A stretch of 63,861 nucleotides of DNA from Acidobacteriota bacterium (lineage in GTDB: Bacteria; Acidobacteriota; Terriglobia; Terriglobales; Acidobacteriaceae), in contig JAGWNX010000009.1 of NCBI GenBank assembly GCA_028872955.1, forward strand, positions 1-63,861, in the 5' to 3' direction. A program made the position numbers and the translations under genes. Numbering within the stretch: position 1 is the stretch's first letter; every line of letters starts with the position of its first letter. Positions 1-63,861 of this stretch are shown piece after piece. The notes beneath the pieces were generated by a model. It was given only the letters and a program-made list of their open reading frames with translations, did no database searches and had not been told where the DNA came from.

Positions 1-455
1 AGGTGTTGCGCGCGCAGACCATTCTGGCTGAGAAGTATGGAGTCGAGGCCGACGTGTGGAGCGTGACCAGCTACACCGAGCTGCGCCGCGACGCGCTGGC
101 CACTGAACGCTGGAACCGGCTGCACCCCGCAGAGAAGGAGCGCAAGAGCTACCTGCAGACCCTGCTGGAAGGCACCGAAGGCCCCATCATCGCCACCAGC
201 GACTATATGAAGGTGCTGCCGGATGGCCTGGCGCCGTGGCTGACCAATCGCCTGGTGACCCTCGGTACGGATGGCTTCGGACGCAGCGAAAACCGCCAGC
301 ATCTGCGCCAGTTCTTTGAGGTCAACGCGGAGTCCGTGGTGGGCGCGACGCTCTCCCGACTCGCCCGTGAAGGCAAGATCAAGCCGAAGCTCGCACAGAA
401 GGCGCTGACTGACCTGGGCCTTGATCCTGAGGCGCCGGAGCCCAGCCGCCGCTAG
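1..455 (+). CDS. aceE: Pyruvate dehydrogenase E1 component, homodimeric type (3' end only)
   Basis: C-terminal 150 or so residues of the thiamine-diphosphate-dependent, homodimeric E1 subunit that decarboxylates pyruvate and acetylates the E2 lipoyl domain. The frame is open to the window edge, so the start lies outside. The segment matches the transketolase C-terminal domain of AceE: VEADVWSVTSYTELRRDA, then IIATSDYMK, LVTLGTDGFGRS and FFEVNAESVV, all hallmark AceE blocks also found in the E. coli enzyme. The gene ends with a TAG and is followed after 19 bp by a perfect 12-bp hairpin. The gene downstream encodes an E1-alpha-like protein, so this may be a pyruvate dehydrogenase locus, with aceF/lpd possibly upstream. 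Function is secure; only the 5' extent is unknown. Confidence 0.93.
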   Translation, partial: VLRAQTILAEKYGVEADVWSVTSYTELRRDALATERWNRLHPAEKERKSYLQTLLEGTEGPIIATSDYMKVLPDGLAPWLTNRLVTLGTDGFGRSENRQHLRQFFEVNAESVVGATLSRLAREGKIKPKLAQKALTDLGLDPEAPEPSRR

Positions 456-474
456 CTGCACCATTCCCCCACAC

Positions 475-504
475 GGCCAGGGCTCCCCCTGCGGAGCCCT
501 GGCC
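475..504 (+). terminator. Perfect 12-bp hairpin between aceE and the E1-alpha-like gene
   Basis: Arms GGCCAGGGCTCC (475-486) and GGAGCCCTGGCC (493-504) pair perfectly around a 6-nt loop. No T-tract follows, so it is not a classical intrinsic terminator. It could be a stabilising or attenuating stem at the aceE 3' end, separating it from the gene starting at 554. Confidence 0.45.
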
Positions 505-553
505 CGGCACTCGCTCTACCATCCCACCTCATCTCGCAGGAGAGCACCTCGCG

Positions 554-1420
554 ATGTCCGATCCTCAGCAGGCAGAAGACGCCCTGGCCCCCGGCGAGAA
601 TCCCCTGGTCCGACATCAGACGCTCGAACAGATGTACCGCCGGCTGGTGGAGCTGGACGCGTTGCAGTGCGCGCTGGCGGCGCTGCAGCCGGATCGCGCC
701 GGCCGCCGTAACGCTGCGACCTACGCGGCCTGCCGGGTGGGCGTGCTGCAGGGCTGCACAGAGCAGGACGTGGTGCTGGAGTCGGTCGCCGATGGCAGCA
801 CGGCCTGTCTGCTGGGCGTCAAGCCGGCGGCTGTCCTGCGCGCACGAGCCGCTGAGCTAGCCGGTCGCCGCTCGCGCTTTGCGGGCTCCAGTCAACTTTT
901 GCCCTGGCTGCCGCAAAACGACGCCCGGCTGCAGTTGTCCCTGGGCGCCGCGGCCCTGCTGCAGCGTCAAGGCAAAGGCGGCGTGGTCGTGGTCTACACC
1001 GATGGCCCCGCCACCAGCAGCGCCACGTGGACCAGCGTACTGCGGCAGGCGCAGGCTTTGTTGCTGCCCATTCTCTTTGTGGCCACGCCGGGCGCACGCG
1101 GCTGGCAGCCGCTGCAGCCTGAGGAGCTCTGCCGCCTGTCCCGGCGGTGTGGCGTCCCAGGCATCCCCGTCGATGCCCACGACGCCGTGGCTCTGTACCG
1201 CGTTGCGCAGGAGTCGCTGATGCGCCTCCGCAGTGGTGGAGGTCCGGTGCTGGCCACCGCAGTGCCATACCGCATCCAGGGCAAGCGCAGCCCTCAGCTA
1301 GAAGACCCCATCCAGGTGCTGCGCAGCTTCATGCGGGTTCGCAACATTCGGCCTGACCGCTGGTTCGAGGCTATCGCGACCCAGACGCAGCGGCAGCTTC
1401 AACCGAAGGCAACACGCTGA
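554..1420 (+). CDS. Degenerate thiamine-diphosphate dehydrogenase E1-alpha-like protein
   Basis: 288 residues with the layout of 2-oxoacid dehydrogenase E1 alpha subunits. The N-terminal helix LVRHQTLEQMYRRLVELD resembles the E1-alpha start, the middle has GKGGVVVVYTDG, and the C-terminal part has VPGIPVDAHDAVALYRVAQ followed by GGGPVLATAVPYRI, equivalent to the usual PGVxVDGND...GxGPxLIExxTYR blocks. The cofactor motif is damaged: the normal GDGA...NN signature is replaced by TDGPATSSATWTS and later ATPG, so the Mg/ThDP-binding Asp and Asn context is lost. The family alignment is from memory, but the order of blocks is clear. The gene follows aceE by 98 bp and has an AGGAG at 538-542. A regulatory, structural or decaying role is possible; catalytic activity as E1 looks unlikely. 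Confidence 0.7.
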   Translation: MSDPQQAEDALAPGENPLVRHQTLEQMYRRLVELDALQCALAALQPDRAGRRNAATYAACRVGVLQGCTEQDVVLESVADGSTACLLGVKPAAVLRARAAELAGRRSRFAGSSQLLPWLPQNDARLQLSLGAAALLQRQGKGGVVVVYTDGPATSSATWTSVLRQAQALLLPILFVATPGARGWQPLQPEELCRLSRRCGVPGIPVDAHDAVALYRVAQESLMRLRSGGGPVLATAVPYRIQGKRSPQLEDPIQVLRSFMRVRNIRPDRWFEAIATQTQRQLQPKATR

Positions 1421-1483
1421 TCGCCGGTACCTCCGCTGAGTCCTGAGGCCGTACGGCCCATTGCTTGCCGGTACACTGAACAC

Positions 1484-3409
1484 ATGGTTCGGGGCTTTCA
1501 TCGTACGCGTGCGCAGGTGCGACTCTCGCTGTGGCTTGCGCTGAGTGCCGTCTCATCGTCGTTAGCTGCCCAAGCCCCATCGACACCTCCGCCGCAGCCC
1601 TCGACGCAGGCGATTCCGGCTTATCCTGGCTATGACACCCGGTCGCAGCCAGCTCCTCAGCCGCCTGCGCCCCCCCAGAATCCGCCAGCGGGAGGAACCG
1701 CCGCACCCGCTCCTGCAGCCGCGCGCCCAGCCGTGGAGACACCCCAGGCCTACGCCCCCTACGGCCCGGGCGCCAGTCTGGACGAGCAGCAAGATCAGGC
1801 GCTCGGCTCCACCTACATCCCGCTGGATAGCTGGATCTACCCGGCGATGTCGCGGCTCTACTCCATGGGCTACCTGGACACTATGTTTCTGGGCCTGCGC
1901 CCCTACACGCGGCGCAGTGCGCTGCACATGCTGCAGGCGTCGCAGTCGGCCATTGTGCGCGGGACGAACCTTGAAGCGCAGCAGATACTGGCCGCTCTGC
2001 TGGATGCGCTGAACGAGGAGACTGTTCGCTGGAATCGTTCGCGTGGCCCGGTCTATGGTGTGGAGTCCGTCTACGCGCGCGCCACCAGCATCACAGGCCC
2101 GGTGCTGCGTGACAGCTTCCATCTTGGCCAGACCATCAGCAACGACTATGGCCGTCCCTTCGAGCGCGGCTTCAACAGCCTGCTGGGCGTCTCCACGGTG
2201 AATGAGATGGGGCGGTTCTCGCTCTATGTGCGCGGCGAGTATCAGCATGCGCCCGCGGGCACCGGGTACAGTGCAGCCCTGGCCAACCAGCTCTCGGTTG
2301 CAGATTACGTGGGGACGTACGCGCCTCCCAACGCTCCCCAGGCAACCATCCCCGCAGGAGCGCTACCCAGCCAGAACAACTTCCGCCTGCAGGAGGCTGC
2401 GCTCTCCGCCCATCTGCTCGGCCACGAGATCTCGCTCGGCAAGACCGATGCCTGGCTGGGGCCGGGCCAGGGCGGAGCCGGTGCGTGGTCCAACAATGCA
2501 GAGGACATCTACTCCTTCCGCATCAACCGCGTGGAGCCCGTTCGCATTCCCCTGCTCTCGCGTGTGCTGGGGCCAGTGCGTTATGACTTCTTCTACGGCA
2601 GCCTGAAGGGGCACACCGCACCGAACCATCCGTGGACCCATTCGGACCAGTTCTCCTTCCGTCCCACCCGGAATGTTGAGATCGGCTTCCAGCGCACCAT
2701 CATCTTTGGCGGCGCAGGCCATGAGCCGGTCACCCTGCGCACCTTCCTGAAGGGATTCTTTGACCCCAACGACACCACGTCGGCGGAGAAGTACTCGCGC
2801 ATGGATCCTGGGGCACGCTTCAGCGACTTCACCGCCTCCTGGCGTTTGCCTGGAGTACGGCAGCATCTCACCTTTTACGTGGACTCCTTTGTCCACGACG
2901 ACGTGACTCCCATCAGCGCGCCGCGGCGCTCGGCCTTCCGTACCGGCTTGTACCTGTCGCAGGTGCCCCGGCTGCCCAAGCTCGATCTGCGCGTCGAAGC
3001 TGTCTCCACCGACCCGGATACCGGCCGCAGCCTTGCCGGCCAGTTCTACTATTGGGAGGTCATCCAGAATCAGGGCTACACCAACAAAGGGCTGTTGATG
3101 GGCGACCCCATCGGCCGCGAGGCCAAGGGCGGGCAGGCCTGGCTGACCTACCACCTGAGCGGCGCCGAGTGGGTTCAGCTCAGCTACATGAACAAGAAGA
3201 TTCCCCACGACTTCGTGCCAGGCGGCACAACGCAGAATCAGTTCCGCATCGATGTCGTGAAGCGTCTGACCAGGGACGTGGAGCTGAAGGCCTGGCTCCA
3301 GCACGAGAGCTGGAAGGCACCGGTCTATCTGCCGGGTGCCCAGGGCAATACCGTCACCGCCTTCCAGGTGACCTGGTACCCCAAACTCAAGACCGCAGTC
3401 GAGCCTTAG
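1484..3409 (+). CDS. Capsule assembly Wzi-family outer-membrane protein
   Basis: 641 residues. A signal peptide is visible at residues 1-31 (basic n-region, hydrophobic LWLALSAVSSSLA, cleavage near AQA), followed by a Pro/Ala/Gln-rich linker to about residue 95 and then a beta-barrel-like region. It resembles the Wzi-like family of outer-membrane beta-barrels that tether capsular polysaccharide: FHLGQTISNDYGRPFERGFN, ISLGKTDAWLGPGQGG, and alternating aromatic strands to the end (FQVTWYPKL). It lies at the left border of a polysaccharide export cluster (Wzc, Wza, glycosyltransferases), which supports a surface-polysaccharide role. Its stop codon overlaps by 4 bp the stop of the convergent UDP-glucuronate decarboxylase gene. 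No clear ribosome site precedes the ATG, so the start is less certain than the family call. Confidence 0.8.
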   Translation: MVRGFHRTRAQVRLSLWLALSAVSSSLAAQAPSTPPPQPSTQAIPAYPGYDTRSQPAPQPPAPPQNPPAGGTAAPAPAAARPAVETPQAYAPYGPGASLDEQQDQALGSTYIPLDSWIYPAMSRLYSMGYLDTMFLGLRPYTRRSALHMLQASQSAIVRGTNLEAQQILAALLDALNEETVRWNRSRGPVYGVESVYARATSITGPVLRDSFHLGQTISNDYGRPFERGFNSLLGVSTVNEMGRFSLYVRGEYQHAPAGTGYSAALANQLSVADYVGTYAPPNAPQATIPAGALPSQNNFRLQEAALSAHLLGHEISLGKTDAWLGPGQGGAGAWSNNAEDIYSFRINRVEPVRIPLLSRVLGPVRYDFFYGSLKGHTAPNHPWTHSDQFSFRPTRNVEIGFQRTIIFGGAGHEPVTLRTFLKGFFDPNDTTSAEKYSRMDPGARFSDFTASWRLPGVRQHLTFYVDSFVHDDVTPISAPRRSAFRTGLYLSQVPRLPKLDLRVEAVSTDPDTGRSLAGQFYYWEVIQNQGYTNKGLLMGDPIGREAKGGQAWLTYHLSGAEWVQLSYMNKKIPHDFVPGGTTQNQFRIDVVKRLTRDVELKAWLQHESWKAPVYLPGAQGNTVTAFQVTWYPKLKTAVEP

Positions 3410-4347
3410 TTGTTCACGAAGCTGCGGAAGTAGTCGATGGAGCGCTCCAGCCCCTCGCGCAGAAAGACGGTGGGCTCCCAGCCCAGCAGCGTTTTGGCCC
3501 GGGTAATGTCTGGGCGCCTGCGGGTGGGGTCGTCCTGGGGCAGCGGGTTGAAGATGATCTCTGACGCGGAGCCGGTCACGCGCAGCACCTCCTGGGCGCA
3601 CTCGAGAATCGTCCACTCCACGGGGTTGCCGATGTTGACCGGCATATGCTCCTCAGACCGCGCCAGCCGGACAATGCCCTCGATCAGGTCAGAGACATAG
3701 CAGAAGCTGCGTGTCTGCGAGCCATCACCATAGATGGTGAGCGGCTTGCCCTGCAGCGCCTGCATCATCAGGTTGGAGATAACCCGGCCATCGTTCGCCT
3801 GCAGACGCGGACCGTACGTGTTGAAGATGCGGACCAGATGCGTGTTGACCCCGTAGTAGCGGTGGTAGGCCATCACCGCCGCCTCAGAGAAGCGCTTCGC
3901 CTCGTCGTACACCGAGCGCGGCCCCACCGGATTGACGTTGCCCCAGTAGGTCTCCACCTGCGGATGAACCTCAGGATCGCCGTAGCACTCTGAGGTGGAG
4001 GCATGTAGATAGCCGGCCTGGTACTTGCGCGCGATGTCCAGCGTGTTCATGGTCCCAGCCGAACCCACCAGCAGCGTCTCCACGCCGAGCCGGGCGTAGT
4101 CCACCGGGCTGGCGGGCGACGCCAGATTGAAGACATAGTCAACCGGGCCGGGATCAAACGGCTGGCAGATATCGTGCTCTAACAGGCGGAAGCGCGACTC
4201 CGTGCGCAGATGGGCGAGGTTGGCCAGGTTGCCCGTACACAGGTTATCGACGCCCAGAACGCTATGGCCCTGTGCCAGAAGTGCATCGGTAAGGTGCGAC
4301 CCCAGAAAGCCAGCTGCACCCGTCACCAGTACGGTTTGTTGAGACAT
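3406..4347 (-). CDS. uxs: UDP-glucuronate decarboxylase (UDP-xylose synthase), extended SDR
   Basis: 313 residues. It converts UDP-glucuronate to UDP-xylose in the cytoplasm. Visible features are the Rossmann glycine motif TGAAGFLGSHL at residue 8, the STSECYGDPEVHPQ segment with the catalytic Ser/Glu, the YDEAK Tyr/Lys pair, and the VRIFNTYGPR and GDGSQTRSFCYV blocks typical of UDP-xylose synthases. The start chosen is the ATG at 4347 (protein MSQQTVLVTG), preceded by AAGGGAA; the longer open frame adds 21 unrelated residues. It lies 77 bp downstream of UDP-glucose dehydrogenase on the same strand, so the two genes form the UDP-glucose to UDP-glucuronate to UDP-xylose route, presumably for the polysaccharide made by this cluster. 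Confidence 0.9.
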   Translation of the reverse strand: MSQQTVLVTGAAGFLGSHLTDALLAQGHSVLGVDNLCTGNLANLAHLRTESRFRLLEHDICQPFDPGPVDYVFNLASPASPVDYARLGVETLLVGSAGTMNTLDIARKYQAGYLHASTSECYGDPEVHPQVETYWGNVNPVGPRSVYDEAKRFSEAAVMAYHRYYGVNTHLVRIFNTYGPRLQANDGRVISNLMMQALQGKPLTIYGDGSQTRSFCYVSDLIEGIVRLARSEEHMPVNIGNPVEWTILECAQEVLRVTGSASEIIFNPLPQDDPTRRRPDITRAKTLLGWEPTVFLREGLERSIDYFRSFVNN

Positions 4348-4424
4348 GCGCGTTCCCTTGTTGGCTATCGTGTTGATTCTAAGACTATACCGCAGACTGC
4401 GGCCGGGCACGGCCCGGGTTGCGG

Positions 4425-5828
4425 CTAGGCAGTCACGGAGCTCCGCGCAGGGTAGGCTGCCGGTCGTCCGATGCTGAGATAGGTAAAGCCATGCTCGGCC
4501 ATCTTCGCCGGATCATACAGGTTGCGACCATCGATCACGATCGGGTAACGCAGCGCATTGTTGAGCCGCGTCAGATCCAGCGTGGCAAACTCCGCCCAGT
4601 CGGTCAGCACGATCAGGGCATCGGCGTCCTCGGCTGCCGCGTAGGCGTCCTCCGCGTAACGCAGCTGATCGCTGGCAGGCAGATGCTGCTGCGTCCGCTT
4701 GATGGCAGCCGGGTCGTAAGCCGTCACGCTGCATCCCTCAGCCAGGAACATCTGGACCAGCTCCACAGCGGGGGAGTCGCGAATGTCGTCCGTCTCGCCT
4801 TTGAAGGCGAGTCCCAGTACGGCAAGGCGCTTGCCGCGCAGCGTCCACAGGGCCGAACGCACCTTGCTCAGGAAGCGCTTTTTCTGCTGCGCGTTGATGG
4901 ACTCGACCTCAGCCAGCAGGTTGAAGTTCAGCCCCAGCTGCTCTGCCACGGAGCGGAAGGCAGCGACGTCCTTCGGGAAGCAGGAGCCTCCGTACCCGAT
5001 GCCGGGGCGCAGAAACCGCGGCCCGATGCGAGCGTCCAGCCCCATGCCGCGGGCCACCTGCTCCACGTTGGCATCGGTTGCCTCGCACAGGTTGGAGACC
5101 GCATTGATGAACGAGATCTTCATCGCCAGGAAGGCGTTCGAGGCGTGCTTGATGATCTCGGCGCTCTTGGTAGAGGTGTGCAGCAGCGGCGGCGGCGCGG
5201 CCACAGAGCAGCCGCCCGGGATCGCATCTGCGCGCTGATAGTATGCTCCCGTCGTCAACGGCGCGTAGATCGCGGCCAGCAGATTGGCAGCGGCCTCCTG
5301 ATCGGCACCCACAACGATTCGGTCCGGGTGCAGGAAGTCCGAGACGGCTGTGCCTTCGCGGAGAAACTCCGGGTTGGAGACCACGTCAAAGAGCTCCCGG
5401 GCTACCCCGTTCCGCTCGATCGCCCGGCGAATCCACTCGTTGGTATAGACCGGCACCGTGCTCTTCTCCACGATCACCTTATAGGTGTTCAGGGAGCGCG
5501 CAATCTCGCAGGCTACGGCTTCGACATAGGAGAGGTCCGCGTCACCGGTCTCGCTCTGCGGCGTGCCTACCGCGATAAAGATCGCGTCGCAGGCTCGCGT
5601 GGCGGCTCCCAGGTCCGTGGTGAACTGGATGCGGCCGTTCCGGTAGCGCGCAAGCAGCTGGGGCAGAAACTCCTCGTGAATCAGCGTGTCGCCGGCCTGC
5701 AGCGCATCCACCTTACGGGGATCGTTGTCGACGCAGATGACCTCATGGCCAATCTCAGCAAAACAGACCGCTGCAACAAGACCCACGTAGCCGGAACCAA
5801 TGACCGCAATTCGAATAGGTTGACTCAT
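4425..5828 (-). CDS. ugd: UDP-glucose 6-dehydrogenase
   Basis: 467 residues, the usual length for the family. It oxidises UDP-glucose to UDP-glucuronate with two NAD+. The N-terminal NAD fold begins IRIAVIGSGYVGLVAAVCFA with GxGxxG. The catalytic cysteine lies in PGIGYGGSCFPKDV, and the C-terminal UDP-binding domain has LAVLGLAFKGETDDIRDSPA. The gene is read divergently from the Wzc kinase gene, sharing the 142-bp interval 5829-5970, and the decarboxylase that uses its product follows immediately. In many bacteria Ugd is activated by phosphorylation by a BY-kinase such as the neighbouring Wzc; that is only suggested here by proximity. Confidence 0.95.
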   Translation of the reverse strand: MSQPIRIAVIGSGYVGLVAAVCFAEIGHEVICVDNDPRKVDALQAGDTLIHEEFLPQLLARYRNGRIQFTTDLGAATRACDAIFIAVGTPQSETGDADLSYVEAVACEIARSLNTYKVIVEKSTVPVYTNEWIRRAIERNGVARELFDVVSNPEFLREGTAVSDFLHPDRIVVGADQEAAANLLAAIYAPLTTGAYYQRADAIPGGCSVAAPPPLLHTSTKSAEIIKHASNAFLAMKISFINAVSNLCEATDANVEQVARGMGLDARIGPRFLRPGIGYGGSCFPKDVAAFRSVAEQLGLNFNLLAEVESINAQQKKRFLSKVRSALWTLRGKRLAVLGLAFKGETDDIRDSPAVELVQMFLAEGCSVTAYDPAAIKRTQQHLPASDQLRYAEDAYAAAEDADALIVLTDWAEFATLDLTRLNNALRYPIVIDGRNLYDPAKMAEHGFTYLSIGRPAAYPARSSVTA

Positions 5829-5901
5829 ACGCCTGGTTGAACACCCTCCACCCGTAGCATAGCCGAGTTCTGCCCCGGCTGGTGTGACACGAACGGGGGG
5901 G

Positions 5902-5931
5902 TTAACAACTCTTATGTGAGCCCACTACTAT
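5902..5931 (+). promoter_or_regulatory. Possible sigma-70 promoter of the wzc-wza operon
   Basis: TTAACA at 5902-5907 and TACTAT at 5926-5931 with an 18-bp spacer, about 40 bp before the wzc start. The elements match consensus only partly (5/6 and 4/6). No operator-like dyad is obvious in the interval. Confidence 0.35.
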
Positions 5932-5970
5932 TCTGCAAGGCATCTTGCGCAATAGGTAGACTAGGGAACG

Positions 5971-8223
5971 ATGGGACCACAGAACTCGCAGCCGCAACCC
6001 GGAACCGGCGGTCTCGCGGACTACAACCCTGCGAACTACTCCAGTTCGATCTCGGACACGACGCTCTCTGAGACGCTGATCATCCTGCGCAAGCGACGCT
6101 GGATTCTGGTGGCTGCCTTCGTCTTTGGAACCCTGTACGGGGTCTTCCGCGCGGAGACCCAGCCGCGCATCTTCCAGGCCGATGGTCGCATTCAGGTGCG
6201 CTCCGGTGCCTCCAATGAGTACCGGGTGAGCGCTGTCGAAGGTGTCTCCGGCGATAACACCACGCGCATGATGACGGAAGTCACGATTCTGACCAGCGAC
6301 AGCCTGATGCTGACGGTGGCCCGCCAGATGGACCTGGTGAACAATCCGGACTTTGTCGGCGCCAAGGGACCGGTGCCGCACCAGAACATCGACGACCCCG
6401 CCGTGAGGCAGGCGACGATTCACCAACTGCAGAGCAATCTCAAGGTGCAGATGGTGCCGAAGACAGACATCATCCGCCTCAGCTATGTCGGCAGCAATCC
6501 AAAGCTGTGCGCCGATATTGTGAACAAGACGATCTCCGCCTACATTCAGCGCAGCTACGAGACCCGGTTCGCCTCCACGCAGCGTGTCTCCAGCTGGCTG
6601 CAGAATCAGCTGGATGATCTGAAGCAGCAGGTCGAGACCTCGCAGGCGCAGATGATGGAGTTGCAGCGGCGACTGGGCATCCTGGGCTTTGATCCCGCGC
6701 ACAACCAGATCAGCACAACGCTGGAAGACCTCTCCAAAGCGGCAGGGGACGCAAAGATCGCGCGCATCATTGCGGAGTCTCGCTACCGCGTGCTGATGGG
6801 CATGGATCCTGACTCCATCGAGAGCACCATCGACACCACGCCGGGCACCACCCCTGCCGGGTTGACCCAGCTGCGTTCGCAGTTGGCCACGCAGCGAGCC
6901 CAGTACGCCCAGATGGAGGCCAATCTGGGGCCGAATCATCCCGAGGCAAAGGCTGCCAAGGCGCAGATCGACGAGCTGACCAGCGAGATCCAAAAAGAAG
7001 AAAACCGCATGATGCTGCAGGCCAAGCAGAACTATGTTGTGGCCAAGGCAAACGAACAGCAGACCTCCGCCGCGTTGGAAGTGCAGAAGGAAGATGCCTA
7101 CAAGCTGCGCGACGATCTGGTGGAGTACACGCTGCGGCAGCGCGAGTTTGAGTCGAACCGCACCCTGTATGAGGGACTGCTGCAGCGCCTGCGCACCGCC
7201 GGCGTGCAGGCCGGGCTGGAGTCCCTTGAGATCGACATTGTGGACCAGGCACTGCCGCCGGCCAACCCCATGCGTCTGCCGCAGTCAACGATCATCCTGA
7301 CCACGCTCATCTTCAGCATGCTGGGCGGCATCTCCCTCGCGTTCCTGATGGAGAGCCTGGATACCGGCCTGCGCAGCATCACGGAGATTGAGAAGATTAC
7401 GGAGCTGCCATCGCTCGCTGTCGTCCCCCGTGCCCGTCGCGCCTCGGCAGACGAGTCCGCCACGATGACCACGGCGCAGCGCAACATCACGGTGCTGACG
7501 CAGCCCAAATCGCAGTTCTCTGAGGCCTTCCGGGCGCTGCGCACCGCGCTGCTGCTCTCATCCACGGGTCGTCCGCCCAGGTATCTGCTGTTTACCTCGG
7601 CAACTCCCTCAGAGGGTAAGACCACGGCGGCGAGTAATCTGGCGTGCATCCTGGCCCAGGGCGACAGCCGTGTGCTCATCATTGACGCGGACCTGCGTCG
7701 GCCCAACGTGCATCATCGCTTTGGGCTCAGCGGTCGCGTGGGGCTGACGACCGTGCTGACTGGCTCCACGACGCTGGAGAGTGCCGTGCAGAAGATTCCT
7801 GACGCTCCCAATCTGGACATTCTGCCCAGTGGACCGGTGCCGCCATTCCCCACCGAGATGCTCTCCTCCGAGGCGATGCAGACGCTGCTCAAGCACTGCG
7901 GAGAGCTCTATGACTACGTTGTGCTGGATACCCCGCCGATCCTCTCCGTCACGGATGGTGTGATCCTCGCGCGCTACGCGGATGCGGTCGTGCTGGTGGT
8001 GCGGCATGGCAAGTCCAGCAAACATATCGTCCGCCGCGCACGGGATCTGCTCCTGCGCTCTGGAGCCACTATTACGGGCATCCTGCTGAACGCAGTCGAT
8101 ATGAGTTCGCCGGAGTACTACGGCTACTATGGCTACTCGGGCTACTCCTACTCGAGCGTCGATGCTGAGGGCTGGGAGACGCAGCGAACCAGCAAGAGCG
8201 ACGCCGGAAAGGGGGAGGCGTGA
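5971..8223 (+). CDS. wzc: Polysaccharide biosynthesis tyrosine autokinase (Wzc/BY-kinase)
   Basis: 750 residues. It is an inner-membrane co-polymerase and cytoplasmic tyrosine kinase that controls polysaccharide export. An N-terminal Wzz domain has a first membrane helix near WILVAAFVFGTLYGV (about residue 45); a long periplasmic coiled coil follows, then a GNVR-like segment and a second helix STIILTTLIFSMLGGISLAF. The kinase domain has Walker A SATPSEGKTT (about 540), Walker A' VLIIDADLRRP (about 571) and Walker B YVVLDTPP (about 648). The C-terminus is a tyrosine cluster, YYGYYGYSGYSY, with seven Tyr as autophosphorylation sites. Its TGA overlaps the wza ATG by one base (TGATG), which indicates translational coupling. 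The likely opposing phosphatase is the CpsB-type protein at 16762. Confidence 0.93.
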   Translation: MGPQNSQPQPGTGGLADYNPANYSSSISDTTLSETLIILRKRRWILVAAFVFGTLYGVFRAETQPRIFQADGRIQVRSGASNEYRVSAVEGVSGDNTTRMMTEVTILTSDSLMLTVARQMDLVNNPDFVGAKGPVPHQNIDDPAVRQATIHQLQSNLKVQMVPKTDIIRLSYVGSNPKLCADIVNKTISAYIQRSYETRFASTQRVSSWLQNQLDDLKQQVETSQAQMMELQRRLGILGFDPAHNQISTTLEDLSKAAGDAKIARIIAESRYRVLMGMDPDSIESTIDTTPGTTPAGLTQLRSQLATQRAQYAQMEANLGPNHPEAKAAKAQIDELTSEIQKEENRMMLQAKQNYVVAKANEQQTSAALEVQKEDAYKLRDDLVEYTLRQREFESNRTLYEGLLQRLRTAGVQAGLESLEIDIVDQALPPANPMRLPQSTIILTTLIFSMLGGISLAFLMESLDTGLRSITEIEKITELPSLAVVPRARRASADESATMTTAQRNITVLTQPKSQFSEAFRALRTALLLSSTGRPPRYLLFTSATPSEGKTTAASNLACILAQGDSRVLIIDADLRRPNVHHRFGLSGRVGLTTVLTGSTTLESAVQKIPDAPNLDILPSGPVPPFPTEMLSSEAMQTLLKHCGELYDYVVLDTPPILSVTDGVILARYADAVVLVVRHGKSSKHIVRRARDLLLRSGATITGILLNAVDMSSPEYYGYYGYSGYSYSSVDAEGWETQRTSKSDAGKGEA

Positions 8224-9233
8224 TGCGATCCGTAATGCGATCCCTGATGCAATTCAGGCTGCGATCCCGGACACAGCAGCTCTGCTGGCTGGTGTGCGTC
8301 ATGCTGCTGCTCTCGCTAGCGGCCCAGGCCCAGTTCAGCGGTCCGGCGCAGGGGCGGGATACCCCCATCAACACGCCCGTGACCTTGACCACAGACCCTG
8401 CGATCCTCTTCCCGCCTGCTCGCGAGATCCAGATCGGCGTGGGTGACCTGTTGAACGTTCATCTGTATCCCGTCACCGACTACGCACCCACGGCACGAGT
8501 GGCGCTGGATGGCACCGTGCAGCTGCCCCTGATTGGTGCGATCGCCGTGGATGGATTGTCCGTTCATCAGGTTGAGAACCTGATCGCGCAGAAGTTGACG
8601 GACGCGGGCATGTACCGCAACCCACAGGTCACCGTCCAGGTGGCGGAGTCTCCCAACCAGGTTGCGACGCTCTCGGGCGAGGTGCATGCCGTGGTGCCAG
8701 TGGCCGGGGGCAAGCGGCTGTTGGATGTGCTGGCCGCAGCGGGCGGTCTGCCACCGACGGCCAGCCACGTGCTGACCATCGAGCGCCCCGGGCTGGCGAC
8801 ACCGATCGTGGTCAGGATTGATACGGATCCGACCCGCAGCAGCAGCTACAACATTCCCATCTTCGCGAAGGACACCATCATCACGTCGCGCGTGGGAGTC
8901 GTGTATATGCTGGGAGCCTTCAAACAGCAGGGCGCAATCCCGCTCCAGTCGAACTCTCCCCTGACGCTGATGCAGGTGGTGTCGTTGGCAGGCGGTGCCG
9001 GCTACGAGGGGCAGTACAACGACATGCGCCTGGTGCGCACCATCGGGACCAGCCGCACGGTGGTCAAGCTGAATGTGCAGCGCGTACTGAATGGCAAGGA
9101 TCCTGACCCTGTGCTGCAGGCCGATGACATCGTCTTCCTGCCATCGAATGCGATGAAGGCTGCCATCAAGGTGGGTGGCCTGTCGACCGTAATTGCCATC
9201 GCCAGCGTCCTGTTGTATACCTTCCACCCCTAG
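8223..9233 (+). CDS. wza: Polysaccharide export outer-membrane protein (Wza-like, SLBB)
   Basis: 336 residues. It forms the periplasmic/outer-membrane export channel that docks on Wzc. A signal peptide covers residues 1-40 (LCWLVCVMLLLSLAAQA); there is no lipobox cysteine at the cleavage point, unlike E. coli Wza. The poly_export domain begins at about residue 66 (IQIGVGDLLNVHLYPV) with ALDGTVQLPLIGAIAVDG, followed by SLBB-type ligand-binding domains (VYMLGAFKQQGAIPLQ; LTLMQVVSLAGGAGYEG). A short hydrophobic tail near the end (TVIAIASVLLYTF) may be an outer-membrane helix. The ATG at 8223 overlaps the wzc stop; a GTG one codon upstream (8220) is the alternative. Confidence 0.9.
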   Translation: MRSVMRSLMQFRLRSRTQQLCWLVCVMLLLSLAAQAQFSGPAQGRDTPINTPVTLTTDPAILFPPAREIQIGVGDLLNVHLYPVTDYAPTARVALDGTVQLPLIGAIAVDGLSVHQVENLIAQKLTDAGMYRNPQVTVQVAESPNQVATLSGEVHAVVPVAGGKRLLDVLAAAGGLPPTASHVLTIERPGLATPIVVRIDTDPTRSSSYNIPIFAKDTIITSRVGVVYMLGAFKQQGAIPLQSNSPLTLMQVVSLAGGAGYEGQYNDMRLVRTIGTSRTVVKLNVQRVLNGKDPDPVLQADDIVFLPSNAMKAAIKVGGLSTVIAIASVLLYTFHP

Positions 9234-9258
9234 CTGGCCGCGGCAAACGAGGACATCC

Positions 9259-10527
9259 GTGCAGGACGAAGCGAAGACAAACCGCATCCGTCTGGCCTAT
9301 CTGGTCAGCCACCCCATTCAATATCAGGCCCCTTTGCTGCGCCGCATCGCACTGGAGCCGGATATCGACCTGACCGTGTTCTTCGGTTCGGACTTCTCTG
9401 TGCGCGGCTATCAGGACAAAGGCTTCGGCGTCGATGTGAAGTGGGATGTGCCGCTGCTGGAGGGGTATCGCTACGAGTTTCTCCCCAAGCTGCGCGACAC
9501 GGCGACCTACAGCGTTACCAGTCCCCTGAGCTACGGCATCTGGAGCCGCCTGCGTGGTCGCAACGGCGAGCCCGCCTTTGATGCCCTGTGGACCCATGGC
9601 TACGCCACGCTGAATGCACTGCACGGCATGTTGGCTGCCAAGTCCCTGGGGATTCCTGTGCTGGTGCGGGCCGAGAGCTGGCTGGCAGACCGCAGCCGCA
9701 GCCCCTGGAAGCTGGTCGCCAAGCAGGTCTTCTTCCACGCACTCCGGCCTTTCGTCGATGCCGTGCTGCCGATCGGCTCGCTGAATGCCGAGTACTGGCG
9801 CCACTACTTTGGCCCACAGATGCCTATGTTCCAGATGCCCTATGCGGTGGATAACGCCTACTTCCAGCATCAAAGCGAGTTGGCCACAAACCATCGCGAA
9901 GCGCTGCGGCAGGAGCTTGGCCTGGAGCCCGGCCGCCCCATCATTCTGTTTGCCAGCAAGCTGCAGACGCGCAAGCGTTGCTCTGATCTGGTTGAGGCGT
10001 ACCGCCGCCTGTGTACGCAGCGCAAGCAGACGCCTGTTCCCTACCTGCTGATCGTCGGAGACGGCGAAGAGCGCGCCGCGCTGCAGCAGCAGGCCAGCGC
10101 CACGGGCCTGGAGGGCATTCGCTTCTGCGGATTTCGTAACCAGTCGGAGCTGCCCCGATTCTTTGACCTTGCCAGCGTCTTCGTCCTGCCCTCAGAGCAT
10201 GAGCCCTGGGGCTTGATCGTCAACGAGGTGATGAACGCCGCGCGTGCCGTGATCGTAACCCAGGATGTCGGCAGCTACGTTGACCTGATCGCCGATGGTG
10301 TGGAGGGCTGTGTCTATCCGGTCCGCGACATCGGCGCACTGGTGGTTTGTCTTGAGCGTGTGCTGGCCAGTCCGGAGACCGCTGCGCAGATGGGCGAGCG
10401 AGCCCGCCAGCGCATCGACCAGTGGAGCTTTGAGCAGGATGTAGCCGGGCTGCGCGCGGCGCTGGCCCACATCACCCATCGCCTGCCGGCGGAGCGTTGC
10501 CACAGCACGGCCGCGCAACCCAACTGA
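9259..10527 (+). CDS. Glycosyltransferase family 4
   Basis: 422 residues from the GTG at 9259, which has AGGA a few bases upstream; the longer open frame would overlap wza and adds unrelated residues. GT-B fold: the N-terminal domain starts IRLAYLVSHPIQYQAPLLR and the C-terminal nucleotide-sugar domain has PIILFASKLQTRKRCSDLV, LLIVGDGEER and the E-x7-E type motif in LPSEHEPWGLIVNEVMNAAR. It probably transfers one sugar of the exopolysaccharide repeat unit from a nucleotide donor on the cytoplasmic face. It lies between wza and a second GT4 gene in one transcription unit. Donor and acceptor cannot be read from the sequence; UDP-xylose or UDP-glucuronate made by the neighbouring enzymes are candidates. 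Confidence 0.88.
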   Translation: MQDEAKTNRIRLAYLVSHPIQYQAPLLRRIALEPDIDLTVFFGSDFSVRGYQDKGFGVDVKWDVPLLEGYRYEFLPKLRDTATYSVTSPLSYGIWSRLRGRNGEPAFDALWTHGYATLNALHGMLAAKSLGIPVLVRAESWLADRSRSPWKLVAKQVFFHALRPFVDAVLPIGSLNAEYWRHYFGPQMPMFQMPYAVDNAYFQHQSELATNHREALRQELGLEPGRPIILFASKLQTRKRCSDLVEAYRRLCTQRKQTPVPYLLIVGDGEERAALQQQASATGLEGIRFCGFRNQSELPRFFDLASVFVLPSEHEPWGLIVNEVMNAARAVIVTQDVGSYVDLIADGVEGCVYPVRDIGALVVCLERVLASPETAAQMGERARQRIDQWSFEQDVAGLRAALAHITHRLPAERCHSTAAQPN

Positions 10528-10551
10528 TATCCTCAACAGGTCAAGGCAGCC

Positions 10552-11718
10552 ATGAGAATTCTGCACATAATCGCGACGCTGAACCCGGAGGCTGGTGGAC
10601 CTACGGAGTCCGTACGCGTGCTGCTGAGCTACGGCCCCATCGGCTACACCGGCGAGGTGGTTACGCTGGATCCGCCAGACGCGCCCTACCTGCGAGATGT
10701 CGGCTTTCCCGTGCATGCCCTGGGGCCTACCGGGCTGAACTACGGCTACACACCCAAACTGCTGCCCTGGCTCAAGGCGAATCGAGACCGCTTCGACGGC
10801 GTGGTCGTCAACGGCCTGTGGCAGTACTGCGGCCTGGCGGCCTGGTGGTCGCTGCGCGGACGCGTCCCCTACGTGGTCTTTACCCACGGCATGCTGGACC
10901 CATACTTCCGCCACGCCTTTCCGCTCAAACACCTCAAGAAGTGGCTCTACTGGGTGCCGTTTGAGTATCGCGTGCTGCGCGACGCGTATCGCGTGCTGTT
11001 CACCTCCAAGGCGGAGAAGGAGCTTGCCGAGCAGAGCTTCTCCCTGCACCGCTGGACGCCGTACGTCGTCCCCTACGGTGCCAGTGGGCCCACCGGAGAC
11101 CCGGAGCAACTACGGGAGGCGTTCTACGCTCTGTGCCCGCAGACATGCGGCCGCCGCTTCCTGCTCTTTCTGGGGCGCATCCATCGCAAGAAGGGCTGCG
11201 ATCTGCTGATTCAGGCGTTCTTGCGGCTGGCCCCCACCGACCCTGAGCTTTTCTTAGTGATGGCCGGACCAGACCAGCAAAAGTGGGTTGCAGAGCTCAA
11301 GCAACTGGTTGCCTCGGCCGGGTTGCAAGATCGGGTGATCTGGCCCGGAATGGTGCGTGGCGATGCCAAGTGGGGTGCCTTCTTTGCCTGCGAAGCCTTC
11401 ATCCTGCCCTCGCACCAGGAGAACTTCGGCATTGCAGTTGCCGAGGCGCTGGCCTGTGGTCGTCCGGTGCTGCTGAGCGACAAGGTAAATATCGCGGCGG
11501 ATATCGCCGAAGACAACGCAGGCCTGATGGAGCTGGATACCCTGGCGGGTACATGCCGCCTGCTGGAGCGCTGGATCGCGATGTCGCCCGACGAGCGCGC
11601 GGCGATGTCTGCACAGGCCACCCGAACCTACGTGACGCGGTACGACATGCAGGAGAACGCAAAGACCATCATCCAGCTTCTAGCCACCGTCAAGCATCAG
11701 GGATCAGCGGAGGTCTGA
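10552..11718 (+). CDS. Glycosyltransferase family 4
   Basis: 388 residues. GT-B glycosyltransferase: N-terminal MRILHIIATLNPEAGGPTES with the acceptor-side glycine loop, VPYVVFTHGMLDP in the middle, and a C-terminal donor domain FLLFLGRIHRKKGCDLLIQA, LFLVMAGPDQQ and LPSHQENFGIAVAEALACG containing the E-x7-E pair. It starts 24 bp after the preceding GT4 and its TGA overlaps by one base the ATG of the WcaF-like acetyltransferase, so the three are probably co-transcribed. The donor sugar is unknown. Pairing of a GT4 with a WcaF acetyltransferase is common in colanic-acid-like clusters. Confidence 0.88.
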   Translation: MRILHIIATLNPEAGGPTESVRVLLSYGPIGYTGEVVTLDPPDAPYLRDVGFPVHALGPTGLNYGYTPKLLPWLKANRDRFDGVVVNGLWQYCGLAAWWSLRGRVPYVVFTHGMLDPYFRHAFPLKHLKKWLYWVPFEYRVLRDAYRVLFTSKAEKELAEQSFSLHRWTPYVVPYGASGPTGDPEQLREAFYALCPQTCGRRFLLFLGRIHRKKGCDLLIQAFLRLAPTDPELFLVMAGPDQQKWVAELKQLVASAGLQDRVIWPGMVRGDAKWGAFFACEAFILPSHQENFGIAVAEALACGRPVLLSDKVNIAADIAEDNAGLMELDTLAGTCRLLERWIAMSPDERAAMSAQATRTYVTRYDMQENAKTIIQLLATVKHQGSAEV

Positions 11719-12326
11719 TGGCGAGGTCGCCCCACTACCACGCTGCGCAACACATGGGCGAAGGTGCGGAGCCCGATCCTTATCTGAGACCAGCGTTTCC
11801 CCTGGGAGATCGGCTGCGTCGCGTCGTCTGGCAGGCGTGCTGGTTGCTGCTCTATCGCACCTCGCCGCGTCCGCTGCACGGCTGGCGGTCCATGCTGCTG
11901 CGTCTCTTTGGAGCCACCATGGGACCGAACTGCCACTTCTATCCAGGCTCCAGGATATGGGCCCCGTGGAACCTGCACTGTGCCGACCAGGTGACCGCCG
12001 CCAACGGCGCCGAGATCTACAATCCTGCTCCGGTGACGCTCGGCTCGCACGCCATTCTGTCGCAGGATGCCTACCTGTGCGGCGCGACCCATGACTACCA
12101 GGACCCTGCATTCCCTCTGCTGGCCTACAGCATGCAGGTGGGTGCCTATGCCTGGATCTGCGCGCGAGCAGCGGTCGCGCCGGGGGTGCAGGTTGGAGAA
12201 GGGGCCGTACTGGGGCTGGCTTCGGTAGCAACCCGCGACCTGGATGCATGGACTGTCTATGCGGGCTCCCCGGCCGTGGCCGTCAAGCCACGCCGCCCCA
12301 TCACCGGCGCCGAGCCCCCGGCCTAG
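11718..12326 (+). CDS. WcaF-like exopolysaccharide O-acetyltransferase
   Basis: 202 residues from the ATG at 11718, which overlaps the stop of the upstream GT4. Left-handed beta-helix (hexapeptide repeat) acyltransferase of the WcaF/NodL type: the motif PLHGWRSMLLRLFGATMGPN leads into hexad repeats (ITLGSHAILSQDAYLCGATHDY, with the catalytic-type His in ATHDY), then GAYAWICARAAVAPGVQVGEG, LGLASVATRDL and the ending VYAGSPAVAVKPR. It probably acetylates a sugar of the repeat unit using acetyl-CoA. The stop codon overlaps that of the convergent receiver-domain gene, so this is the right end of the polysaccharide operon. The open frame extends upstream inside the GT4 gene, but that part is antisense-like filler. 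Confidence 0.88.
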   Translation: MARSPHYHAAQHMGEGAEPDPYLRPAFPLGDRLRRVVWQACWLLLYRTSPRPLHGWRSMLLRLFGATMGPNCHFYPGSRIWAPWNLHCADQVTAANGAEIYNPAPVTLGSHAILSQDAYLCGATHDYQDPAFPLLAYSMQVGAYAWICARAAVAPGVQVGEGAVLGLASVATRDLDAWTVYAGSPAVAVKPRRPITGAEPPA

Positions 12327-12703
12327 GACCGCAGCCGATGCAACAGATCGGTGGGATGCACGGGCTTGGCGAGAATCTCGAACTCATACCCCTGCGCCTT
12401 GGCCTCATCCAGCAGACCCGCCGTAGCAGACTTGCCTGAGAACAGCAGAATCTTGCAGCGAGGATAGCGCTTGCGCGTGATGATGGCGGCTTCAATGCCC
12501 GATATGCCCGACATGATCACGTCCGAGATCAGCATATCCGGCTCAAACTCCTCCAAAGTCTCAACGATCTGCTCGCCGCTGTAGACCGCGCGTGCTTCGA
12601 ATCCTGCCTGGCTCAGGATGATAGCCAGGGTGCTGGCGATCAGTCGTTCATCGTCGGCAATGATAATCTTCGGCTTGACTGCGGTGGGTAGTGCTTCAGA
12701 CAT
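12323..12703 (-). CDS. Stand-alone response-regulator receiver protein
   Basis: 126 residues, a CheY-like receiver only. Acidic pocket IIADDE at residues 14-19, phospho-acceptor Asp in LISDVI at about 60, the Ser/Thr switch in LLFSGKS and the conserved Lys in LAKPVHP are all present, so it should be phosphorylatable. There is no output domain and no histidine kinase nearby. Such orphan receivers act by binding partner proteins. It is convergent with the polysaccharide operon (4-bp stop overlap) and divergent from the ABC transporter; a role in controlling either is only positional inference. Confidence 0.88.
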   Translation of the reverse strand: MSEALPTAVKPKIIIADDERLIASTLAIILSQAGFEARAVYSGEQIVETLEEFEPDMLISDVIMSGISGIEAAIITRKRYPRCKILLFSGKSATAGLLDEAKAQGYEFEILAKPVHPTDLLHRLRS

Positions 12704-12875
12704 GCGGTAGGTCCCCGGTAGAGCTCTATGATTTTGTGCGGTGACTTACGAGGAATTCGTAGGCGGAATGCCTTCACCCAAAATTTGTTCTCTGGTAATG
12801 ATACGCTGACGCCAGCGTTGCTAGGGTTAAGGCTTCCTTGGACGACTGAGCCCGAACATCAGGACCATTCATTTC

Positions 12876-14228
12876 ATGCCAGAGACTATCATACGAGCGG
12901 AGCGGGTGGAGAAGTACTACGCTCAACCCAGCGAGAACCGTATCCAGGTGATCGCGCCCACCGATCTGTCGATCGTTCCGGGAGAGATCGTCGCTGTGCT
13001 TGGGCCCTCAGGCTCGGGCAAATCGACCCTGCTGCGTATGCTGACCGGGCTCTCCCGTCCCTCCGCGGGTCAGGTGTACTGGCACGAGGCACCGATCTCC
13101 AACGCGCAGATCAACGTCTCGATCGTCTTCCAGAGCTTTGCCTTGTTCCCCTGGCTCACCGTGCAGGAGAACGTCGAGGCACCGCTGAAGGCGCGCGGCA
13201 TGGAGCCGGGGGAGCGCCGCAAGCGCGCCCTGAAGATTCTTGACACGGTTGGCCTGGACGGCTTTCAGGCCGCGTACCCGAAGGAGCTCTCCGGCGGCAT
13301 GCGCCAGCGGGTAGGCTTTGCACGCGCCCTGGTGGTGGAGCCCGAGGTGCTCTTCATGGATGAGCCCTTCTCTGCCCTGGACGTCCTGACCGCAGAGAAC
13401 CTGCGCAGTGAGCTGCTGGAGCTGTGGCAGAACAAGACCATTCCGACGCGTGCCATCTTCCTGGTGACCCACAACATTGAAGAGGCCGTGCTGCTGGCCG
13501 ATCGCATTATTGTGCTGGGGCGTAACCCCGGGCACGTGCGTACGGACTTCAAGGTCACCCTGCAGCACCCGCGCGACCGCAAGGCCACCGCGTTTACGCA
13601 GCTGGTGGATTACATCTACAAAGTGCTGACCCAGCCGGAGGCCAAGCCCCCCGCACTGCCCCAGACGCCCGAGGGCAAGCGCGTTCGCGACCAGCGGCAG
13701 ATGCACTACCAGATGCTACCTCACGCACGGCCTGGCGGGATTGCGGGCCTGCTGGAGCTGCTTCTGGACCACAACGGCAAAGATGACATCTACCGCCTGG
13801 CCGACGATCTGGCCTTTGAGATCGACGACCTGCTGCCCATCGTCGATGCCGCTCAGCTGCTGGGTTTCCTGACCGTGAATGAGGGCGATGCCGCCATCAC
13901 CCCCAAGGGCGCGGAGTTCGCCAACTCCGAGATTCTGCGCCAGAAGGAGCTGTTCCGCACCGCTGCCGTCGAGAACGTGCTGCTGCTGCGACAGATCGTC
14001 CGCGCCATTGAGGCGAAGAGCGACCATACCGTAGCAGAGGACTTCTTCCACGACCTGCTGGACGAGCAGTTCAGCGAAGAGGAGACGGTGCTGCAGCTTG
14101 AGACCGCAATCAACTGGGGCCGCTACGCCGAGCTGTTTGACTTTGACGCCTCGCGCCGCCGCTTCATGCAGATTGAAAAGCTGGCCCCGGAGAGTGACAC
14201 GCCCTCTGCCGAGGAGATCGACGCGTGA
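12876..14228 (+). CDS. ABC transporter ATP-binding protein, nitrate/sulfonate type, with C-terminal AAA-associated domain
   Basis: 450 residues. The N-terminal 250 residues form an ABC ATPase of the NitT/TauT family: Walker A GPSGSGKS at about 43, Q-loop VFQSFALFPW, signature LSGGMRQR at about 139, Walker B VLFMDEPFSALD and the switch His in VTHNIEEAV. A C-terminal extension from about residue 285 (GGIAGLLELLLDHNGKDDIY to WGRYAELFDFDASRRRF) corresponds to the AAA-associated C-terminal domain found in a subset of these ATPases and is probably regulatory. Its stop overlaps the GTG of the permease gene by 3 bp. No periplasmic binding protein is encoded in the window, so the substrate is unknown. 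Confidence 0.9.
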   Translation: MPETIIRAERVEKYYAQPSENRIQVIAPTDLSIVPGEIVAVLGPSGSGKSTLLRMLTGLSRPSAGQVYWHEAPISNAQINVSIVFQSFALFPWLTVQENVEAPLKARGMEPGERRKRALKILDTVGLDGFQAAYPKELSGGMRQRVGFARALVVEPEVLFMDEPFSALDVLTAENLRSELLELWQNKTIPTRAIFLVTHNIEEAVLLADRIIVLGRNPGHVRTDFKVTLQHPRDRKATAFTQLVDYIYKVLTQPEAKPPALPQTPEGKRVRDQRQMHYQMLPHARPGGIAGLLELLLDHNGKDDIYRLADDLAFEIDDLLPIVDAAQLLGFLTVNEGDAAITPKGAEFANSEILRQKELFRTAAVENVLLLRQIVRAIEAKSDHTVAEDFFHDLLDEQFSEEETVLQLETAINWGRYAELFDFDASRRRFMQIEKLAPESDTPSAEEIDA

Positions 14229-16000
14229 TTCCACCGCTGGGCACGCAGCACAGCCGCGGCCGGGAGATGCTGGGCCGCTCCCAGGTCTTGCGGCGCAGTT
14301 GGCCCTTCCTGCTGGACGTCACGGTCGCCATCATCGGACTGGCCTGCTTCTATTGCATCGTGCTGATTGCAAAGTTCTGGGCCGGGCCGCCGAATACCTT
14401 GATGGTGGTATCCCTCAGCCCGCGGGCCCTGCCGCTGTATGCCTTCTACTCGGTGGTGCGCATCGGGCTGGCCTACCTGCTAAGCCTGGCCTTCGCCATC
14501 AGCTACGGGTATATGGCGGCCTACACGCCCAGGGTTGAGGCCTTCATGATCGCGGTGCTGGACATTCTGCAGTCCATCCCGGTGCTCAGCTTTCTGCCTG
14601 GTGTCATGCTGGCCATGGTGGGCCTGTTCCCCACGCGTCACCTGGGCGTGGAGCTGGGTGCCATCGTGCTCATCTTCACCGGCGCGGTGTGGAACATGGC
14701 CTTCAGCTTTTACTCCTCGCTCAAGAGCATTCCACGCGAGTTGCGCGAGGCCACCGAGATCTACCAGTTCTCCGCCTGGCAGCGGCTGGTGCAACTGGAG
14801 CTGCCCTACGCAGCCATCGGCCTGCTGTGGAACTCCATCATGTCGGTCGCCGGGGGCTGGTTCTTCCTCATGGCCTGCGAGATGTTCCACTTCCGCTCGC
14901 GGGACTTCCGCCTGCCGGGCCTGGGCTCGTACCTGCAGACGGCGGCGGACCAGGGCGACCTGCGCGCCATCCTGTGGGGCATGGGCACCATGGTCGCGAT
15001 CATCGTCGCCACAGATCAGCTGGTGTGGCGGCCACTCATCGCCTGGAGCGACAAGTTCAAGTTTGAGCAGGTGGAGAGCTCCAAGCGCGTAGCCTCGCCC
15101 ATCCTGCACCTGTTTACACACTCCAACGCGCTGCAGGCGCTGCGCCGCAGCACCATCGACCCGCTCAGCGAAGGCATCTATGCGCGGCTGGCACAGCATC
15201 GCGACGAAAAGCGCAAGCAGCCACCGCAGCGCAGCGAGGAGCCCCGCCGCTCAGCTCGCGCCGCCCAGGCCGGCCTGGCCGTACTCGTCGTCTCGCTGGT
15301 CATCTACCTGGCGTGGCAGACCGTCGTCCTGCTTCGGCCAGTGACGGGAGCACAGTACATCCGGCTGCTGCAGGGAGCGCTCGCCACCTTCCTGCGCGTC
15401 AACCTCTCGCTTCTGCTGGCCGCGGGATGGACGATTCCCGCCGGCGTTGCCATCGGCTTTCATCCGCGGCTGGCCCGCCTGGCGCAGCCGCTGGCGCAGA
15501 TCGCGGCCTCCGTTCCGGCTACAGCGCTCTTCCCGGTCATCCTGCTGGCGCTGGTGCGGCTGGGCGGCGGCCTGGGCCTGGGCTCCATTGCGCTCATGCT
15601 GCTGGGCACGCAGTGGTACATCCTGTTCAACGTCATCGCCGGGGCGCTCGCCATCCCCACCGACCTGAAGGAAGTCGCCACCCTCTTCCGGTTCGGCACC
15701 GTGCAGCGGTGGAAGACGGTGATTCTGCCCGGCATCTTTCCCTTCCTCATCACCGGCATGGTCACGGCCTCTGGCGGTGCCTGGAACGCGAGCATCATCG
15801 CCGAGTACTTCCGGCTGAACAATCAGACGCTGGAGACGATCGGCCTGGGGGCACAGATCAGCGCCGCCACCGAACACGGCGAGTTCCCCATCCTTTTGCT
15901 CGGCACCATCCTCATCTCGCTGATGGTGGTGACCACCAACCGTCTGCTGTGGCGACCACTCTTCCGGCTGGCAGAGACCCGCTACAAGCTCGGCGCCTGA
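14225..16000 (+). CDS. ABC transporter permease, fused double BPD domain, nitrate/sulfonate type
   Basis: 591 residues with two permease modules in one chain. Each half contains an EAA-type loop that contacts the ATPase: ELREATEIYQFSAWQRLVQ with LPYAAIGLLW in the first half and DLKEVATLFRFGTVQRWK with LPGIFPFLI in the second. About 11-12 membrane helices are visible, joined by a charged hydrophilic linker (RDEKRKQPPQRSEEPRR, about residues 320-340). The start is a GTG overlapping the upstream ATPase stop. The fusion means one polypeptide can form the whole membrane pore. The transported solute cannot be assigned; nitrate, sulfonate, taurine or bicarbonate transporters are the relatives. Confidence 0.88.
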   Translation: MIPPLGTQHSRGREMLGRSQVLRRSWPFLLDVTVAIIGLACFYCIVLIAKFWAGPPNTLMVVSLSPRALPLYAFYSVVRIGLAYLLSLAFAISYGYMAAYTPRVEAFMIAVLDILQSIPVLSFLPGVMLAMVGLFPTRHLGVELGAIVLIFTGAVWNMAFSFYSSLKSIPRELREATEIYQFSAWQRLVQLELPYAAIGLLWNSIMSVAGGWFFLMACEMFHFRSRDFRLPGLGSYLQTAADQGDLRAILWGMGTMVAIIVATDQLVWRPLIAWSDKFKFEQVESSKRVASPILHLFTHSNALQALRRSTIDPLSEGIYARLAQHRDEKRKQPPQRSEEPRRSARAAQAGLAVLVVSLVIYLAWQTVVLLRPVTGAQYIRLLQGALATFLRVNLSLLLAAGWTIPAGVAIGFHPRLARLAQPLAQIAASVPATALFPVILLALVRLGGGLGLGSIALMLLGTQWYILFNVIAGALAIPTDLKEVATLFRFGTVQRWKTVILPGIFPFLITGMVTASGGAWNASIIAEYFRLNNQTLETIGLGAQISAATEHGEFPILLLGTILISLMVVTTNRLLWRPLFRLAETRYKLGA

Positions 16001-16037
16001 CCCCGGAACCCACCGTTGCCGGTGATATCCTGACCCT

Positions 16038-16736
16038 ATGAAATTTGGTGTGCTCATCTTTCCGGGGTCCAACTGCGACCACGACACCTTCCACGTCGTC
16101 GAGTCCGTCCTGCAGCAGCCGGTCACCTTCCTGTGGCATGCTTCAGAGGACCTGCAGGGGTGCGACGCCATCCTGGTGCCGGGCGGCTTCTCCTACGGCG
16201 ACTACCTGCGTACGGGCGCCATCGCCAAGTTCGCCCCGGTCATGCAGTCGGTGGCGCGCTTTGCCCACTCGGGCGGCCTGGTCATGGGCATCTGCAACGG
16301 CTTCCAGATCCTGTGCGAGTCTGGCCTGCTGCCCGGCGCGCTGATGCGCAACGCCAGCCAGCAGTACATCTGCAAGCAGGTCAATCTGCGCACAGAGACC
16401 TCCAACTCACCATTTACGCAGGGCATTGCCCGCGGCGAGGTGCTGCGGATGCCGATTGGCCACATGGAAGGTAACTACTTCTGCGATGCCGAGACCCTGG
16501 CCCGCCTGAAGGCCGAAGATCGCATCGCCTTCCGCTATGCTTCGCCGACCGGCGAGATCACCGCCGAGGCCAACCCCAACGGCTCGCTGGAGAACATCGC
16601 CGGCGTGCTGAGCGAAGGCCGCAACGTGCTGGGCATGATGCCGCACCCGGATCGCTCCAGCGAAGGGCTGCTGGGCTCTGCCGATGGCCTGCGGCTCTTC
16701 CAATCCATCGCCACCAGCCTGGCGGCGGCACAGTAA
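16038..16736 (+). CDS. purQ: Phosphoribosylformylglycinamidine synthase, glutaminase subunit PurQ
   Basis: 232 residues. It is the glutamine amidotransferase subunit that supplies ammonia to PurL in step four of de novo purine synthesis. Class I amidotransferase triad: nucleophile Cys in [13 protein letters not shown], and His and Glu in [10 protein letters not shown]. The N-terminus [16 protein letters not shown] and the motif [11 protein letters not shown] are PurQ signatures. It is the small PurQ type that needs a separate PurL and PurS; neither is in the window. It is followed after 25 bp by the CpsB-type phosphatase gene, with which it may be co-transcribed without functional link. Confidence 0.95.
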
Positions 16737-16761
16737 CCGGATCACCGAGGCGACGCAGACG

Positions 16762-17553
16762 ATGATCGACATCCACCATCATCTGCTGTGGGGGCTGGAC
16801 GACGGCTCCACGAGCCTCGAGACGTCGGTCGAGATGGCTGCGATGGCCGCGCAGGATGGCATCACCCACATCGTCTGCACGCCACACGCCAACTCGGAGT
16901 ACAGCTACGATCCTGCGGTGGTCGAGGCGAAGATCGCCACCCTGCAGGCCAGCCTGAACCAGCGGCAGATTCCCATCACGCTGGGGCGGGGCTGCGACTT
17001 CCACCTCTCCTATGACAACGTGCAGCAGGCGCTGCACCAGCCCGGACGCTTCAGCATCAACGGCCTCGGCTATCTGCTGATCGAACTGCCGGACTACGGA
17101 CTCTCCCAGGCCCTGCCGGAGACCCTCTATCAGCTTCGTCTGGCCGGAATGACGCCTATCCTGACCCATCCCGAGCGCAACGCCACCCTGCAGGCCGACC
17201 CTGACCGCATGATCGAGTGGCTGCGCAGCGGATTACTGCTGCAGGTGACGGCCAGCTCCGTGACCGGGCAGATGGGGCGTCGCGCGCAAAAGGTAGCCTG
17301 GCAGCTGCTGGAGAGGCGCTGGGTCCACTTTCTGGCGACGGACGCCCACAACCTGGGCTCTCGCCCGCCCCGCATGCGGCAGGCCCACGACCTGGTGGCC
17401 GAAAAGCTGGGCCCGGAGTATGCCCACGCCCTGTGCCTGGGCAACCCGCTGGCCGCCTTCAAGGGCAAGCCGCTGGCGCTGCTGCCGGAGCCGGACGGCG
17501 TCTTTGACGACAACAACACGAAGCCATGGTGGAAGCGCGTGCTGGGAAGATAA
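16762..17553 (+). CDS. CpsB/CapC-type PHP-domain tyrosine-protein phosphatase
   Basis: 263 residues from the ATG at 16762; the open frame extends upstream into purQ but only unrelated residues are added. Polymerase-and-histidinol-phosphatase fold: metal-binding MIDIHHHLLWGLDDGS at the N-terminus (usual DIHSHxLPGxDDG), then IVCTPHAN, a His/Glu in LTHPERN and LATDAHNLGSRPP near the C-terminus, which together supply the metal ligands of CpsB and YwqE. These enzymes dephosphorylate the tyrosine-rich tail of BY-kinases. The obvious substrate is Wzc encoded about 8.5 kb upstream on the same strand, although the two genes are separated by unrelated ones. Membership of the family is clear; the substrate is inferred. 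Confidence 0.88.
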   Translation: MIDIHHHLLWGLDDGSTSLETSVEMAAMAAQDGITHIVCTPHANSEYSYDPAVVEAKIATLQASLNQRQIPITLGRGCDFHLSYDNVQQALHQPGRFSINGLGYLLIELPDYGLSQALPETLYQLRLAGMTPILTHPERNATLQADPDRMIEWLRSGLLLQVTASSVTGQMGRRAQKVAWQLLERRWVHFLATDAHNLGSRPPRMRQAHDLVAEKLGPEYAHALCLGNPLAAFKGKPLALLPEPDGVFDDNNTKPWWKRVLGR

Positions 17554-17579
17554 GCGTGCGCCGCGCCAACGCCGAGGAG

Positions 17580-18320
17580 CTAGAGGCCCAGGCCGCCATC
17601 GACGGCCAGGAGTTGCCCGGTAATGAAGTGGGGCGCGGTGGCAAAGAAGAGCGCCGCTGCGGCTACATCGGCAGCCGTGCCGTTGCGCTGCATGGGCGTT
17701 TTGCGCGCAAACTGCTCGTAGGCCTCGCCCACGTCACCCTGCACAATCATGCCGGGCGCGACGCAGTTGACACTCACCTCAGGGGCCCAGGCCTTCGCCA
17801 TCGTCTGTGAGAGCATGTGCAGCGCAGCCTTGGAGGTGCAGTAGTGACCGTGGGTCGCCCAGGGATGGAGCCCGCCCAGCGAGCCGATATTGAGGATGCG
17901 TCCGCGGGTGGCCCGCAGGTGCGGCAGTGCCGACTGCGCCACCAGAAACGGTGCCCGCGTGTTGGTGGCAAACATCTGGTCCCATTCCGCCACCGTGATA
18001 GACTCCAGCGGCTCTGAGGCAAAGACGCCAGCGTTGTTTACCAGGATGTCGAGTGCCCCCAGGCGCTCTACGGCGGCCTGCACCGTGTGCTGCACACTGG
18101 CGGGGTCGCGCAGGTCGCAGCGCAGGGCGGTCGCTGCCGCTCCCAACGCTGCCAGCTCCCGCACGGTGCGCTCAGCGTCCTCGGCCGACTCCAGATAGGT
18201 GATGGCGACATCCGCACCCGCAGCGGCGAACTCCAGGGCGATCGCCCGGCCAATGCGGCGGGCCGCCCCGGTCACCAGCACCCTGCGATTGGCCAGCGGC
18301 CGCTCTGCAGATGTGCTCAC
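17580..18320 (-). CDS. SDR-family oxidoreductase, pteridine-reductase-like
   Basis: 246 residues from a GTG at 18320. Classical short-chain dehydrogenase: the cofactor motif is RRVLVTGAARRIGRAIALEF at about residue 12. The Arg-rich TGAxRRIG form and NADP-type binding recall FolM/PTR1 pteridine reductases. DILVNNAGVF, the catalytic Ser in ILNIGSLGG and the Y-x3-K pair in HYCTSKAALH follow, with the C-terminal motif APHFITGQLLAVDGGLGL. The substrate cannot be fixed; dihydropterin/dihydrofolate or a 3-oxoacyl derivative are possibilities. The start lies 2 bp after the stop of the small secreted protein gene upstream, so the pair is probably co-transcribed. It is convergent with the phosphatase gene. 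Confidence 0.85.
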   Translation of the reverse strand: MSTSAERPLANRRVLVTGAARRIGRAIALEFAAAGADVAITYLESAEDAERTVRELAALGAAATALRCDLRDPASVQHTVQAAVERLGALDILVNNAGVFASEPLESITVAEWDQMFATNTRAPFLVAQSALPHLRATRGRILNIGSLGGLHPWATHGHYCTSKAALHMLSQTMAKAWAPEVSVNCVAPGMIVQGDVGEAYEQFARKTPMQRNGTAADVAAAALFFATAPHFITGQLLAVDGGLGL

Positions 18321-18322
18321 GC

Positions 18323-18892
18323 CTACTTCTGCGCTCCGGCCGCACTGGCCGTTGGCTTGGTGGCCGCAGGTGTGGTGGCCGGCTGGGTGGGTGCCTTCTG
18401 GTCGTCGGAGTGGACAGGCTCCTGCACGCCAGCGGCCCGGTGCGAGGCCTCGCCGTGGGTATCCACATAGGTAGAGATCTGCTCGCGTGGCCGCTGCATC
18501 ACCACCGCGATCGATCGGGTTGCCTCATCGATCTGGAAGTCCTGCCCGAAGGTGGCAAATCCATCGGCCAGCACCTGAATGCGCACCAGGCTCCCGGTCG
18601 GGATCACGTCGATGATGGCCTTGCCCTCGGGGTCCGTCTTCAGCTCCAGGCTGCCGATATCCTTGCCGTCTTTGAACGGGTTGAACACCACAGCGGCGTT
18701 CTGGATCGGCTTGCCGTTGTAGCCCTTGGTCACCAGCACTTCAATGTGCGAAGTGGCCGGCGGAGCCTTGTACTTGCGCGCGCGGCGCGGGGACTGGTCC
18801 TGCGCGTGCAATGGCTGCGGAGCGGCGATCAGGAGTCCGAGGGAGAGAGAGAGACCGAGGGCGAGGTTGCGGGCGAAGCTCATAGTCGGCAT
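18323..18892 (-). CDS. Small secreted protein with carboxypeptidase-regulatory-like fold
   Basis: 189 residues from the ATG at 18892 (ATG 18883 is equally possible; neither has a good ribosome site). A signal peptide ALGLSLSLGLLIAAPQPLHA ends near AQ. A basic stretch (RRARKYK) precedes a beta-rich domain IEVLVTKGYNGKPIQNAAVV to IAVVMQRPRE that looks like a carboxypeptidase-regulatory/transthyretin-like sandwich (GKPIQNAAVVF, LELKTDPEGKAII, VRIQVLADGFATF). The tail is rich in Ala, Pro and Thr and probably disordered. It is probably periplasmic. The gene lies just upstream of the SDR gene and divergent from the groES promoter. No specific function recognised. Confidence 0.65.
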   Translation of the reverse strand: MPTMSFARNLALGLSLSLGLLIAAPQPLHAQDQSPRRARKYKAPPATSHIEVLVTKGYNGKPIQNAAVVFNPFKDGKDIGSLELKTDPEGKAIIDVIPTGSLVRIQVLADGFATFGQDFQIDEATRSIAVVMQRPREQISTYVDTHGEASHRAAGVQEPVHSDDQKAPTQPATTPAATKPTASAAGAQK

Positions 18893-18991
18893 TTTACGCC
18901 GAAGTGGGCGGCCTTGCTGCGGCACCGGAGCACACAACGCAAGAGTCAAACAAATATGCGCGCGATTCACTCATATTTCATCGACGCACGC

Positions 18992-19021
18992 TTGACATAG
19001 ATCCTCGGCATCCGCTACCTT
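18992..19021 (+). promoter_or_regulatory. groESL promoter
   Basis: TTGACA at 18992-18997 matches the -35 consensus exactly; TACCTT at 19016-19021 (18-bp spacer) is a weak -10. The CIRCE operator begins immediately at the -10 element, so HrcA bound there would cover the transcription start. Confidence 0.6.
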
Positions 19022-19047
19022 TAGCAATCGTAGGGCAAGAGTGCTAA
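19021..19047 (+). promoter_or_regulatory. CIRCE operator (HrcA binding site) of groESL
   Basis: Half-sites TTAGCAATC (19021-19029) and GAGTGCTAA (19039-19047) separated by 9 bp. The canonical CIRCE is TTAGCACTC-N9-GAGTGCTAA, so there is a single mismatch, in the left arm. It lies about 120 bp upstream of groES and overlaps the promoter, implying repression by HrcA and heat-shock induction of groES-groEL. Confidence 0.92.
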
Positions 19048-19165
19048 CAGGGTCCTTCACCCTATGCCTTGCCTTCCTGCTGCCAGAGGAGCTCTGGCTG
19101 CAGGTGCAACGACGGGCCTGCGGGCCCGAATCCGCAGTAAGAGAGATACAAGGAGACGTCTAGCA

Positions 19166-19465
19166 ATGGCGACAACATCGTTTACACCGCTTCACGATCG
19201 CATCCTCGTCCGCCGCATCGAAGAGGGCGAGAGCATCCGTGGCGGCATCATCATTCCGGATTCCGCCAAGGAAAAGCCGCAGCAGGGCGAGGTCATCTCG
19301 GTGGGCAAGGGCAAGTCGAACGACGAGGGCAAGGTGTTCCCGCTCGACGTGAAGGCCGGCGACCACATTCTCTTCGGCAAGTACTCCGGTACGGAGATCA
19401 AGCTGGACGGTGAAGAGTACCTGATCATGCGCGAAGAGGAAGTGCTGGGCATCCTGAAGAAGTAA
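19166..19465 (+). CDS. groES: Co-chaperonin GroES
   Basis: 99 residues, the standard length. It forms the heptameric lid of the GroEL chamber. [17 protein letters not shown] at the N-terminus, the mobile-loop segment [20 protein letters not shown] and [18 protein letters not shown] followed by [13 protein letters not shown] are typical. The start is the ATG at 19166 behind AGGAG at 19151-19155; the longer open frame runs into the leader. It is read from the CIRCE-controlled promoter and followed after 115 bp by groEL. Confidence 0.96.
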
Positions 19466-19532
19466 GCCAGCCGCAGGTGCCAGGCCCGGCGGCAACGCTG
19501 CCCTGCCCGCGCACCCCCTACGACGAACGTAA

Positions 19533-21251
<1,719 letters not shown>

Positions 21252-21272
21252 GCTGTTGCCCTGCAAACAGGA

Positions 21273-21306
21273 AGCGCCCCGGAGAGCGATCTCCCGGGGC
21301 GCTTTT
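21273..21306 (+). terminator. Intrinsic terminator after groEL
   Basis: Arms AGCGCCCCGGAGA (21273-21285) and TCTCCCGGGGCGCT (21290-21303) pair with a single bulged G around a 4-nt loop and run into TTTT. It lies 22 bp after the groEL stop. Confidence 0.85.
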
Positions 21307-21392
21307 CCTTTGCCCGCAAAAGCACATTTACAGCGCTTTAGCGTATGCTGGTCGGCGGCACCAGCAAGCCAACAAAACGCAACGGAGAGCGT

Positions 21393-22502
21393 ATGGACAA
21401 CGTGACACGCAGAGAGTTTACGAAGCTGGGCGCGCTGGGGCTCGCCGCCCAGGCGATGCCTGCCGCAGTGGCGCAGGCGCAGCAGGCTGACGCGCGGACG
21501 GGCTACGCCGTCATCGGGCTGGGACGCATTGCGGACCACTTTTTGCGGGCCACCCGCGACAGCAAGACCTCGCGCGTGACCGGCCTGGTCAGCGGCCACC
21601 GCGACAAAGCACTCAGAATCGCCGCCGAGTACGGCGTGCCGGAGAGCGCCGTTTACAGCTACGAAGATATGGATCGCATGAAGGACAACCAGCAGATTCA
21701 GGCGGTCTACGTGGCGCTGCCCAACAGCATGCACGCGGAGTACACCCTCCGCTCGGCCAAGGCGGGCAAGCACGTCCTCTGCGAAAAGCCGATGGCCATC
21801 TCGGTGGCGGAGTGCGAGGCGATGATCGGTGCCTGCAAGGCCGCTAACGTCAAGCTCATGATCGCGTATCGCTGCCAGTACGACCCGCTGCATCTGAAAG
21901 CGATTCAGCTCATTCGTGACGGCAACATCGGCACGCTCAACGTCATCCAGGGCGCATTTGGCGGCCCCCAGCCGGTGGGCGAGTGGCGCATCACCAAGAA
22001 GCTCGGCGGTGGTGGGTCGCTGATGGACCTCGGCATCTATCCGCTGAACGCCTCGCGCTATCTGGCTGGCGAAGAGCCTGTCGAGTTCAAGGCCTTTACC
22101 TCGACCAACGACCACGACGGACGCTTCAACGAGGTGGAAGAGAACATCACCTGGACGATGCGCTTCCCTTCCGGCGTACTGGCCAACTGCACCAGCTCTT
22201 ACGGTGCGCACATGCCGGGCTACTTCAAGGTCGCAGGCTCCAAGGGCTGGATTGAGATGGCCCCGGCCTACAACTACGATGGCATGCGGCTGCGCGCCAG
22301 CTATCGCAATGCGGATGGCCACTCCGAAGAGATCGACGAGACCAGTCCAGACAAGGACCCGATCGAGTTCGTCCGGCAGATGGATCACTTCACCACCTGC
22401 ATCCGCCAGAACCAGACGCCCCATACGCCCGGAGAAGAAGGGCTGCGCGATATGGAGCATATGAAGGCGATCTACAAGAGCGCGGGCATCGATATTCTGT
22501 AA
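21393..22502 (+). CDS. Tat-exported Gfo/Idh/MocA-family oxidoreductase (glucose-fructose oxidoreductase-like)
   Basis: 369 residues from the ATG at 21393 with GGAGAG upstream. A twin-arginine signal is visible, TRREFTKLGALGLAAQ at residues 5-20, with cleavage after about AQAQQA, so the folded enzyme with its cofactor is exported to the periplasm. The NAD(P)-binding fold starts YAVIGLGRIADHFL; HVLCEKPMAI contains the EKP motif of the family, and the C-terminal domain has GGGGSLMDLGIYPLNASRY. Closest known behaviour is that of periplasmic glucose-fructose oxidoreductases; the actual sugar substrate is unknown. It stands alone after the groESL terminator. Confidence 0.87.
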   Translation: MDNVTRREFTKLGALGLAAQAMPAAVAQAQQADARTGYAVIGLGRIADHFLRATRDSKTSRVTGLVSGHRDKALRIAAEYGVPESAVYSYEDMDRMKDNQQIQAVYVALPNSMHAEYTLRSAKAGKHVLCEKPMAISVAECEAMIGACKAANVKLMIAYRCQYDPLHLKAIQLIRDGNIGTLNVIQGAFGGPQPVGEWRITKKLGGGGSLMDLGIYPLNASRYLAGEEPVEFKAFTSTNDHDGRFNEVEENITWTMRFPSGVLANCTSSYGAHMPGYFKVAGSKGWIEMAPAYNYDGMRLRASYRNADGHSEEIDETSPDKDPIEFVRQMDHFTTCIRQNQTPHTPGEEGLRDMEHMKAIYKSAGIDIL

Positions 22503-22517
22503 CAAACAATGGAACAA

Positions 22518-22552
22518 AAAGCCCCGGAGCCATCAGGCCTCCGGGGCTTTGT
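22518..22552. terminator. Bidirectional intrinsic terminator
   Basis: AAGCCCCGGAG and CTCCGGGGCTT arms (22520-22530 and 22540-22550) around a 9-nt loop, with A-rich sequence on the left and T-rich on the right, between the convergent oxidoreductase and TonB-receptor genes. Confidence 0.82.
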
Positions 22553-22565
22553 ATTCCGGGTGGAT

Positions 22566-25052
22566 TTACTGCTTGAACCCGGCCAGACGCACCTTCAGCC
22601 CGGCCTGCACCGTAAAGGGCAGGCTGGGATAGCCGATGGGCCCGATGTGCTGCTGGTTCAGCAGATTATTGAGCTGCGTGAACACTGTGATACGCCGGGT
22701 GGCCGCATAGGTCAGGCTGGTGTCCAGCTTGGCATAGCCGTAGTCCAGGTTGCGATTGGGCAGTACCAGCGAGTTGCCGAAGTTCATATCGAAGCCATCC
22801 AGGAAGGTGGAGTCATCAGACCGGCTCGCCAGGGCTCCGGTGAGTGCTGCGGTAAACTTGCTCGCCGTGTACTGTGCGGAGAAGAAGCCCGTGTGCGGCG
22901 GGCGGCGGAAGGGTCGCGCGCCGACCAGTGGCCCCTCTGCACCGATGGCAATGCCGGGCAGGTTCGGGTTGGGGTTGTAGGCTCCGTTGTTGTAGGCATC
23001 GCTGGTAAACGAGTGCAGCACCACCGCGTCCAGGTAGCTATACCCGGCGTGCAGAAAGAGGCTGCGCAGCGGCTGATACTGCACCTCGGCCTCAATGCCC
23101 TGCGCACGGAAGGCCAGCGAGTTGAGGTAAGGCGTGTAGACCGTGGTAACAACGGCGGGAGAGAAGCCGAACACCTGCTCCAGGGCTCCCGTGTCGACGC
23201 CCTCCATCTGGTGATCGAAGATGTTGTGGAAGTAGCCGAGCTTGAAGATCAGCTTCTCGCCCAGGATGTTCTGGTCGATGCCCAGGTCGTAGGTTCGCGA
23301 GCGCTCCGGCCCGGCGGGGGAGACATGATAGAGCGCGATGTCTGCGGTATCGCCGGCCTGCAGCAGCTGCGTGTACAGGCTGGCAAACTCCAGCGCGAGT
23401 GACGGCTCCTGCACGCCGGTGGCGACGTTGCCACGCACCTTGGTGCCCCGGAACCAGCCAGCCGCAGGACGCACGGGCACCCACGCCAGACCTAACCGCG
23501 GCGTGCCCGTAATGCCGTACAGGTGGTTCTTCTGGATCGCTCCGCCCAACGAGTAGAACAGGCGGTTACGGATGTCGCCCTGAAACTGCAGTGACACCTG
23601 GTAGTTGGTGCGCTGAATCGTCTCATTGGAGTAGGAGGTGACGAAGCTTCCGCGTTCATTCTCGTACCAGAAGCCGCCCAGCGCCATGACGTGATACGGC
23701 AGCGCGTAGTCCGTCTGGTAGGAGAACTCGTCGCGATTCGAGACCGACTTCTCGTTGGGGATAAAAAACGAGGCCTGCCCGGTCGCGGAGTAGCCGTTGG
23801 CTCCTTGAATCGTAACGGTGTTGCCGAAGTACTCCGTGAACGGCGTGCCGAAGTTGTAGGTTACCGGCGTGCCCACGTTGTTGAACTGCTGCTCTTGTTC
23901 GCGCTTGCGGGCGATGCCGTAGCGGAAGACGTTGTGCCAGTTGCCGGCGCGTCGGTCCTCCAGCGTCAGGCCAGAGTAAAGGTCCTGATCGCCCTGCTTG
24001 CCGTCGGCCGAGATGCCGTAGAAGTCATGCGCGCCGGGCAGTCCGTTGGCGTTATCGGCATTGCGCAGGGTCAGCCGCAGTTGGGTGTTGCCCGAGAGGT
24101 TGTACCCCAGGTTGGCCGCCGAGGTGACCGCGTGGTACTCGTCGCGTGGCAGCGCATTGGCAGAGTTGAAGCGGCTGAACGACAGGTAATAATCCGTCTT
24201 GCGCCAGGCACCGCTGAGATCTGCCAGATTGCGATAGCTGTGCAGATTGCCGCCGCTGCCCAGGTAGTTCAGCACCGGGCGCAGAGAGTTGCCACGCGGC
24301 GTGTTGATGCTGACGACGCCCGCACCGGCGTCCGCTCCGTACAGCACAGAGTCCGGCCCGCGATACAGCTCCATGCTGTGAACCGCCGTGGAGGAGACAC
24401 TCGAGTAGTCGAAGACGCCGCCAATATCCTCGACGGGAATGCCATCGAGCAGCACCTTGTTGGCCGTCGAGTTGCCTCCGCGCACAAACAGCGAGGTGAC
24501 GCCACCGTACTGGCCGGTCTGCACCACGGCGACGCCCGGAGACTGACGCAAGGTGTCGTTGATGCCTACCTGATTGCCCAGATCCTGCGCGGCAAAGAGC
24601 GTGACCGACGAGCTGAGCTGCTGCAGCGGTGTGGGCAGGCCGGTGGCAGTCACCGAGACCTGCTCCGTAACCGAGGCTACCTCCAGCGTGATGTTGCGCA
24701 CCACAACATCGGTTCGGCCGCCGTAGAAGTCCTCACTGATGCCCGGCGTAAAGGACGGTGCCGAGGTGAGCAACACAAACCGCCCCGGCTCCGCGCTGCG
24801 AATCTCGTAGGAGCCGTCTGCCCCGGTGATAACCGCAGCGGCAACATTGGGCCCATAGATGAGCTGAACACGTGCGCCCATGACCGGTGCCCCCAGTGGA
24901 TCGCGAACCACACCGCGCACAACCACGGCGTGGCCTGCAGCGGTGCCAAGTGAGAGCAGGAGGAGCAGGGCGGCCAGCCGGCCGGCCGAGCAAGGTAAGG
25001 ACTGCAAAAGGTGTACGAGTGTGGCCGCAAGGCGGCGCGCCTTCGAGAGCAT
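22566..25052 (-). CDS. TonB-dependent receptor under cobalamin riboswitch control (probable vitamin B12/corrinoid receptor)
   Basis: 828 residues from the ATG at 25052, with GGAGGAG upstream; longer starts fall inside the riboswitch. A signal segment around AALLLLLSLGTAAGHA is followed by a carboxypeptidase-regulatory-like domain (VVRGVVRDPLGAPVMGARVQ), a plug domain (QLSSSVTLFAAQDLGNQVG; GVTSLFVRGGNSTANKVLLDGI) and a 22-strand-type barrel ending VQAGLKVRLAGFKQ. It takes up a ligand across the outer membrane using TonB/ExbB/ExbD energy. The leader contains a cobalamin riboswitch, so the ligand is probably cobalamin or a corrinoid and synthesis is off when B12 is plentiful. It is convergent with the Gfo/Idh gene across a shared terminator. 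No btuCDF genes are nearby. Confidence 0.9.
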   Translation of the reverse strand: MLSKARRLAATLVHLLQSLPCSAGRLAALLLLLSLGTAAGHAVVVRGVVRDPLGAPVMGARVQLIYGPNVAAAVITGADGSYEIRSAEPGRFVLLTSAPSFTPGISEDFYGGRTDVVVRNITLEVASVTEQVSVTATGLPTPLQQLSSSVTLFAAQDLGNQVGINDTLRQSPGVAVVQTGQYGGVTSLFVRGGNSTANKVLLDGIPVEDIGGVFDYSSVSSTAVHSMELYRGPDSVLYGADAGAGVVSINTPRGNSLRPVLNYLGSGGNLHSYRNLADLSGAWRKTDYYLSFSRFNSANALPRDEYHAVTSAANLGYNLSGNTQLRLTLRNADNANGLPGAHDFYGISADGKQGDQDLYSGLTLEDRRAGNWHNVFRYGIARKREQEQQFNNVGTPVTYNFGTPFTEYFGNTVTIQGANGYSATGQASFFIPNEKSVSNRDEFSYQTDYALPYHVMALGGFWYENERGSFVTSYSNETIQRTNYQVSLQFQGDIRNRLFYSLGGAIQKNHLYGITGTPRLGLAWVPVRPAAGWFRGTKVRGNVATGVQEPSLALEFASLYTQLLQAGDTADIALYHVSPAGPERSRTYDLGIDQNILGEKLIFKLGYFHNIFDHQMEGVDTGALEQVFGFSPAVVTTVYTPYLNSLAFRAQGIEAEVQYQPLRSLFLHAGYSYLDAVVLHSFTSDAYNNGAYNPNPNLPGIAIGAEGPLVGARPFRRPPHTGFFSAQYTASKFTAALTGALASRSDDSTFLDGFDMNFGNSLVLPNRNLDYGYAKLDTSLTYAATRRITVFTQLNNLLNQQHIGPIGYPSLPFTVQAGLKVRLAGFKQ

Positions 25053-25099
25053 GCGTATGGCTCCTCCGCTCCCCCCTCGGGAGCGTGGTTGCTGTACGT

Positions 25100-25300
25100 T
25101 GCGAAACCGGTCTCCTGACTTACGCGATTCATGCCGTGGTTGAGTGGCATCTCCCTTCCCGCGCCATGCAGCAGCAGTGGGAGAGGCCGACGGCATTCAC
25201 AAGTCTCGCCGCAGCGAGGTTGTGCGCGAACACAGTTGCGGGGCAGTGGCGGAGTCTAACCGCGCTTCCCGAACATTCCGTAACGGGACAAGGGTGAGAG
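25100..25300 (-). ncRNA. Cobalamin (AdoCbl) riboswitch
   Basis: Read on the minus strand the leader contains CCGCCACTGCCCCGCAACTG (within 25233-25253), a GGGAAGG segment, and the B12 box GTAAGTCAGGAGACC near its 3' end (about 25108-25123), followed 50 nt later by the receptor start. These are the conserved cobalamin riboswitch blocks in the right order. Outer limits are approximate. When AdoCbl binds, the 3' kissing structure normally blocks the ribosome site. A copy of AGGTTGTG-GCGAACA (one base varying) lies both inside (about 25217-25232) and upstream (about 25327-25342). Confidence 0.9.
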
Positions 25301-25405
25301 AACACGACCAGAGTCTCTGCCGGTCGCAGGTTGTGTGCGAACAAAAAAACTACACGCTTTTTTAATCGCAGGATTCCAGTGTACACGTGGCAGAAGGACG
25401 GCAGG

Positions 25406-26374
25406 CTATGGGATCAGCAGCAGCTTGCCTGTGGTCCTGCGGGATTGCAGGTCGCGGTGCGCCTGGGCAGCCTCAGCCAGCGGATAGGTGTGCTCCGTAC
25501 GCAGGCGCAGGTCACCACTGGCCACCATGCCCAAAACTTCGGAGGCGCGCTGCAGCAGCTCCTGCCGCGTGGCCACGTAGTCCTTCAGCGTGGGGCGCGT
25601 GACGAACAGTGAGCCGCCTGTCATCAGACGCATCAGATCCAACGGCGGCACCGCACCCGAGGACGCCCCAAACAGCACCAACGTACCGCGCGGCCGCAGG
25701 GAGCGCAGCGAACCGTCAAACGTCGTCGCACCGACCGAGTCATACACCGCAGCCACGCCACGTCCTGCGGTCAGCCGGCTCACCTCCGCAGCAAAGTCGG
25801 TCTCGGTGTACAGAATCACGTGATCCGCGCCCGCTGCGCGCGAGAGCGCGGCCTTCTCGGGCGTGGAGACGGTGGTGTAGACGCGTGCGCCCCGCGACTT
25901 CGCCATCTGCGTCAAGAGCAGTCCGCTGCCGCCCGCACCGGCGTGTACCAGCACCTCGTCGCCGGGAGAGATGCGGTAGGCAGCATCCGCCAGATAGTGT
26001 GCGGTGCAGCCCTGCAGCATCGCCGCAGCCGCCTGCTCTGCACTCACCTGGGCGGGGATGGGCACCAGCCGATCCGCGGGCACAGTGCAGAACTCCGCAT
26101 AAGACCCCGGCAGCATGCACCAGGCGACGCGGTCTCCGGGCCTTACGCTCTCCACGTCGCTGCCCACAGCCTCCACCGTGCCTGCGCCCTCCTGCCCCAG
26201 CGTGTACGGCAGCGGCGCGGCATAGCGGCCCTCGCGAAAGTAGACGTCGATGAAGTTCACCCCGGCCGCTTCCACGCGGACCAGAGCCTCCTGCGGCCCC
26301 GGAACAGGCGCAGGCACCTCGGCCAGGTGCATCACCTCTGGCCCGCCCGTGGTCACAATCTGAATGGCACGCAT
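25406..26374 (-). CDS. NADPH:quinone oxidoreductase, zinc-independent MDR family
   Basis: 322 residues, typical QOR length. The N-terminal GroES-like domain has AIQIVTTGGPEVMHLAEVP, VRVEAAGVNFIDVYFREGRY and PYTLGQEGAGTVEAVG. The nucleotide-binding domain has EVLVHAGAGGSGLLLTQMA (Rossmann A-x-G-G-x-G) and GADHVILYTETDF, with C-terminal HRDLQSRRTTGKLLLIP. Catalytic zinc ligands are absent, as in QorA/zeta-crystallin. It reduces quinones or reactive enals with NADPH in the cytoplasm, probably a detoxification role. It reads toward the B12-riboswitch gene with 100 bp between its end and the riboswitch, so the riboswitch could be part of a longer transcript, but there is no functional link. Confidence 0.9.
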   Translation of the reverse strand: MRAIQIVTTGGPEVMHLAEVPAPVPGPQEALVRVEAAGVNFIDVYFREGRYAAPLPYTLGQEGAGTVEAVGSDVESVRPGDRVAWCMLPGSYAEFCTVPADRLVPIPAQVSAEQAAAAMLQGCTAHYLADAAYRISPGDEVLVHAGAGGSGLLLTQMAKSRGARVYTTVSTPEKAALSRAAGADHVILYTETDFAAEVSRLTAGRGVAAVYDSVGATTFDGSLRSLRPRGTLVLFGASSGAVPPLDLMRLMTGGSLFVTRPTLKDYVATRQELLQRASEVLGMVASGDLRLRTEHTYPLAEAAQAHRDLQSRRTTGKLLLIP

Positions 26375-26437
26375 GGCAGACTCCTCACCTCCGCGATCCA
26401 GTTCTCTCGTCCGCTACCTGTGGCTGCTCGCGACAGG

Positions 26438-27412
26438 CTAGTGCAGCAGACTCTCCTCCGAACGGAGACGAATCACCCGGTCGATGGCATACGGCGCACG
26501 ATGCTGTGCGGTGAAGTAGTGCCGCACCTGCAGTTCGCCCAGCAGACCAATGCCGATCATCTGGATGCCCGCCAGTACCAGTACCGCAGCCAGCAGCAAC
26601 ATGGGGCCGTGCTGCTGCATCACCGGCCCTCCGGTCAACAGCTTCAGCACCACCATCCAGGCAGACAGCCCCAGCCCCGCGACCGCACCCAGGGCGCCGA
26701 TCGTCCCGAAGAAGTGCAGCGGACGCGTCATGTACTTGAGCAGGAAGCGGATGGTCAGCAGATCAAAGAAGACCCGGAAGGTACGCGAGATGCCGTAGTG
26801 GCTGCGTCCGTGCTCGCGCGCCGGGTTGCTGATGGGGATCTCGCAGATGCTGGCGCCATACCAGGAGGCGAGCGCCGGGATGAAGCGATGCATCTCCCCA
26901 TAGAGCGGGATGTTCTGGATCACCTCGCGCCGGTAGGCCTTGAAGGTAGTGCCAAAGTCGTGAATGTTGACCCCGGAGAGCACGGCCATCAGCCAGTTCG
27001 CAGCGCGGGATGGGATGCGCCGCAGCAGGAAGTTGTCGCCCCGCTGGCTGCGCCAGCCGCTCACCACGTCGTAGCCCTCTTCCAGCTTGCCCAGAAACGC
27101 GGGAATCTCGGCCGGGTTGTGCTGCAGGTCGCCGTCCATGGCCAGCACAAAGTCTCCCTGCGCGTGATCAAAACCGGCGGCCAACGCCGAGGTCTGGCCA
27201 AAGTTGCGGCGCAGTTTGATGACCAGCACCCGCGAATCCACCGCTGCAATCTCCTCCAGCAGGCGATAGGTGCGGTCACGCGAGCCATCATCGACAAAGA
27301 CCAGCTCAAAGGTCTGGCCCACGTGCTCCATAACGGCCTTCAGCCGGTCGTACAGCGTGGTGACATTCTCTTCTTCGTTATGGAATGGAACGACGATGGA
27401 GTATTTAGGCAC
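26438..27412 (-). CDS. Membrane glycosyltransferase family 2 (polyprenyl-phosphate sugar transferase, GtrB/ArnC/DPM1-like)
   Basis: 324 residues from a GTG at 27412, placed where homology begins (PKYSIVVPFHNEEENV); the longer open frame adds 55 unlikely residues. The GT-A domain has FVDDGSRDRT and the metal-binding DGDLQHNPAEIPAF. Two C-terminal hydrophobic hairpins around FFGTIGALGAVAGLGLSAW and PMLLLAAVLVLAGIQMIGIG are the membrane anchor seen in GtrB, ArnC and bactoprenol glucosyltransferases. The likely product is undecaprenyl-phosphate sugar for lipid A, O-antigen or glycan modification. Its partner transferase is not next to it. The start is poorly supported by ribosome-site sequence. 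Confidence 0.87.
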   Translation of the reverse strand: MPKYSIVVPFHNEEENVTTLYDRLKAVMEHVGQTFELVFVDDGSRDRTYRLLEEIAAVDSRVLVIKLRRNFGQTSALAAGFDHAQGDFVLAMDGDLQHNPAEIPAFLGKLEEGYDVVSGWRSQRGDNFLLRRIPSRAANWLMAVLSGVNIHDFGTTFKAYRREVIQNIPLYGEMHRFIPALASWYGASICEIPISNPAREHGRSHYGISRTFRVFFDLLTIRFLLKYMTRPLHFFGTIGALGAVAGLGLSAWMVVLKLLTGGPVMQQHGPMLLLAAVLVLAGIQMIGIGLLGELQVRHYFTAQHRAPYAIDRVIRLRSEESLLH

Positions 27413-27644
27413 AGACGTATGATAACGCCAGCCGCGCCGCAAAACGCCAGTCGATCTGCAACGTGGCTGCCTTGTGCCGTCCTGGGACGCCACACCCGCC
27501 GCATCGCCACCGCTTCCCTCCGTCGGCCAAGCCGAATCTGCGGAGTGACGTCCGCAGCGGATCGAAAGCAAAATCATGATTCATCGATACCTTACACGTT
27601 GTATATGATGATGCTGTAACGAACCGGGGAGCGCGGTCCGCAGC

Positions 27645-28187
27645 ATGGCAGAAAAGTCAAAACTAGGCAAAGGCATCCTGGTAGCTGCGGTGCTGGCGCT
27701 CGTCGCCGCCTTCATCTACTTTGAGTACTCCAGCTATGACGCCAGCCGGGCCGGGGCCTCAGGCGACGTCTACTCCGGCGACTCCGCGCCCAGGTCCATG
27801 CGGGTGGTCCCCTCAACTGCCCCCGCCGCCAGCACCACGACCAGCACGGATTCCCGCTCCAGCGACCTGCCCACCCCGGTGCCAGCCACCGGAGGCATGA
27901 CCGCGCCAGCCGCAACCACCAGCACCCCCGCCGATGGCGCCGCCCTGGTGCCGCAGCCCGGCGTGAAAGGCACGGCCGGCGAGCCGCCCGCCGGGGACAC
28001 CATCTCCCCCAACCCGCCCAATGGCATGGCCTACGCGGGCAAAGGTCGCTACCAGCTCTACCGTCAGGGCAACCTGACCTGGCGGCTGGATACCGACACC
28101 GGGAACACCTGCGTCCTGTTTGCCACGGATGAGGAGTGGAAGAAGCCGCGCGTGTGGCGCGCCGGCTGTGGCAGCTCCCGACGCTAG
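27645..28187 (+). CDS. Small membrane-anchored protein of unknown function
   Basis: 180 residues. One N-terminal membrane helix (GILVAAVLALVAAFIYF, residues 9-25) is followed by a low-complexity Pro/Ala/Ser/Thr linker (about 45-125), then a compact C-terminal module YAGKGRYQLYRQGNLTWRLD with TGNTCVLFATDEEWKKP and RVWRAGCG, whose two cysteines could form a disulfide in the periplasm. That C-terminal block looks conserved and folded while the linker does not. No family recognised. A start ATG at 27645 follows GGGGAG about 14 bases upstream. It stands alone between divergent and convergent neighbours. Confidence 0.65.
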   Translation: MAEKSKLGKGILVAAVLALVAAFIYFEYSSYDASRAGASGDVYSGDSAPRSMRVVPSTAPAASTTTSTDSRSSDLPTPVPATGGMTAPAATTSTPADGAALVPQPGVKGTAGEPPAGDTISPNPPNGMAYAGKGRYQLYRQGNLTWRLDTDTGNTCVLFATDEEWKKPRVWRAGCGSSRR

Positions 28188-28213
28188 CCCCGTACCCGCA
28201 ACCGAACCTGCCG

Positions 28214-29242
28214 CTAGACGTGTTTGCCGCAGGAGCTGCGAACCACCAGTGAGGTTGGCAGCAGGATCTTGGCCGGCTCCTCAAACTCCCCCTGCGCCGT
28301 GCGGTTAATGCGCTCCAGCAACAGATGCATGGAACGCGCCGCCAGCTCCGCCGGAGCCTGCGCCACCGCCGTCAGCGGCGGATTCAACACCGGGGCCAGA
28401 TCAAAGTCGTCAAACCCGACCACCGCCACCTGCCCGGGAATCGCGACTCCCCGCTCGGCCAGGGCCTGGTACAGCTGGGCCGAAGTACGGTGATTCAGCG
28501 TAAAGATCGCAGTGGGCGGCGTCTTGCTGGCCAGCACGCGGCCCAGCCAGGCACGTACCTCATCCAGTTGCCCCAGGCCCGCCGCCACCATCGGCTTCAG
28601 ACGCGCCTGCTGCATGGCCCCACGGTAGCCGTCAATGCGCTCGCGAATGGTGTACACCTCTTCGTCGTAGCCGATGCAGGCGATGCGGGTATGGCCATGC
28701 TCAATAAGATGCTGCACCGCAGCCGCAGCCCCCGCCCGGTTCTCCACTAGGACGGCGTCGGTCTTCAACCCGGCCAGCGGACGGTCAAACGCCACCATCG
28801 GCAGGTCAGCCCGCTGCAGCCGCTCGTGGAAAGGCTGCGGATCCTGGATGGAGCTGACCAGCAGCAGGCCGGAGATCATGCGCTTGGCCATCAGCTCCGC
28901 CTGCTCCACCTCCAGCTCGGCGTCGCGGCCCGAGGCGACCACCAGCGTCATAAACCCATGCTGCCGCGCCAGCCGCTGAATGGTGTGGGCACAGATCGCA
29001 AAGAAGCCGTCGGAGAGATCCGGCACGATCAGCCCGATGATGCGTGCCCGCTGCCCCTTCAGCTGCCGCGCCGCTTCATTCTGCTGGTACCCCAACTGCG
29101 CAATCGCCGCTTCCACTCGCTTGCGCGTCGCGGGGCGCACCGAGGGCTGGTTGTTGATCACCCGCGAGACGGTCATCAGCGCCACGCGGGCCAGCCTGGC
29201 AACGTCCTTGATCGTTGGGTCCCCGGAACGGCGTTTACTCAT
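28214..29242 (-). CDS. LacI-family transcriptional regulator
   Basis: 342 residues. The N-terminal LacI helix-turn-helix with hinge is TIKDVARLARVALMTVSRVI followed by NNQPSVRPATRKRVEAAIAQLGY and the hinge NEAARQLKGQ. The C-terminal periplasmic-binding-protein-like effector domain begins RARIIGLIVPDLSDGFFA and includes LLVSSIQDPQPFHE and VAVVGFDDFDLAPVLNPP. It probably represses sugar-utilisation genes, but no sugar operon is adjacent, so targets are unknown. The ATG at 29242 is chosen; ATG 29257 is five codons upstream. It borders the accessory pocket that starts at about 29258. Confidence 0.9.
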   Translation of the reverse strand: MSKRRSGDPTIKDVARLARVALMTVSRVINNQPSVRPATRKRVEAAIAQLGYQQNEAARQLKGQRARIIGLIVPDLSDGFFAICAHTIQRLARQHGFMTLVVASGRDAELEVEQAELMAKRMISGLLLVSSIQDPQPFHERLQRADLPMVAFDRPLAGLKTDAVLVENRAGAAAAVQHLIEHGHTRIACIGYDEEVYTIRERIDGYRGAMQQARLKPMVAAGLGQLDEVRAWLGRVLASKTPPTAIFTLNHRTSAQLYQALAERGVAIPGQVAVVGFDDFDLAPVLNPPLTAVAQAPAELAARSMHLLLERINRTAQGEFEEPAKILLPTSLVVRSSCGKHV

Positions 29243-29342
29243 AACGCTTGACAGCATACCGGATTACACGTGCCCGCCGTGCTGCCCCTTCCGTACAGCG
29301 CTCTTCGAGGGCCGTTATCCAGCAAGCTGTGGCGGCCGCAAG

Positions 29343-29385
29343 CCCACCTTAGGCGCGATACCGCCGCGCCGAAGATGGGGCACCC
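29343..29385. repeat. Palindromic repeat, copy 1
   Basis: CCCACCTT at 29343-29350 and GATGGGGCACCC ending at 29385 enclose GC-rich complementary sequence. It is the same design as the copies at 31254 and 31416 (GGGTGCCCCATCCTT ... AAGGGTGGG when read in reverse), with a diverged centre. It lies in the 256-bp gap between the LacI gene and the orphan gene. Confidence 0.6.
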
Positions 29386-29513
29386 GCGCGTCATGCAATC
29401 AATATCAGTGCGTTTGACCTAGATGTGCGCGATACACTTTCTACTGCGTCCGAAACTATAGGCGAGATCGTTTCTGGCTGGTAGCAATCATTTTGTGGCA
29501 TAAAGGATTGACT

Positions 29514-30065
29514 GTGCGGAATAATGCTTTCCCGAAAGGGCAGAAGTGGCATTTCGAGTGTGCCAAGTGGCACACGCCCGCTCCGATTGGAGTCCACCTG
29601 AACCCCGTAACGCTCGTGCCTGAAATGGGCCCTGAAACGGTTCTCATTTTGCGAGAAAAGCGGAAGTTCATGAATGAGCTGAGGCAGTTCGGCCCGTTGA
29701 CTTTGAATATCAAATCGGGCGCGGTTCGCACGAGTGCTGGCCCTGTCGTGTTCATGACGTGGTGGTTTCCACCGATCGTAGCTTGCACACCGTATGCAAG
29801 TTATGAATTACTACTCAGCCCGCTACCGCAATCTGGCATTTCTCAACTAATAGAAGAAATTTCACGCCAGACTCACATACACCTGGTCATCTTTGACGAA
29901 AACCATGAGATCTTTGACGTCGTGGAATTCGAGAACGTTTATAACCTCGGTGGCCTACTCAATTTGGCGCACGAGATTGGGGCGCACTTAAAGAACTACA
30001 CCTTCGATGAAGCGAAGCAGGCATTTTTCCAGGAATTCTCAATGGAGCGTCTCATGGCGCTGTAG
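29514..30065 (+). CDS. Orphan protein of unknown function, atypical composition
   Basis: 183 residues from the GTG at 29514, which has AAAGGA six bases upstream; a TTG at 29493 is also in frame. GC content is visibly lower (about half) than in its neighbours, and codons are more mixed, which suggests transfer from elsewhere. The protein is soluble-looking, with FMTWWFPPIVACTPYASYEL, LLSPLPQSGISQLIEEISRQ and THIHLVIFDENHEIFDVVEF; the last part looks like a conserved alpha/beta module. No signal peptide or membrane helix. It is bordered on the right by palindromic repeats and an IS30 element. Function not recognised. Confidence 0.6.
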   Translation: MRNNAFPKGQKWHFECAKWHTPAPIGVHLNPVTLVPEMGPETVLILREKRKFMNELRQFGPLTLNIKSGAVRTSAGPVVFMTWWFPPIVACTPYASYELLLSPLPQSGISQLIEEISRQTHIHLVIFDENHEIFDVVEFENVYNLGGLLNLAHEIGAHLKNYTFDEAKQAFFQEFSMERLMAL

Positions 30066-30112
30066 GCGAGTGGCCCATCCTTACGTCTTTTCCCCAAAGC
30101 TAGCACAGACGT

Positions 30113-30119
30113 TTGGGTG
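30113..30119. repeat. Left fragment of palindromic repeat copy 2, cut by the IS30 element
   Basis: TTGGGTG ending at 30119 joins GTGCCCCATCC starting at 31254 once the insertion and one GTG duplicate are removed, restoring a GGGTGCCCCATCC repeat end. Confidence 0.6.
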
Positions 30120-30144
30120 GGTGGATTCAAGGAGCAAGTGCAAC
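30120..30144. repeat. IS30 left terminal inverted repeat
   Basis: Pairs with 31229-31253; two adjacent mismatches near the middle. Confidence 0.88.
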
Positions 30145-31203
30145 GGGTGTGATTATCTGTGACCAGTGTTGCACGAAGTCGAAGGCTCCATCTGGGAGGA
30201 AGAGTTCTGCGGGAGCTTTCCATCCGAGAGTTTTCCTTGGCCGGGTGTTGAGTCTCCATGCGATGTCGTGGAGCTGATCCTGGGAGAACACGGACAGGTC
30301 GGTTCCTTTGGGCAGGTACTGGCGGAGCAGTCCGTTGGTGTTTTCGCTGATGCCGCGCTCCCAGGGAGCATGGGGATGGGCGAAGTAGACATCGACTCCG
30401 GTGTTGCGGGTGAGGGTCTTGTGGTGCCTCATCTCCGAGCCCTGGTCGTAGGTCATGGAGCGGCGCAACTGGCTGTCGAAACGGTTGAGGATGCCGGGGA
30501 AGGCCTCGGCCGTGATGTCGGCCCTGCTGCTGTTCAGCTTGACCAGGGCGACGAACAGGGTGGTGCGTTCGACCAGCGTGCCCACCTGCGACAGGTTGCC
30601 CTTGCCGATGATCAGGTCGCCCTCCCAGTGTCCCGGGATCAGGCGCATCTGCACTTCCACCGGTCTCTGGTCGATCAGGACCATGTCCGGAATCGGCGGC
30701 TTGACGGGCCCGTGGCGGCCACGCTGCGGCCTGCGGGCACGATGCCGGCGGCGCATCAGCAACAGCAGACTGGAGCGCAGCTCGCCGCGCGGCATGGCGT
30801 AGAACGAGGTGTAGATGGTCTCATACGAGAGCCGGACGGGTTCAGCCATACGAGCCAGTGTGCGCGCGATCTGCGCCGGACTCAAGCCCTGGCGAAGATG
30901 CTCGACCACCATGACCCACAACCGGTTGCCCGGCACCAGCTTCGAGGGCACACGCGGTCTGCGGGCCAGCATACGCGCCCGCCGATCCGCCACCACGCAG
31001 CGATACCCTCCGGCGATCCGGAAACGGCCTCGTCCGGATAGCTCCGCCTCCGGCAGCCAGCCGTTGCGGCGGATCTCGCGTAGCACCGTGGAACGCGCCC
31101 GCCTGAGTCCGGCGGCGATCGCCGCCGGACTCAGGCCCAACCGCAACTGCGTCTCAATCAACGCTCGTTCCGACAACTCAAGAGGTACGTACCCTCCAGA
31201 CAT
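30127..31203 (-). CDS. IS30-family transposase
   Basis: 358 residues from the ATG at 31203, placed 8 bases after GAGAGGAG; an ATG three codons upstream (31212) touches that site directly. The N-terminal helix-turn-helix has ALIETQLRLGLSPAAIAAGL and STVLREIRRNG, with a second HTH near GLSPAQIARTLARM. The DDE core is visible: Asp in GHWEGDLIIGKG, Asp in MTYDQGSEM and Glu in RGISENTNGLLRQYLPKG, the last a hallmark of IS30. All catalytic residues are present and there is no frameshift, so it may be active. The stop codon lies inside the left inverted repeat. Confidence 0.95.
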   Translation of the reverse strand: MSGGYVPLELSERALIETQLRLGLSPAAIAAGLRRARSTVLREIRRNGWLPEAELSGRGRFRIAGGYRCVVADRRARMLARRPRVPSKLVPGNRLWVMVVEHLRQGLSPAQIARTLARMAEPVRLSYETIYTSFYAMPRGELRSSLLLLMRRRHRARRPQRGRHGPVKPPIPDMVLIDQRPVEVQMRLIPGHWEGDLIIGKGNLSQVGTLVERTTLFVALVKLNSSRADITAEAFPGILNRFDSQLRRSMTYDQGSEMRHHKTLTRNTGVDVYFAHPHAPWERGISENTNGLLRQYLPKGTDLSVFSQDQLHDIAWRLNTRPRKTLGWKAPAELFLPDGAFDFVQHWSQIITPVALAP

Positions 31204-31228
31204 AAGCAACATCTCCTCTCTTGGAAAT

Positions 31229-31253
31229 GTTGCACTTGTGCCTTGAATCCACC
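31229..31253. repeat. IS30 right terminal inverted repeat
   Basis: Inverted copy of 30120-30144, upstream of the transposase start. Confidence 0.88.
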
Positions 31254-31290
31254 GTGCCCCATCCTTCGCGTCGTTTGCGAAGGGTGGGAG
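31254..31290. repeat. Palindromic repeat, copy 2 (right part, interrupted by IS30)
   Basis: GTGCCCCATCCTTCGCG, then GTCGTTT, then GCGAAGGGTGGGAG. The arms CCTTCGC and GCGAAGG pair, with CCCATCC against GGGTGGG almost complementary. Its left border was split by the IS. Confidence 0.7.
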
Positions 31291-31415
31291 GTTAGTTAAT
31301 TTGCTCGCCTCGAACACAGTGGCTGGGGTGCGACCTCCTGCTTAGGCATCGGCGACGATGGAGCACTCAGACCCTTCCAACGGAATGAGCTTCGGACCAC
31401 CCGCTCGATCTTGAC

Positions 31416-31456
31416 CCTCCCACCCTTGGCAAAAGACCGCCAAGGATGGGGCACCC
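31416..31456. repeat. Palindromic repeat, copy 3
   Basis: CCTCCCACCCTTGGC, AAAAGACC, GCCAAGGATGGGGCACCC: arms CTTGGC/GCCAAG pair, and the outer GGGTGCCCCATCC/AGGGTGGGAGG ends equal those of copy 2 in opposite orientation. The remaining roughly 135 bp to the tRNA gene show nothing else recognisable. Confidence 0.7.
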
Positions 31457-31593
31457 GAGCAAGTGTGGCGGCTAAAATGCGCAGGCTAGGACATTCGCCC
31501 GTGCTCAACCACATTCGTCGCTGACATCGATGCATCGGTGGCCGCAGACTCAAGCGTCGGGGTGCTACTGGGCTGATACCAAGGAGAAGCAGA

Positions 31594-31670
31594 TGGTGGC
31601 CCGGGCAGGAGTCCAACCTGCGACCTTCGCGTTAGGAGTGCGCTGCTCTATGCAACTGAGCTACCGGGCC
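31594..31670 (-). tRNA. tRNA-Arg (anticodon CCT) with encoded CCA
   Basis: 77 nt. Acceptor GGCCCGG/CCGGGCC, D-stem GCTC/GAGC, T-stem GCAGG/CCTGC, variable loop AGGTC, discriminator A and an encoded CCA. The anticodon loop CTCCTAA gives anticodon CCT, reading AGG. Three oddities: the D-loop AGTTGCATA has C at position 19 where G19 is near universal, the T-loop TTGGACT has G56 where C56 is near universal (a compensatory swap of the G19:C56 tertiary pair), and the anticodon stem GCGCA/CGCGA has only three central Watson-Crick pairs with mismatches at both ends. The compensating change argues for a functional gene. Its 3' end faces the accessory pocket. Confidence 0.9.
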
Positions 31671-31734
31671 TTGTCGCTAGTGTATCGCGGCAGCAGCCCT
31701 GGGCCAGGTGGTAAACTTAAGGGTGGGGAGAGTC

Positions 31735-32967
<1,233 letters not shown>

Positions 32968-33005
32968 GCTTAACCGGAGGGCAGTTCTGGATCGGTATGC
33001 CGCTG

Positions 33006-34211
33006 CTACAGCAGAGGTGTGCTGTGCTTGCGCAGCTCGGCCAGCGGATAGAAGGTGCCGCGCCATACCACACCGCCCTGCCGCAGTGTCGTTACCATCG
33101 ATCGCAAAAGCGTGTAGGTAAACAGCAGGCCCGCCACCGGTGCCAGCAGGCCATTGCGGGCAGGAATGCCCGAGGTAGGCCGCAAGAGCATGTAGCCCCA
33201 AACCGTGCACGCCACAGCGATGCCTGCAGGCACGCGCACAGCCGCAAAGCAGAGCGCCGGCAGTGGAGCCACAAAAAACAGCAGCAGCCAGATGCATGCG
33301 CCCAGTGCCAGAGAGATGTGGAAGCGAAAGGCGGAGAAGATATTCTTCGTCATCACCTCCACCAGGCCAAAGGCTCCGGAGGCCCAGTGAACGTTGGCCA
33401 GTCCGCGGCCAAAGGCGATCCGCTGGCGAAGCCCGGCACGCTTCACACGGCGACCCAGGGTGATGTCCTCCAGCACGTCCAGCCGTTGCGGCTCCAGGCC
33501 ACCGATCTGCAGATACGCCGCGCGCCGCAGCAGATTGAAGGAACCGATCCCGATGGAGTCCATGCGTGCGCGCGGGTCGGCGATCTTCCAGGGACGTGCG
33601 CCCCACAGGCTAAAGGTCTGGAACAGGCCCAGCACCATGCCCTCATCCCACCGACGCAGGATGGTCGTCGGCAGCGTCACCAGGTGGTCGGCACCTGTTG
33701 CCACGGCATACGCCAGAGAGCGCCGAACTGAGTCTGCGCGAAACAGCACATCCGCATCGGTAAACAGCAGGTAGTCGGTCTCTGCAGCGGCCGCGGCCAG
33801 GGCCAGAGCGTTCGTCTTTCCCAGCCAGCCTGGGCGCAGCTCGGTGATGTGCAGCACGCGCAGCCGGTCAGGGTGCTCAGCCGCGAGCGCATCCATAATG
33901 CTGCCGGTCGCGTCGGTGGAGCGATCATCCACCGCGAGGATGCGGCAGTGCGGATAGTCCTGCGCCAGCAGTGAGCCAAGGCAGGCTGCGACGTTTGGCT
34001 GCTCGTTGCGCGCGGGCACCACCACCGTGAGGGTGGGCTCGCCAGCGGGAACCTGGTCGTACTCTGGCAGCAGCAGGTTGGGCACTCGCCGCAACCCGAA
34101 CGCCGCTGGCACCACTCGGCCCAGCCAGCCCAGCGCCACAATCCACGCCACCACCACAGGCCATGGCAGGCCTGCAGGACAGGCGTGCCGGATTAGAAAG
34201 GATGCGCTCAT
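33006..34211 (-). CDS. Membrane-bound glycosyltransferase family 2
   Basis: 401 residues from the ATG at 34211. An N-terminal membrane helix (PWPVVVAWIVALGWLGRVV) precedes a GT-A domain: TLTVVVPARNEQPNVAACLG, AVDDRSTDATG and YLLFTDADVLF, then VLEDITLGRRVKRAG, which supplies the ED acid/base motif. Three C-terminal helices follow (LGACIWLLLFFVAPLPALCF onward). The arrangement resembles the HpnB/ceramide-glucosyltransferase-like enzymes that glycosylate lipids or carotenoids. The acceptor is unknown. It lies 38 bp from the convergent end of ispG and downstream of the MFS gene on the same strand, 87 bp apart. Confidence 0.85.
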   Translation of the reverse strand: MSASFLIRHACPAGLPWPVVVAWIVALGWLGRVVPAAFGLRRVPNLLLPEYDQVPAGEPTLTVVVPARNEQPNVAACLGSLLAQDYPHCRILAVDDRSTDATGSIMDALAAEHPDRLRVLHITELRPGWLGKTNALALAAAAAETDYLLFTDADVLFRADSVRRSLAYAVATGADHLVTLPTTILRRWDEGMVLGLFQTFSLWGARPWKIADPRARMDSIGIGSFNLLRRAAYLQIGGLEPQRLDVLEDITLGRRVKRAGLRQRIAFGRGLANVHWASGAFGLVEVMTKNIFSAFRFHISLALGACIWLLLFFVAPLPALCFAAVRVPAGIAVACTVWGYMLLRPTSGIPARNGLLAPVAGLLFTYTLLRSMVTTLRQGGVVWRGTFYPLAELRKHSTPLL

Positions 34212-34298
34212 CGGGTCAGGTCTCGAGTAAGCAAGCTCTGAGTACCAGCCTCTCACTTCCCTGCCTTCTCGGATACAGGGTCCGCAACTTCGGTTTGA

Positions 34299-35573
34299 TT
34301 ACGTAACTGCTTCAGGACCATACGCAGCAGGCTGCGGCGACGCATAGCGGGCACCCACCAGAAAGACAATTGCAGCCAGCACCAGCGTGACCAGCGTGGA
34401 ACCGAGCCCCACCGCCAGGTTGGAGTGGTCGCTGACGGTACCAATAATGCGCGGGCTGATGGCATCACCCAGCGCGTGAATCAGCAGCAACTGCCCAGCC
34501 AGCGCCGTTGCCCGTATCTCCGGGCGTACCGCGTTGACCGTCGCGGCATTCACCGGGCCCGTGCCCAGAAAGATAAGAAAGATGGCCGTCGCCAGCGCCG
34601 GTACAGTGAACCGCGCCGGGCCAAAGAAGCACAGCAGCGCCGGAGGAACCGCCAGCAGCGAGCCCAGCGCAGGCACCAGGTAGAGCGCGCGCGAACTGCG
34701 CTGAGGCCAGCGGTGCGCCACGTAGCCACCCAGTGCCGTCCCTCCCAGCCCCGCCACCACCGTAATGGCCCCCATCAGAAACGCCGCAGACGACTGTGAC
34801 CGGCCGCTTACCCGCTGCAGGAACGACGGCATCCACCAGGAGATGCCGCCCAGCGAGAAGGTGACCGCCGCGTAGCCCAGCACCGAGCACAGGTACGCAG
34901 GGTTGCGTGCCAGGCTGCGAACCGCAGCGGCCTGCAGGCCCGGCCCGCTGGTGCTCACCGCGTGTTCTGCCTGCGCGCCAGAGCGCCCTGGCTCCCGCAG
35001 CAGCACCAGGATCAGCAGCGCCAGCACCGCGCCCGGCACCGCCGAGACCAGAAACGACGCACGCCAGCCAAAGTGCTCGCCCACGGTACCGCCCGTCAGG
35101 TAGCCGAGCGCGGCCCCCACGGGAATCGCGACGTTGAAGATCGTCATCACCCGGTTGCGCTGCTCCGCCGGGTAGTAGTCTGCCAGCAGCGCCGGGGCAA
35201 AGATGCCAAAGCTGGCCTCGCCGATGCCCAGCGCCGCATGTCGCAGATTCAGCGAACTGTAGCTGTGCACTGACGCCGTAAAAAAATTGATCGCCGACCA
35301 GAAGAGCGCCGCTGCCACAATCAGCGGCTTGCGCGGCAGGCGATCGCCCAGCCAGCCCGTCAGCGGCGATGTGGCCATGTAAGCCACCATGAACCACAGG
35401 GTCAGCGAGCCGATCTGCGCGTCCGTCAAGGTGAACTCCACCTTGATCTGCTCCTGCACGCCCGGCAGGATGTAGCGGTCGATGTAGTTGACGAAGTTCA
35501 GTGCCGTCAGCAGCACCAGGGCGGTGCGCGCGCCGGCAAGCGCAGGTCGTTGGTTGGAGTGTGCAGCTGGCAT
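34299..35573 (-). CDS. MFS transporter, Spinster-like
   Basis: 424 residues from the ATG at 35573. Twelve membrane helices are recognisable. The N-terminus LTALNFVNYIDRYILPGVQ is the Spinster-type helix 1, and the cytoplasmic loop 2-3 motif is GWLGDRLPRKPLIV. GIGEASFGIFAPALLADYYP in helix 4/5 is characteristic of this subfamily. A proton- or lipid-linked efflux role is typical; the substrate is unknown. It is followed on the same strand by the GT2 gene, and preceded 39 bp away by the ArsR gene, so the four genes 36425 to 33006 could form one transcript. Confidence 0.87.
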   Translation of the reverse strand: MPAAHSNQRPALAGARTALVLLTALNFVNYIDRYILPGVQEQIKVEFTLTDAQIGSLTLWFMVAYMATSPLTGWLGDRLPRKPLIVAAALFWSAINFFTASVHSYSSLNLRHAALGIGEASFGIFAPALLADYYPAEQRNRVMTIFNVAIPVGAALGYLTGGTVGEHFGWRASFLVSAVPGAVLALLILVLLREPGRSGAQAEHAVSTSGPGLQAAAVRSLARNPAYLCSVLGYAAVTFSLGGISWWMPSFLQRVSGRSQSSAAFLMGAITVVAGLGGTALGGYVAHRWPQRSSRALYLVPALGSLLAVPPALLCFFGPARFTVPALATAIFLIFLGTGPVNAATVNAVRPEIRATALAGQLLLIHALGDAISPRIIGTVSDHSNLAVGLGSTLVTLVLAAIVFLVGARYASPQPAAYGPEAVT

Positions 35574-35612
35574 CTGCGCCCAGCATACCAGCCGCACACT
35601 CCTCCCACATGG

Positions 35613-35939
35613 CTACGGCTTGACCACCTGGGCCAGCCGATCCAGTGCCTGCTCCCACGGCGTACGCCGCGCGTCCAGCCAGCGCCGCGCCGCGTCGAGC
35701 CCGGCAGGCTCCAGCCGACAGGTGCGCACCCGGCCAACCTTCTCCGTATGCACCAGGCGCGCCTGCTCCAGCACCTGCACATGCTGCACCACGGCTGCCA
35801 GGGTCATGCCCAGCGGCTCGGCCAGTTGCGATACGGAGACCGGTCCCTGGCTCAGCCGCTCCAGCATGGCTCGCCGAGTGGCATCGGCCAGCGCATGGAA
35901 GACGCGGTCGACGTCGTTCTCCTCCGGTTGCGGGTGCAT
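35613..35939 (-). CDS. ArsR-family transcriptional regulator
   Basis: 108 residues from the ATG at 35939 (a GTG one codon upstream is possible). Winged helix-turn-helix: RVFHALADATRRAMLERLSQ, PVSVSQLAEPLGMTLAAVVQHVQVLEQARLV, then the wing HTEKVGRVRTCRLEP. There are no cysteines or other obvious metal site, so it belongs with the non-metal ArsR group that is typically paired with SRPBCC/AHSA1 genes. It starts 6 bp after the stop of the SRPBCC gene, in one operon. Two dyads over the promoter upstream of that gene are good candidates for its own operators. Confidence 0.9.
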   Translation of the reverse strand: MHPQPEENDVDRVFHALADATRRAMLERLSQGPVSVSQLAEPLGMTLAAVVQHVQVLEQARLVHTEKVGRVRTCRLEPAGLDAARRWLDARRTPWEQALDRLAQVVKP

Positions 35940-35945
35940 CACGGC

Positions 35946-36425
35946 CTAGACCGCCGCCTGCAGCGCTGCACCCAGGTGCTCCAGCAGATGGCTCCAGCCC
36001 AGCTCGCGCAGCTTCGGGCCATCGGAGTTGGCAAAGTACGCACCCTGCTCGGTAAAGCGCAGGGTCGTGCCCTCGCCCTCGGCCATCAGCTCAAACGTTG
36101 CCAGCGAGGCAGACATCCGATAGCCGTTGATGTCCATGGTGTAGCTCTCCACCACGCGCTGGTTGGGTTGTATATCCAGAAAGACCACGTCGCGGGCACC
36201 CTCCATGCCGGTGACCGGCGAGTTGCCCAGATACTGAAAGCGCGTCGTCTCCAGCCCACCCGGGCGAAAGTCAAGCTCGTAGGAGTGCAGCTTGCGCGAC
36301 GCAGCTGGCGAGGTCCAGCGAAGCCGCTGCGTCGGGTCAGAAAGCGCCAGAAACAGCCGCTCCGGGCTGACAGGGTAGTGCCGTTCGATGCAGAAAGTGC
36401 TATGCGTCACAACAGGATCAGACAT
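35946..36425 (-). CDS. SRPBCC (AHSA1-like) family protein
   Basis: 159 residues from the ATG at 36425. START-like ligand-binding fold of the activator-of-Hsp90-ATPase-1-like family: FCIERHYPVSPERLFLALSD, the R-x-W turn (TQRLRWTSP), FRPGGLETTRFQYLGNSP, VVESYTMDINGYRMSASLAT and the C-terminal helix RELGWSHLLEHLGAAL. In many genomes such genes are paired with a non-metal ArsR repressor as here; the ligand is unknown. GGAG lies 8 bases before the start. Transcription is from the promoter at 36462-36489. Confidence 0.88.
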   Translation of the reverse strand: MSDPVVTHSTFCIERHYPVSPERLFLALSDPTQRLRWTSPAASRKLHSYELDFRPGGLETTRFQYLGNSPVTGMEGARDVVFLDIQPNQRVVESYTMDINGYRMSASLATFELMAEGEGTTLRFTEQGAYFANSDGPKLRELGWSHLLEHLGAALQAAV

Positions 36426-36440
36426 GGCGGACTCCAAAAG

Positions 36441-36466
36441 AATAGTTAAGTTACTGCTTGACTATT
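36441..36466. promoter_or_regulatory. Operator-like dyad O1, over the -10 element
   Basis: AATAGTTAAG (36441-36450) and CTTGACTATT (36457-36466) form an imperfect inverted repeat (9 of 10) with a 6-bp centre, overlapping the -10 of the SRPBCC-arsR promoter. Probable ArsR binding site. Confidence 0.7.
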
Positions 36467-36489
36467 ACGCCAGATTCGACATTTGTCAA
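36462..36489 (-). promoter_or_regulatory. Promoter of the SRPBCC-arsR operon
   Basis: On the minus strand TTGACA (36489-36484), a 16-bp spacer and TAATAG (36467-36462). The -35 is perfect and the -10 is close to consensus. Both elements lie inside operator-like dyads. Confidence 0.7.
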
Positions 36490-36506
36490 GCGAATACTTA
36501 ACTATT
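36483..36506. promoter_or_regulatory. Operator-like dyad O2, over the -35 element
   Basis: TTGTCAAG (36483-36490) and CTTAACTATT (36497-36506) form an imperfect dyad. The outer half-site ACTTAACTATT (36496-36506) is the perfect inverse of AATAGTTAAGT in O1, 44 bp away. Confidence 0.65.
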
Positions 36507-36563
36507 CCCGCCTCCCGGAACAATCGCTTAGGCCCTCCTGCCCCGCGATGCCTGCGCCTCCGC

Positions 36564-39500
36564 CTAGTAGATCAGCTTGAGCGAGAACTGGATCTGCCGC
36601 GAGTTCCCTGCCGTCTTGCTGATCTCGCCGAAGCCGGAGCCCTCCAGGATGTTGGCCGGCAACCCCATGGTGACGATGTTAAACAGGTTGAAGAACTCCG
36701 CGCGGTACTGCAGGTTCACGACCTCAGTCCCCGAGTGGCGGCGGCCAAACGGCGTGTCTTTGATAAGCGCGAAGTCGAAGTTGTAGAAGGCAGGGCCGCG
36801 GAAGGTGTTCCGCCCCAGCGTGCCGAAGCGCCCGCTGTTCGGGCCGGAGCCACCGGCCAGATTGATGGGAATGGAGAAGTACGAGCCGTTATTTGCACCC
36901 AGGCCAAAGTAGTCCTCCCGCACCTTGCGCGCGGTGGAGAGCACCGGCTTGCCGATCAGATCGGGACGATCCACACCATTGGAGCCATACCCCGTCTGCT
37001 GGATGCCGGAGTACACCGTAAACGGCGAGCCGCTGTTGATGCTGGAGATGCTCAGCAGCTCCCAGCCGGCAGTCGCCTTGCGCGTCACGACCATCAGCGG
37101 GCGCACCTCCTCCAGGTGGAGGTCCTGCGCCACAGTAAAGGTGAGCGCATGCGTCACGTCGAAGGCGGAAGGCCCCTTCTCCGGGTGGTTGTCAAAGGGG
37201 TTCTGGGAGAAGCCCTGCACCGTGGCGCCAGTGGAGCCGGTTCCCCCGATCACCGAGCTGGTGTCATCCAGCGACTTGCCCCAGGTGTAGCTGGCCTGAA
37301 TGCCAGGGCCGCCGTGGCCGATGGTGCCGGAGAGCGAGCTTTGCAGCGCGTGGTAGCTGGAGTGAGCCGTGTCAGTGATGACGTTCTCCACGCCAAAGCC
37401 GCCGATCACATCGCCCGCGCTGTTGAACTGGGTGTGGGGCGCAAAGCCGGGGCTGGCTCCCGGATACGCATTGGGGAAGCTGGTGCGGGGCAGATGCACG
37501 GAGGTTGTGCCGACGTAGGCCAGGTCTGCCGTGAACGGCCCCAGATGCTTCTCCAGCCCCGCCGTCCAGGTGTACAGCGTGCCGTTGTCAAAGGAGCGAT
37601 CGATGCCCGAGAGGTTCAGCGCGCTCACGACGTGGCTGGGTGTCAGTGCCGCCATGTCCTGCTCATAGCGGTTCACGTCCATCACCGTGTTCGGCTGCAG
37701 CGAGGTGGAGCCGCCATTGGCAAAGATATCCTGCCCGCTGGGCGTGTACACGTGCGGCAGCTGCGCAGGCGTGATCTGGTAGCCATACGGGATGGGGAAG
37801 CTGGCCGAGGAGAGCAGACGCGGGTAGACCACAAACGGCGTGGATCCGGTCAGGAAGTTGTCCTGCCAGATGTTGGGCGGAATCACCATCACGCTGCCGC
37901 CGACGTGCACGCTCAGGCTGGGCCGCGCCTGCCATGCGGCCTCCACACGCGGGGTAAAGGCCCGCCAGTTGGTCTGGTAGCCCGGCTGAGGATTGAGCAC
38001 AAACTGCTGCACGCCGTTGATCGTCAGGAAGCTGGAGGTACGGCGGGCACGCTCTTCAATGGGCTGGTAGAGGTCCCAGCGCAGGCCCAGGTCGAGCGTC
38101 AGGGTCGGCGTCACCTTCCAGGTATCCTGCACGTAGGCTGCGGCCGCATTGCGCGTCACCGCCGCCGGGCCGATGTGTGCGCCATCCGAGAATCCGGGCG
38201 ACGCCACCGCAACGGTGTAGACGAATGGGCTGCCGGAGAGAAACTGGCTGAGAGTATCCGGCAGCGGCTGCCCGGGCTGGATGTCGTGCTTGCCCGAGGC
38301 CGAGGGAATGTAGGAGCGCGCGTAGGCTACGCCGCCGCCAAAGTCATACTCACCGTTCGGGCTGATGCCAAAGTAGGTGGTATCCCGGTTGATCCGCACC
38401 TCGGCGCCCGCCTTCCACAGGTGCCGCCCACGGCTATAGCTCACCGACTGCTGCAGGTGGAAGAGGTTGCCATAGGCCTGCATCACGGAGCCGCCGGCCG
38501 AGTTGAACGCCTCATACAGACCGTCGTTGAACTTCACCGCAGGATCCACCAGGTTGGGCGTAGGAAAGCCCGGCGTGCTGCGCGTGATGGAAAACAACGT
38601 ATTCAGCACCAGCCGCGGCGTCGCTTCGCGCGTATAGCTGCCCACCACGTTGCGCTGCCGGTCGATGTACTCCACGGCAAAGCTGGGGTCAATCGCGGTC
38701 TGGTCCGGATTCGTCGTCGGCCCGTTGATGTTGTCGATGGTGACGCGCGCAAAGAACGTATCCTTGGCGGAGAAGTGGTGGTCCAGCCGCAGCGAAAACT
38801 GGTCGGCCGTCGTGCTTACCTTGGAGGCGGTGGCGTAGGTGTGCGCTCCGTAGGCACCGGTCGGCAGATTGGGCAGCGGATAGCGGGCCAGGATCCTGGC
38901 GATGCTGGAGTCCACCGGCACCGTAAACGTATCGTTGAGCGTCGTGTTCTGGTCGATTCCGGTACGCTCCAGCGCAGTCGGCACAGGCATCACCTGGGTG
39001 GTGCCCAGCACCTGACGAAAGCCCTGGTACTGGCCAAAGTAGAAGGTCGTCTTGCGGCCGTTGAAGAGCCCCGGCACCACGACCGGACCACCGTTGGTAA
39101 AGCCGAATTCGTTGCGCCGGAAGGGCGGAATACGACCCGGGTAGGCAAACGACGGGTGGTCAAAGTAGTTCCGGGCATCGAGAGCCGAGTTGCGCAGGAA
39201 CTCGAAGACCGAACCATGAAAGCCGTCTGCGCCCGTGCGGGTGTGAATGTTGGTGAAGCCCGCAGCGCCGCGTCCCACCTCAGCGGGCAGCCAGCCCGAG
39301 GAGGAGTCAATCTCCTGCACGGCATCCACGTTGAAGTTGCTGAAGGTAGCTCCGCCCATCTCGGGGTCCGAAATGTCTGCCCCGTCCATGGCAAAGACCG
39401 CCTCCACGCCGCGCTGGCCGTTGATGGCGAACTGCTGGGTAAAGTTCGTCGCGCCGTTGGCGTCTGTCATGGTGCCGGCGGCCAGCAGCAGCAACTGGCT

Positions 39501-39980
39501 GAAGTCGCGTTTGTTGAGCGGCAGCCCACTCACCGCCTGGCTCGAAAGGTCTTCCCCGCCCGTAGCCGCGGTCTGGGTCGAGGCCACGGCCAGCAGCAAC
39601 GCATCGTCCGCCGTCAGCGTCAGAGTGATGGCAGGAGTCGAGGCCGGCTGCACCGGCGTGGGGTACACGATGCTTCGCTTGGCCAGGATGACTGTGAGCT
39701 GATATGGCCCCGCGGCCAGACCAGACAGCACAAAGTGGCCCGCAGGGTCGGTCTGCGCTGTCTTGGCCGATGCCGTGGCCGCACCTTCCGGACTGAGCCG
39801 CACCGTCGCGCCCGCCACGGCAGAGCCCGCTTTGTCGCGCAGGGTCCCGCTCAGGGTCAGCTCGGCTGGCGTCTGCTGGGTTGGAGTCTGCTGGGCCAGT
39901 GCGCGGCCTGACAGCATCCAGCAGGAGACCAGCAGCAACAGTACGGGCAGGGCTGCCCAGCTGCGGCGTGGCGCAGCCAT
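36564..39980 (-). CDS. Oar-like TonB-dependent receptor with carboxypeptidase-regulatory domain
   Basis: 1138 residues from the ATG at 39980. Signal peptide AALPVLLLLVSCWMLSGRALA, then a carboxypeptidase-regulatory-like domain (LTLSGTLRDKAGSAVAGATV to GPYQLTVILAKRS), a plug (QLLLLAAGTMTDANG, FAINGQRGVEAVFAMDGADI) and a large barrel that includes the Oar-family block FHGSVFEFLRNSALDARNYF and ends RQIQFSLKLIY. Such very large receptors are greatly expanded in Acidobacteriota and are thought to import oligosaccharides or other large nutrients; the ligand is unknown here. No riboswitch or regulatory element is recognised in the 257-bp gap upstream (39981-40237), apart from a TATAAT-like -10 at 40109-40114 on the minus strand. 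Confidence 0.9.
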   Translation of the reverse strand: MAAPRRSWAALPVLLLLVSCWMLSGRALAQQTPTQQTPAELTLSGTLRDKAGSAVAGATVRLSPEGAATASAKTAQTDPAGHFVLSGLAAGPYQLTVILAKRSIVYPTPVQPASTPAITLTLTADDALLLAVASTQTAATGGEDLSSQAVSGLPLNKRDFSQLLLLAAGTMTDANGATNFTQQFAINGQRGVEAVFAMDGADISDPEMGGATFSNFNVDAVQEIDSSSGWLPAEVGRGAAGFTNIHTRTGADGFHGSVFEFLRNSALDARNYFDHPSFAYPGRIPPFRRNEFGFTNGGPVVVPGLFNGRKTTFYFGQYQGFRQVLGTTQVMPVPTALERTGIDQNTTLNDTFTVPVDSSIARILARYPLPNLPTGAYGAHTYATASKVSTTADQFSLRLDHHFSAKDTFFARVTIDNINGPTTNPDQTAIDPSFAVEYIDRQRNVVGSYTREATPRLVLNTLFSITRSTPGFPTPNLVDPAVKFNDGLYEAFNSAGGSVMQAYGNLFHLQQSVSYSRGRHLWKAGAEVRINRDTTYFGISPNGEYDFGGGVAYARSYIPSASGKHDIQPGQPLPDTLSQFLSGSPFVYTVAVASPGFSDGAHIGPAAVTRNAAAAYVQDTWKVTPTLTLDLGLRWDLYQPIEERARRTSSFLTINGVQQFVLNPQPGYQTNWRAFTPRVEAAWQARPSLSVHVGGSVMVIPPNIWQDNFLTGSTPFVVYPRLLSSASFPIPYGYQITPAQLPHVYTPSGQDIFANGGSTSLQPNTVMDVNRYEQDMAALTPSHVVSALNLSGIDRSFDNGTLYTWTAGLEKHLGPFTADLAYVGTTSVHLPRTSFPNAYPGASPGFAPHTQFNSAGDVIGGFGVENVITDTAHSSYHALQSSLSGTIGHGGPGIQASYTWGKSLDDTSSVIGGTGSTGATVQGFSQNPFDNHPEKGPSAFDVTHALTFTVAQDLHLEEVRPLMVVTRKATAGWELLSISSINSGSPFTVYSGIQQTGYGSNGVDRPDLIGKPVLSTARKVREDYFGLGANNGSYFSIPINLAGGSGPNSGRFGTLGRNTFRGPAFYNFDFALIKDTPFGRRHSGTEVVNLQYRAEFFNLFNIVTMGLPANILEGSGFGEISKTAGNSRQIQFSLKLIY

Positions 39981-40237
39981 CTGGGCATCGGACGGGGGAG
40001 GCAGTAGGATCGCGTGCAGAGTCAGACTCCTGGTGCGGCAGACGGGCGCACCAGCCACAGGGAGTCCCCGTATCCGCACGCGCAGCCGCCGTTCTCTCGA
40101 TGGTCGAAATTATACGTGGCACGCAATGCCGCGGGCGGCTGCTGCGCGGGACGAACCTTCCTCTTCCCTGTGCAAGAGGTGCCGGAGGGCCCGGACGCGC
40201 CATCGGTAGTCCAGCGGTAGTCCAGCGGCGGCGCCGG

Positions 40238-40657
40238 TTAGCTCCGCGGTGGCTGCTCGGTTTCAATCCGGGGGTAGCTCGCCTCGACGATGGTCGAGAT
40301 GCCGCCGCGCGGGCGGAAGTCGCCCACCACCTTGGCCCACACCGGATCGCAGGCCTTCACCACATCGTCCAGCACCTGGTTCACAATGTTCTCCTGAAAG
40401 ATACCGAGGTTGCGGTAGACGAACAGGTACTCCTTCAGGCTCTTCAGCTCCAGGCAGCGCTCGCGCGGCATATAGCGTACCGTCAACCGACCGAAGTCCG
40501 GCAGTCCGGTCTTGGGGCACACGCTGGTGAACTCCGGATCGTCGATCAGAATCTCGTAGGCGCGAAACTGGTTCCGCCAGGTCTCAATGGGAGGGAACGT
40601 GGTATCCAGCCCGGCCTTGGCATGGTCGTCGGTATAGCCGGTCGTATGGGTAGTCAT
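40238..40657 (-). CDS. queF: 7-cyano-7-deazaguanine reductase QueF (unimodular)
   Basis: 139 residues from the ATG at 40657, preceded by GGAGGGT. It reduces preQ0 to preQ1 with NADPH in queuosine biosynthesis. The catalytic Cys lies in EFTSVCPKTGLPDFG, followed by the QueF motif ELKSLKEYLFVYRNLGIFQE, and GDFRPRGGIST near the C-terminus. It is the short, YkvM-type tunnelling-fold form. Upstream queC/D/E genes are absent from the window, and there is no preQ1 riboswitch in the 48 bp before it. Stand-alone on the minus strand before the Oar-like gene. Confidence 0.95.
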   Translation of the reverse strand: MTTHTTGYTDDHAKAGLDTTFPPIETWRNQFRAYEILIDDPEFTSVCPKTGLPDFGRLTVRYMPRERCLELKSLKEYLFVYRNLGIFQENIVNQVLDDVVKACDPVWAKVVGDFRPRGGISTIVEASYPRIETEQPPRS

Positions 40658-40705
40658 ACCCTCCATTCTAGCGGGTTTGCGTGCAGGCGTAGACCACGAG
40701 CCGCC

Positions 40706-41959
40706 TCAGTTGCGATGCCCCAGTGTCGGGCGATCGTCGGTGGAGGATGCCGGGTTGTTCGGGTCGTTGGAGCCGCCTCCTCCGACACGGCGCAGCGAGG
40801 GCTTGTTGGCGTCGCCCTTGTTGTTGATCTTGCGCTTGTTCTCGATACGCGCCAGCCGCGCCTTGATGTCGTCAAACTCCGACGTGGTCACGATGTAGTC
40901 CGGGCGCGCCGGCATGATGGTCGCAATCTCGTCTTCGGAGTGGGCGATGCGGTCCGGCGTCTGCGGGTGGTCGGCAAAGACCTTGGCCAGCGTGCCGGGC
41001 TTGTGCTTCTCAAGCGCGTCGATCTTCTCGAAAAACTGGATAAACGCCTGCGGATCGTAGCCTGCCTTGTACATGTACTGCAGGCCCAGCCAGTCGGCCT
41101 CAGCCTCAAAGTTGCGCGAGAACTGCAGGAAGGTGATGGGCACGGCCAGTTGCGCCGCCTCGTAGATGCCGTATCCCGTCCACGACCCCTCCGTCATGAT
41201 GATCAGCGGCACCTCGCCAATCTGCATGTAGTTCATGCGCGTCATCTCGCGCGCGGCATGGTGGGCGCAGACGTGCGCCGTCTCGTGCGCCATCACGCCG
41301 GCCAGTTCGGCCTCTTCGTCCGCTGCCAGAATCAGGCCGGAGTTGACGTAGAAGAAGCCGCCCGGCAGCGCCATGGCGTTGATCTCGTCGGAGTCGATCA
41401 CCTTGATGGTGAACGGCACCTTGCAGTCCGAGTTCTTCACAATATTCTGCCCCACGCGATTCACATACTCCGCAATCACCGGATCCGTGATCATGTGCGC
41501 CGACTTCTCAATCTCCATGGAGTACTGCTTGCCGTTCGAGATCTCCCAGTTGGTGGAGTACCAGTTGCCTACGCCGCGACCACCGATGTTGCGGTTGCCG
41601 ACTGCGTTCACATCGTCTTCACTGCCGCTTTTGATGTGCGGATCCAGCGCCTCGCCGGGCGAGGGGATGGAGTCGGTCTTGGCATCGGCGCTCGTGTCTG
41701 CGGCGGCTTTGGCCTTGGTCTTACCGGCCTTGGTGTCGGGCTTGGAGTCCGCCTTGGAGCCGGTCGCCTTGCCATCCGCGGGCGAGGCCTTCGCCTCGGT
41801 CGCAGCGGGGGCAGAGCCCGATTGCGACGCCGCCTGAGAGGTCGTCTGCGCGGCAGCCTGGGGGGTAGCATCCGGTGCCGGGGCCGCGGTGGTCTGCGCG
41901 TAGGCCGCCGTAGTCAGGCCAAGCAGCGTGACAAGTCCGAGGTTTGCAAGCGTTGACAT
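40706..41959 (-). CDS. M48-family metalloprotease, secreted
   Basis: 417 residues. Signal peptide ANLGLVTLLGLTTAAYA with AQ cleavage, then an Ala/Thr/Lys-rich disordered stretch to about residue 95 and an M48 domain. Zinc motif HETAH in ELAGVMAHETAHVCAHHAA at about residue 224 and the third-ligand Glu in FEAEADWLGLQYMYKAG. PGGFFYVNSGLILAA precedes the motif as in BepA/YfgC-like proteases. It is probably a periplasmic protease for outer-membrane protein quality control. A C-terminal Asn/Arg-rich tail is variable. It lies downstream of the pseudopilin operon with a 158-bp gap and is probably expressed separately. Confidence 0.9.
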   Translation of the reverse strand: MSTLANLGLVTLLGLTTAAYAQTTAAPAPDATPQAAAQTTSQAASQSGSAPAATEAKASPADGKATGSKADSKPDTKAGKTKAKAAADTSADAKTDSIPSPGEALDPHIKSGSEDDVNAVGNRNIGGRGVGNWYSTNWEISNGKQYSMEIEKSAHMITDPVIAEYVNRVGQNIVKNSDCKVPFTIKVIDSDEINAMALPGGFFYVNSGLILAADEEAELAGVMAHETAHVCAHHAAREMTRMNYMQIGEVPLIIMTEGSWTGYGIYEAAQLAVPITFLQFSRNFEAEADWLGLQYMYKAGYDPQAFIQFFEKIDALEKHKPGTLAKVFADHPQTPDRIAHSEDEIATIMPARPDYIVTTSEFDDIKARLARIENKRKINNKGDANKPSLRRVGGGGSNDPNNPASSTDDRPTLGHRN

Positions 41960-42117
41960 AACGTGACTCCTGGGCGCTGGACAGGCAGCAGAGGCACCCG
42001 CCCCGAATCCCTGACTAATAGACGCGGATACGGACCACAGGGTTACCGCCGCCCATGGCTAGTATGCGCCTTTTTCCCAGGGCTTGCGAGCGGATGAAAC
42101 TCGTTGCGGCACGCACC

Positions 42118-42534
42118 CTACCAGCTGGAGTACGAGCTGCCGTCGGACGCCGTCATCTGCGCTCCGGAGTGCACGTCGTCGATGCCCGGGTCGGTCTGGT
42201 CGATCGAGTTCAGGTCGCCACTCTGCTCCGGGATCCAGGTATCGCTGCGCTGCGTGAAGGGGTCTACCGGCATCTTCTTCAGATACCCGGCCTGCACCAG
42301 GTCATCCAGCGTCTGCGGCGCCCGTTGCTTATCCACCGTGTAGGAGTCGATGGCAGCGCGCATGGTGTGCAGGTCCTCCCGCAGCACCGCCTCCTTGGCG
42401 TTGCGTACATTGTTCACGTACGAGGGGATAGCAATCGCCGCCAGAAACGCAATAATCGTCATGACGATCATCAGTTCGATGAGCGTGAAGCCGGACTCCG
42501 CGTTCCGTGGCCGGGTTGTGATCTTCGCTACCAT
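42118..42534 (-). CDS. Type II secretion pseudopilin GspG-like
   Basis: 138 residues. Prepilin signal with the cleavage motif G|FTLIE in ESGFTLIELMIVMTIIAFLA, leaving an N-terminal helix that also crosses the membrane. The C-terminal part has the GspG motif PVDPFTQRSDTWIP and Asp-rich GIDDVHSGAQ. It is assembled into a periplasmic pseudopilus after cleavage by a prepilin peptidase that is not encoded here. The start overlaps the stop of the upstream pseudopilin gene by 7 bp. It is the third gene of the secretin operon. Confidence 0.88.
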   Translation of the reverse strand: MVAKITTRPRNAESGFTLIELMIVMTIIAFLAAIAIPSYVNNVRNAKEAVLREDLHTMRAAIDSYTVDKQRAPQTLDDLVQAGYLKKMPVDPFTQRSDTWIPEQSGDLNSIDQTDPGIDDVHSGAQMTASDGSSYSSW

Positions 42535-43037
42535 GTGGAGTACCGTGTGCCATCCAGGGCCACGCCGTCGCTCTTGCTATAGACATCGTAGACGTTCTGG
42601 CCCCCAAAGGAGGTCGAGTCCGGGTCGTCCTGATTGGAGCGCAACCCCCAGTCCGTAGAACCGGTCATCGGGTCAACCGGAATGCGACGCAGAAAGCGCA
42701 CCTTCTTGCCCTGAATATCCACGCCATCGACCAGCGTCTGCAGATCAGGCGGGTAGTTCATGCTGTCCGGCTTGGTCTGGATGGGCGCGCCGCGCAACTC
42801 GATATCGTCCTTGTAGCGATCAATGGCGTCGCGCATCTCCCACAGGTCACGGCGCAGCTCGCGCTCTTTGGTCCGCTTCACCTGGAAGCGGGCGATCGGC
42901 ACTGCGGCGCTGGCAAGAATGGCAACCATGGCAACCACAACAATCAGCTCCACCAGCGTCAAGCCAGACTCCCGGCCACTCGCTCCCGCGTCAAGGGTGC
43001 GACGACAGAACCCGGACTGAGTCTCCGACGCTCGCAT
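42528..43037 (-). CDS. Type II secretion pseudopilin GspG-like (second copy)
   Basis: 169 residues. A 25-residue leader ends in the prepilin site G|LTLVE of ESGLTLVELIVVVAMVAILA. It contains LRRIPVDPMTGSTDWGLRS, the same Gsp-type loop as its neighbour, and the same C-terminal YSSW/YSTW ending, so the two are paralogues. Its ATG shares a base with the secretin stop codon (TAATG), indicating translational coupling. Which of the two is the major pseudopilin cannot be told from sequence. Confidence 0.87.
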   Translation of the reverse strand: MRASETQSGFCRRTLDAGASGRESGLTLVELIVVVAMVAILASAAVPIARFQVKRTKERELRRDLWEMRDAIDRYKDDIELRGAPIQTKPDSMNYPPDLQTLVDGVDIQGKKVRFLRRIPVDPMTGSTDWGLRSNQDDPDSTSFGGQNVYDVYSKSDGVALDGTRYSTW

Positions 43038-45394
43038 TACTGCACGTGCACCGTAGCCATAGAGCCCACTGCGGGCAGGTTGGTCTGGGCGCTGTTCCGT
43101 GCACCAACCTTCACCAGCGACAGGCTGGAATCACCCGCAGTGACCGCCTTGAAGGTCAACACGGCAATGCTTCCCTGCCCGCTGATGCCGCCGGAGTTGG
43201 GCGGGCGCGAAGTTGAAATGGTAACCAGCCCGTTGCCCTCGTCGCGATGCACGATCGAGACGGCCTGGCCATCCCGGCCCAGCAGGTCGCCCGTATCCAC
43301 GTTAACCAGTTGCAGCACCGCAGCGTTGAACTGCATCTGCAGCGGTACGGCAAACAGGTCCTGCCCGTTGGCCAGGTTCACTGCGACAGTGAAGGTGCTA
43401 CCCAGCGGCGGCGTAGTGGTAGACGGCACCACACTCATGCTGACCACCGCTCCCGGCTGGGCAGCGGCAGTGGCCGGCGTGGGGGCCTGGGCCTGCTGGT
43501 TGAGCTGTTGCAACATGGCAGAGGCCGCATTGGCTGCGCTGGTAGGCGTAGTCGCGCGCGGCATCAGGCGCGGGTCTGGCTGGTCGCCGCTGTCAAGCGA
43601 TGCGTCGTGGCGCAGCTCAATCCCCTGGCCCGTGCCCGTGTCGATGGCGCGCGTATTCAGACGCGACAGCACCGACTCGCGCACGATATGCGGAATCATC
43701 AGGAAGACGATCTCGTTGCGCTGCGTCTCCTTATTCTGCGAGCTGAAGAAGTACTTCAGGAACGGGATCTCGCCCAGGAAAGGCGTGCCACTCACATTCT
43801 TGGAGTCGGTCGTCTGCACCAGTCCGGCCAGGATGGAGGGCTCACCCTCCTTCAGCTGAATCACCTGGTCGGTGACGTTCTGCCCGATGATGGGCTCCGT
43901 CACACCCGAGATGGTCACCGAGCCAGTCTGCGACGAGACCTCGATCTTCATCTTCAGCGTGATCTCGCGGTCGTAGTGCACCGTCGGAGTCATGTCGATG
44001 TTCACACCGACGTCCTGATAGGTGAACTGGGTCTGCACGCCGATGCTGGCGATACCCGTGGAGACTCCGGCGTTGTAGGAGCCCGTCGCAATCGGAATCT
44101 TGGAGCCGATCTTGAGCTGCGCGCGCTGGCCGTCCGTGGCGCGGATGCGCGGGTTCTGCAGGATGCGCGTATCCGCATCGGAGAGCAGCGCATTCAAGGT
44201 GGCACCGCTGATGCTGACCGCGTAGTTGTTCGCATTGGTGTGCGCCAGCGTGTTCAGCGTAAAGGCAGACGTCGTGCTGGTGGTCGTTGAGGAGCTGGAG
44301 GTTGAGCTCGTCGCGGTCGGGCTGGCCTGCGGCGTGATCGTCACCGACTGTGGCAGCGTGATGCCGAGGTTGCGAATCTTGTCGCGGCTCACCTCCAGCA
44401 CGGCCACATCCACCACCACCTCGGGCCGGGTGCGGTCCAGGTCGTTCAACAGCTTCTGCGCCAGCAGCAGCTGATCCGGCGTGGCACGCATCACAATTGC
44501 GTTCTGACTCAGCACCGGATACACCTTCACGCTGGGGTCCAGCAGATTACGAATCGCGGTGGTCACCTCGTTCGCATCGTTCTGCTGGGTCGCGTTGGTC
44601 AGGTAGAAGGTCTGCACGGCGAGCTCGTCCAGATCGGTGTGCTTGGTGCGATTGTTGTTCGCGACAAAGATCGTATTCTGCGTGACCGGCTTGTAAAACG
44701 CGCCTCCCACGGTGCCCACGATGCGCAACGCGTCCGACAGGCTGACGCTGGTCAGGTCGATCGGAATGCGCTTGGACTGAAAGTCGGGGTCGAAGAGCAC
44801 GTTCAGCCCGGCCGCCTTGCCAATCGCCTGGTAGATGACCTTCACGTCCTCAACCATGTGCAGCGTGATGGGTTCGTTGGAGACAGGCCTGAGCCGCACA
44901 GGGCCTGAGACACTGCTCAGATCACTCAAGGTCTGGCGCTGGCCTGCCAGGGCCTCGTCCGCTTCGGGCGCTGGGGGCGGAGGTGCAGGCTGAGCAGCCT
45001 GCTGCAGCAGTCCCAGCTCCTGCTGGGCGGCCTGGTTGCCCGGGTCAATGGCGAGGGCACGGCTGAACTCCGCCAGTGCGCCATTGGGATCGCCGCTCTG
45101 CCGCAGCACGCGGCCGCGATTGACATGCGCCACGGCAGCCTGAAAGCGCATCCGCTCCAGATCCGCCTTGTAGCGCAGATCCCTCGGCTTGCGCCTCTGT
45201 GCCTCCAGGTAGTCCTGGTAGGCAGCGTCATAGTCGTCGCGGGCCTCGGCCTGCGCGCCTCGCTTGTTCCAGGTGCCGGCAGTCTGGGCGTGTGCAGGCA
45301 GGGACGCGGTAAACAGTACGGCGCCCGCAAACAGCGACGTGGCCAGCATATGGACCGTGGTCCGTTGCCTGTAAATTAGATGTCCGCGACCCAT
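43037..45394 (-). CDS. Type II/IV secretin with N-terminal TPR and C-terminal cohesin-like domain
   Basis: 785 residues from the ATG at 45394 (ATG 45349 possible); the open frame extends further upstream, but that part overlaps smpB in antisense and is not coding. Signal peptide MLATSLFAGAVLFTASLPAHA; TPR repeats at about residues 40-130 (AYQDYLEAQRRKPRDLRYKA, ALAEFSRALAIDPGNQAAQQ); an STN/N0-like domain (LRPVSNEPITLHMVEDVKVI, LNVLFDPDFQSKRIPIDLTS); a NolW-type N domain (RTRPEVVVDVAVLEVSRDKI); the secretin core ending NEIVFLMIPHIVRE; and a C-terminal beta-sandwich from about 660 that matches the cohesin-like fold (GSTFTVAVNLANGQDLFAVP). It forms the outer-membrane channel for the pseudopilus. 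The TPR plus cohesin architecture differs from plain GspD. Confidence 0.9.
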   Translation of the reverse strand: MGRGHLIYRQRTTVHMLATSLFAGAVLFTASLPAHAQTAGTWNKRGAQAEARDDYDAAYQDYLEAQRRKPRDLRYKADLERMRFQAAVAHVNRGRVLRQSGDPNGALAEFSRALAIDPGNQAAQQELGLLQQAAQPAPPPPAPEADEALAGQRQTLSDLSSVSGPVRLRPVSNEPITLHMVEDVKVIYQAIGKAAGLNVLFDPDFQSKRIPIDLTSVSLSDALRIVGTVGGAFYKPVTQNTIFVANNNRTKHTDLDELAVQTFYLTNATQQNDANEVTTAIRNLLDPSVKVYPVLSQNAIVMRATPDQLLLAQKLLNDLDRTRPEVVVDVAVLEVSRDKIRNLGITLPQSVTITPQASPTATSSTSSSSTTTSTTSAFTLNTLAHTNANNYAVSISGATLNALLSDADTRILQNPRIRATDGQRAQLKIGSKIPIATGSYNAGVSTGIASIGVQTQFTYQDVGVNIDMTPTVHYDREITLKMKIEVSSQTGSVTISGVTEPIIGQNVTDQVIQLKEGEPSILAGLVQTTDSKNVSGTPFLGEIPFLKYFFSSQNKETQRNEIVFLMIPHIVRESVLSRLNTRAIDTGTGQGIELRHDASLDSGDQPDPRLMPRATTPTSAANAASAMLQQLNQQAQAPTPATAAAQPGAVVSMSVVPSTTTPPLGSTFTVAVNLANGQDLFAVPLQMQFNAAVLQLVNVDTGDLLGRDGQAVSIVHRDEGNGLVTISTSRPPNSGGISGQGSIAVLTFKAVTAGDSSLSLVKVGARNSAQTNLPAVGSMATVHVQ

Positions 45395-45697
45395 TCTGCT
45401 TCTGTTTGCGTCCTTTGCACCGTAAAGAGTCCGGCAGAAGCCGGGGCAAACCTCTGCCCATATCGTACGGCGTGAACGAGCCCGTTGGGGAGCCGCGAGG
45501 GCGGAGGTGTAAGCCTCGTTAATCCGTCGCTGGGCGGCGGGCTCGCGTGAGTATAGCATCCGGGCAGTTACGACCTCGTGACAGTTTGCCGGGCTGGCTG
45601 CCGGTTCCAAGGGCCGCGAACCGGTCGGATACCTTAGTTCGACGTGGCTGGCCGGTACAGGTGAGCGTCGCGGCGGCGTGTTAAAGTAAGAAGTTCG
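45395..45697. other. 303-bp intergenic region between divergent secretin and smpB genes
   Basis: It must carry the promoters of both the secretin operon (leftward) and smpB (rightward). A TAAAGT hexamer just before smpB (about 45680) could be a -10 element. No RNA family, operator dyad or repeat was recognised. Confidence 0.4.
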
Positions 45698-46237
45698 ATG
45701 CCTCGCTCGCTCTCCAACCCGACCACGCCGCAGGCTCCCCGCGCGCTGGTGAAGCAGAAGGAGCGCGACCCCGTAGCGGCCGGCAACCGTGACGCTGCCG
45801 TCAATCGCTCGGCCAGCTTCAATTACTTCCTCTCCGACAAGGTTGAGGCCGGGGTGGCGCTGCGCGGCACTGAGGTGAAGTCGATCCGCGAGGGCAAGGC
45901 CAATCTGAAGGACGCCTACGGCCTGCTCAAGGATGGCGAGTGCTTCCTGCTGAACGCCCACATCGGCCCGTTCTCGCACGGCAACAGCATGAATCACGAC
46001 TCCCTGCGCACCCGCAAGCTGCTGCTGCACAAGCGGGAGCTGCGCAAGCTGGAGCAATCGACCCGGCAGAAGGGCTACACGCTCATTCCCACCCGGCTCT
46101 ACTTCCGCAACGGACGCGTCAAGTGTGAGCTGGCCCTGGCCAAAGGCAAGCAGGAGTGGGATAAGCGCGAGACCGAGCGCAAGCGCGAGGCCGACAACGA
46201 GGCGCGCGCGGCGATCGCCCGCGGACAGCGCCGCTAG
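45698..46237 (+). CDS. smpB: SsrA-binding protein SmpB
   Basis: 179 residues. It binds tmRNA and delivers it to stalled ribosomes for trans-translation. The oligonucleotide-binding barrel has FNYFLSDKVEAGVALRGTEVKSIREGKANLKDAY, and the tail NSMNHDSLRTRKLLLHKREL then RVKCELALAKGKQEWDKRET are diagnostic. The C-terminal basic helix is present. An N-terminal extension of about 36 residues precedes the domain, longer than in E. coli (160 aa). tmRNA itself is not in the window. pepA follows 42 bp downstream on the same strand. Confidence 0.95.
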   Translation: MPRSLSNPTTPQAPRALVKQKERDPVAAGNRDAAVNRSASFNYFLSDKVEAGVALRGTEVKSIREGKANLKDAYGLLKDGECFLLNAHIGPFSHGNSMNHDSLRTRKLLLHKRELRKLEQSTRQKGYTLIPTRLYFRNGRVKCELALAKGKQEWDKRETERKREADNEARAAIARGQRR

Positions 46238-46279
46238 TCACTCCCAACCTCACCTCGTCGGGCGAGTTACGATAGTTCC

Positions 46280-47833
46280 ATGATGACCCCGACGGAGACG
46301 ACCCTGCTGTTTGAAGACCCTTCAGGCATCGCGACGCCGATGCTGGCCGTGTTTGCTGTGGACCTGGCCCCCGGCGAAGATGCCGAGCCGCTGATTGCGC
46401 TGATGACCACCTCCAGCGGCGTGAGCAACGCGGCCCGCAAGGTGCTGGGCAGTGGAGAGTTCAAGGCGGGCCTGGGCGAGACCCTGCTGCTGCACGCACC
46501 GGAAGGCATCCGGGCCGAGCGCCTGCTGATCGTGGGCATGGGCAAGGTCCGCCGCCTGACGACAGATGCAGTCCGCAAGGCCGCAGGGGTTGCCGTACGC
46601 TCTGCCAAGCCACGCGGTCTCAGGCAGTTGACCATCGCCCTGCCCGAGGACCATGCGCTCGACGACGAGGCCCTGGAGAGCCTGCCCGTCAGCCTGACCA
46701 CCCGCGCCGTCGTTGAGGGCGCCGTGCTCGCCAACCCGGAGTGGGACACCTACAAGAGCGATCGCAAAGATCGCACCCTGACCACACTGCAGCTGGTGGC
46801 ACCGGCCACCGAGCGCGCCACGCATGCGGAGATCCGCCGCGGTCATGCCGAGGGCCTGATCGTCGCCAACGCGCAGAACACGGCCCGCTCCCTGGTGAAC
46901 GAGCCCGGCAACGTGCTGACCCCCACGGAGCTGGGTCTGCGCGCCACGGAGATGTGTCTGCGCAACGGCCTGAAGTGTGAGGTCCACTCCACCGAGCTGA
47001 TGCAACAGCTGGGCATGAACGCCTTTCTCGCCGTAGCCCGCGGCTCCTCCCAGCCACCGGCACTCATCGTCATGCGCTACGAGCCGCAGGACGCACCGGC
47101 CGACGGCCCGGTACTGGGCCTGGTGGGGAAAGGCATCACCTTTGACACCGGCGGCATCTCGCTGAAGCCTGCCGACGGCATGGAGAAGATGAAGTACGAC
47201 ATGGCCGGTGCCGCCGCCATGATCGGCGCCATGCAGGCCATCGCGCAGCTGAAGCCCAGGGTGCGCGTGACGGCGATCGTCTGCTCCACGGAGAATATGC
47301 CCGATGGCAACGCCTACAAGCCGGGCGACGTGGTCCAGGCCATGTCTGGCAAGACCATCGAGATCATCAACACGGACTGCGAAGGCCGCATGGTGCTGGC
47401 CGATGGCCTGCACTACGCCCGGACTCTTGGTTGCACCCACCTCATCAACGCCGCCACCCTGACCGGCGCGTGCGTGGTGGCACTGGGCATGGTCAACGCC
47501 GGCGCCTTCAGCAACGACGAGACCACCTGGCAGCGCTTTGACCAGGCCCTCCGCGTCTCCGGCGAAAAGTTCTGGCGACTGCCCTGCACGGACGACTATC
47601 GCGACCTCATCAAGAGCCCGATCGCCGACATTCGCAACCAGGGCATCGGCCGCTGGGGCGGTGCGACCACCGCGGCCATGTTCCTGAAGGAGTTTGTGGG
47701 CGACACCCCCTGGGTGCACCTGGACATCGCCGGCTGCGCCTGGAATGAAGAGAACAAGGCGTGGCTGCCCACCGGACCCACCGGCATCGCCGTGCGCTCC
47801 ATAGTGGAGTGGGTGCGGTCCTACGCGGTCTAG
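46280..47833 (+). CDS. pepA: Leucyl aminopeptidase PepA (M17)
   Basis: 517 residues. It removes N-terminal residues from peptides using two metal ions and may also bind DNA like E. coli PepA. The N-terminal alpha/beta domain (VFAVDLAPGEDAEPLIALMT) precedes the catalytic one, which has VGKGITFDTGGISLKPADG, MKYDMAGAAAMIGAM and IINTDCEGRMVLADGLHYA. The family consensus at the last site is NTDAEGRL; here Ala is replaced by Cys and Leu by Met, while the Asp and Glu metal ligands are kept. It is followed by a bidirectional terminator shared with the convergent argS. Confidence 0.94.
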   Translation: MMTPTETTLLFEDPSGIATPMLAVFAVDLAPGEDAEPLIALMTTSSGVSNAARKVLGSGEFKAGLGETLLLHAPEGIRAERLLIVGMGKVRRLTTDAVRKAAGVAVRSAKPRGLRQLTIALPEDHALDDEALESLPVSLTTRAVVEGAVLANPEWDTYKSDRKDRTLTTLQLVAPATERATHAEIRRGHAEGLIVANAQNTARSLVNEPGNVLTPTELGLRATEMCLRNGLKCEVHSTELMQQLGMNAFLAVARGSSQPPALIVMRYEPQDAPADGPVLGLVGKGITFDTGGISLKPADGMEKMKYDMAGAAAMIGAMQAIAQLKPRVRVTAIVCSTENMPDGNAYKPGDVVQAMSGKTIEIINTDCEGRMVLADGLHYARTLGCTHLINAATLTGACVVALGMVNAGAFSNDETTWQRFDQALRVSGEKFWRLPCTDDYRDLIKSPIADIRNQGIGRWGGATTAAMFLKEFVGDTPWVHLDIAGCAWNEENKAWLPTGPTGIAVRSIVEWVRSYAV

Positions 47834-47847
47834 CCTGACGGCAACGC

Positions 47848-47874
47848 AAAAAGCCTCCGCTCGGGAGGCTTTTT
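47848..47874. terminator. Bidirectional intrinsic terminator between pepA and argS
   Basis: AAAAAGCCTCC (47848-47858) and GGAGGCTTTTT (47864-47874) pair perfectly around a 5-nt loop, with an A-tract on one side and a T-tract on the other, as expected for two convergent genes. Confidence 0.9.
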
Positions 47875-47885
47875 GTTGCCTGCGG

Positions 47886-49907
47886 CTACATGACCGGCGG
47901 AGCCTCGATGCCTAGGTAGCCCAGCGCGCGCGTCATCTCACGCTGCGCTACGGCTGCAGTCGCCAGCAGCACCGTCTTCCGGCTGGGGTCCGTCTCGTTC
48001 AGAATGTGGTGGCGGTGGTAGAAGTTGTTGAACTGCTGCGCCAGCTGGAAGGCATACTTGGCCAGATAGGCGGGCTCGGAGGTCGCGATCGACTGCTCCA
48101 GCACCAGCGTCAGCTTGGAGACCAGCAGCCAGGTCTCCCACAGTGTGCTTCCCTGCTCGCCATCCATAGCTGCGGAGAGTGCCTCAGCGTCCAGGGCCAG
48201 CATGGCCGCCAGCGCAGCCTCTGCGGTCGTCTCCGCCTTGCGGAAGATGTTTGCCGCGCGCACAATGGCGTACTGCACGTAGGGGCCGGTCTCGCCCTCA
48301 AAGCTCAGCGCATCCTTGAAGTCAAACGCAATCACCGTGTTGCGTGTGTAGCGCAGCATGAAGTAGCGTAGCGCGCCCACCGCCACCTGGGTAGCAATGC
48401 TGCGACGTTCCTGCTGCGTCAGAGCCGGGTGCCGCTCATCCACCTGCTGTTGCGCGGCATCAATCAGGCGATCCAGCAGGTCGTCTGCTTTGACGCCGAA
48501 GCCTTTGCGCCCGCTCACCTCAATGTAGGCACGCTTCTGGTCCTCTTCGCTGATCGGATACCCGAGTTCCAGCGCACAGCGCGGCGTCAACGCCACCATC
48601 TCATAACTGAAGTGGGTATAGCGGTCTGCCTCTGCCGTAAAGCCCATGCCGCGCAGCGCAGCAATCACGTTGTTTTGCGGGTCGTTCTGGCGCGAATCGA
48701 TCACGTTATAGATCGCGTCGGCCTGGCCAAAGGTTGGTGGCTGCTCGCCCTCGCGCCCGGCCGTCGAGATCCAGCAGGTGTGGGTCGTGTACTGGTGAAA
48801 CGGCGCGTAGCCAAAGTCCTTGCCCGGCAGCAGACCAAACTTCCACAGGTGGTAGGCAATGTCCTTGCCCACGTACGTCACCGTGCCGTTAGAGCGCACG
48901 ATCACCTTGGCGTCCTCGTCTGGCCCATCGGTCGTCTCGGCCTCGTTTCCGGCACGCCGCATCACCCAGCAGCCCTTGTTCTTCCCTTCCGTCTCCTGGT
49001 ACAGCACGCCCTTCTCGATCATCAGCGCGCGCGCTGCATCCCAGAAGTGCAGCGACAGAATCTCGCTCTCGCGCGGCAAAAAGTCATACTCGATGCCGAG
49101 CCGTTGCATCGTCTCCAGATGACGCCGCAACACGGCGGTCGCCACCAGGTCGGCGATCTCGGCCGTCTCGTTGCCGCCATGCTCGAGTGCGTGCAGCGTA
49201 TCCAGCCGCACCTGCTTGCGCCGTGCCAGCTCTGCGGCATCGGTAGAGTCGGTGTACCACTGGCTGACGCGCGCGTACAGATCCCAGCAGTAGTAGTCAA
49301 AGCGCGTGCCCTCAGCGGCCAGGCGCTGTTGCAGCGCTCGCACGGTATCCAGATCAAACTGCTCCAGCTCGCGCAGCCCCACCACCACGTCTGCCACCTG
49401 CACGCCCGTGTTGTCGATGTAGTTCTGCACCCCCACCTGATAGCCGGACTTGTAGGAATCCGGCCGCAACAGGCGCTGGAAGGTGTCGCCCAGAATGGCG
49501 TTACGCAGATGGCCGATGTGGGCTGCCTTGTTGGGGTTGATGCTGGTGTGTTCAATCAGCCGGAAGCCCGGCCCGCCGATGTCGGCGTGGCGGTCCTGCG
49601 CAATCTGCTGCGTCGCCGCGACGCGGTTCAGCCGCACGTTCAGATACCCGGCACCGGCAACCTCCACCGCAGCCACGCCGGGCAGTGAGGCCAGGTCTGC
49701 CGAGAGCTCCGCCGCCAGTTCCTGCGCAATGGCGCGCGGAGCCTTACGCAGCCGCTTGGCCAGCTCAAAGGCGACCGGCAACGCCAGCTCGCCAAGCGCG
49801 ATGCTGGGTGGCTGCTCCACCACCAGCTGACTAAGGGTGACTTCGTACCTGGCGAGCAGAATGCTCTGGATGCGTGCCTGAAGGGATTGCTGAACGATGC
49901 GATACAT
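47886..49907 (-). CDS. argS: Arginyl-tRNA synthetase
   Basis: 673 residues, longer than the E. coli enzyme (577). Class I synthetase: N-terminal Arg-S-type additional domain (residues 1-110), HIGH motif in NPNKAAHIGHLRNAILGD at about 130, the tRNA/arginine-site block YIDNTGVQVADVVVG, and a DALRP-type anticodon-binding C-terminal domain containing RAANIFRKA and QFNNFYHRHHILNE. The KMSKS site is the variant SGRKGFGVKADDLLD, as in several bacterial ArgS. It charges tRNA-Arg, including the unusual tRNA-Arg(CCT) at 31594, whose acceptor/discriminator and anticodon are normal. It is convergent with pepA. Confidence 0.96.
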   Translation of the reverse strand: MYRIVQQSLQARIQSILLARYEVTLSQLVVEQPPSIALGELALPVAFELAKRLRKAPRAIAQELAAELSADLASLPGVAAVEVAGAGYLNVRLNRVAATQQIAQDRHADIGGPGFRLIEHTSINPNKAAHIGHLRNAILGDTFQRLLRPDSYKSGYQVGVQNYIDNTGVQVADVVVGLRELEQFDLDTVRALQQRLAAEGTRFDYYCWDLYARVSQWYTDSTDAAELARRKQVRLDTLHALEHGGNETAEIADLVATAVLRRHLETMQRLGIEYDFLPRESEILSLHFWDAARALMIEKGVLYQETEGKNKGCWVMRRAGNEAETTDGPDEDAKVIVRSNGTVTYVGKDIAYHLWKFGLLPGKDFGYAPFHQYTTHTCWISTAGREGEQPPTFGQADAIYNVIDSRQNDPQNNVIAALRGMGFTAEADRYTHFSYEMVALTPRCALELGYPISEEDQKRAYIEVSGRKGFGVKADDLLDRLIDAAQQQVDERHPALTQQERRSIATQVAVGALRYFMLRYTRNTVIAFDFKDALSFEGETGPYVQYAIVRAANIFRKAETTAEAALAAMLALDAEALSAAMDGEQGSTLWETWLLVSKLTLVLEQSIATSEPAYLAKYAFQLAQQFNNFYHRHHILNETDPSRKTVLLATAAVAQREMTRALGYLGIEAPPVM

Positions 49908-49936
49908 GCATCCCTAGTTTACGCGAAGCTGCCGCT

Positions 49937-50989
49937 TCAGCCCGGCAACTCCTCGGGCAGCGTCTCAATCTCGTCCAGCAGCGGCTTGCGATTCTGCTGG
50001 TGCGCGCGATGCACCAGAAACAGAATGCCGCCGACTCCGGTAATCGTGACCAGCATCCACGCATGCAGCGCCAGGCCATACAGGGCTGCCGCTGCAGGGT
50101 CAGCTCCATGCGTGGCCAGGGACTTCTGTGCCGCAGCCTCAAACGGTCCGATACCGCCTGGCGAACTGGGAATGAGGAACGACAGGTTCACAAAAGAGAC
50201 CGCGTTCCAAGGCCCCAGCGCGTCGGAGGCCAGGCCGATCAGTCTGGCCGCTGAGAGAAAGATGATGCCCTCGCACGTCCAGATGACCACGGTCTCACCC
50301 AGCAGGAAGAGCGTGCCCAGCAGGCCAATCTGCCGGATGCAATCCAGCGCGAGCAGAATCCAATGCTCCAGCTTGGCCAGCAGGCCATGCGCAGGCAGCT
50401 TCGCAAACAGATGACGCAGCGGCTCCGCCAGCACGCGCGCGCCCAGCAGCAGTACCAGGATGCCCAGAGCGGAGACGCCTACGGCAAGATCTGCCCCCAG
50501 CCGCAGCTTCGGCGAGACGCCCGAAGCCATCGTCACCAGAAAGAGGACCGCGAGGATGAAGATGTCGAGCAGCTTCTCCAGAATGACCGTCGAGAGGATG
50601 TACGACGGCGTCGCATTCAGGTCAGAGGCATAGGTGAAGACGCGCATAATGTCGCCGATGCGCAGAGGCAGAATGTTGTTGGCCGCCAGAGACGTCATCA
50701 GGATGCGCGCGCAGGCACCGAAGCTTGCCCCGGTGGACCGCATCATGCGCGACCACCGATGGCTGCGCAGCGTGTAGCTTGCAACAGAGAACAGGACAAA
50801 CGGCAGCAGCCAGAAGGGCTCTACCAGTCGCAGACCACGCAGTTGCGCGCTGCTGATTGCGGGTCGCCCGTGCGGAAAGAAGGTCCGCATCAGGAAGAAG
50901 ATGCTGATCAGCAGCCCCGGAATGGTCTTGACCAGTTTGCTGGCCAGGCTGGCCGGTGGCGGAGTCTGAACAGCCGAGGCAGCCGTCAT
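49937..50989 (-). CDS. Flippase-like membrane protein (LPG synthase TM / UPF0104 family)
   Basis: 350 residues with about eight membrane helices. It matches the lysylphosphatidylglycerol synthase transmembrane/UPF0104 group: LPFVLFSVASYTLRSHRWSR, SLAANNILPLRIGDIMRVF and FVNLSFLIPSSPGGIGPFEA (the conserved P-x-PGGxG-x-E loop). The group includes phospholipid or glycolipid translocases and the membrane half of MprF; no aminoacyl-transferase domain is present here. A lipid flippase role is inferred. It is followed at 30 bp by argS on the same strand, which may mean co-transcription. Confidence 0.83.
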   Translation of the reverse strand: MTAASAVQTPPPASLASKLVKTIPGLLISIFFLMRTFFPHGRPAISSAQLRGLRLVEPFWLLPFVLFSVASYTLRSHRWSRMMRSTGASFGACARILMTSLAANNILPLRIGDIMRVFTYASDLNATPSYILSTVILEKLLDIFILAVLFLVTMASGVSPKLRLGADLAVGVSALGILVLLLGARVLAEPLRHLFAKLPAHGLLAKLEHWILLALDCIRQIGLLGTLFLLGETVVIWTCEGIIFLSAARLIGLASDALGPWNAVSFVNLSFLIPSSPGGIGPFEAAAQKSLATHGADPAAAALYGLALHAWMLVTITGVGGILFLVHRAHQQNRKPLLDEIETLPEELPG

Positions 50990-51117
50990 CGAGACACCGC
51001 CGCAGCGGGTACGCCAGGGGTGCAGGTTACAGCGGAGCGAGTAAGCATCGTCATGCGGGCAATCCGATTGTACTGAAATCTGTGGCCGTCAGCCCGCACA
51101 CCGCCTGCGCCACATTC

Positions 51118-52407
51118 TTACGCGCCTGTCACCGCGGCAAAGCTCGCATCCAGAATCCTGATCGCCTCGTCCACGTCGGCCTTGCCGATGTTCATGGCTG
51201 GCGACATGCGCAGCACATTGGCGTACATCCCGCCCTTGCCAATCAGCAACCCGCGCTCGCGGGCCGCCTCCAGCATCTGGTTGGCCATGGCCGCCGCGGG
51301 GGCCTTGCTGACCGGGTCGGTCACCAGTTCCAGCGCCTGCATCAGCCCCATGCCCCGGACCTCGCCGATGACGTTGTACTTCTGCTGCAAGGCCAGCAGG
51401 GCCTCGCGGAAGTACCCGCCGACAACGTCGCAGTTGGTCATCAGGTCATCTTCTTCAATCAGGTCGATGACCGCCTTGGCCGTAACGCTGGCCACAGGAT
51501 TGCCGCCGAAGGTGCAGATCGTCGGTGCCTGGTAGCTATCGGCGACCTCGGGTGTGGAGACCGTCAGCCCGATGGGATAGCCATTGCCCAGGCTCTTGGC
51601 CGCGGTCATAATGTCGGGCTCCACCTCCCAGTGCTCAATGCCGAACCACTTCTTCCCGGTGCGTCCCCAGCCCGTCTGCACTTCATCGGCGATGAACACG
51701 CCGCCGTACTGCTTCACAATGCTGAAGGCCAGCTTGAAGTACTCCTTGGGCGGGGTGATAAAGCCGCCGACGCCCTGGATCGGCTCAGCGATCATGCCGG
51801 CGATGGCACCGCTGGTGCTGGACTGGATGACCGCCTCGATATCCTTGGCGCACGCCACCTCGCAGGAGGGGTACGTCTTGCCCATCGGGCAGCGATAGCA
51901 GTAAGGATTCATGGCATGTACGATGCCCACCTGGTAGCTGGCCTTACGCCAGGCGCTGATGCCGGTCAGCGACTTGGTGAGCGACGAGCGGCCACTGTAG
52001 GAGTGGCGCAGCGCTACAATCTCCAGGTTTCCGGTGTGCATCCGGGCAGAGTCGATGGCCGTCTCGTTGGCTTCGGTTCCGCTGGTGGTAAAGAAGCTCT
52101 TCTGCAGGCGACCGGGCGTGATGCTGGCGATCTTCTCTGCCAGTGCCACCATCGCCTGGTGGGGATAGAGCGTGGAGGTGTGGCCGAGCTTATCCATCTG
52201 CGCCTTAACCGGCTGCAGGATGCGCGGATTGGCGTGCCCCACGCCCACCGTGACGATGCCACCAAAGAAGTCCAGATACTGGCGGCCCTCCACGTCCCAC
52301 ACATGCTGCATCTGCCCGCGCTCCAGCGGCAGGGGGTCAGCAAAGTAATTGGCAATGGCCGGATAGATGAACTGCTTGTTTTTGCGGTTAATCTCGCTGC
52401 GCTCCAT
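51118..52407 (-). CDS. Class III pyridoxal-phosphate aminotransferase
   Basis: 429 residues, fold type I. The N-terminal part has MQHVWDVEGRQYLDFFGGIV, GTEANETAIDSARMHTG and HSYSGRS. The PLP site has FIADEVQTGWGRTGKKWFG with the Asp, and the Schiff-base Lys in TAAKSLGNGYPIG. The order and length fit the alanine-glyoxylate/4-aminobutyrate/acetylornithine group and best the AGXT2-like subgroup. An unusual cysteine-rich loop, NPYCYRCPMGKTYPSCEVAC, with five Cys, lies in the middle. Substrate and pathway are not evident from neighbours, which are a flippase-like and a polytopic membrane protein. The assigned start is preceded by a weak ribosome site. Confidence 0.87.
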   Translation of the reverse strand: MERSEINRKNKQFIYPAIANYFADPLPLERGQMQHVWDVEGRQYLDFFGGIVTVGVGHANPRILQPVKAQMDKLGHTSTLYPHQAMVALAEKIASITPGRLQKSFFTTSGTEANETAIDSARMHTGNLEIVALRHSYSGRSSLTKSLTGISAWRKASYQVGIVHAMNPYCYRCPMGKTYPSCEVACAKDIEAVIQSSTSGAIAGMIAEPIQGVGGFITPPKEYFKLAFSIVKQYGGVFIADEVQTGWGRTGKKWFGIEHWEVEPDIMTAAKSLGNGYPIGLTVSTPEVADSYQAPTICTFGGNPVASVTAKAVIDLIEEDDLMTNCDVVGGYFREALLALQQKYNVIGEVRGMGLMQALELVTDPVSKAPAAAMANQMLEAARERGLLIGKGGMYANVLRMSPAMNIGKADVDEAIRILDASFAAVTGA

Positions 52408-52589
52408 TTGACGGACACACCCCCCTGCGAAGTAAGTTTTTACTATACGTTGGGCGGCTGCGAAGCTGGTTGTTGTTTTTTCGATCCATGATCTCCTTCG
52501 CAGCGCACAACTTTACGCGGCATCTGGCGTCTGACCTGTAGATACCTGCGGTCTGACGTGTTGGCACCTGCGAGATTGAGGCAGATTTT

Positions 52590-54182
52590 TTGGCGACCAT
52601 TACCACGTTGCCCGTGGAAACACCGACAGCGACCCCTGCACCACCAACCCGGCGACGGCAGAGTGGAGTCGGCCTGACTGCGCTGCTCGCGCTGCTGGCA
52701 GCGCTGCTCCACGGCTACCACCCCTACGCCGAGGACGGTGGACTATACCTTGCAGGAGTCCGCAAACTGCTGCAGCCCGAGCTTTATCCGCAGCAAACCG
52801 CCTTCGTCACAGAGCATCTGCGCTTCTCCGTCTTTGCCCGCGTGGTCGCCGGGCTGGTTCGCATCTCGCATGGGGACGTGATGGTGTGGATGGCGCTGCT
52901 CTACGTTGGTTCCTTCTGGCTGCTGCTGTTTGCCGGCTGGCAGGTGGCTCAGCACTGCTTACCCACGCTGCAGGCCCGGTTGGGTGCCGTTGCGCTGCTG
53001 GCCGTGTGCATTACCCTGCCCATCGCCGGCACCTCGCTGCTGCTGATGGACCAGTACGTGACGGCGCGCAGCTTTGCTACGCCGCTGGGCCTGCTGGCCG
53101 TTGCTGCCGCGCTCGAAGCGACCACCCTGAACTGGCCCACGACCGAGGTGTTGGTCGACGCTCGCAGACGCCGCCGCGCCGCCCTGCGCTGCGGGCTGCT
53201 GCTGCTGGCAGCGGCTGTCCTGCATCCGTTGATGGCGGCCTTTGCCGCAGCCCTGTGTGCCCTGGTCGCCGCCAGCGGTGCACGCAAGGCGCGGGCGCGC
53301 AACGTTGCCCTGACGGCTCTGGCCCTGCTTGCCCTGGGCGGTGCGGCACTACTCCAGCTCGCGACCCCGGCAGAGACGGCGACCTATACCCGAGTCGCCA
53401 TGACGCGGAGCTACTGGTTCCTGGCTCGCTGGGCCTGGTATGAGCAGTTTGGCCTGGTAGCGCCGCTCCTGATCCTGGCCGCAGCCGGCTGGTGGCCGGG
53501 CTCCACAGACGCCCGCCGCCGCCTGGCCCGCGCCACCACCCTGGCCGGTGCCCTGGCCAGCCTGGTAGCGCTCACCCTGGCGCGACCGCAGCTTGCCGTG
53601 CACCTGGTGGCCAGGCTGCAACCGCTACGGATGTTTGTCCTGGTCTACGTGGTCATGATCCTGCTGCTGGGTGGCTGGCTGGCCGAACACTGGATGCGCA
53701 ACCGCCCGAGCCGCTGGCTGCTGGTCTTTGCCGCGCTGGCAGCCATCTTCGCCACGACAGAACGCGCCACCTTCCCTGCCAGCAGCTACTGGGAGCTGCC
53801 CGGCGCGCACACATCCAACCCGTGGGAGCAGGCCTTCCTGTGGGCCCGCAGCCATACGCCGACGGACGCACTGTTTGCGCTGGACGCGCACTACATCACC
53901 GCCCCGGGCGAAGACGCGCAAAGCTTTCGCGCCATCGCCCAGCGCAGCATGCTGCCAGACTTCTCAAAGGATGGCGGCGAGGCTGCCATCACGCCCTCTC
54001 TGGCCGAGCCCTGGGCGCAGGGGGTAAACGCCCAGAGCCAGCTCGACCAGCAGGACGACGCGGCACGCATCCGAACGCTCAGGCCGCTTGGCGTCTCCTG
54101 GCTGCTGCTGCAGCGCGACGCAACGACCAACCTGCCCTGCCCGTACCAGAACGTCCAGGTCAAGGTCTGCCGTCTGCCCTGA
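52590..54182 (+). CDS. Polytopic membrane protein of unknown function
   Basis: 530 residues starting from a TTG at 52590 behind GAGGCAG. About ten membrane helices are visible between residues 25 and 395 (e.g. VGLTALLALLAALLHGYH, LLFAGWQVAQHCLPTL, TALALLALGGAALLQL), followed by a soluble C-terminal part of about 130 residues (WARSHTPTDALFALDAHYIT to VQVKVCRLP). The HPYAEDG segment after the first helix and the large C-terminal segment recall GT-C-type membrane glycosyltransferases or related polytopic proteins, but no decisive motif was found. It is convergent with the DUF3857 gene (22 bp) and divergent from the aminotransferase gene. Confidence 0.65.
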   Translation: MATITTLPVETPTATPAPPTRRRQSGVGLTALLALLAALLHGYHPYAEDGGLYLAGVRKLLQPELYPQQTAFVTEHLRFSVFARVVAGLVRISHGDVMVWMALLYVGSFWLLLFAGWQVAQHCLPTLQARLGAVALLAVCITLPIAGTSLLLMDQYVTARSFATPLGLLAVAAALEATTLNWPTTEVLVDARRRRRAALRCGLLLLAAAVLHPLMAAFAAALCALVAASGARKARARNVALTALALLALGGAALLQLATPAETATYTRVAMTRSYWFLARWAWYEQFGLVAPLLILAAAGWWPGSTDARRRLARATTLAGALASLVALTLARPQLAVHLVARLQPLRMFVLVYVVMILLLGGWLAEHWMRNRPSRWLLVFAALAAIFATTERATFPASSYWELPGAHTSNPWEQAFLWARSHTPTDALFALDAHYITAPGEDAQSFRAIAQRSMLPDFSKDGGEAAITPSLAEPWAQGVNAQSQLDQQDDAARIRTLRPLGVSWLLLQRDATTNLPCPYQNVQVKVCRLP

Positions 54183-54204
54183 GTTCTCCTCAGGTCCGCA
54201 CCGC

Positions 54205-56226
54205 TCAGTTGCCACCCGCAGCGGTGGAGCCTCCGACCTTGAAGATGATCGGCTCCTGATCCTTCGTCTCAAACTGCGAGAAGTAGGTACGAATCTGTGG
54301 GTACTCCTCAGTCGGATAGAGGAAGTCACCCATCAGCATATCCCGCTGTACGGTGACGAACCCGGTCGCCGGAGTGGAGTGGATGTGATAGAGCATGCTC
54401 TTCTGGTACAGGCTACGCAGTTCGGCCGGTGCAGACTCCATCGCCCACGCCGCCGGGTAGTGGAAGCGGCAGGCATCCTGCGTGTACTCCGGGTACTCGA
54501 AGTAGATCATCGTCTCGCGCTTCTCCTGCGTGAAGCTCGGGCGCTCCTTCACGAGGAAGATATCGCTGGGCACCAGCACGCGCTTGCCCGCAGCAGACCC
54601 CACCGGCGTACTGATCCTGTAGCTGATCGTCAGCGGCTGTTCGTAGGCCGTCGCATTGGCAATGGAGGTGACCGTCACCTCCGCGCCTTCGGGCAGCATC
54701 TCCTCCATGGACTCCTTCAGCTTCTCCTTCAGGCTGGTCTCATCGCCTGCCAGCAGTTGGTGCCGCCAGGTCACCGCGGGCTCGCCGGTAAAGACCAACG
54801 TCACAGAGCCCTTCGCCACGCCTGCTTCATCCAGCGTCAGGTCCGCTAGCCGTTGGACGTGCGAGAAGGCATAGGACTCCGAGGGCGGATCAGCCCTTTC
54901 GGTGCCACCATCCACCTGGCGCAGTCCGGAAGAGCCGCCATGGTGCCACGACAGGTGGCCGTAGGGCATGTAGCGAGTGCCGGGATCAAAGTACTGCTCC
55001 TTGCCGTCAACGTTCACAATGGCGATGTCGTCGTCCAGCTGCCCCAGGCTGAGGAAGTTGATGTTGAAGACGCGTTTGCCCCGATCTGCGATAGCCGCAA
55101 CGTAGGCCTTGAAGCCCGCCGCTCGCGCCATGGCGACGAACAAGTCGTTCAGCTGGTCGCTGCTGCCGCGCTTGTCCGTCAGCACGTCGTCGGCAGACTC
55201 GATGCGGCGCAGGCCCTCCCTCTTCTCCTCGGTCGCCGAGCGCTGCCGGGTGTAGTCGGTATTCTCCAGCTCCTCCACTGCCGCATACATCTTGCGCAGC
55301 TTCTGCTCTGAGGTATCACCCGGTGCAACCAGCTGCTGCGTAAACTCCTTCACATGCTTGCCCGGCCCAATGAACTTGTCGTGCATCTTCGACCAGTCCT
55401 TGCCCTCAGACTTCCAGTACTCCTGGGTTGTGGTGTAGGCGGTGTAGTAGAAGAGCACACGATAGCTCAGGCTATGCACCGGAGCCATGTGGTCCTCTTC
55501 CGGCATGGGAGGCACGTTGGTCGCAGTCAGCTCCAGGGTGCGCTGTCCCTGTTGCAGCCCCGTGTCCGGCGTCTTCGTCATCTTGACCTCGGTGCCCTTG
55601 GGCAGCACCGGCGCCCAGGCAATGGCACTGGTCAATCCGCCATGGCGGCTATCGATGAGCTGCTCATTGGTTGGGCGCCAAATGTAGTGCGCCTTGCGCG
55701 TAAACAGGTCCGACTGGATGTACCAGCTCGGAGCCTGGAACCAATGATCGTCCAGCTGGCGCTGATAGCGATACTCCACGATGCTGCCGACCTGCACGTC
55801 GGGCAGGCTGAAGACCTTGGCCATGTACTTGTGGTCTTTGCCCTTTTCAATCAGCTTGTCGTACGGCTTGCCGGTAAACGGAATTATGGTGCCATCGGCA
55901 TGGATGGTGCGCCCCTCAATACTGGTCACACTGATACCGCTGCCATCACTCTCTTTGACATACGGCAGCTCGACGTTGGCAAACTCCTTGCCCTTCTCGG
56001 TGAGCACCTTGATGCGCGCATAGATGATGAAGGCGTGCAGCTTGTCGTCCGTCACCTCGTCGCGATTCAGATACACGGCCGCAGCTCCCGGCACCTCAGG
56101 CTGCGAGGTCATGCTGAGCTCTTCGGGCGTTGGGGTAATCCATGGATCGGCGTGGGCAGCGACGGGGGCCAGCAGCAGAGCGGCCAATGCGGCAGAGAAG
56201 AGACGGCAAACTGGAGTGCGCAGCAT
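54205..56226 (-). CDS. DUF3857/transglutaminase-like protein, catalytic residues lost
   Basis: 673 residues. Signal peptide AALAALLLAPVAAHA, then a DUF3857 domain (VYLNRDEVTDDKLHAFIIYARIKVL, SIVEYRYQRQL) and a transglutaminase-like domain. The catalytic Cys site that reads GDCKDK in the paralogue is GSSDQL here (Cys to Ser, about residue 354), and the NHAIA histidine site reads DDDIA, so the Cys-His pair is missing. The Asp-containing FDPG is kept. It is therefore probably a non-catalytic binding or scaffold protein in the periplasm. It starts 34 bp after its active-looking paralogue, in one operon. Its end is 22 bp from a convergent gene. Confidence 0.85.
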   Translation of the reverse strand: MLRTPVCRLFSAALAALLLAPVAAHADPWITPTPEELSMTSQPEVPGAAAVYLNRDEVTDDKLHAFIIYARIKVLTEKGKEFANVELPYVKESDGSGISVTSIEGRTIHADGTIIPFTGKPYDKLIEKGKDHKYMAKVFSLPDVQVGSIVEYRYQRQLDDHWFQAPSWYIQSDLFTRKAHYIWRPTNEQLIDSRHGGLTSAIAWAPVLPKGTEVKMTKTPDTGLQQGQRTLELTATNVPPMPEEDHMAPVHSLSYRVLFYYTAYTTTQEYWKSEGKDWSKMHDKFIGPGKHVKEFTQQLVAPGDTSEQKLRKMYAAVEELENTDYTRQRSATEEKREGLRRIESADDVLTDKRGSSDQLNDLFVAMARAAGFKAYVAAIADRGKRVFNINFLSLGQLDDDIAIVNVDGKEQYFDPGTRYMPYGHLSWHHGGSSGLRQVDGGTERADPPSESYAFSHVQRLADLTLDEAGVAKGSVTLVFTGEPAVTWRHQLLAGDETSLKEKLKESMEEMLPEGAEVTVTSIANATAYEQPLTISYRISTPVGSAAGKRVLVPSDIFLVKERPSFTQEKRETMIYFEYPEYTQDACRFHYPAAWAMESAPAELRSLYQKSMLYHIHSTPATGFVTVQRDMLMGDFLYPTEEYPQIRTYFSQFETKDQEPIIFKVGGSTAAGGN

Positions 56227-56260
56227 AGAACTTGGATCCTTTACTTGGTTGTCAATCTGC

Positions 56261-58249
56261 TTACTGCTTCTTGAGTACCGCGTTGCTCACCTCGTCTGCG
56301 CCGATGACACCCGCAAGATGCTTGTACTCCGGGTATTTGTCGGCAGGCAGAGTCAGTTCGCGAACCGTATACGTACGTGTGTAGTGCAGCGTATTGCCGT
56401 TGATCTGCGTGTTGCTGGAGTAGCTGGCAAAGTCCACATCGAGCTTGACCGGGTCCGGCAGATCATCGGCCGTGTAGCCCGGCGGCAACTTGATGGTGAA
56501 GTCATCCGTCAGCTCATAGGCGTGGCCCATATCAATCGGAATCGTCCGCGGCCGGGTATCAATCGGCAGCCCGATGTGGCCGAGCACGCGCGGCCGCAAC
56601 ATCAGCAGTGAGCCCATGGTGCGGCCAAAGTGGTCTACCCGGATGTGGTACGTCGTCACCAGGTCCTGATCGAGCGCCTTGACGTTCTGCACCTTCAGGT
56701 CACTGGTCTGGAACGCGGGAAAGTCCCCCGCCAGTCCTCGATGGAGCGAGTCGGTCTGCTCGCGCTCATCCGCACGACTGTAAAAGTAGCGCCACTCCTC
56801 GGACGCGCCGCCAAATCGCTTCACGACGACATCGCCGTTCATCGTGCCATCCGCGCCCAGCTCAAAGACGCCCGTGCGGCGAACCGTGCTCCACTTCGGA
56901 GCAAGCGTCGGCAGTTGGATCACCTGGCTTGCAGCGCCCTCCACCAGTACGCCATAGCTCCCCTGCAGATTGTCTTCCAGTTGACCAAACGAGATGTTCT
57001 CCCAGGTGGGATCAAAGATCAGGTAGCGCTTTCCGTTCTCAGCCTGCACGACAGACTGCAGGCGCGGCGACTGGTACCCCTGGGGAATCTCAATGGCAGC
57101 AATCGCATGATTGCCATACGTCGAGGGCGCGCTAGGATCGATCGCCCCGCGCCGGCTGTCGACCAGCACCAGCGTGGAGTGAATGCCAACCGCCGAGAGC
57201 ATGGACGAGAGCAGCGTGGCCTTGTCCTTACAGTCGCCGTAGCGGTTATGGAAGATCTCGCCGGCGTAGTGGGGCTGGTAGCCGCCCACGCCGATCTCCA
57301 CGTCGAAGTAGCGCACCTCGCGCAGCATGAAGTTGGCAATGGCTGCGGTCTTGTCGGCAAAGTCCGTCTTGCCCGCGGTAAGCTCCTGGGCCTTTGCCTG
57401 GATCTCCGGAGTGGGCTGGATACGCTCCTGCAGCAGCTGCTGATACCACTGCCCCACCCCCTGCCAGGTAGAGGTGTCGCCCCACTGCAGCCCCGGGCCG
57501 GTGTAGTGCAGCGTCAGCCGACCGTTGAGCGCAACCGCATGCGGTGCGGCGCTGACGTGCTCCAGGTCAGTCGCCGGAACATTCGTCAGCTGCCAGCGAT
57601 AGCTCTGCTTCTCCAGGTCTGCCCCTTGCATCCGCGCATAGTGGGCCCAGGAGTCGGTGTAGCTGTAGCCCTGCGGCAGCACCAGAGTAAAGCTCTCGTC
57701 GCGATGCGGCAGGTCATCCTGGAACTCCCAGGTCGTCTCGGTCACGTACGGCCGCATCTGTTGCACATACTCATACGCAATAATGCCGCCGGGGTCAGAG
57801 CCGGCCGGCTGCACTACGCGATACTTCTCGTCGTCGTACAGGATGCCCTCGCCGAAGCTCACATCGAGGAACTCATCCTTCTTCACTTCGAAGCTGTGCC
57901 CATCCGGCGAGATACTCCAGACGTGCAGCTCCTTGAGCTTCGTATCCTTGTCATAGTTCACATGCACAATCGCGTCGTCGCGCCCCTGGGGACGCAGAAT
58001 CTTAATCGCCTTACGATGACGCTCCGTGGCCTGGCCATGGCTATCGACGGTGTAGGTGATGTCCTCGGCAAGAACGACGGCGTTCGTCTCGGACGGGTAG
58101 TTGGGCAGCTTGGCAGCCGCAGCGGCAACTACCCAGTCGGGCAGAGTGGCATCTGCCGCGCGCGACTGAGGAAGAGTGACGAACGAGACGACCGCCGCAA
58201 ACACAAGCGAGGCGACGACAGGGCTTGAAACAACTCTGCGCAAGCTCAT
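56261..58249 (-). CDS. DUF3857 and transglutaminase-domain protein, apparently active
   Basis: 662 residues. Signal peptide VVASLVFAAVVSFVTLPQSRA; DUF3857 domain (VLAEDITYTVDSHGQATERH, HVNYDKDTKLKELHVWSISP); transglutaminase domain with catalytic Cys in RYGDCKDKATLL (about residue 340), His in TYGNHAIAAIEIP and Asp in YLIFDPTWE. Such proteins are exported and are thought to act on periplasmic proteins or peptides; the substrate is unknown. It is read from a plausible promoter at 58307-58335 and followed by the inactive paralogue. The bcsC gene ends 157 bp upstream on the same strand, so it is probably a separate unit. Confidence 0.88.
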   Translation of the reverse strand: MSLRRVVSSPVVASLVFAAVVSFVTLPQSRAADATLPDWVVAAAAAKLPNYPSETNAVVLAEDITYTVDSHGQATERHRKAIKILRPQGRDDAIVHVNYDKDTKLKELHVWSISPDGHSFEVKKDEFLDVSFGEGILYDDEKYRVVQPAGSDPGGIIAYEYVQQMRPYVTETTWEFQDDLPHRDESFTLVLPQGYSYTDSWAHYARMQGADLEKQSYRWQLTNVPATDLEHVSAAPHAVALNGRLTLHYTGPGLQWGDTSTWQGVGQWYQQLLQERIQPTPEIQAKAQELTAGKTDFADKTAAIANFMLREVRYFDVEIGVGGYQPHYAGEIFHNRYGDCKDKATLLSSMLSAVGIHSTLVLVDSRRGAIDPSAPSTYGNHAIAAIEIPQGYQSPRLQSVVQAENGKRYLIFDPTWENISFGQLEDNLQGSYGVLVEGAASQVIQLPTLAPKWSTVRRTGVFELGADGTMNGDVVVKRFGGASEEWRYFYSRADEREQTDSLHRGLAGDFPAFQTSDLKVQNVKALDQDLVTTYHIRVDHFGRTMGSLLMLRPRVLGHIGLPIDTRPRTIPIDMGHAYELTDDFTIKLPPGYTADDLPDPVKLDVDFASYSSNTQINGNTLHYTRTYTVRELTLPADKYPEYKHLAGVIGADEVSNAVLKKQ

Positions 58250-58306
58250 AGGGGAAACGATCGATCAGCCCGCACGCCCGGCAAAGCAACGTTGAACTAA
58301 TGAGTC

Positions 58307-58335
58307 TTTATAGGCGGGAATCACCGCGAACACAA
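58307..58335 (-). promoter_or_regulatory. Probable promoter of the DUF3857 pair
   Basis: On the minus strand TTGTGT (58335-58330), exactly 17 bp, then TATAAA (58312-58307), 57 bp before the start at 58249. Both hexamers are near consensus. Confidence 0.5.
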
Positions 58336-58406
58336 GTCATTTTTGCGAGGGGAAAACGCGATTTGGCCCATCGGTCGAGTGCCAGACAAACCGGCTCTCG
58401 TGCAGT

Positions 58407-61400
58407 CTACGGAACCTGCAGCGGACGGAAGCCATCCGACGGGAACAGACCCGTTGGGCCATTGTCGGCATCAACCTGCGGCTTGAACAGATACCGCACA
58501 AAGAAGCCGCCCGAGACCGTGTTGTAGTTGTTCGTGTTATTGCCGGTAATGTATCCGCCCACGTACCAGTGATCGCCCACCCGGTAGGAGCCCTCGGCGC
58601 TGAGCGCATAGTTCAGGCCGGTGTTGCTGTTCAGCGGGAACTGCGCGTTGCCAGAGCCAGTCTGGAGCGAGAGATCCAGAGGATAGTACGGAGCCTTGTC
58701 TTCCTGGAAGGTCTGCAGGCCAACGCTGCCGTTGATGGTGTAGTGGAACAGATTCTTGTAGTAGCCGTTGTACGTCAGCGGCACGTCGGCAAGGAAGTAC
58801 ACGTTCGGGCTGAAGTAGCCGCCCTGCCCGTACGTCATGCCGCGCTCGTTGTACTTGTAGTGCATGCCAAAGAAGCTGGTTCCAATGTTCAGGCTGCCGT
58901 AGCCCGGCCATACCTTGGCGCGGAAGTAGGAGCCCATGGAGCCCTCAAACTTCTGGTTCTCCAGAACATGGTATCCGGTGATGTCAGCGCCATCGGCAAA
59001 GACGTAGAAGCCTGACCGCTCCGTGCCCTTATCGATCCGTAACCCGCCACCCGAGGAGATGACGCCACCCCAGATGTTGCCGTCGTAGATCGCCGAGACC
59101 GTGCCCGGATCACGCATGCCAGCGTAGGAGAGCTGCGTATCTTTCACCGAGCTGCGGTCGCCGTAGAAGACGAAGTGTCCGCCCATGGGACGCCACTGCA
59201 GACGACCCGTCACATTGGTCACCAGGAAGCCATACGGCGTATACCCCACCGCCAGGCCGATATTCTTCGTGGTCAGCTGAAACTCGCCGCCAATGCCGCT
59301 GGCAAACTGCTGGGCAGGCTGGTTGAGCGCAGCCGCCGAGAGCGTACCCAGCACGGGAATCGTGCCCGTTGCATTCTGATACAGCGTCGTATCGATCTGG
59401 CCCGAGCTCAGGAAGACACTGGTGGGCACAATCGTCGCGCGCAGCGTCTTGCCCAGCACGGCCGAGGCTTCAAACGGCGCCTCCAGGTCGGTCAACCGAT
59501 CCAGGCCTACCGTGCCGCTGCGATAGCGACCGTACCCCGTGCCTCCGATCCAGCCACTGTACGACGACTCCAGCTTGCTCAGGTCCTGCTCCGCCTGCGC
59601 TCGCTGCGAGAGCGGCATCGTGGACGACGCATTAGGATCGTAGGCTCCTCGCAACGGAGGCAGACTCTTCGCCACCAGATCCGCGTCCGTGGGTGGAACT
59701 CCAGTAGGTGCGGCGCTCGAGAGATCCGGATACGCAGACCCGCTGAGGGGTGTGCCCACCGCCGGATAGCTGACCGGAGGCAAAGGCGGCAGACCAGTCG
59801 CTGCAGACGTGCTGGATGCGGAGCTGGTGCGACGACGGGCCCGTGCTGACGACGCTGCGCCGCCGTAGGTGCCCGGCTGCGGATACTGCTGTCCGTAGCT
59901 GTCGCCCGGCTGCCCCTGCGCAACATACTGCGCGTTCTCGGTCGGAGCCGAGCTGATCTCCTCCTGCGGAGGATGACTCTGCCCAGCGAGCACTGCACCC
60001 GCATGCGACTTGCTGCGATCGGTCCGCGAGTTCGGCACGTACTTCGCCGTAGGCAAAACGTCCGTCAGCTCGCTCGGCGGAGGCGCGTTCTTCGGCGTGC
60101 TATCCCCAAGCTGCACCGGAACCGGAGTCGGGGTGTATCCCCAGGCCTGCTGCTCTGCCGCAGGGGGCACATAAGGCACATACGCACCGTAGACCTCTTC
60201 CCGCGGCGCAGGCGCAGGCGCAGACGTAGCGGCGGTGCCGGTGGGCTGCGAGGTAATCAACTGATACTCGCGCCCCTGCGAGTCGGCCGGCGCTGCGCTG
60301 CCCGTGGGCAGTGTCGCAGGCAACGTGCCAGGCCGAGCTTGCGGTGCGCCGTAGGCCACCTCAGTGGTCTCGGCTCCGCTGCCGCTGTTGGCTGACGCCA
60401 CGGGGGCAGCAGGCAGTAGCCCGATCCCGCCCAGGGGATCTGGCCCCAGCGAGCTGGTGGTCTGCGGGCGATACTCTCCCAGCGTGGCGCCATGGTGGCT
60501 GCGGGTGCCCGGTACGGCCATGTACGAGGGCACCACGGCGCTCGACCCATTCCCCGGGCCGGAGTTCGGAATCTGCACCGGGGCCTGGCCCGAGAGATTG
60601 TTGTACGACGGCAGATAGGGCCGGGCTGGTGGCTGGTTCTGCGGCACCACGTCCGTGCTGTCGCCCGCGGAGTCACGCAGCAGCGTCGCCAGATCCTGCG
60701 GCTGCGCCGGGGCTGGCAGCTTGCGCACCGGCGCCGGCAGACTCAGCTCATTCGCCAGCTCTGCGCCGGGGTCTGCCGGAGGCATGGCGGCCAGCGACGC
60801 CCGATAGTACTCCGCCGCGCGCCCGCTATCGCCACGAGCCTCCTCAAACTTGGCGGCCAGAATCAGCATCTCCGCGTCCTTCGGATAGGCATCCAGGCCG
60901 TAGCGCAGCCATGTCTCGGCAATCTTGGTGTCGCCTGCTTCCAGCGCGGAACCTACGGCGGACTTGTAGTCTGAGGCCGTCGCCGCGGTCATGTCCTGCG
61001 TCTTGAAGATCGCCACCGCCTGCTTGGGCAGGCCTGCCCGGGCATAGCCAGAGGCCAGGGCCCGCAGCACGCCAGGATTATCCGGGAACGACTTTGCCGC
61101 CGCATTCAGAATGGCCAGCGAGCGCTTCAGATTGCCTGCCGCTGCGGTCTGGTTGGCCCGGCGCACTGCCCAGTTCGTCCAGATCGTCTGCACCGTGCGA
61201 CGCTGCTCATCACTCAGGTCCTGGCGAGCTCCCAGCAACATCAGTTGGCGGTAGAGTCCTGCGTCATTGCCCCCGTTGAACAGCAGCCACGCATCCTGGA
61301 TGTCCACATCCGCAGGTGCCACCGTGTGCTGCAGCGCGTAGTGCTGCTGCACGCGATTGAGAAAGACCATGGCCTGCTGCGGCTGCCCCAGCGCGTTGTA

Positions 61401-63521
61401 CACCGCGCCGATGGTCTGCAGGTAATCCACATCCTGCTCCAGCTGTTGCCGCACACCAGACGGGATCTGCTGCACCTGCGCCAAGGCCTCATTGTCGCGG
61501 CCGGAGCTATGCAAAACAGAGAGCAGGCCCTTCCAGGCCTCCGGGCGTTCCGGATTATCCGTCAGAATCTGGCGGTAGATCGGGAAGGCCTTGTTCGGCA
61601 GGTTCCTTGAGAGGTAGATACCCGCCAGCTGCAGCATCACCCCCACCGAGGGCTTCTGATTGTTGCTGGTCAACTGGCTGACCGAGTTCTCCAGAATCTG
61701 CTGTGCCGCATCCAGGCGGTTCTGCGCCTGATAGACAGAGGCCACGGTCGATTGAAAGCCCGGGTCGCGCATCGCAACGTCGTAGCTGGCGGGCGGCATG
61801 GCCTGCAGCGTCCGGGCCGCAGCAGCATCGTCCTTGGCGGCGTGCTGCACGCGGATCAGCCCTTGCCACGCGTTGGTGTTGGCCACGTCTGACGCCAGCA
61901 CCTGCCGATAGAGCGCCGCCGCCTGATCCAGCCGATTGGCCTGCTGCAGCAGCGCCGCATACTGCAGCTGCGTCTCCACCTTCAGCCCCTGCGCGCCTGC
62001 AGGAAACGGCAGGTCCAGCGCCGAGTGCAGCACCCGCTGCGCGTCCGCGTCACGCCCCACGGCAGAGTACGCCGAGGCCAGCGTGCGCAAAAACTCCGGG
62101 TCCTTCATCAGCTGTGCGTGCACCGCCGGCGGAATTCTACGCTCCACCTGCAACGCGCCGGGAGCGTTGCCCGCCTGGTAGTAGGCCATGAACAAGCCGC
62201 GCCACGCAGGTGCGGCCGAAGGCTTGATCTTCGCATAGCGCTCAAACACCTCGATGGCCGCATCAAACTGCTGGGCCTTCATGAGTGTGCCGCCCAGCCC
62301 TTCCAGGGCGTCGGTGTCGGTGGGGCGAAGATTCAGCGCAGCACGGTACTGCTGCTCTGCCGTGGGCAGATCATTCTCATTCAGCGCGGTGGCACCCTCG
62401 CTCAATGTGCTGAAGAACCGTGCCGTCTCCAGAGCCGTATTAATGCCGGGGTCGGTGCCGCCGTTCTGCTTGGACTGCTCCAGAAAGCTGATGGCGCTGC
62501 CGAAGTTCGACTGCTGCATCCGCACGTAGCCCAGACCAGCCAGCGCCCGCCAGTTCTGCGGATCGTTGGCAAGAATCGCCTTGAAACGGCTCTCGGCGTC
62601 GTCCAGCCGCTTGGCGTTCAGGGCCGCGTACGCAGATTGCTCCTCCGCGCTACGTGCGCGCGCCTGCTCTGCCGCGGCAATCTCCTCGGGACTTTGCGCC
62701 ACGGCCGCCCGGCCCGGCTCCGTCTTGGGCATGTTGCGCAGCGCCGCTGCCAGCTGTGGATCGTTGTGCTTCTCCAGGAAGGCGCGAATATCGGGCGCGG
62801 CCGCCGGGCTGGTGGAGTCCCACACCAGCGACTGGCGTAACGCCGCCACGGCCTGCGGGTCAGCCGGATGCTTCTCCAGCAACCGTCGGCCTTCCTCACG
62901 CGTCTTGGGGTTATAGGTCAGAATCCGTCCCAGCGCCACCTGGTAGCGGGAGTCTGCTGGAAACTTCTCCATCATGGCCCGCAGACCTTCAATCGCATGC
63001 GGACGGCTTGACTCGATCGCAGCCTCGGTCTGGTAGTAGGCCAGCGCCCAGTCACCGGGCGGCGGGGTATCCCCAAAGGCCTGCCGGTAGAGCGCCATAG
63101 CCTGCGCATACTGGCCAGACTCCGCAAGCTTGCCCGCCTGCTTCAAGTTATTCTGCTGGGCCTGCTGGCTGCCCATGTTCTGGACGCGCGTAATGTTCGG
63201 ATCGTTCGGGTTGATCGCCCGCAGACGATCCAGATAGGTGTTCGCCAGGGCGGCGTTGCCTGCGAACTTGGCGGCGCGGGCCAGCCCGCCCAGCGCCTCA
63301 GCGTTGTTCGGATCAGCCAGCAAAACCTGCTGCCAGGTCTGCGCAGCCATATCCAGGCGGCCCCGAACCTCCAGCGCATGTGCCTTGTCCAGAAGCGCCT
63401 GAGCTGCCGAAGGAGTCGCCTGGGCCAGCAGAGGTCGCGGCACAGGGGCGCAGAGAAGAATTGCTGCGACCATCGCGCAGACGGCAGACCGGGTTTTCAG
63501 CACGGGTATCGGCACGCTCAT
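58407..63521 (-). CDS. bcsC: BcsC-like cellulose export protein (TPR plus outer-membrane barrel), unusually long
   Basis: 1704 residues, against about 1150 in E. coli BcsC. The signal peptide is followed by many TPR repeats from residue about 38 to about 900 (ALLDKAHALEVRGRLDMAAQ, ALGGLARAAKFAGNAAL, and a run of A-L-Y-R-Q units). A Pro/Ala/Ser/Gly/Gln-rich segment of about 400 residues (roughly 920-1330) comes next, and then a BCSC_C-type beta-barrel (SSYSGWIGGTGYGRYRSGTV to FFVRYLFKPQVDAD). The protein carries cellulose from the synthase across the periplasm and outer membrane. The gene upstream ends in BcsZ-like sequence, the usual bcs order, so this is the distal end of a cellulose operon read leftward. 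The long linker is the main departure from the standard architecture. Confidence 0.9.
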   Translation of the reverse strand: MSVPIPVLKTRSAVCAMVAAILLCAPVPRPLLAQATPSAAQALLDKAHALEVRGRLDMAAQTWQQVLLADPNNAEALGGLARAAKFAGNAALANTYLDRLRAINPNDPNITRVQNMGSQQAQQNNLKQAGKLAESGQYAQAMALYRQAFGDTPPPGDWALAYYQTEAAIESSRPHAIEGLRAMMEKFPADSRYQVALGRILTYNPKTREEGRRLLEKHPADPQAVAALRQSLVWDSTSPAAAPDIRAFLEKHNDPQLAAALRNMPKTEPGRAAVAQSPEEIAAAEQARARSAEEQSAYAALNAKRLDDAESRFKAILANDPQNWRALAGLGYVRMQQSNFGSAISFLEQSKQNGGTDPGINTALETARFFSTLSEGATALNENDLPTAEQQYRAALNLRPTDTDALEGLGGTLMKAQQFDAAIEVFERYAKIKPSAAPAWRGLFMAYYQAGNAPGALQVERRIPPAVHAQLMKDPEFLRTLASAYSAVGRDADAQRVLHSALDLPFPAGAQGLKVETQLQYAALLQQANRLDQAAALYRQVLASDVANTNAWQGLIRVQHAAKDDAAAARTLQAMPPASYDVAMRDPGFQSTVASVYQAQNRLDAAQQILENSVSQLTSNNQKPSVGVMLQLAGIYLSRNLPNKAFPIYRQILTDNPERPEAWKGLLSVLHSSGRDNEALAQVQQIPSGVRQQLEQDVDYLQTIGAVYNALGQPQQAMVFLNRVQQHYALQHTVAPADVDIQDAWLLFNGGNDAGLYRQLMLLGARQDLSDEQRRTVQTIWTNWAVRRANQTAAAGNLKRSLAILNAAAKSFPDNPGVLRALASGYARAGLPKQAVAIFKTQDMTAATASDYKSAVGSALEAGDTKIAETWLRYGLDAYPKDAEMLILAAKFEEARGDSGRAAEYYRASLAAMPPADPGAELANELSLPAPVRKLPAPAQPQDLATLLRDSAGDSTDVVPQNQPPARPYLPSYNNLSGQAPVQIPNSGPGNGSSAVVPSYMAVPGTRSHHGATLGEYRPQTTSSLGPDPLGGIGLLPAAPVASANSGSGAETTEVAYGAPQARPGTLPATLPTGSAAPADSQGREYQLITSQPTGTAATSAPAPAPREEVYGAYVPYVPPAAEQQAWGYTPTPVPVQLGDSTPKNAPPPSELTDVLPTAKYVPNSRTDRSKSHAGAVLAGQSHPPQEEISSAPTENAQYVAQGQPGDSYGQQYPQPGTYGGAASSARARRRTSSASSTSAATGLPPLPPVSYPAVGTPLSGSAYPDLSSAAPTGVPPTDADLVAKSLPPLRGAYDPNASSTMPLSQRAQAEQDLSKLESSYSGWIGGTGYGRYRSGTVGLDRLTDLEAPFEASAVLGKTLRATIVPTSVFLSSGQIDTTLYQNATGTIPVLGTLSAAALNQPAQQFASGIGGEFQLTTKNIGLAVGYTPYGFLVTNVTGRLQWRPMGGHFVFYGDRSSVKDTQLSYAGMRDPGTVSAIYDGNIWGGVISSGGGLRIDKGTERSGFYVFADGADITGYHVLENQKFEGSMGSYFRAKVWPGYGSLNIGTSFFGMHYKYNERGMTYGQGGYFSPNVYFLADVPLTYNGYYKNLFHYTINGSVGLQTFQEDKAPYYPLDLSLQTGSGNAQFPLNSNTGLNYALSAEGSYRVGDHWYVGGYITGNNTNNYNTVSGGFFVRYLFKPQVDADNGPTGLFPSDGFRPLQVP

Positions 63522-63783
63522 ACAGGGTTCAGCTAAAGCTTAGGGTACAAGATGTTGCACGGAATCATAAACGACACCCCGGCCCCTAACGAAGCTTATC
63601 TCTTTTTTCGGGATTTGTACCGCTTTTTTCGCGGCGCGTGGCGGCTTGTTGCCTTGAAATGTGGGAGATGCAGGCAGCCGGATCCAGATTCTGAGGTACT
63701 CCCGTCTGCCACCTGCGGAAAACCCGGTACCAAACCCCTGGGGTTCTGCCTGCCACTACAACCCGACTGCCAGCCCAACTCGC
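63522..63783. other. 262-bp gap between bcsZ and bcsC
   Basis: An unusually large gap for two genes of one operon. It contains short dyads (CCCCTGGGG near 63735; CCGC/GCGG with a TTTTTT loop near 63622) and two T-runs around TTTGTAC, but no complete terminator or promoter was identified. It could hold an intergenic repeat or a separate bcsC promoter. Confidence 0.35.
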
Positions 63784-63861
63784 TTACCAGCGCAACTTCA
63801 AATGTCCGTCGCGGTCAAAGCGGAAGCGGTGCTCGGACCACCCGGTGGCAAACAGGGCCAG
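63784..63861 (-). CDS. bcsZ: Endo-1,4-beta-glucanase BcsZ-like (GH8), 3' end only
   Basis: Only the last 25 residues plus stop are in the window: ...LALFATGWSEHRFRFDRDGHLKLRW. The FATGW / RFRFDxxG pattern and the terminal W match the C-terminus of the periplasmic glycosyl hydrolase family 8 cellulase of bcs operons, and bcsC follows on the same strand as expected. The call rests on a short segment plus context. Confidence 0.6.
   Translation of the reverse strand: MALFATGWSEHRFRFDRDGHLKLRW

Follow-up and report, generated by a model that had tools for sequence, protein, structure and literature searches.

The base pair between positions 19 and 56, which joins the D-loop to the T-loop, is usually regarded as fixed, and T-boxes are among the partners that clamp the tRNA elbow where it lies. 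The ribosome touches this pair at its three tRNA sites, RNase P also clamps the elbow, and what the ribosome and others recognise there, in the account given in part of PMC4810234, is a flat Watson-Crick face. In the window (the whole stretch of 63,861 nucleotides that we analysed), a soil bacterium of the Acidobacteriaceae carries a tRNA-Arg(CCU) gene that has C19 and G56 where G19 and C56 are usual. This raises the questions of whether the gene is an error, a relic or a working tRNA and, as such swaps turned out to recur, the sharp one of why arginine.

The tRNA-Arg(CCU) gene

The gene and its relevant positions are the following.
31594..31670, minus strand: tRNA-Arg(CCU) gene of 77 nt with encoded CCA (ARAGORN, RF00005, copies in relatives)
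31652, minus strand: C19 in the D-loop, where the usual base is G19 (sequence reading and alignment)
31651, minus strand: intact A20, the chief identity base of bacterial tRNA-Arg (sequence reading; role from PMC9976931)
31634..31636, minus strand: anticodon CCU, in which C35 and U36 are arginine determinants (ARAGORN; PMC9976931)
31614, minus strand: G56 in the T-loop, where the usual base is C56; complementary to C19 (sequence reading)
31679..31684, minus strand: -10-like hexamer TACACT upstream of the gene (TAHAHT pattern)

This is the sole tRNA that ARAGORN found in the window, and its match to RF00005, which at 56.5 bits is well over the gathering score (29), places it in the tRNA family. 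The D-loop reads AGTTGCATA and the T-loop TTGGACT, and reading both the window and its relatives bore out the original observation that C19 and G56 occur together; the usual G19:C56 is thus absent but complementarity at 19:56 is kept, and G18, U54, U55, G57, and A58 are normal. The identity set tabulated for bacterial tRNA-Arg (A20, C35, U/G36, and A/G73; table in PMC9976931) is present as A20, C35, U36, and A73. Neither broken stems nor free drift among relatives, the marks of a pseudogene, were found, and 20/20 aligned Arg(CCU) rows have 100% pairing in their acceptor, D, and T stems. The gene shares with canonical bacterial tRNA-Arg(CCU) the cloverleaf, A20, C35, U36, A73 (in many of them), the CCA, the D-stem GCTC/GAGC, and U54, U55, R57, and A58; it differs from them in having C19:G56 for G19:C56 and, within the Acidobacteriaceae clade, in a 31:39 mismatch.

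Two further mismatches at the ends of the anticodon stem, G27.A43 and A31.C39, had been pointed out, and both are real, but the first is not special to swapped genes: 27:43 is unpaired in 11/20 aligned Arg(CCU) genes, 5 of those 11 being canonical, whereas 31:39 is unpaired in 6/20 rows that are exactly the six swapped Acidobacteriaceae genes (in genus g24, A31.C39 is replaced by A31.G39). AGG had also been described as a rare codon, and indeed it makes up 55/1342 arginine codons (4.1%), with AGA at 31 (2.3%), in 35 window ORFs picked by length and GC pattern. In 31/39 loci of swapped genes the 40 nt upstream contain a TAHAHT hexamer, and 29/32 such hexamers begin 14-17 nt ahead of the swapped gene; for comparison, 10/30 other tRNAs of the window's own genome have one within 60 nt.

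Conservation in the genome, the genus and the family

Among 61 genomes (the source genome and 60 relatives, 36 of these from the same genus), both C19 and G56 were present in 34/37 sampled same-genus genomes, the source included. Full-length copies comprised 29 at 100% identity (77/77, own included) and 5 at 92-99%; the three same-genus genomes without one are G014, where the gene reaches the contig end, G016, and G018. Because the changes repeat across these genomes, chance and sequencing error are excluded. Where the T-stem varies (G034, G021, G008, and G002), its changes compensate each other, the loops being constant, and a pseudogene is ruled out by the conservation together with the intact paired stems.

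In the source genome, 38 of the 39 distinct tRNAs that we read have GG in the D-loop and C56, and only tRNA-Arg(CCU) is swapped; Arg(ACG) keeps G:C. A second, normal tRNA-Arg(CCT) gene, named beforehand as a refuting case, was looked for among these 39 tRNAs, and none was found in this genome, which is rated 100% complete. The covariation that had been foreseen at 19/56 is seen in an alignment of 20 chosen Arg(CCU) genes (nine swapped and 11 canonical), in which the corresponding column pair, 19:57 in the alignment, holds GC in 11, CG in 9, and an unpaired combination in 0.

A wider sample of 250 genomes of the same family gave a match in 198 and none in 52, and among the 150 matches listed 23 were C19:G56 and 127 G19:C56, with no C19:C56 or G19:G56 intermediates among those 150. 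In a 396-genome sample of the phylum, Arg C19:G56 occurred in 35 genomes, distributed over genera g1, g22, g23, and g24 of the same family and, outside it, a single genus of family f19 and four genera of f30, the family where Pyrinomonas would belong, judging from the same place in G144 and G659. Seven Arg(CCU) genes read from other families of the order and class (L076, L078, L079, L080, L084, L088, and L090) all have GG and C56.

Recurrence in bacterial tRNA-Arg

Compensated elbow swaps recur in tRNA-Arg of unrelated bacteria and of phages, and hardly ever in the other bacterial tRNAs sampled. Three phylum samples were scanned (297 genomes of Acidobacteriota, 200 of Pseudomonadota, and 146 of Cyanobacteria), the scans covering only non-C56 genes with a GCTC/GAGC D-stem and a fixed distance to the T-arm, a shape that 4 Arg and 11 non-Arg genes of the source genome fit. 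All 63/63 tRNA-Arg genes without C56 have a Watson-Crick pair at 19:56 (29 C:G, 31 A:U, and 3 U:A). The sample centres G000, G656, and G657 were known beforehand to carry a swap, G656 (Pseudomonadota) and G657 (Cyanobacteria) having been picked for it, and pair types in these three samples, in the two family samples and in the Acidobacteriota control were assigned by eye from the matches.

Acidobacteriota contributed 36 such genes in 35/297 genomes (26 C:G, 7 A:U, 3 U:A, and 0 unpaired), Cyanobacteria one gene in each of 25/146 genomes (24 A:U, of which 23 are CCG and 1 UCU, and 1 C:G), and Pseudomonadota 2/200, both C:G and both in the Brevundimonas family (the sample centre G656 and G664). 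The control, defined as tRNAs with a base other than C in the middle of the anticodon (thereby excluding Gly, Trp, Cys, and similar C35 tRNAs) in the Acidobacteriota and Pseudomonadota samples (297 + 200), yielded a single gene in 497 genomes (1/297 and 0/200, respectively), and this one is unpaired: a Lys tRNA with G19 and A56 in an 88% complete acidobacterial genome. Of the 24 cyanobacterial genomes with A19:U56 Arg genes, 23 are 1.6-2.2 Mb in size, and A19:U56 may be a clade-wide state in them.

These results support the earlier view of a compensating change under selection and not decay, as intermediates are lacking among the matches listed for the two families sampled and all non-C56 Arg genes found in the 297 Acidobacteriota are paired. 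The narrower idea of selection for a C:G elbow holds for the pairing only: as A:U and U:A fill the same role elsewhere, it is Watson-Crick pairing and not C:G as such that is kept. By the same token, the statement that G19:C56 is almost invariant fails for tRNA-Arg of several lineages and for phage tRNAs.

A scan of contigs for C19 with G56 returned at least 120 matches, and among those listed 114 were tRNA-Arg and six other tRNAs (two Ala, and one each of Gly, Pro, Thr, and Ser-type ACT); most of the matches come from the Acidobacteriaceae and from Brevundimonas and its kin, so that the 114 are not separate events. Three of them (L122, L160, and L198) carry the ARAGORN label Pyl(cta), yet their seven-base anticodon loop gives UCU (arginine), and they are counted in the 114. 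In the Brevundimonas family, 110 of 119 genomes had a match and 9 had none, and the 111 rows comprised 14 C:G and 97 G:C, with 0 intermediates at 19:56. Aridibacter famidurans (G658, the genome of L111) combines three kinds of elbow pair in its four matched Arg tRNAs: UCG with A:U, CCG with C:G, CCU with C:G, and UCU with G:C. A change in arginyl-tRNA synthetase (ArgRS) as the cause of the swaps is unsupported, as G:C and swapped Arg tRNAs coexist within single genomes.

Phylum, isoacceptor, and pair type together give eight combinations. Several independent origins of the swap are favoured over cross-phylum transfer of one gene, because lineages differ in pair and isoacceptor and the swapped genes otherwise resemble the canonical genes of their relatives, in the acceptor and T-loop for the Acidobacteriaceae and in the anticodon arm for Brevundimonas, in whose family there are canonical genes that almost match the swapped ones in this arm. 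Origins may be fewer than eight if a swapped gene changes its anticodon or its pair.

Phage tRNAs

Viral contigs held 65 stretches with C19/G56, 100 with C19/C56, and 4 with G19/G56 (the ambiguous L273 among them), as well as at least 120 with A19:U56 and at least 120 with U19:A56. In these sets, which were selected by the scan patterns, the arginine share of the distinct genes among the matches listed was 29/47 for C:G, 49/112 for A:U, and 63/90 for U:A, compared with 75/423 for canonical viral genes that share this shape (Fisher p of 5e-10, 3e-8, and 1e-21, respectively, for the matches listed). Arginine accounted for 2/94 distinct C19/C56 genes. For the most part this last set is no class of broken elbows, given that 23 of the 94 are mis-registered genes with a true GG, 61 have G20, and 10 have neither.

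Bystander viral tRNAs lying outside the scan patterns (n=1454) included Watson-Crick swaps in 12/118 Arg and 45/1336 other genes; 57/68 of the bystanders with a base other than C56 were Watson-Crick paired, and C56 with a base other than G19 was found in 26/1454 by our register rule. Phage tRNAs in general thus tend to keep the pairing rather than G:C, and the arginine bias adds on top of this. Nothing forbids the swap outside arginine, as the 45/1336 non-Arg phage genes make clear.

Anticodons GCU and ACU read the serine AGY codons. Three class-I tRNAs with such an anticodon (L261:1981-2055 and L305:6503-6577, both viral, and L149:1770-1845 on a Verrucomicrobia contig) have C19:G56, A20, C35, and U36, and resemble arginine tRNAs redirected to codons of serine.

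A probable working tRNA and possible reasons for arginine

We consider it likely that tRNA-Arg(CCU) is a working, single-copy elongator that decodes AGG with its elbow pair changed from G:C to C:G, and we propose that the need for A20 lies behind the arginine bias. The tRNA would fold into the normal L, C19:G56 being still a flat-faced Watson-Crick pair; ArgRS would charge it through A20 and the anticodon; and the ribosome and RNase P would accept the pair by stacking, since the flat Watson-Crick face is what such partners recognise. For the E. coli ArgRS, arginine identity depends mainly on A20, which PMC9976931 calls unique among the families. After the loss of G19, other tRNAs may shift the G by one place (GNG) and still pair with C56, while tRNA-Arg would need A20 at that place for ArgRS, and only a matching change at 56 would rescue its elbow. 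A20 is retained in 34/37 distinct bacterial C:G Arg genes and in 132/136 distinct viral swapped Arg genes, and the viral C19/C56 genes without GG elsewhere have G20 in 61/71, as the proposal would have it; in viral genes with the GCTC arm, the combination of GNG and C56 occurs in 62 non-Arg genes vs 1 Arg gene, G20 and a shifted G19 being indistinguishable by sequence. The proposed dependence on A20 fits the viral data, although it explains the choice of rescue and not fully why bacterial non-Arg tRNAs stay unswapped.

Part of the pattern is explained by relaxed constraint on minor arginine tRNAs, but as an account of the whole it seems rather unlikely to us. According to it, the minor isoacceptors of arginine see little use, ArgRS ignores 19:56, and a slightly bad change of G19 can persist until 56 compensates, with neither a dependence on A20 nor a benefit specific to arginine. 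The bacterial swaps do occur in CCU, CCG, UCG, and UCU, with ACG remaining G:C in the source genome, AGG and AGA are only 4.1% and 2.3% of the arginine codons in the window ORFs, and leucine identity reportedly needs G19-C56, so some synthetases depend on the pair (as covered in part of PMC9976931); yet the minor non-Arg tRNAs that fit the control (Lys-CTT, Thr-CGT, and others) showed no paired swap in 497 genomes, and phage ACG genes swap as well, with 18 distinct A:U genes among the matches listed.

Alternatively, recognition of the D/T-loop or 3' half of arginine tRNA by some agent, such as an RNase or a mobile-element integrase using the gene as its attachment site, could have driven the change at 56, with 19 following. 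Swapped Arg tRNAs are indeed carried on viral contigs, and the four same-genus loci examined (L091:2001, L092:2001, L093:2001, and L094:2001) have exact 3' parts of tRNA-Arg(CCU) (49-51 nt) next to tyrosine integrases (PF00589), so that in this genus the tRNA gene appears to serve integrative elements as an attachment site. Such an escape appears improbable, as the 3' copies carry G56, which shows that attachment-site use outlived the swap, and many other tRNA genes that serve as attachment sites are unswapped in the bacterial samples. A search of the source genome for a second copy of the 3' end found none, the sole other match (80% over 33-77) being the Met tRNA of L086. Least credible is a tRNA that has left translation, either as a decaying attachment-site relic or for a specialised role elsewhere. 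The two end mismatches of the anticodon stem, an Rfam score that ranks 32/39 in the genome, and the ability of a UCU tRNA to read AGG by wobble could be taken in its favour, but they have to be set against 29 identical 77-mers in the genus, compensated stems, an encoded CCA, a promoter-like hexamer, and the lack of any other CCU gene among the 39 tRNAs read.

Returning to a working tRNA, we tentatively advance a broader proposal, which we regard as possible though short of likely: tRNA-Arg would be the one bacterial family in which 19:56 covaries, with ArgRS holding A20 in place, the elbow would need a Watson-Crick pair and not G:C, and tRNAs with G56 or A56 would probably do without psi55. 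TruB, which makes psi55, has the T-arm consensus 53-GUUYRANYC-61 with a pyrimidine at 56, as given in part of PMC7912444. tRNA-Arg(CCU) departs from it in having G56, and because the cited consensus needs a pyrimidine there, we predict little or no psi55 in this tRNA.

Related systems and significance

Staphylococcal cell-wall tRNA-Gly has altered D- and T-loops, uncompensated and tied to poor binding to EF-Tu. It resembles the present case as a natural tRNA with changed elbow bases, but in tRNA-Arg(CCU) pairing is restored, with G18, U54, U55, and A58 kept. In E. coli tRNA-Leu, G19-C56 contributes to identity (part of PMC9976931), which shows that the pair can matter to a synthetase; it is required there, whereas the main determinant of tRNA-Arg is the adjoining A20. 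We found no treatment of 19:56 swaps in tRNA-Arg among the titles and abstract openings listed from the open-licence literature. A single mention of 'C19-G56', in a passage of PMC10944890 on tRNA-Ala on the ribosome, may be a slip for G19-C56.

If 19:56 covaries freely in tRNA-Arg, the requirement for a Watson-Crick elbow would hold for the entire translation machinery. C:G, A:U, and U:A elbows that are natural and conserved within one isotype are ready test molecules for what the partners of tRNA need, and tRNA design could exploit the swap. Genes of this kind may be scored too low by gene finders and identity rules in which G19 and C56 are taken for granted.

Genomic surroundings

The genes of the window that concern the tRNA are the following.
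31735..32967, plus strand: ispG/gcpE, divergent neighbour, start taken from the NCBIfam match, the ORF being open from 31708 (PF04551, NF001540)
47886..49907, minus strand: argS, arginyl-tRNA synthetase with its N-terminal domain present (PF03485, PF00750, PF05746, TIGR00456)

The gap between the tRNA and ispG is 64 nt if ispG begins at 31735. ispG lies at most 0.8 kb from the swapped tRNA in L317, L319, L320, and L326, and 1.8 kb from it in L318; neither L322 nor the surroundings of six canonical CCU genes yielded it. The argS match to TIGR00456 scores 277.8 bits (cut-off 261.65), and the genome search gave no further ArgRS, both catalytic-domain matches falling within the 47886-49907 frame. 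On the strand opposite to the tRNA, an Rfam match to Plastid-ycf2 (21.8 bits) was discarded as it is below the gathering score of 65.7.

Directly downstream of tRNA-Arg(CCU) there is an IS30-family transposase gene (30127-31317, minus strand; NF033563, 261.6 bits), which separates the tRNA from a gene for a glycosyltransferase; in G022 (L326), a relative of that glycosyltransferase gene lies next to the tRNA. The window also contains a cobalamin riboswitch at 25088-25295 on the minus strand (RF00174, 51.9 bits).
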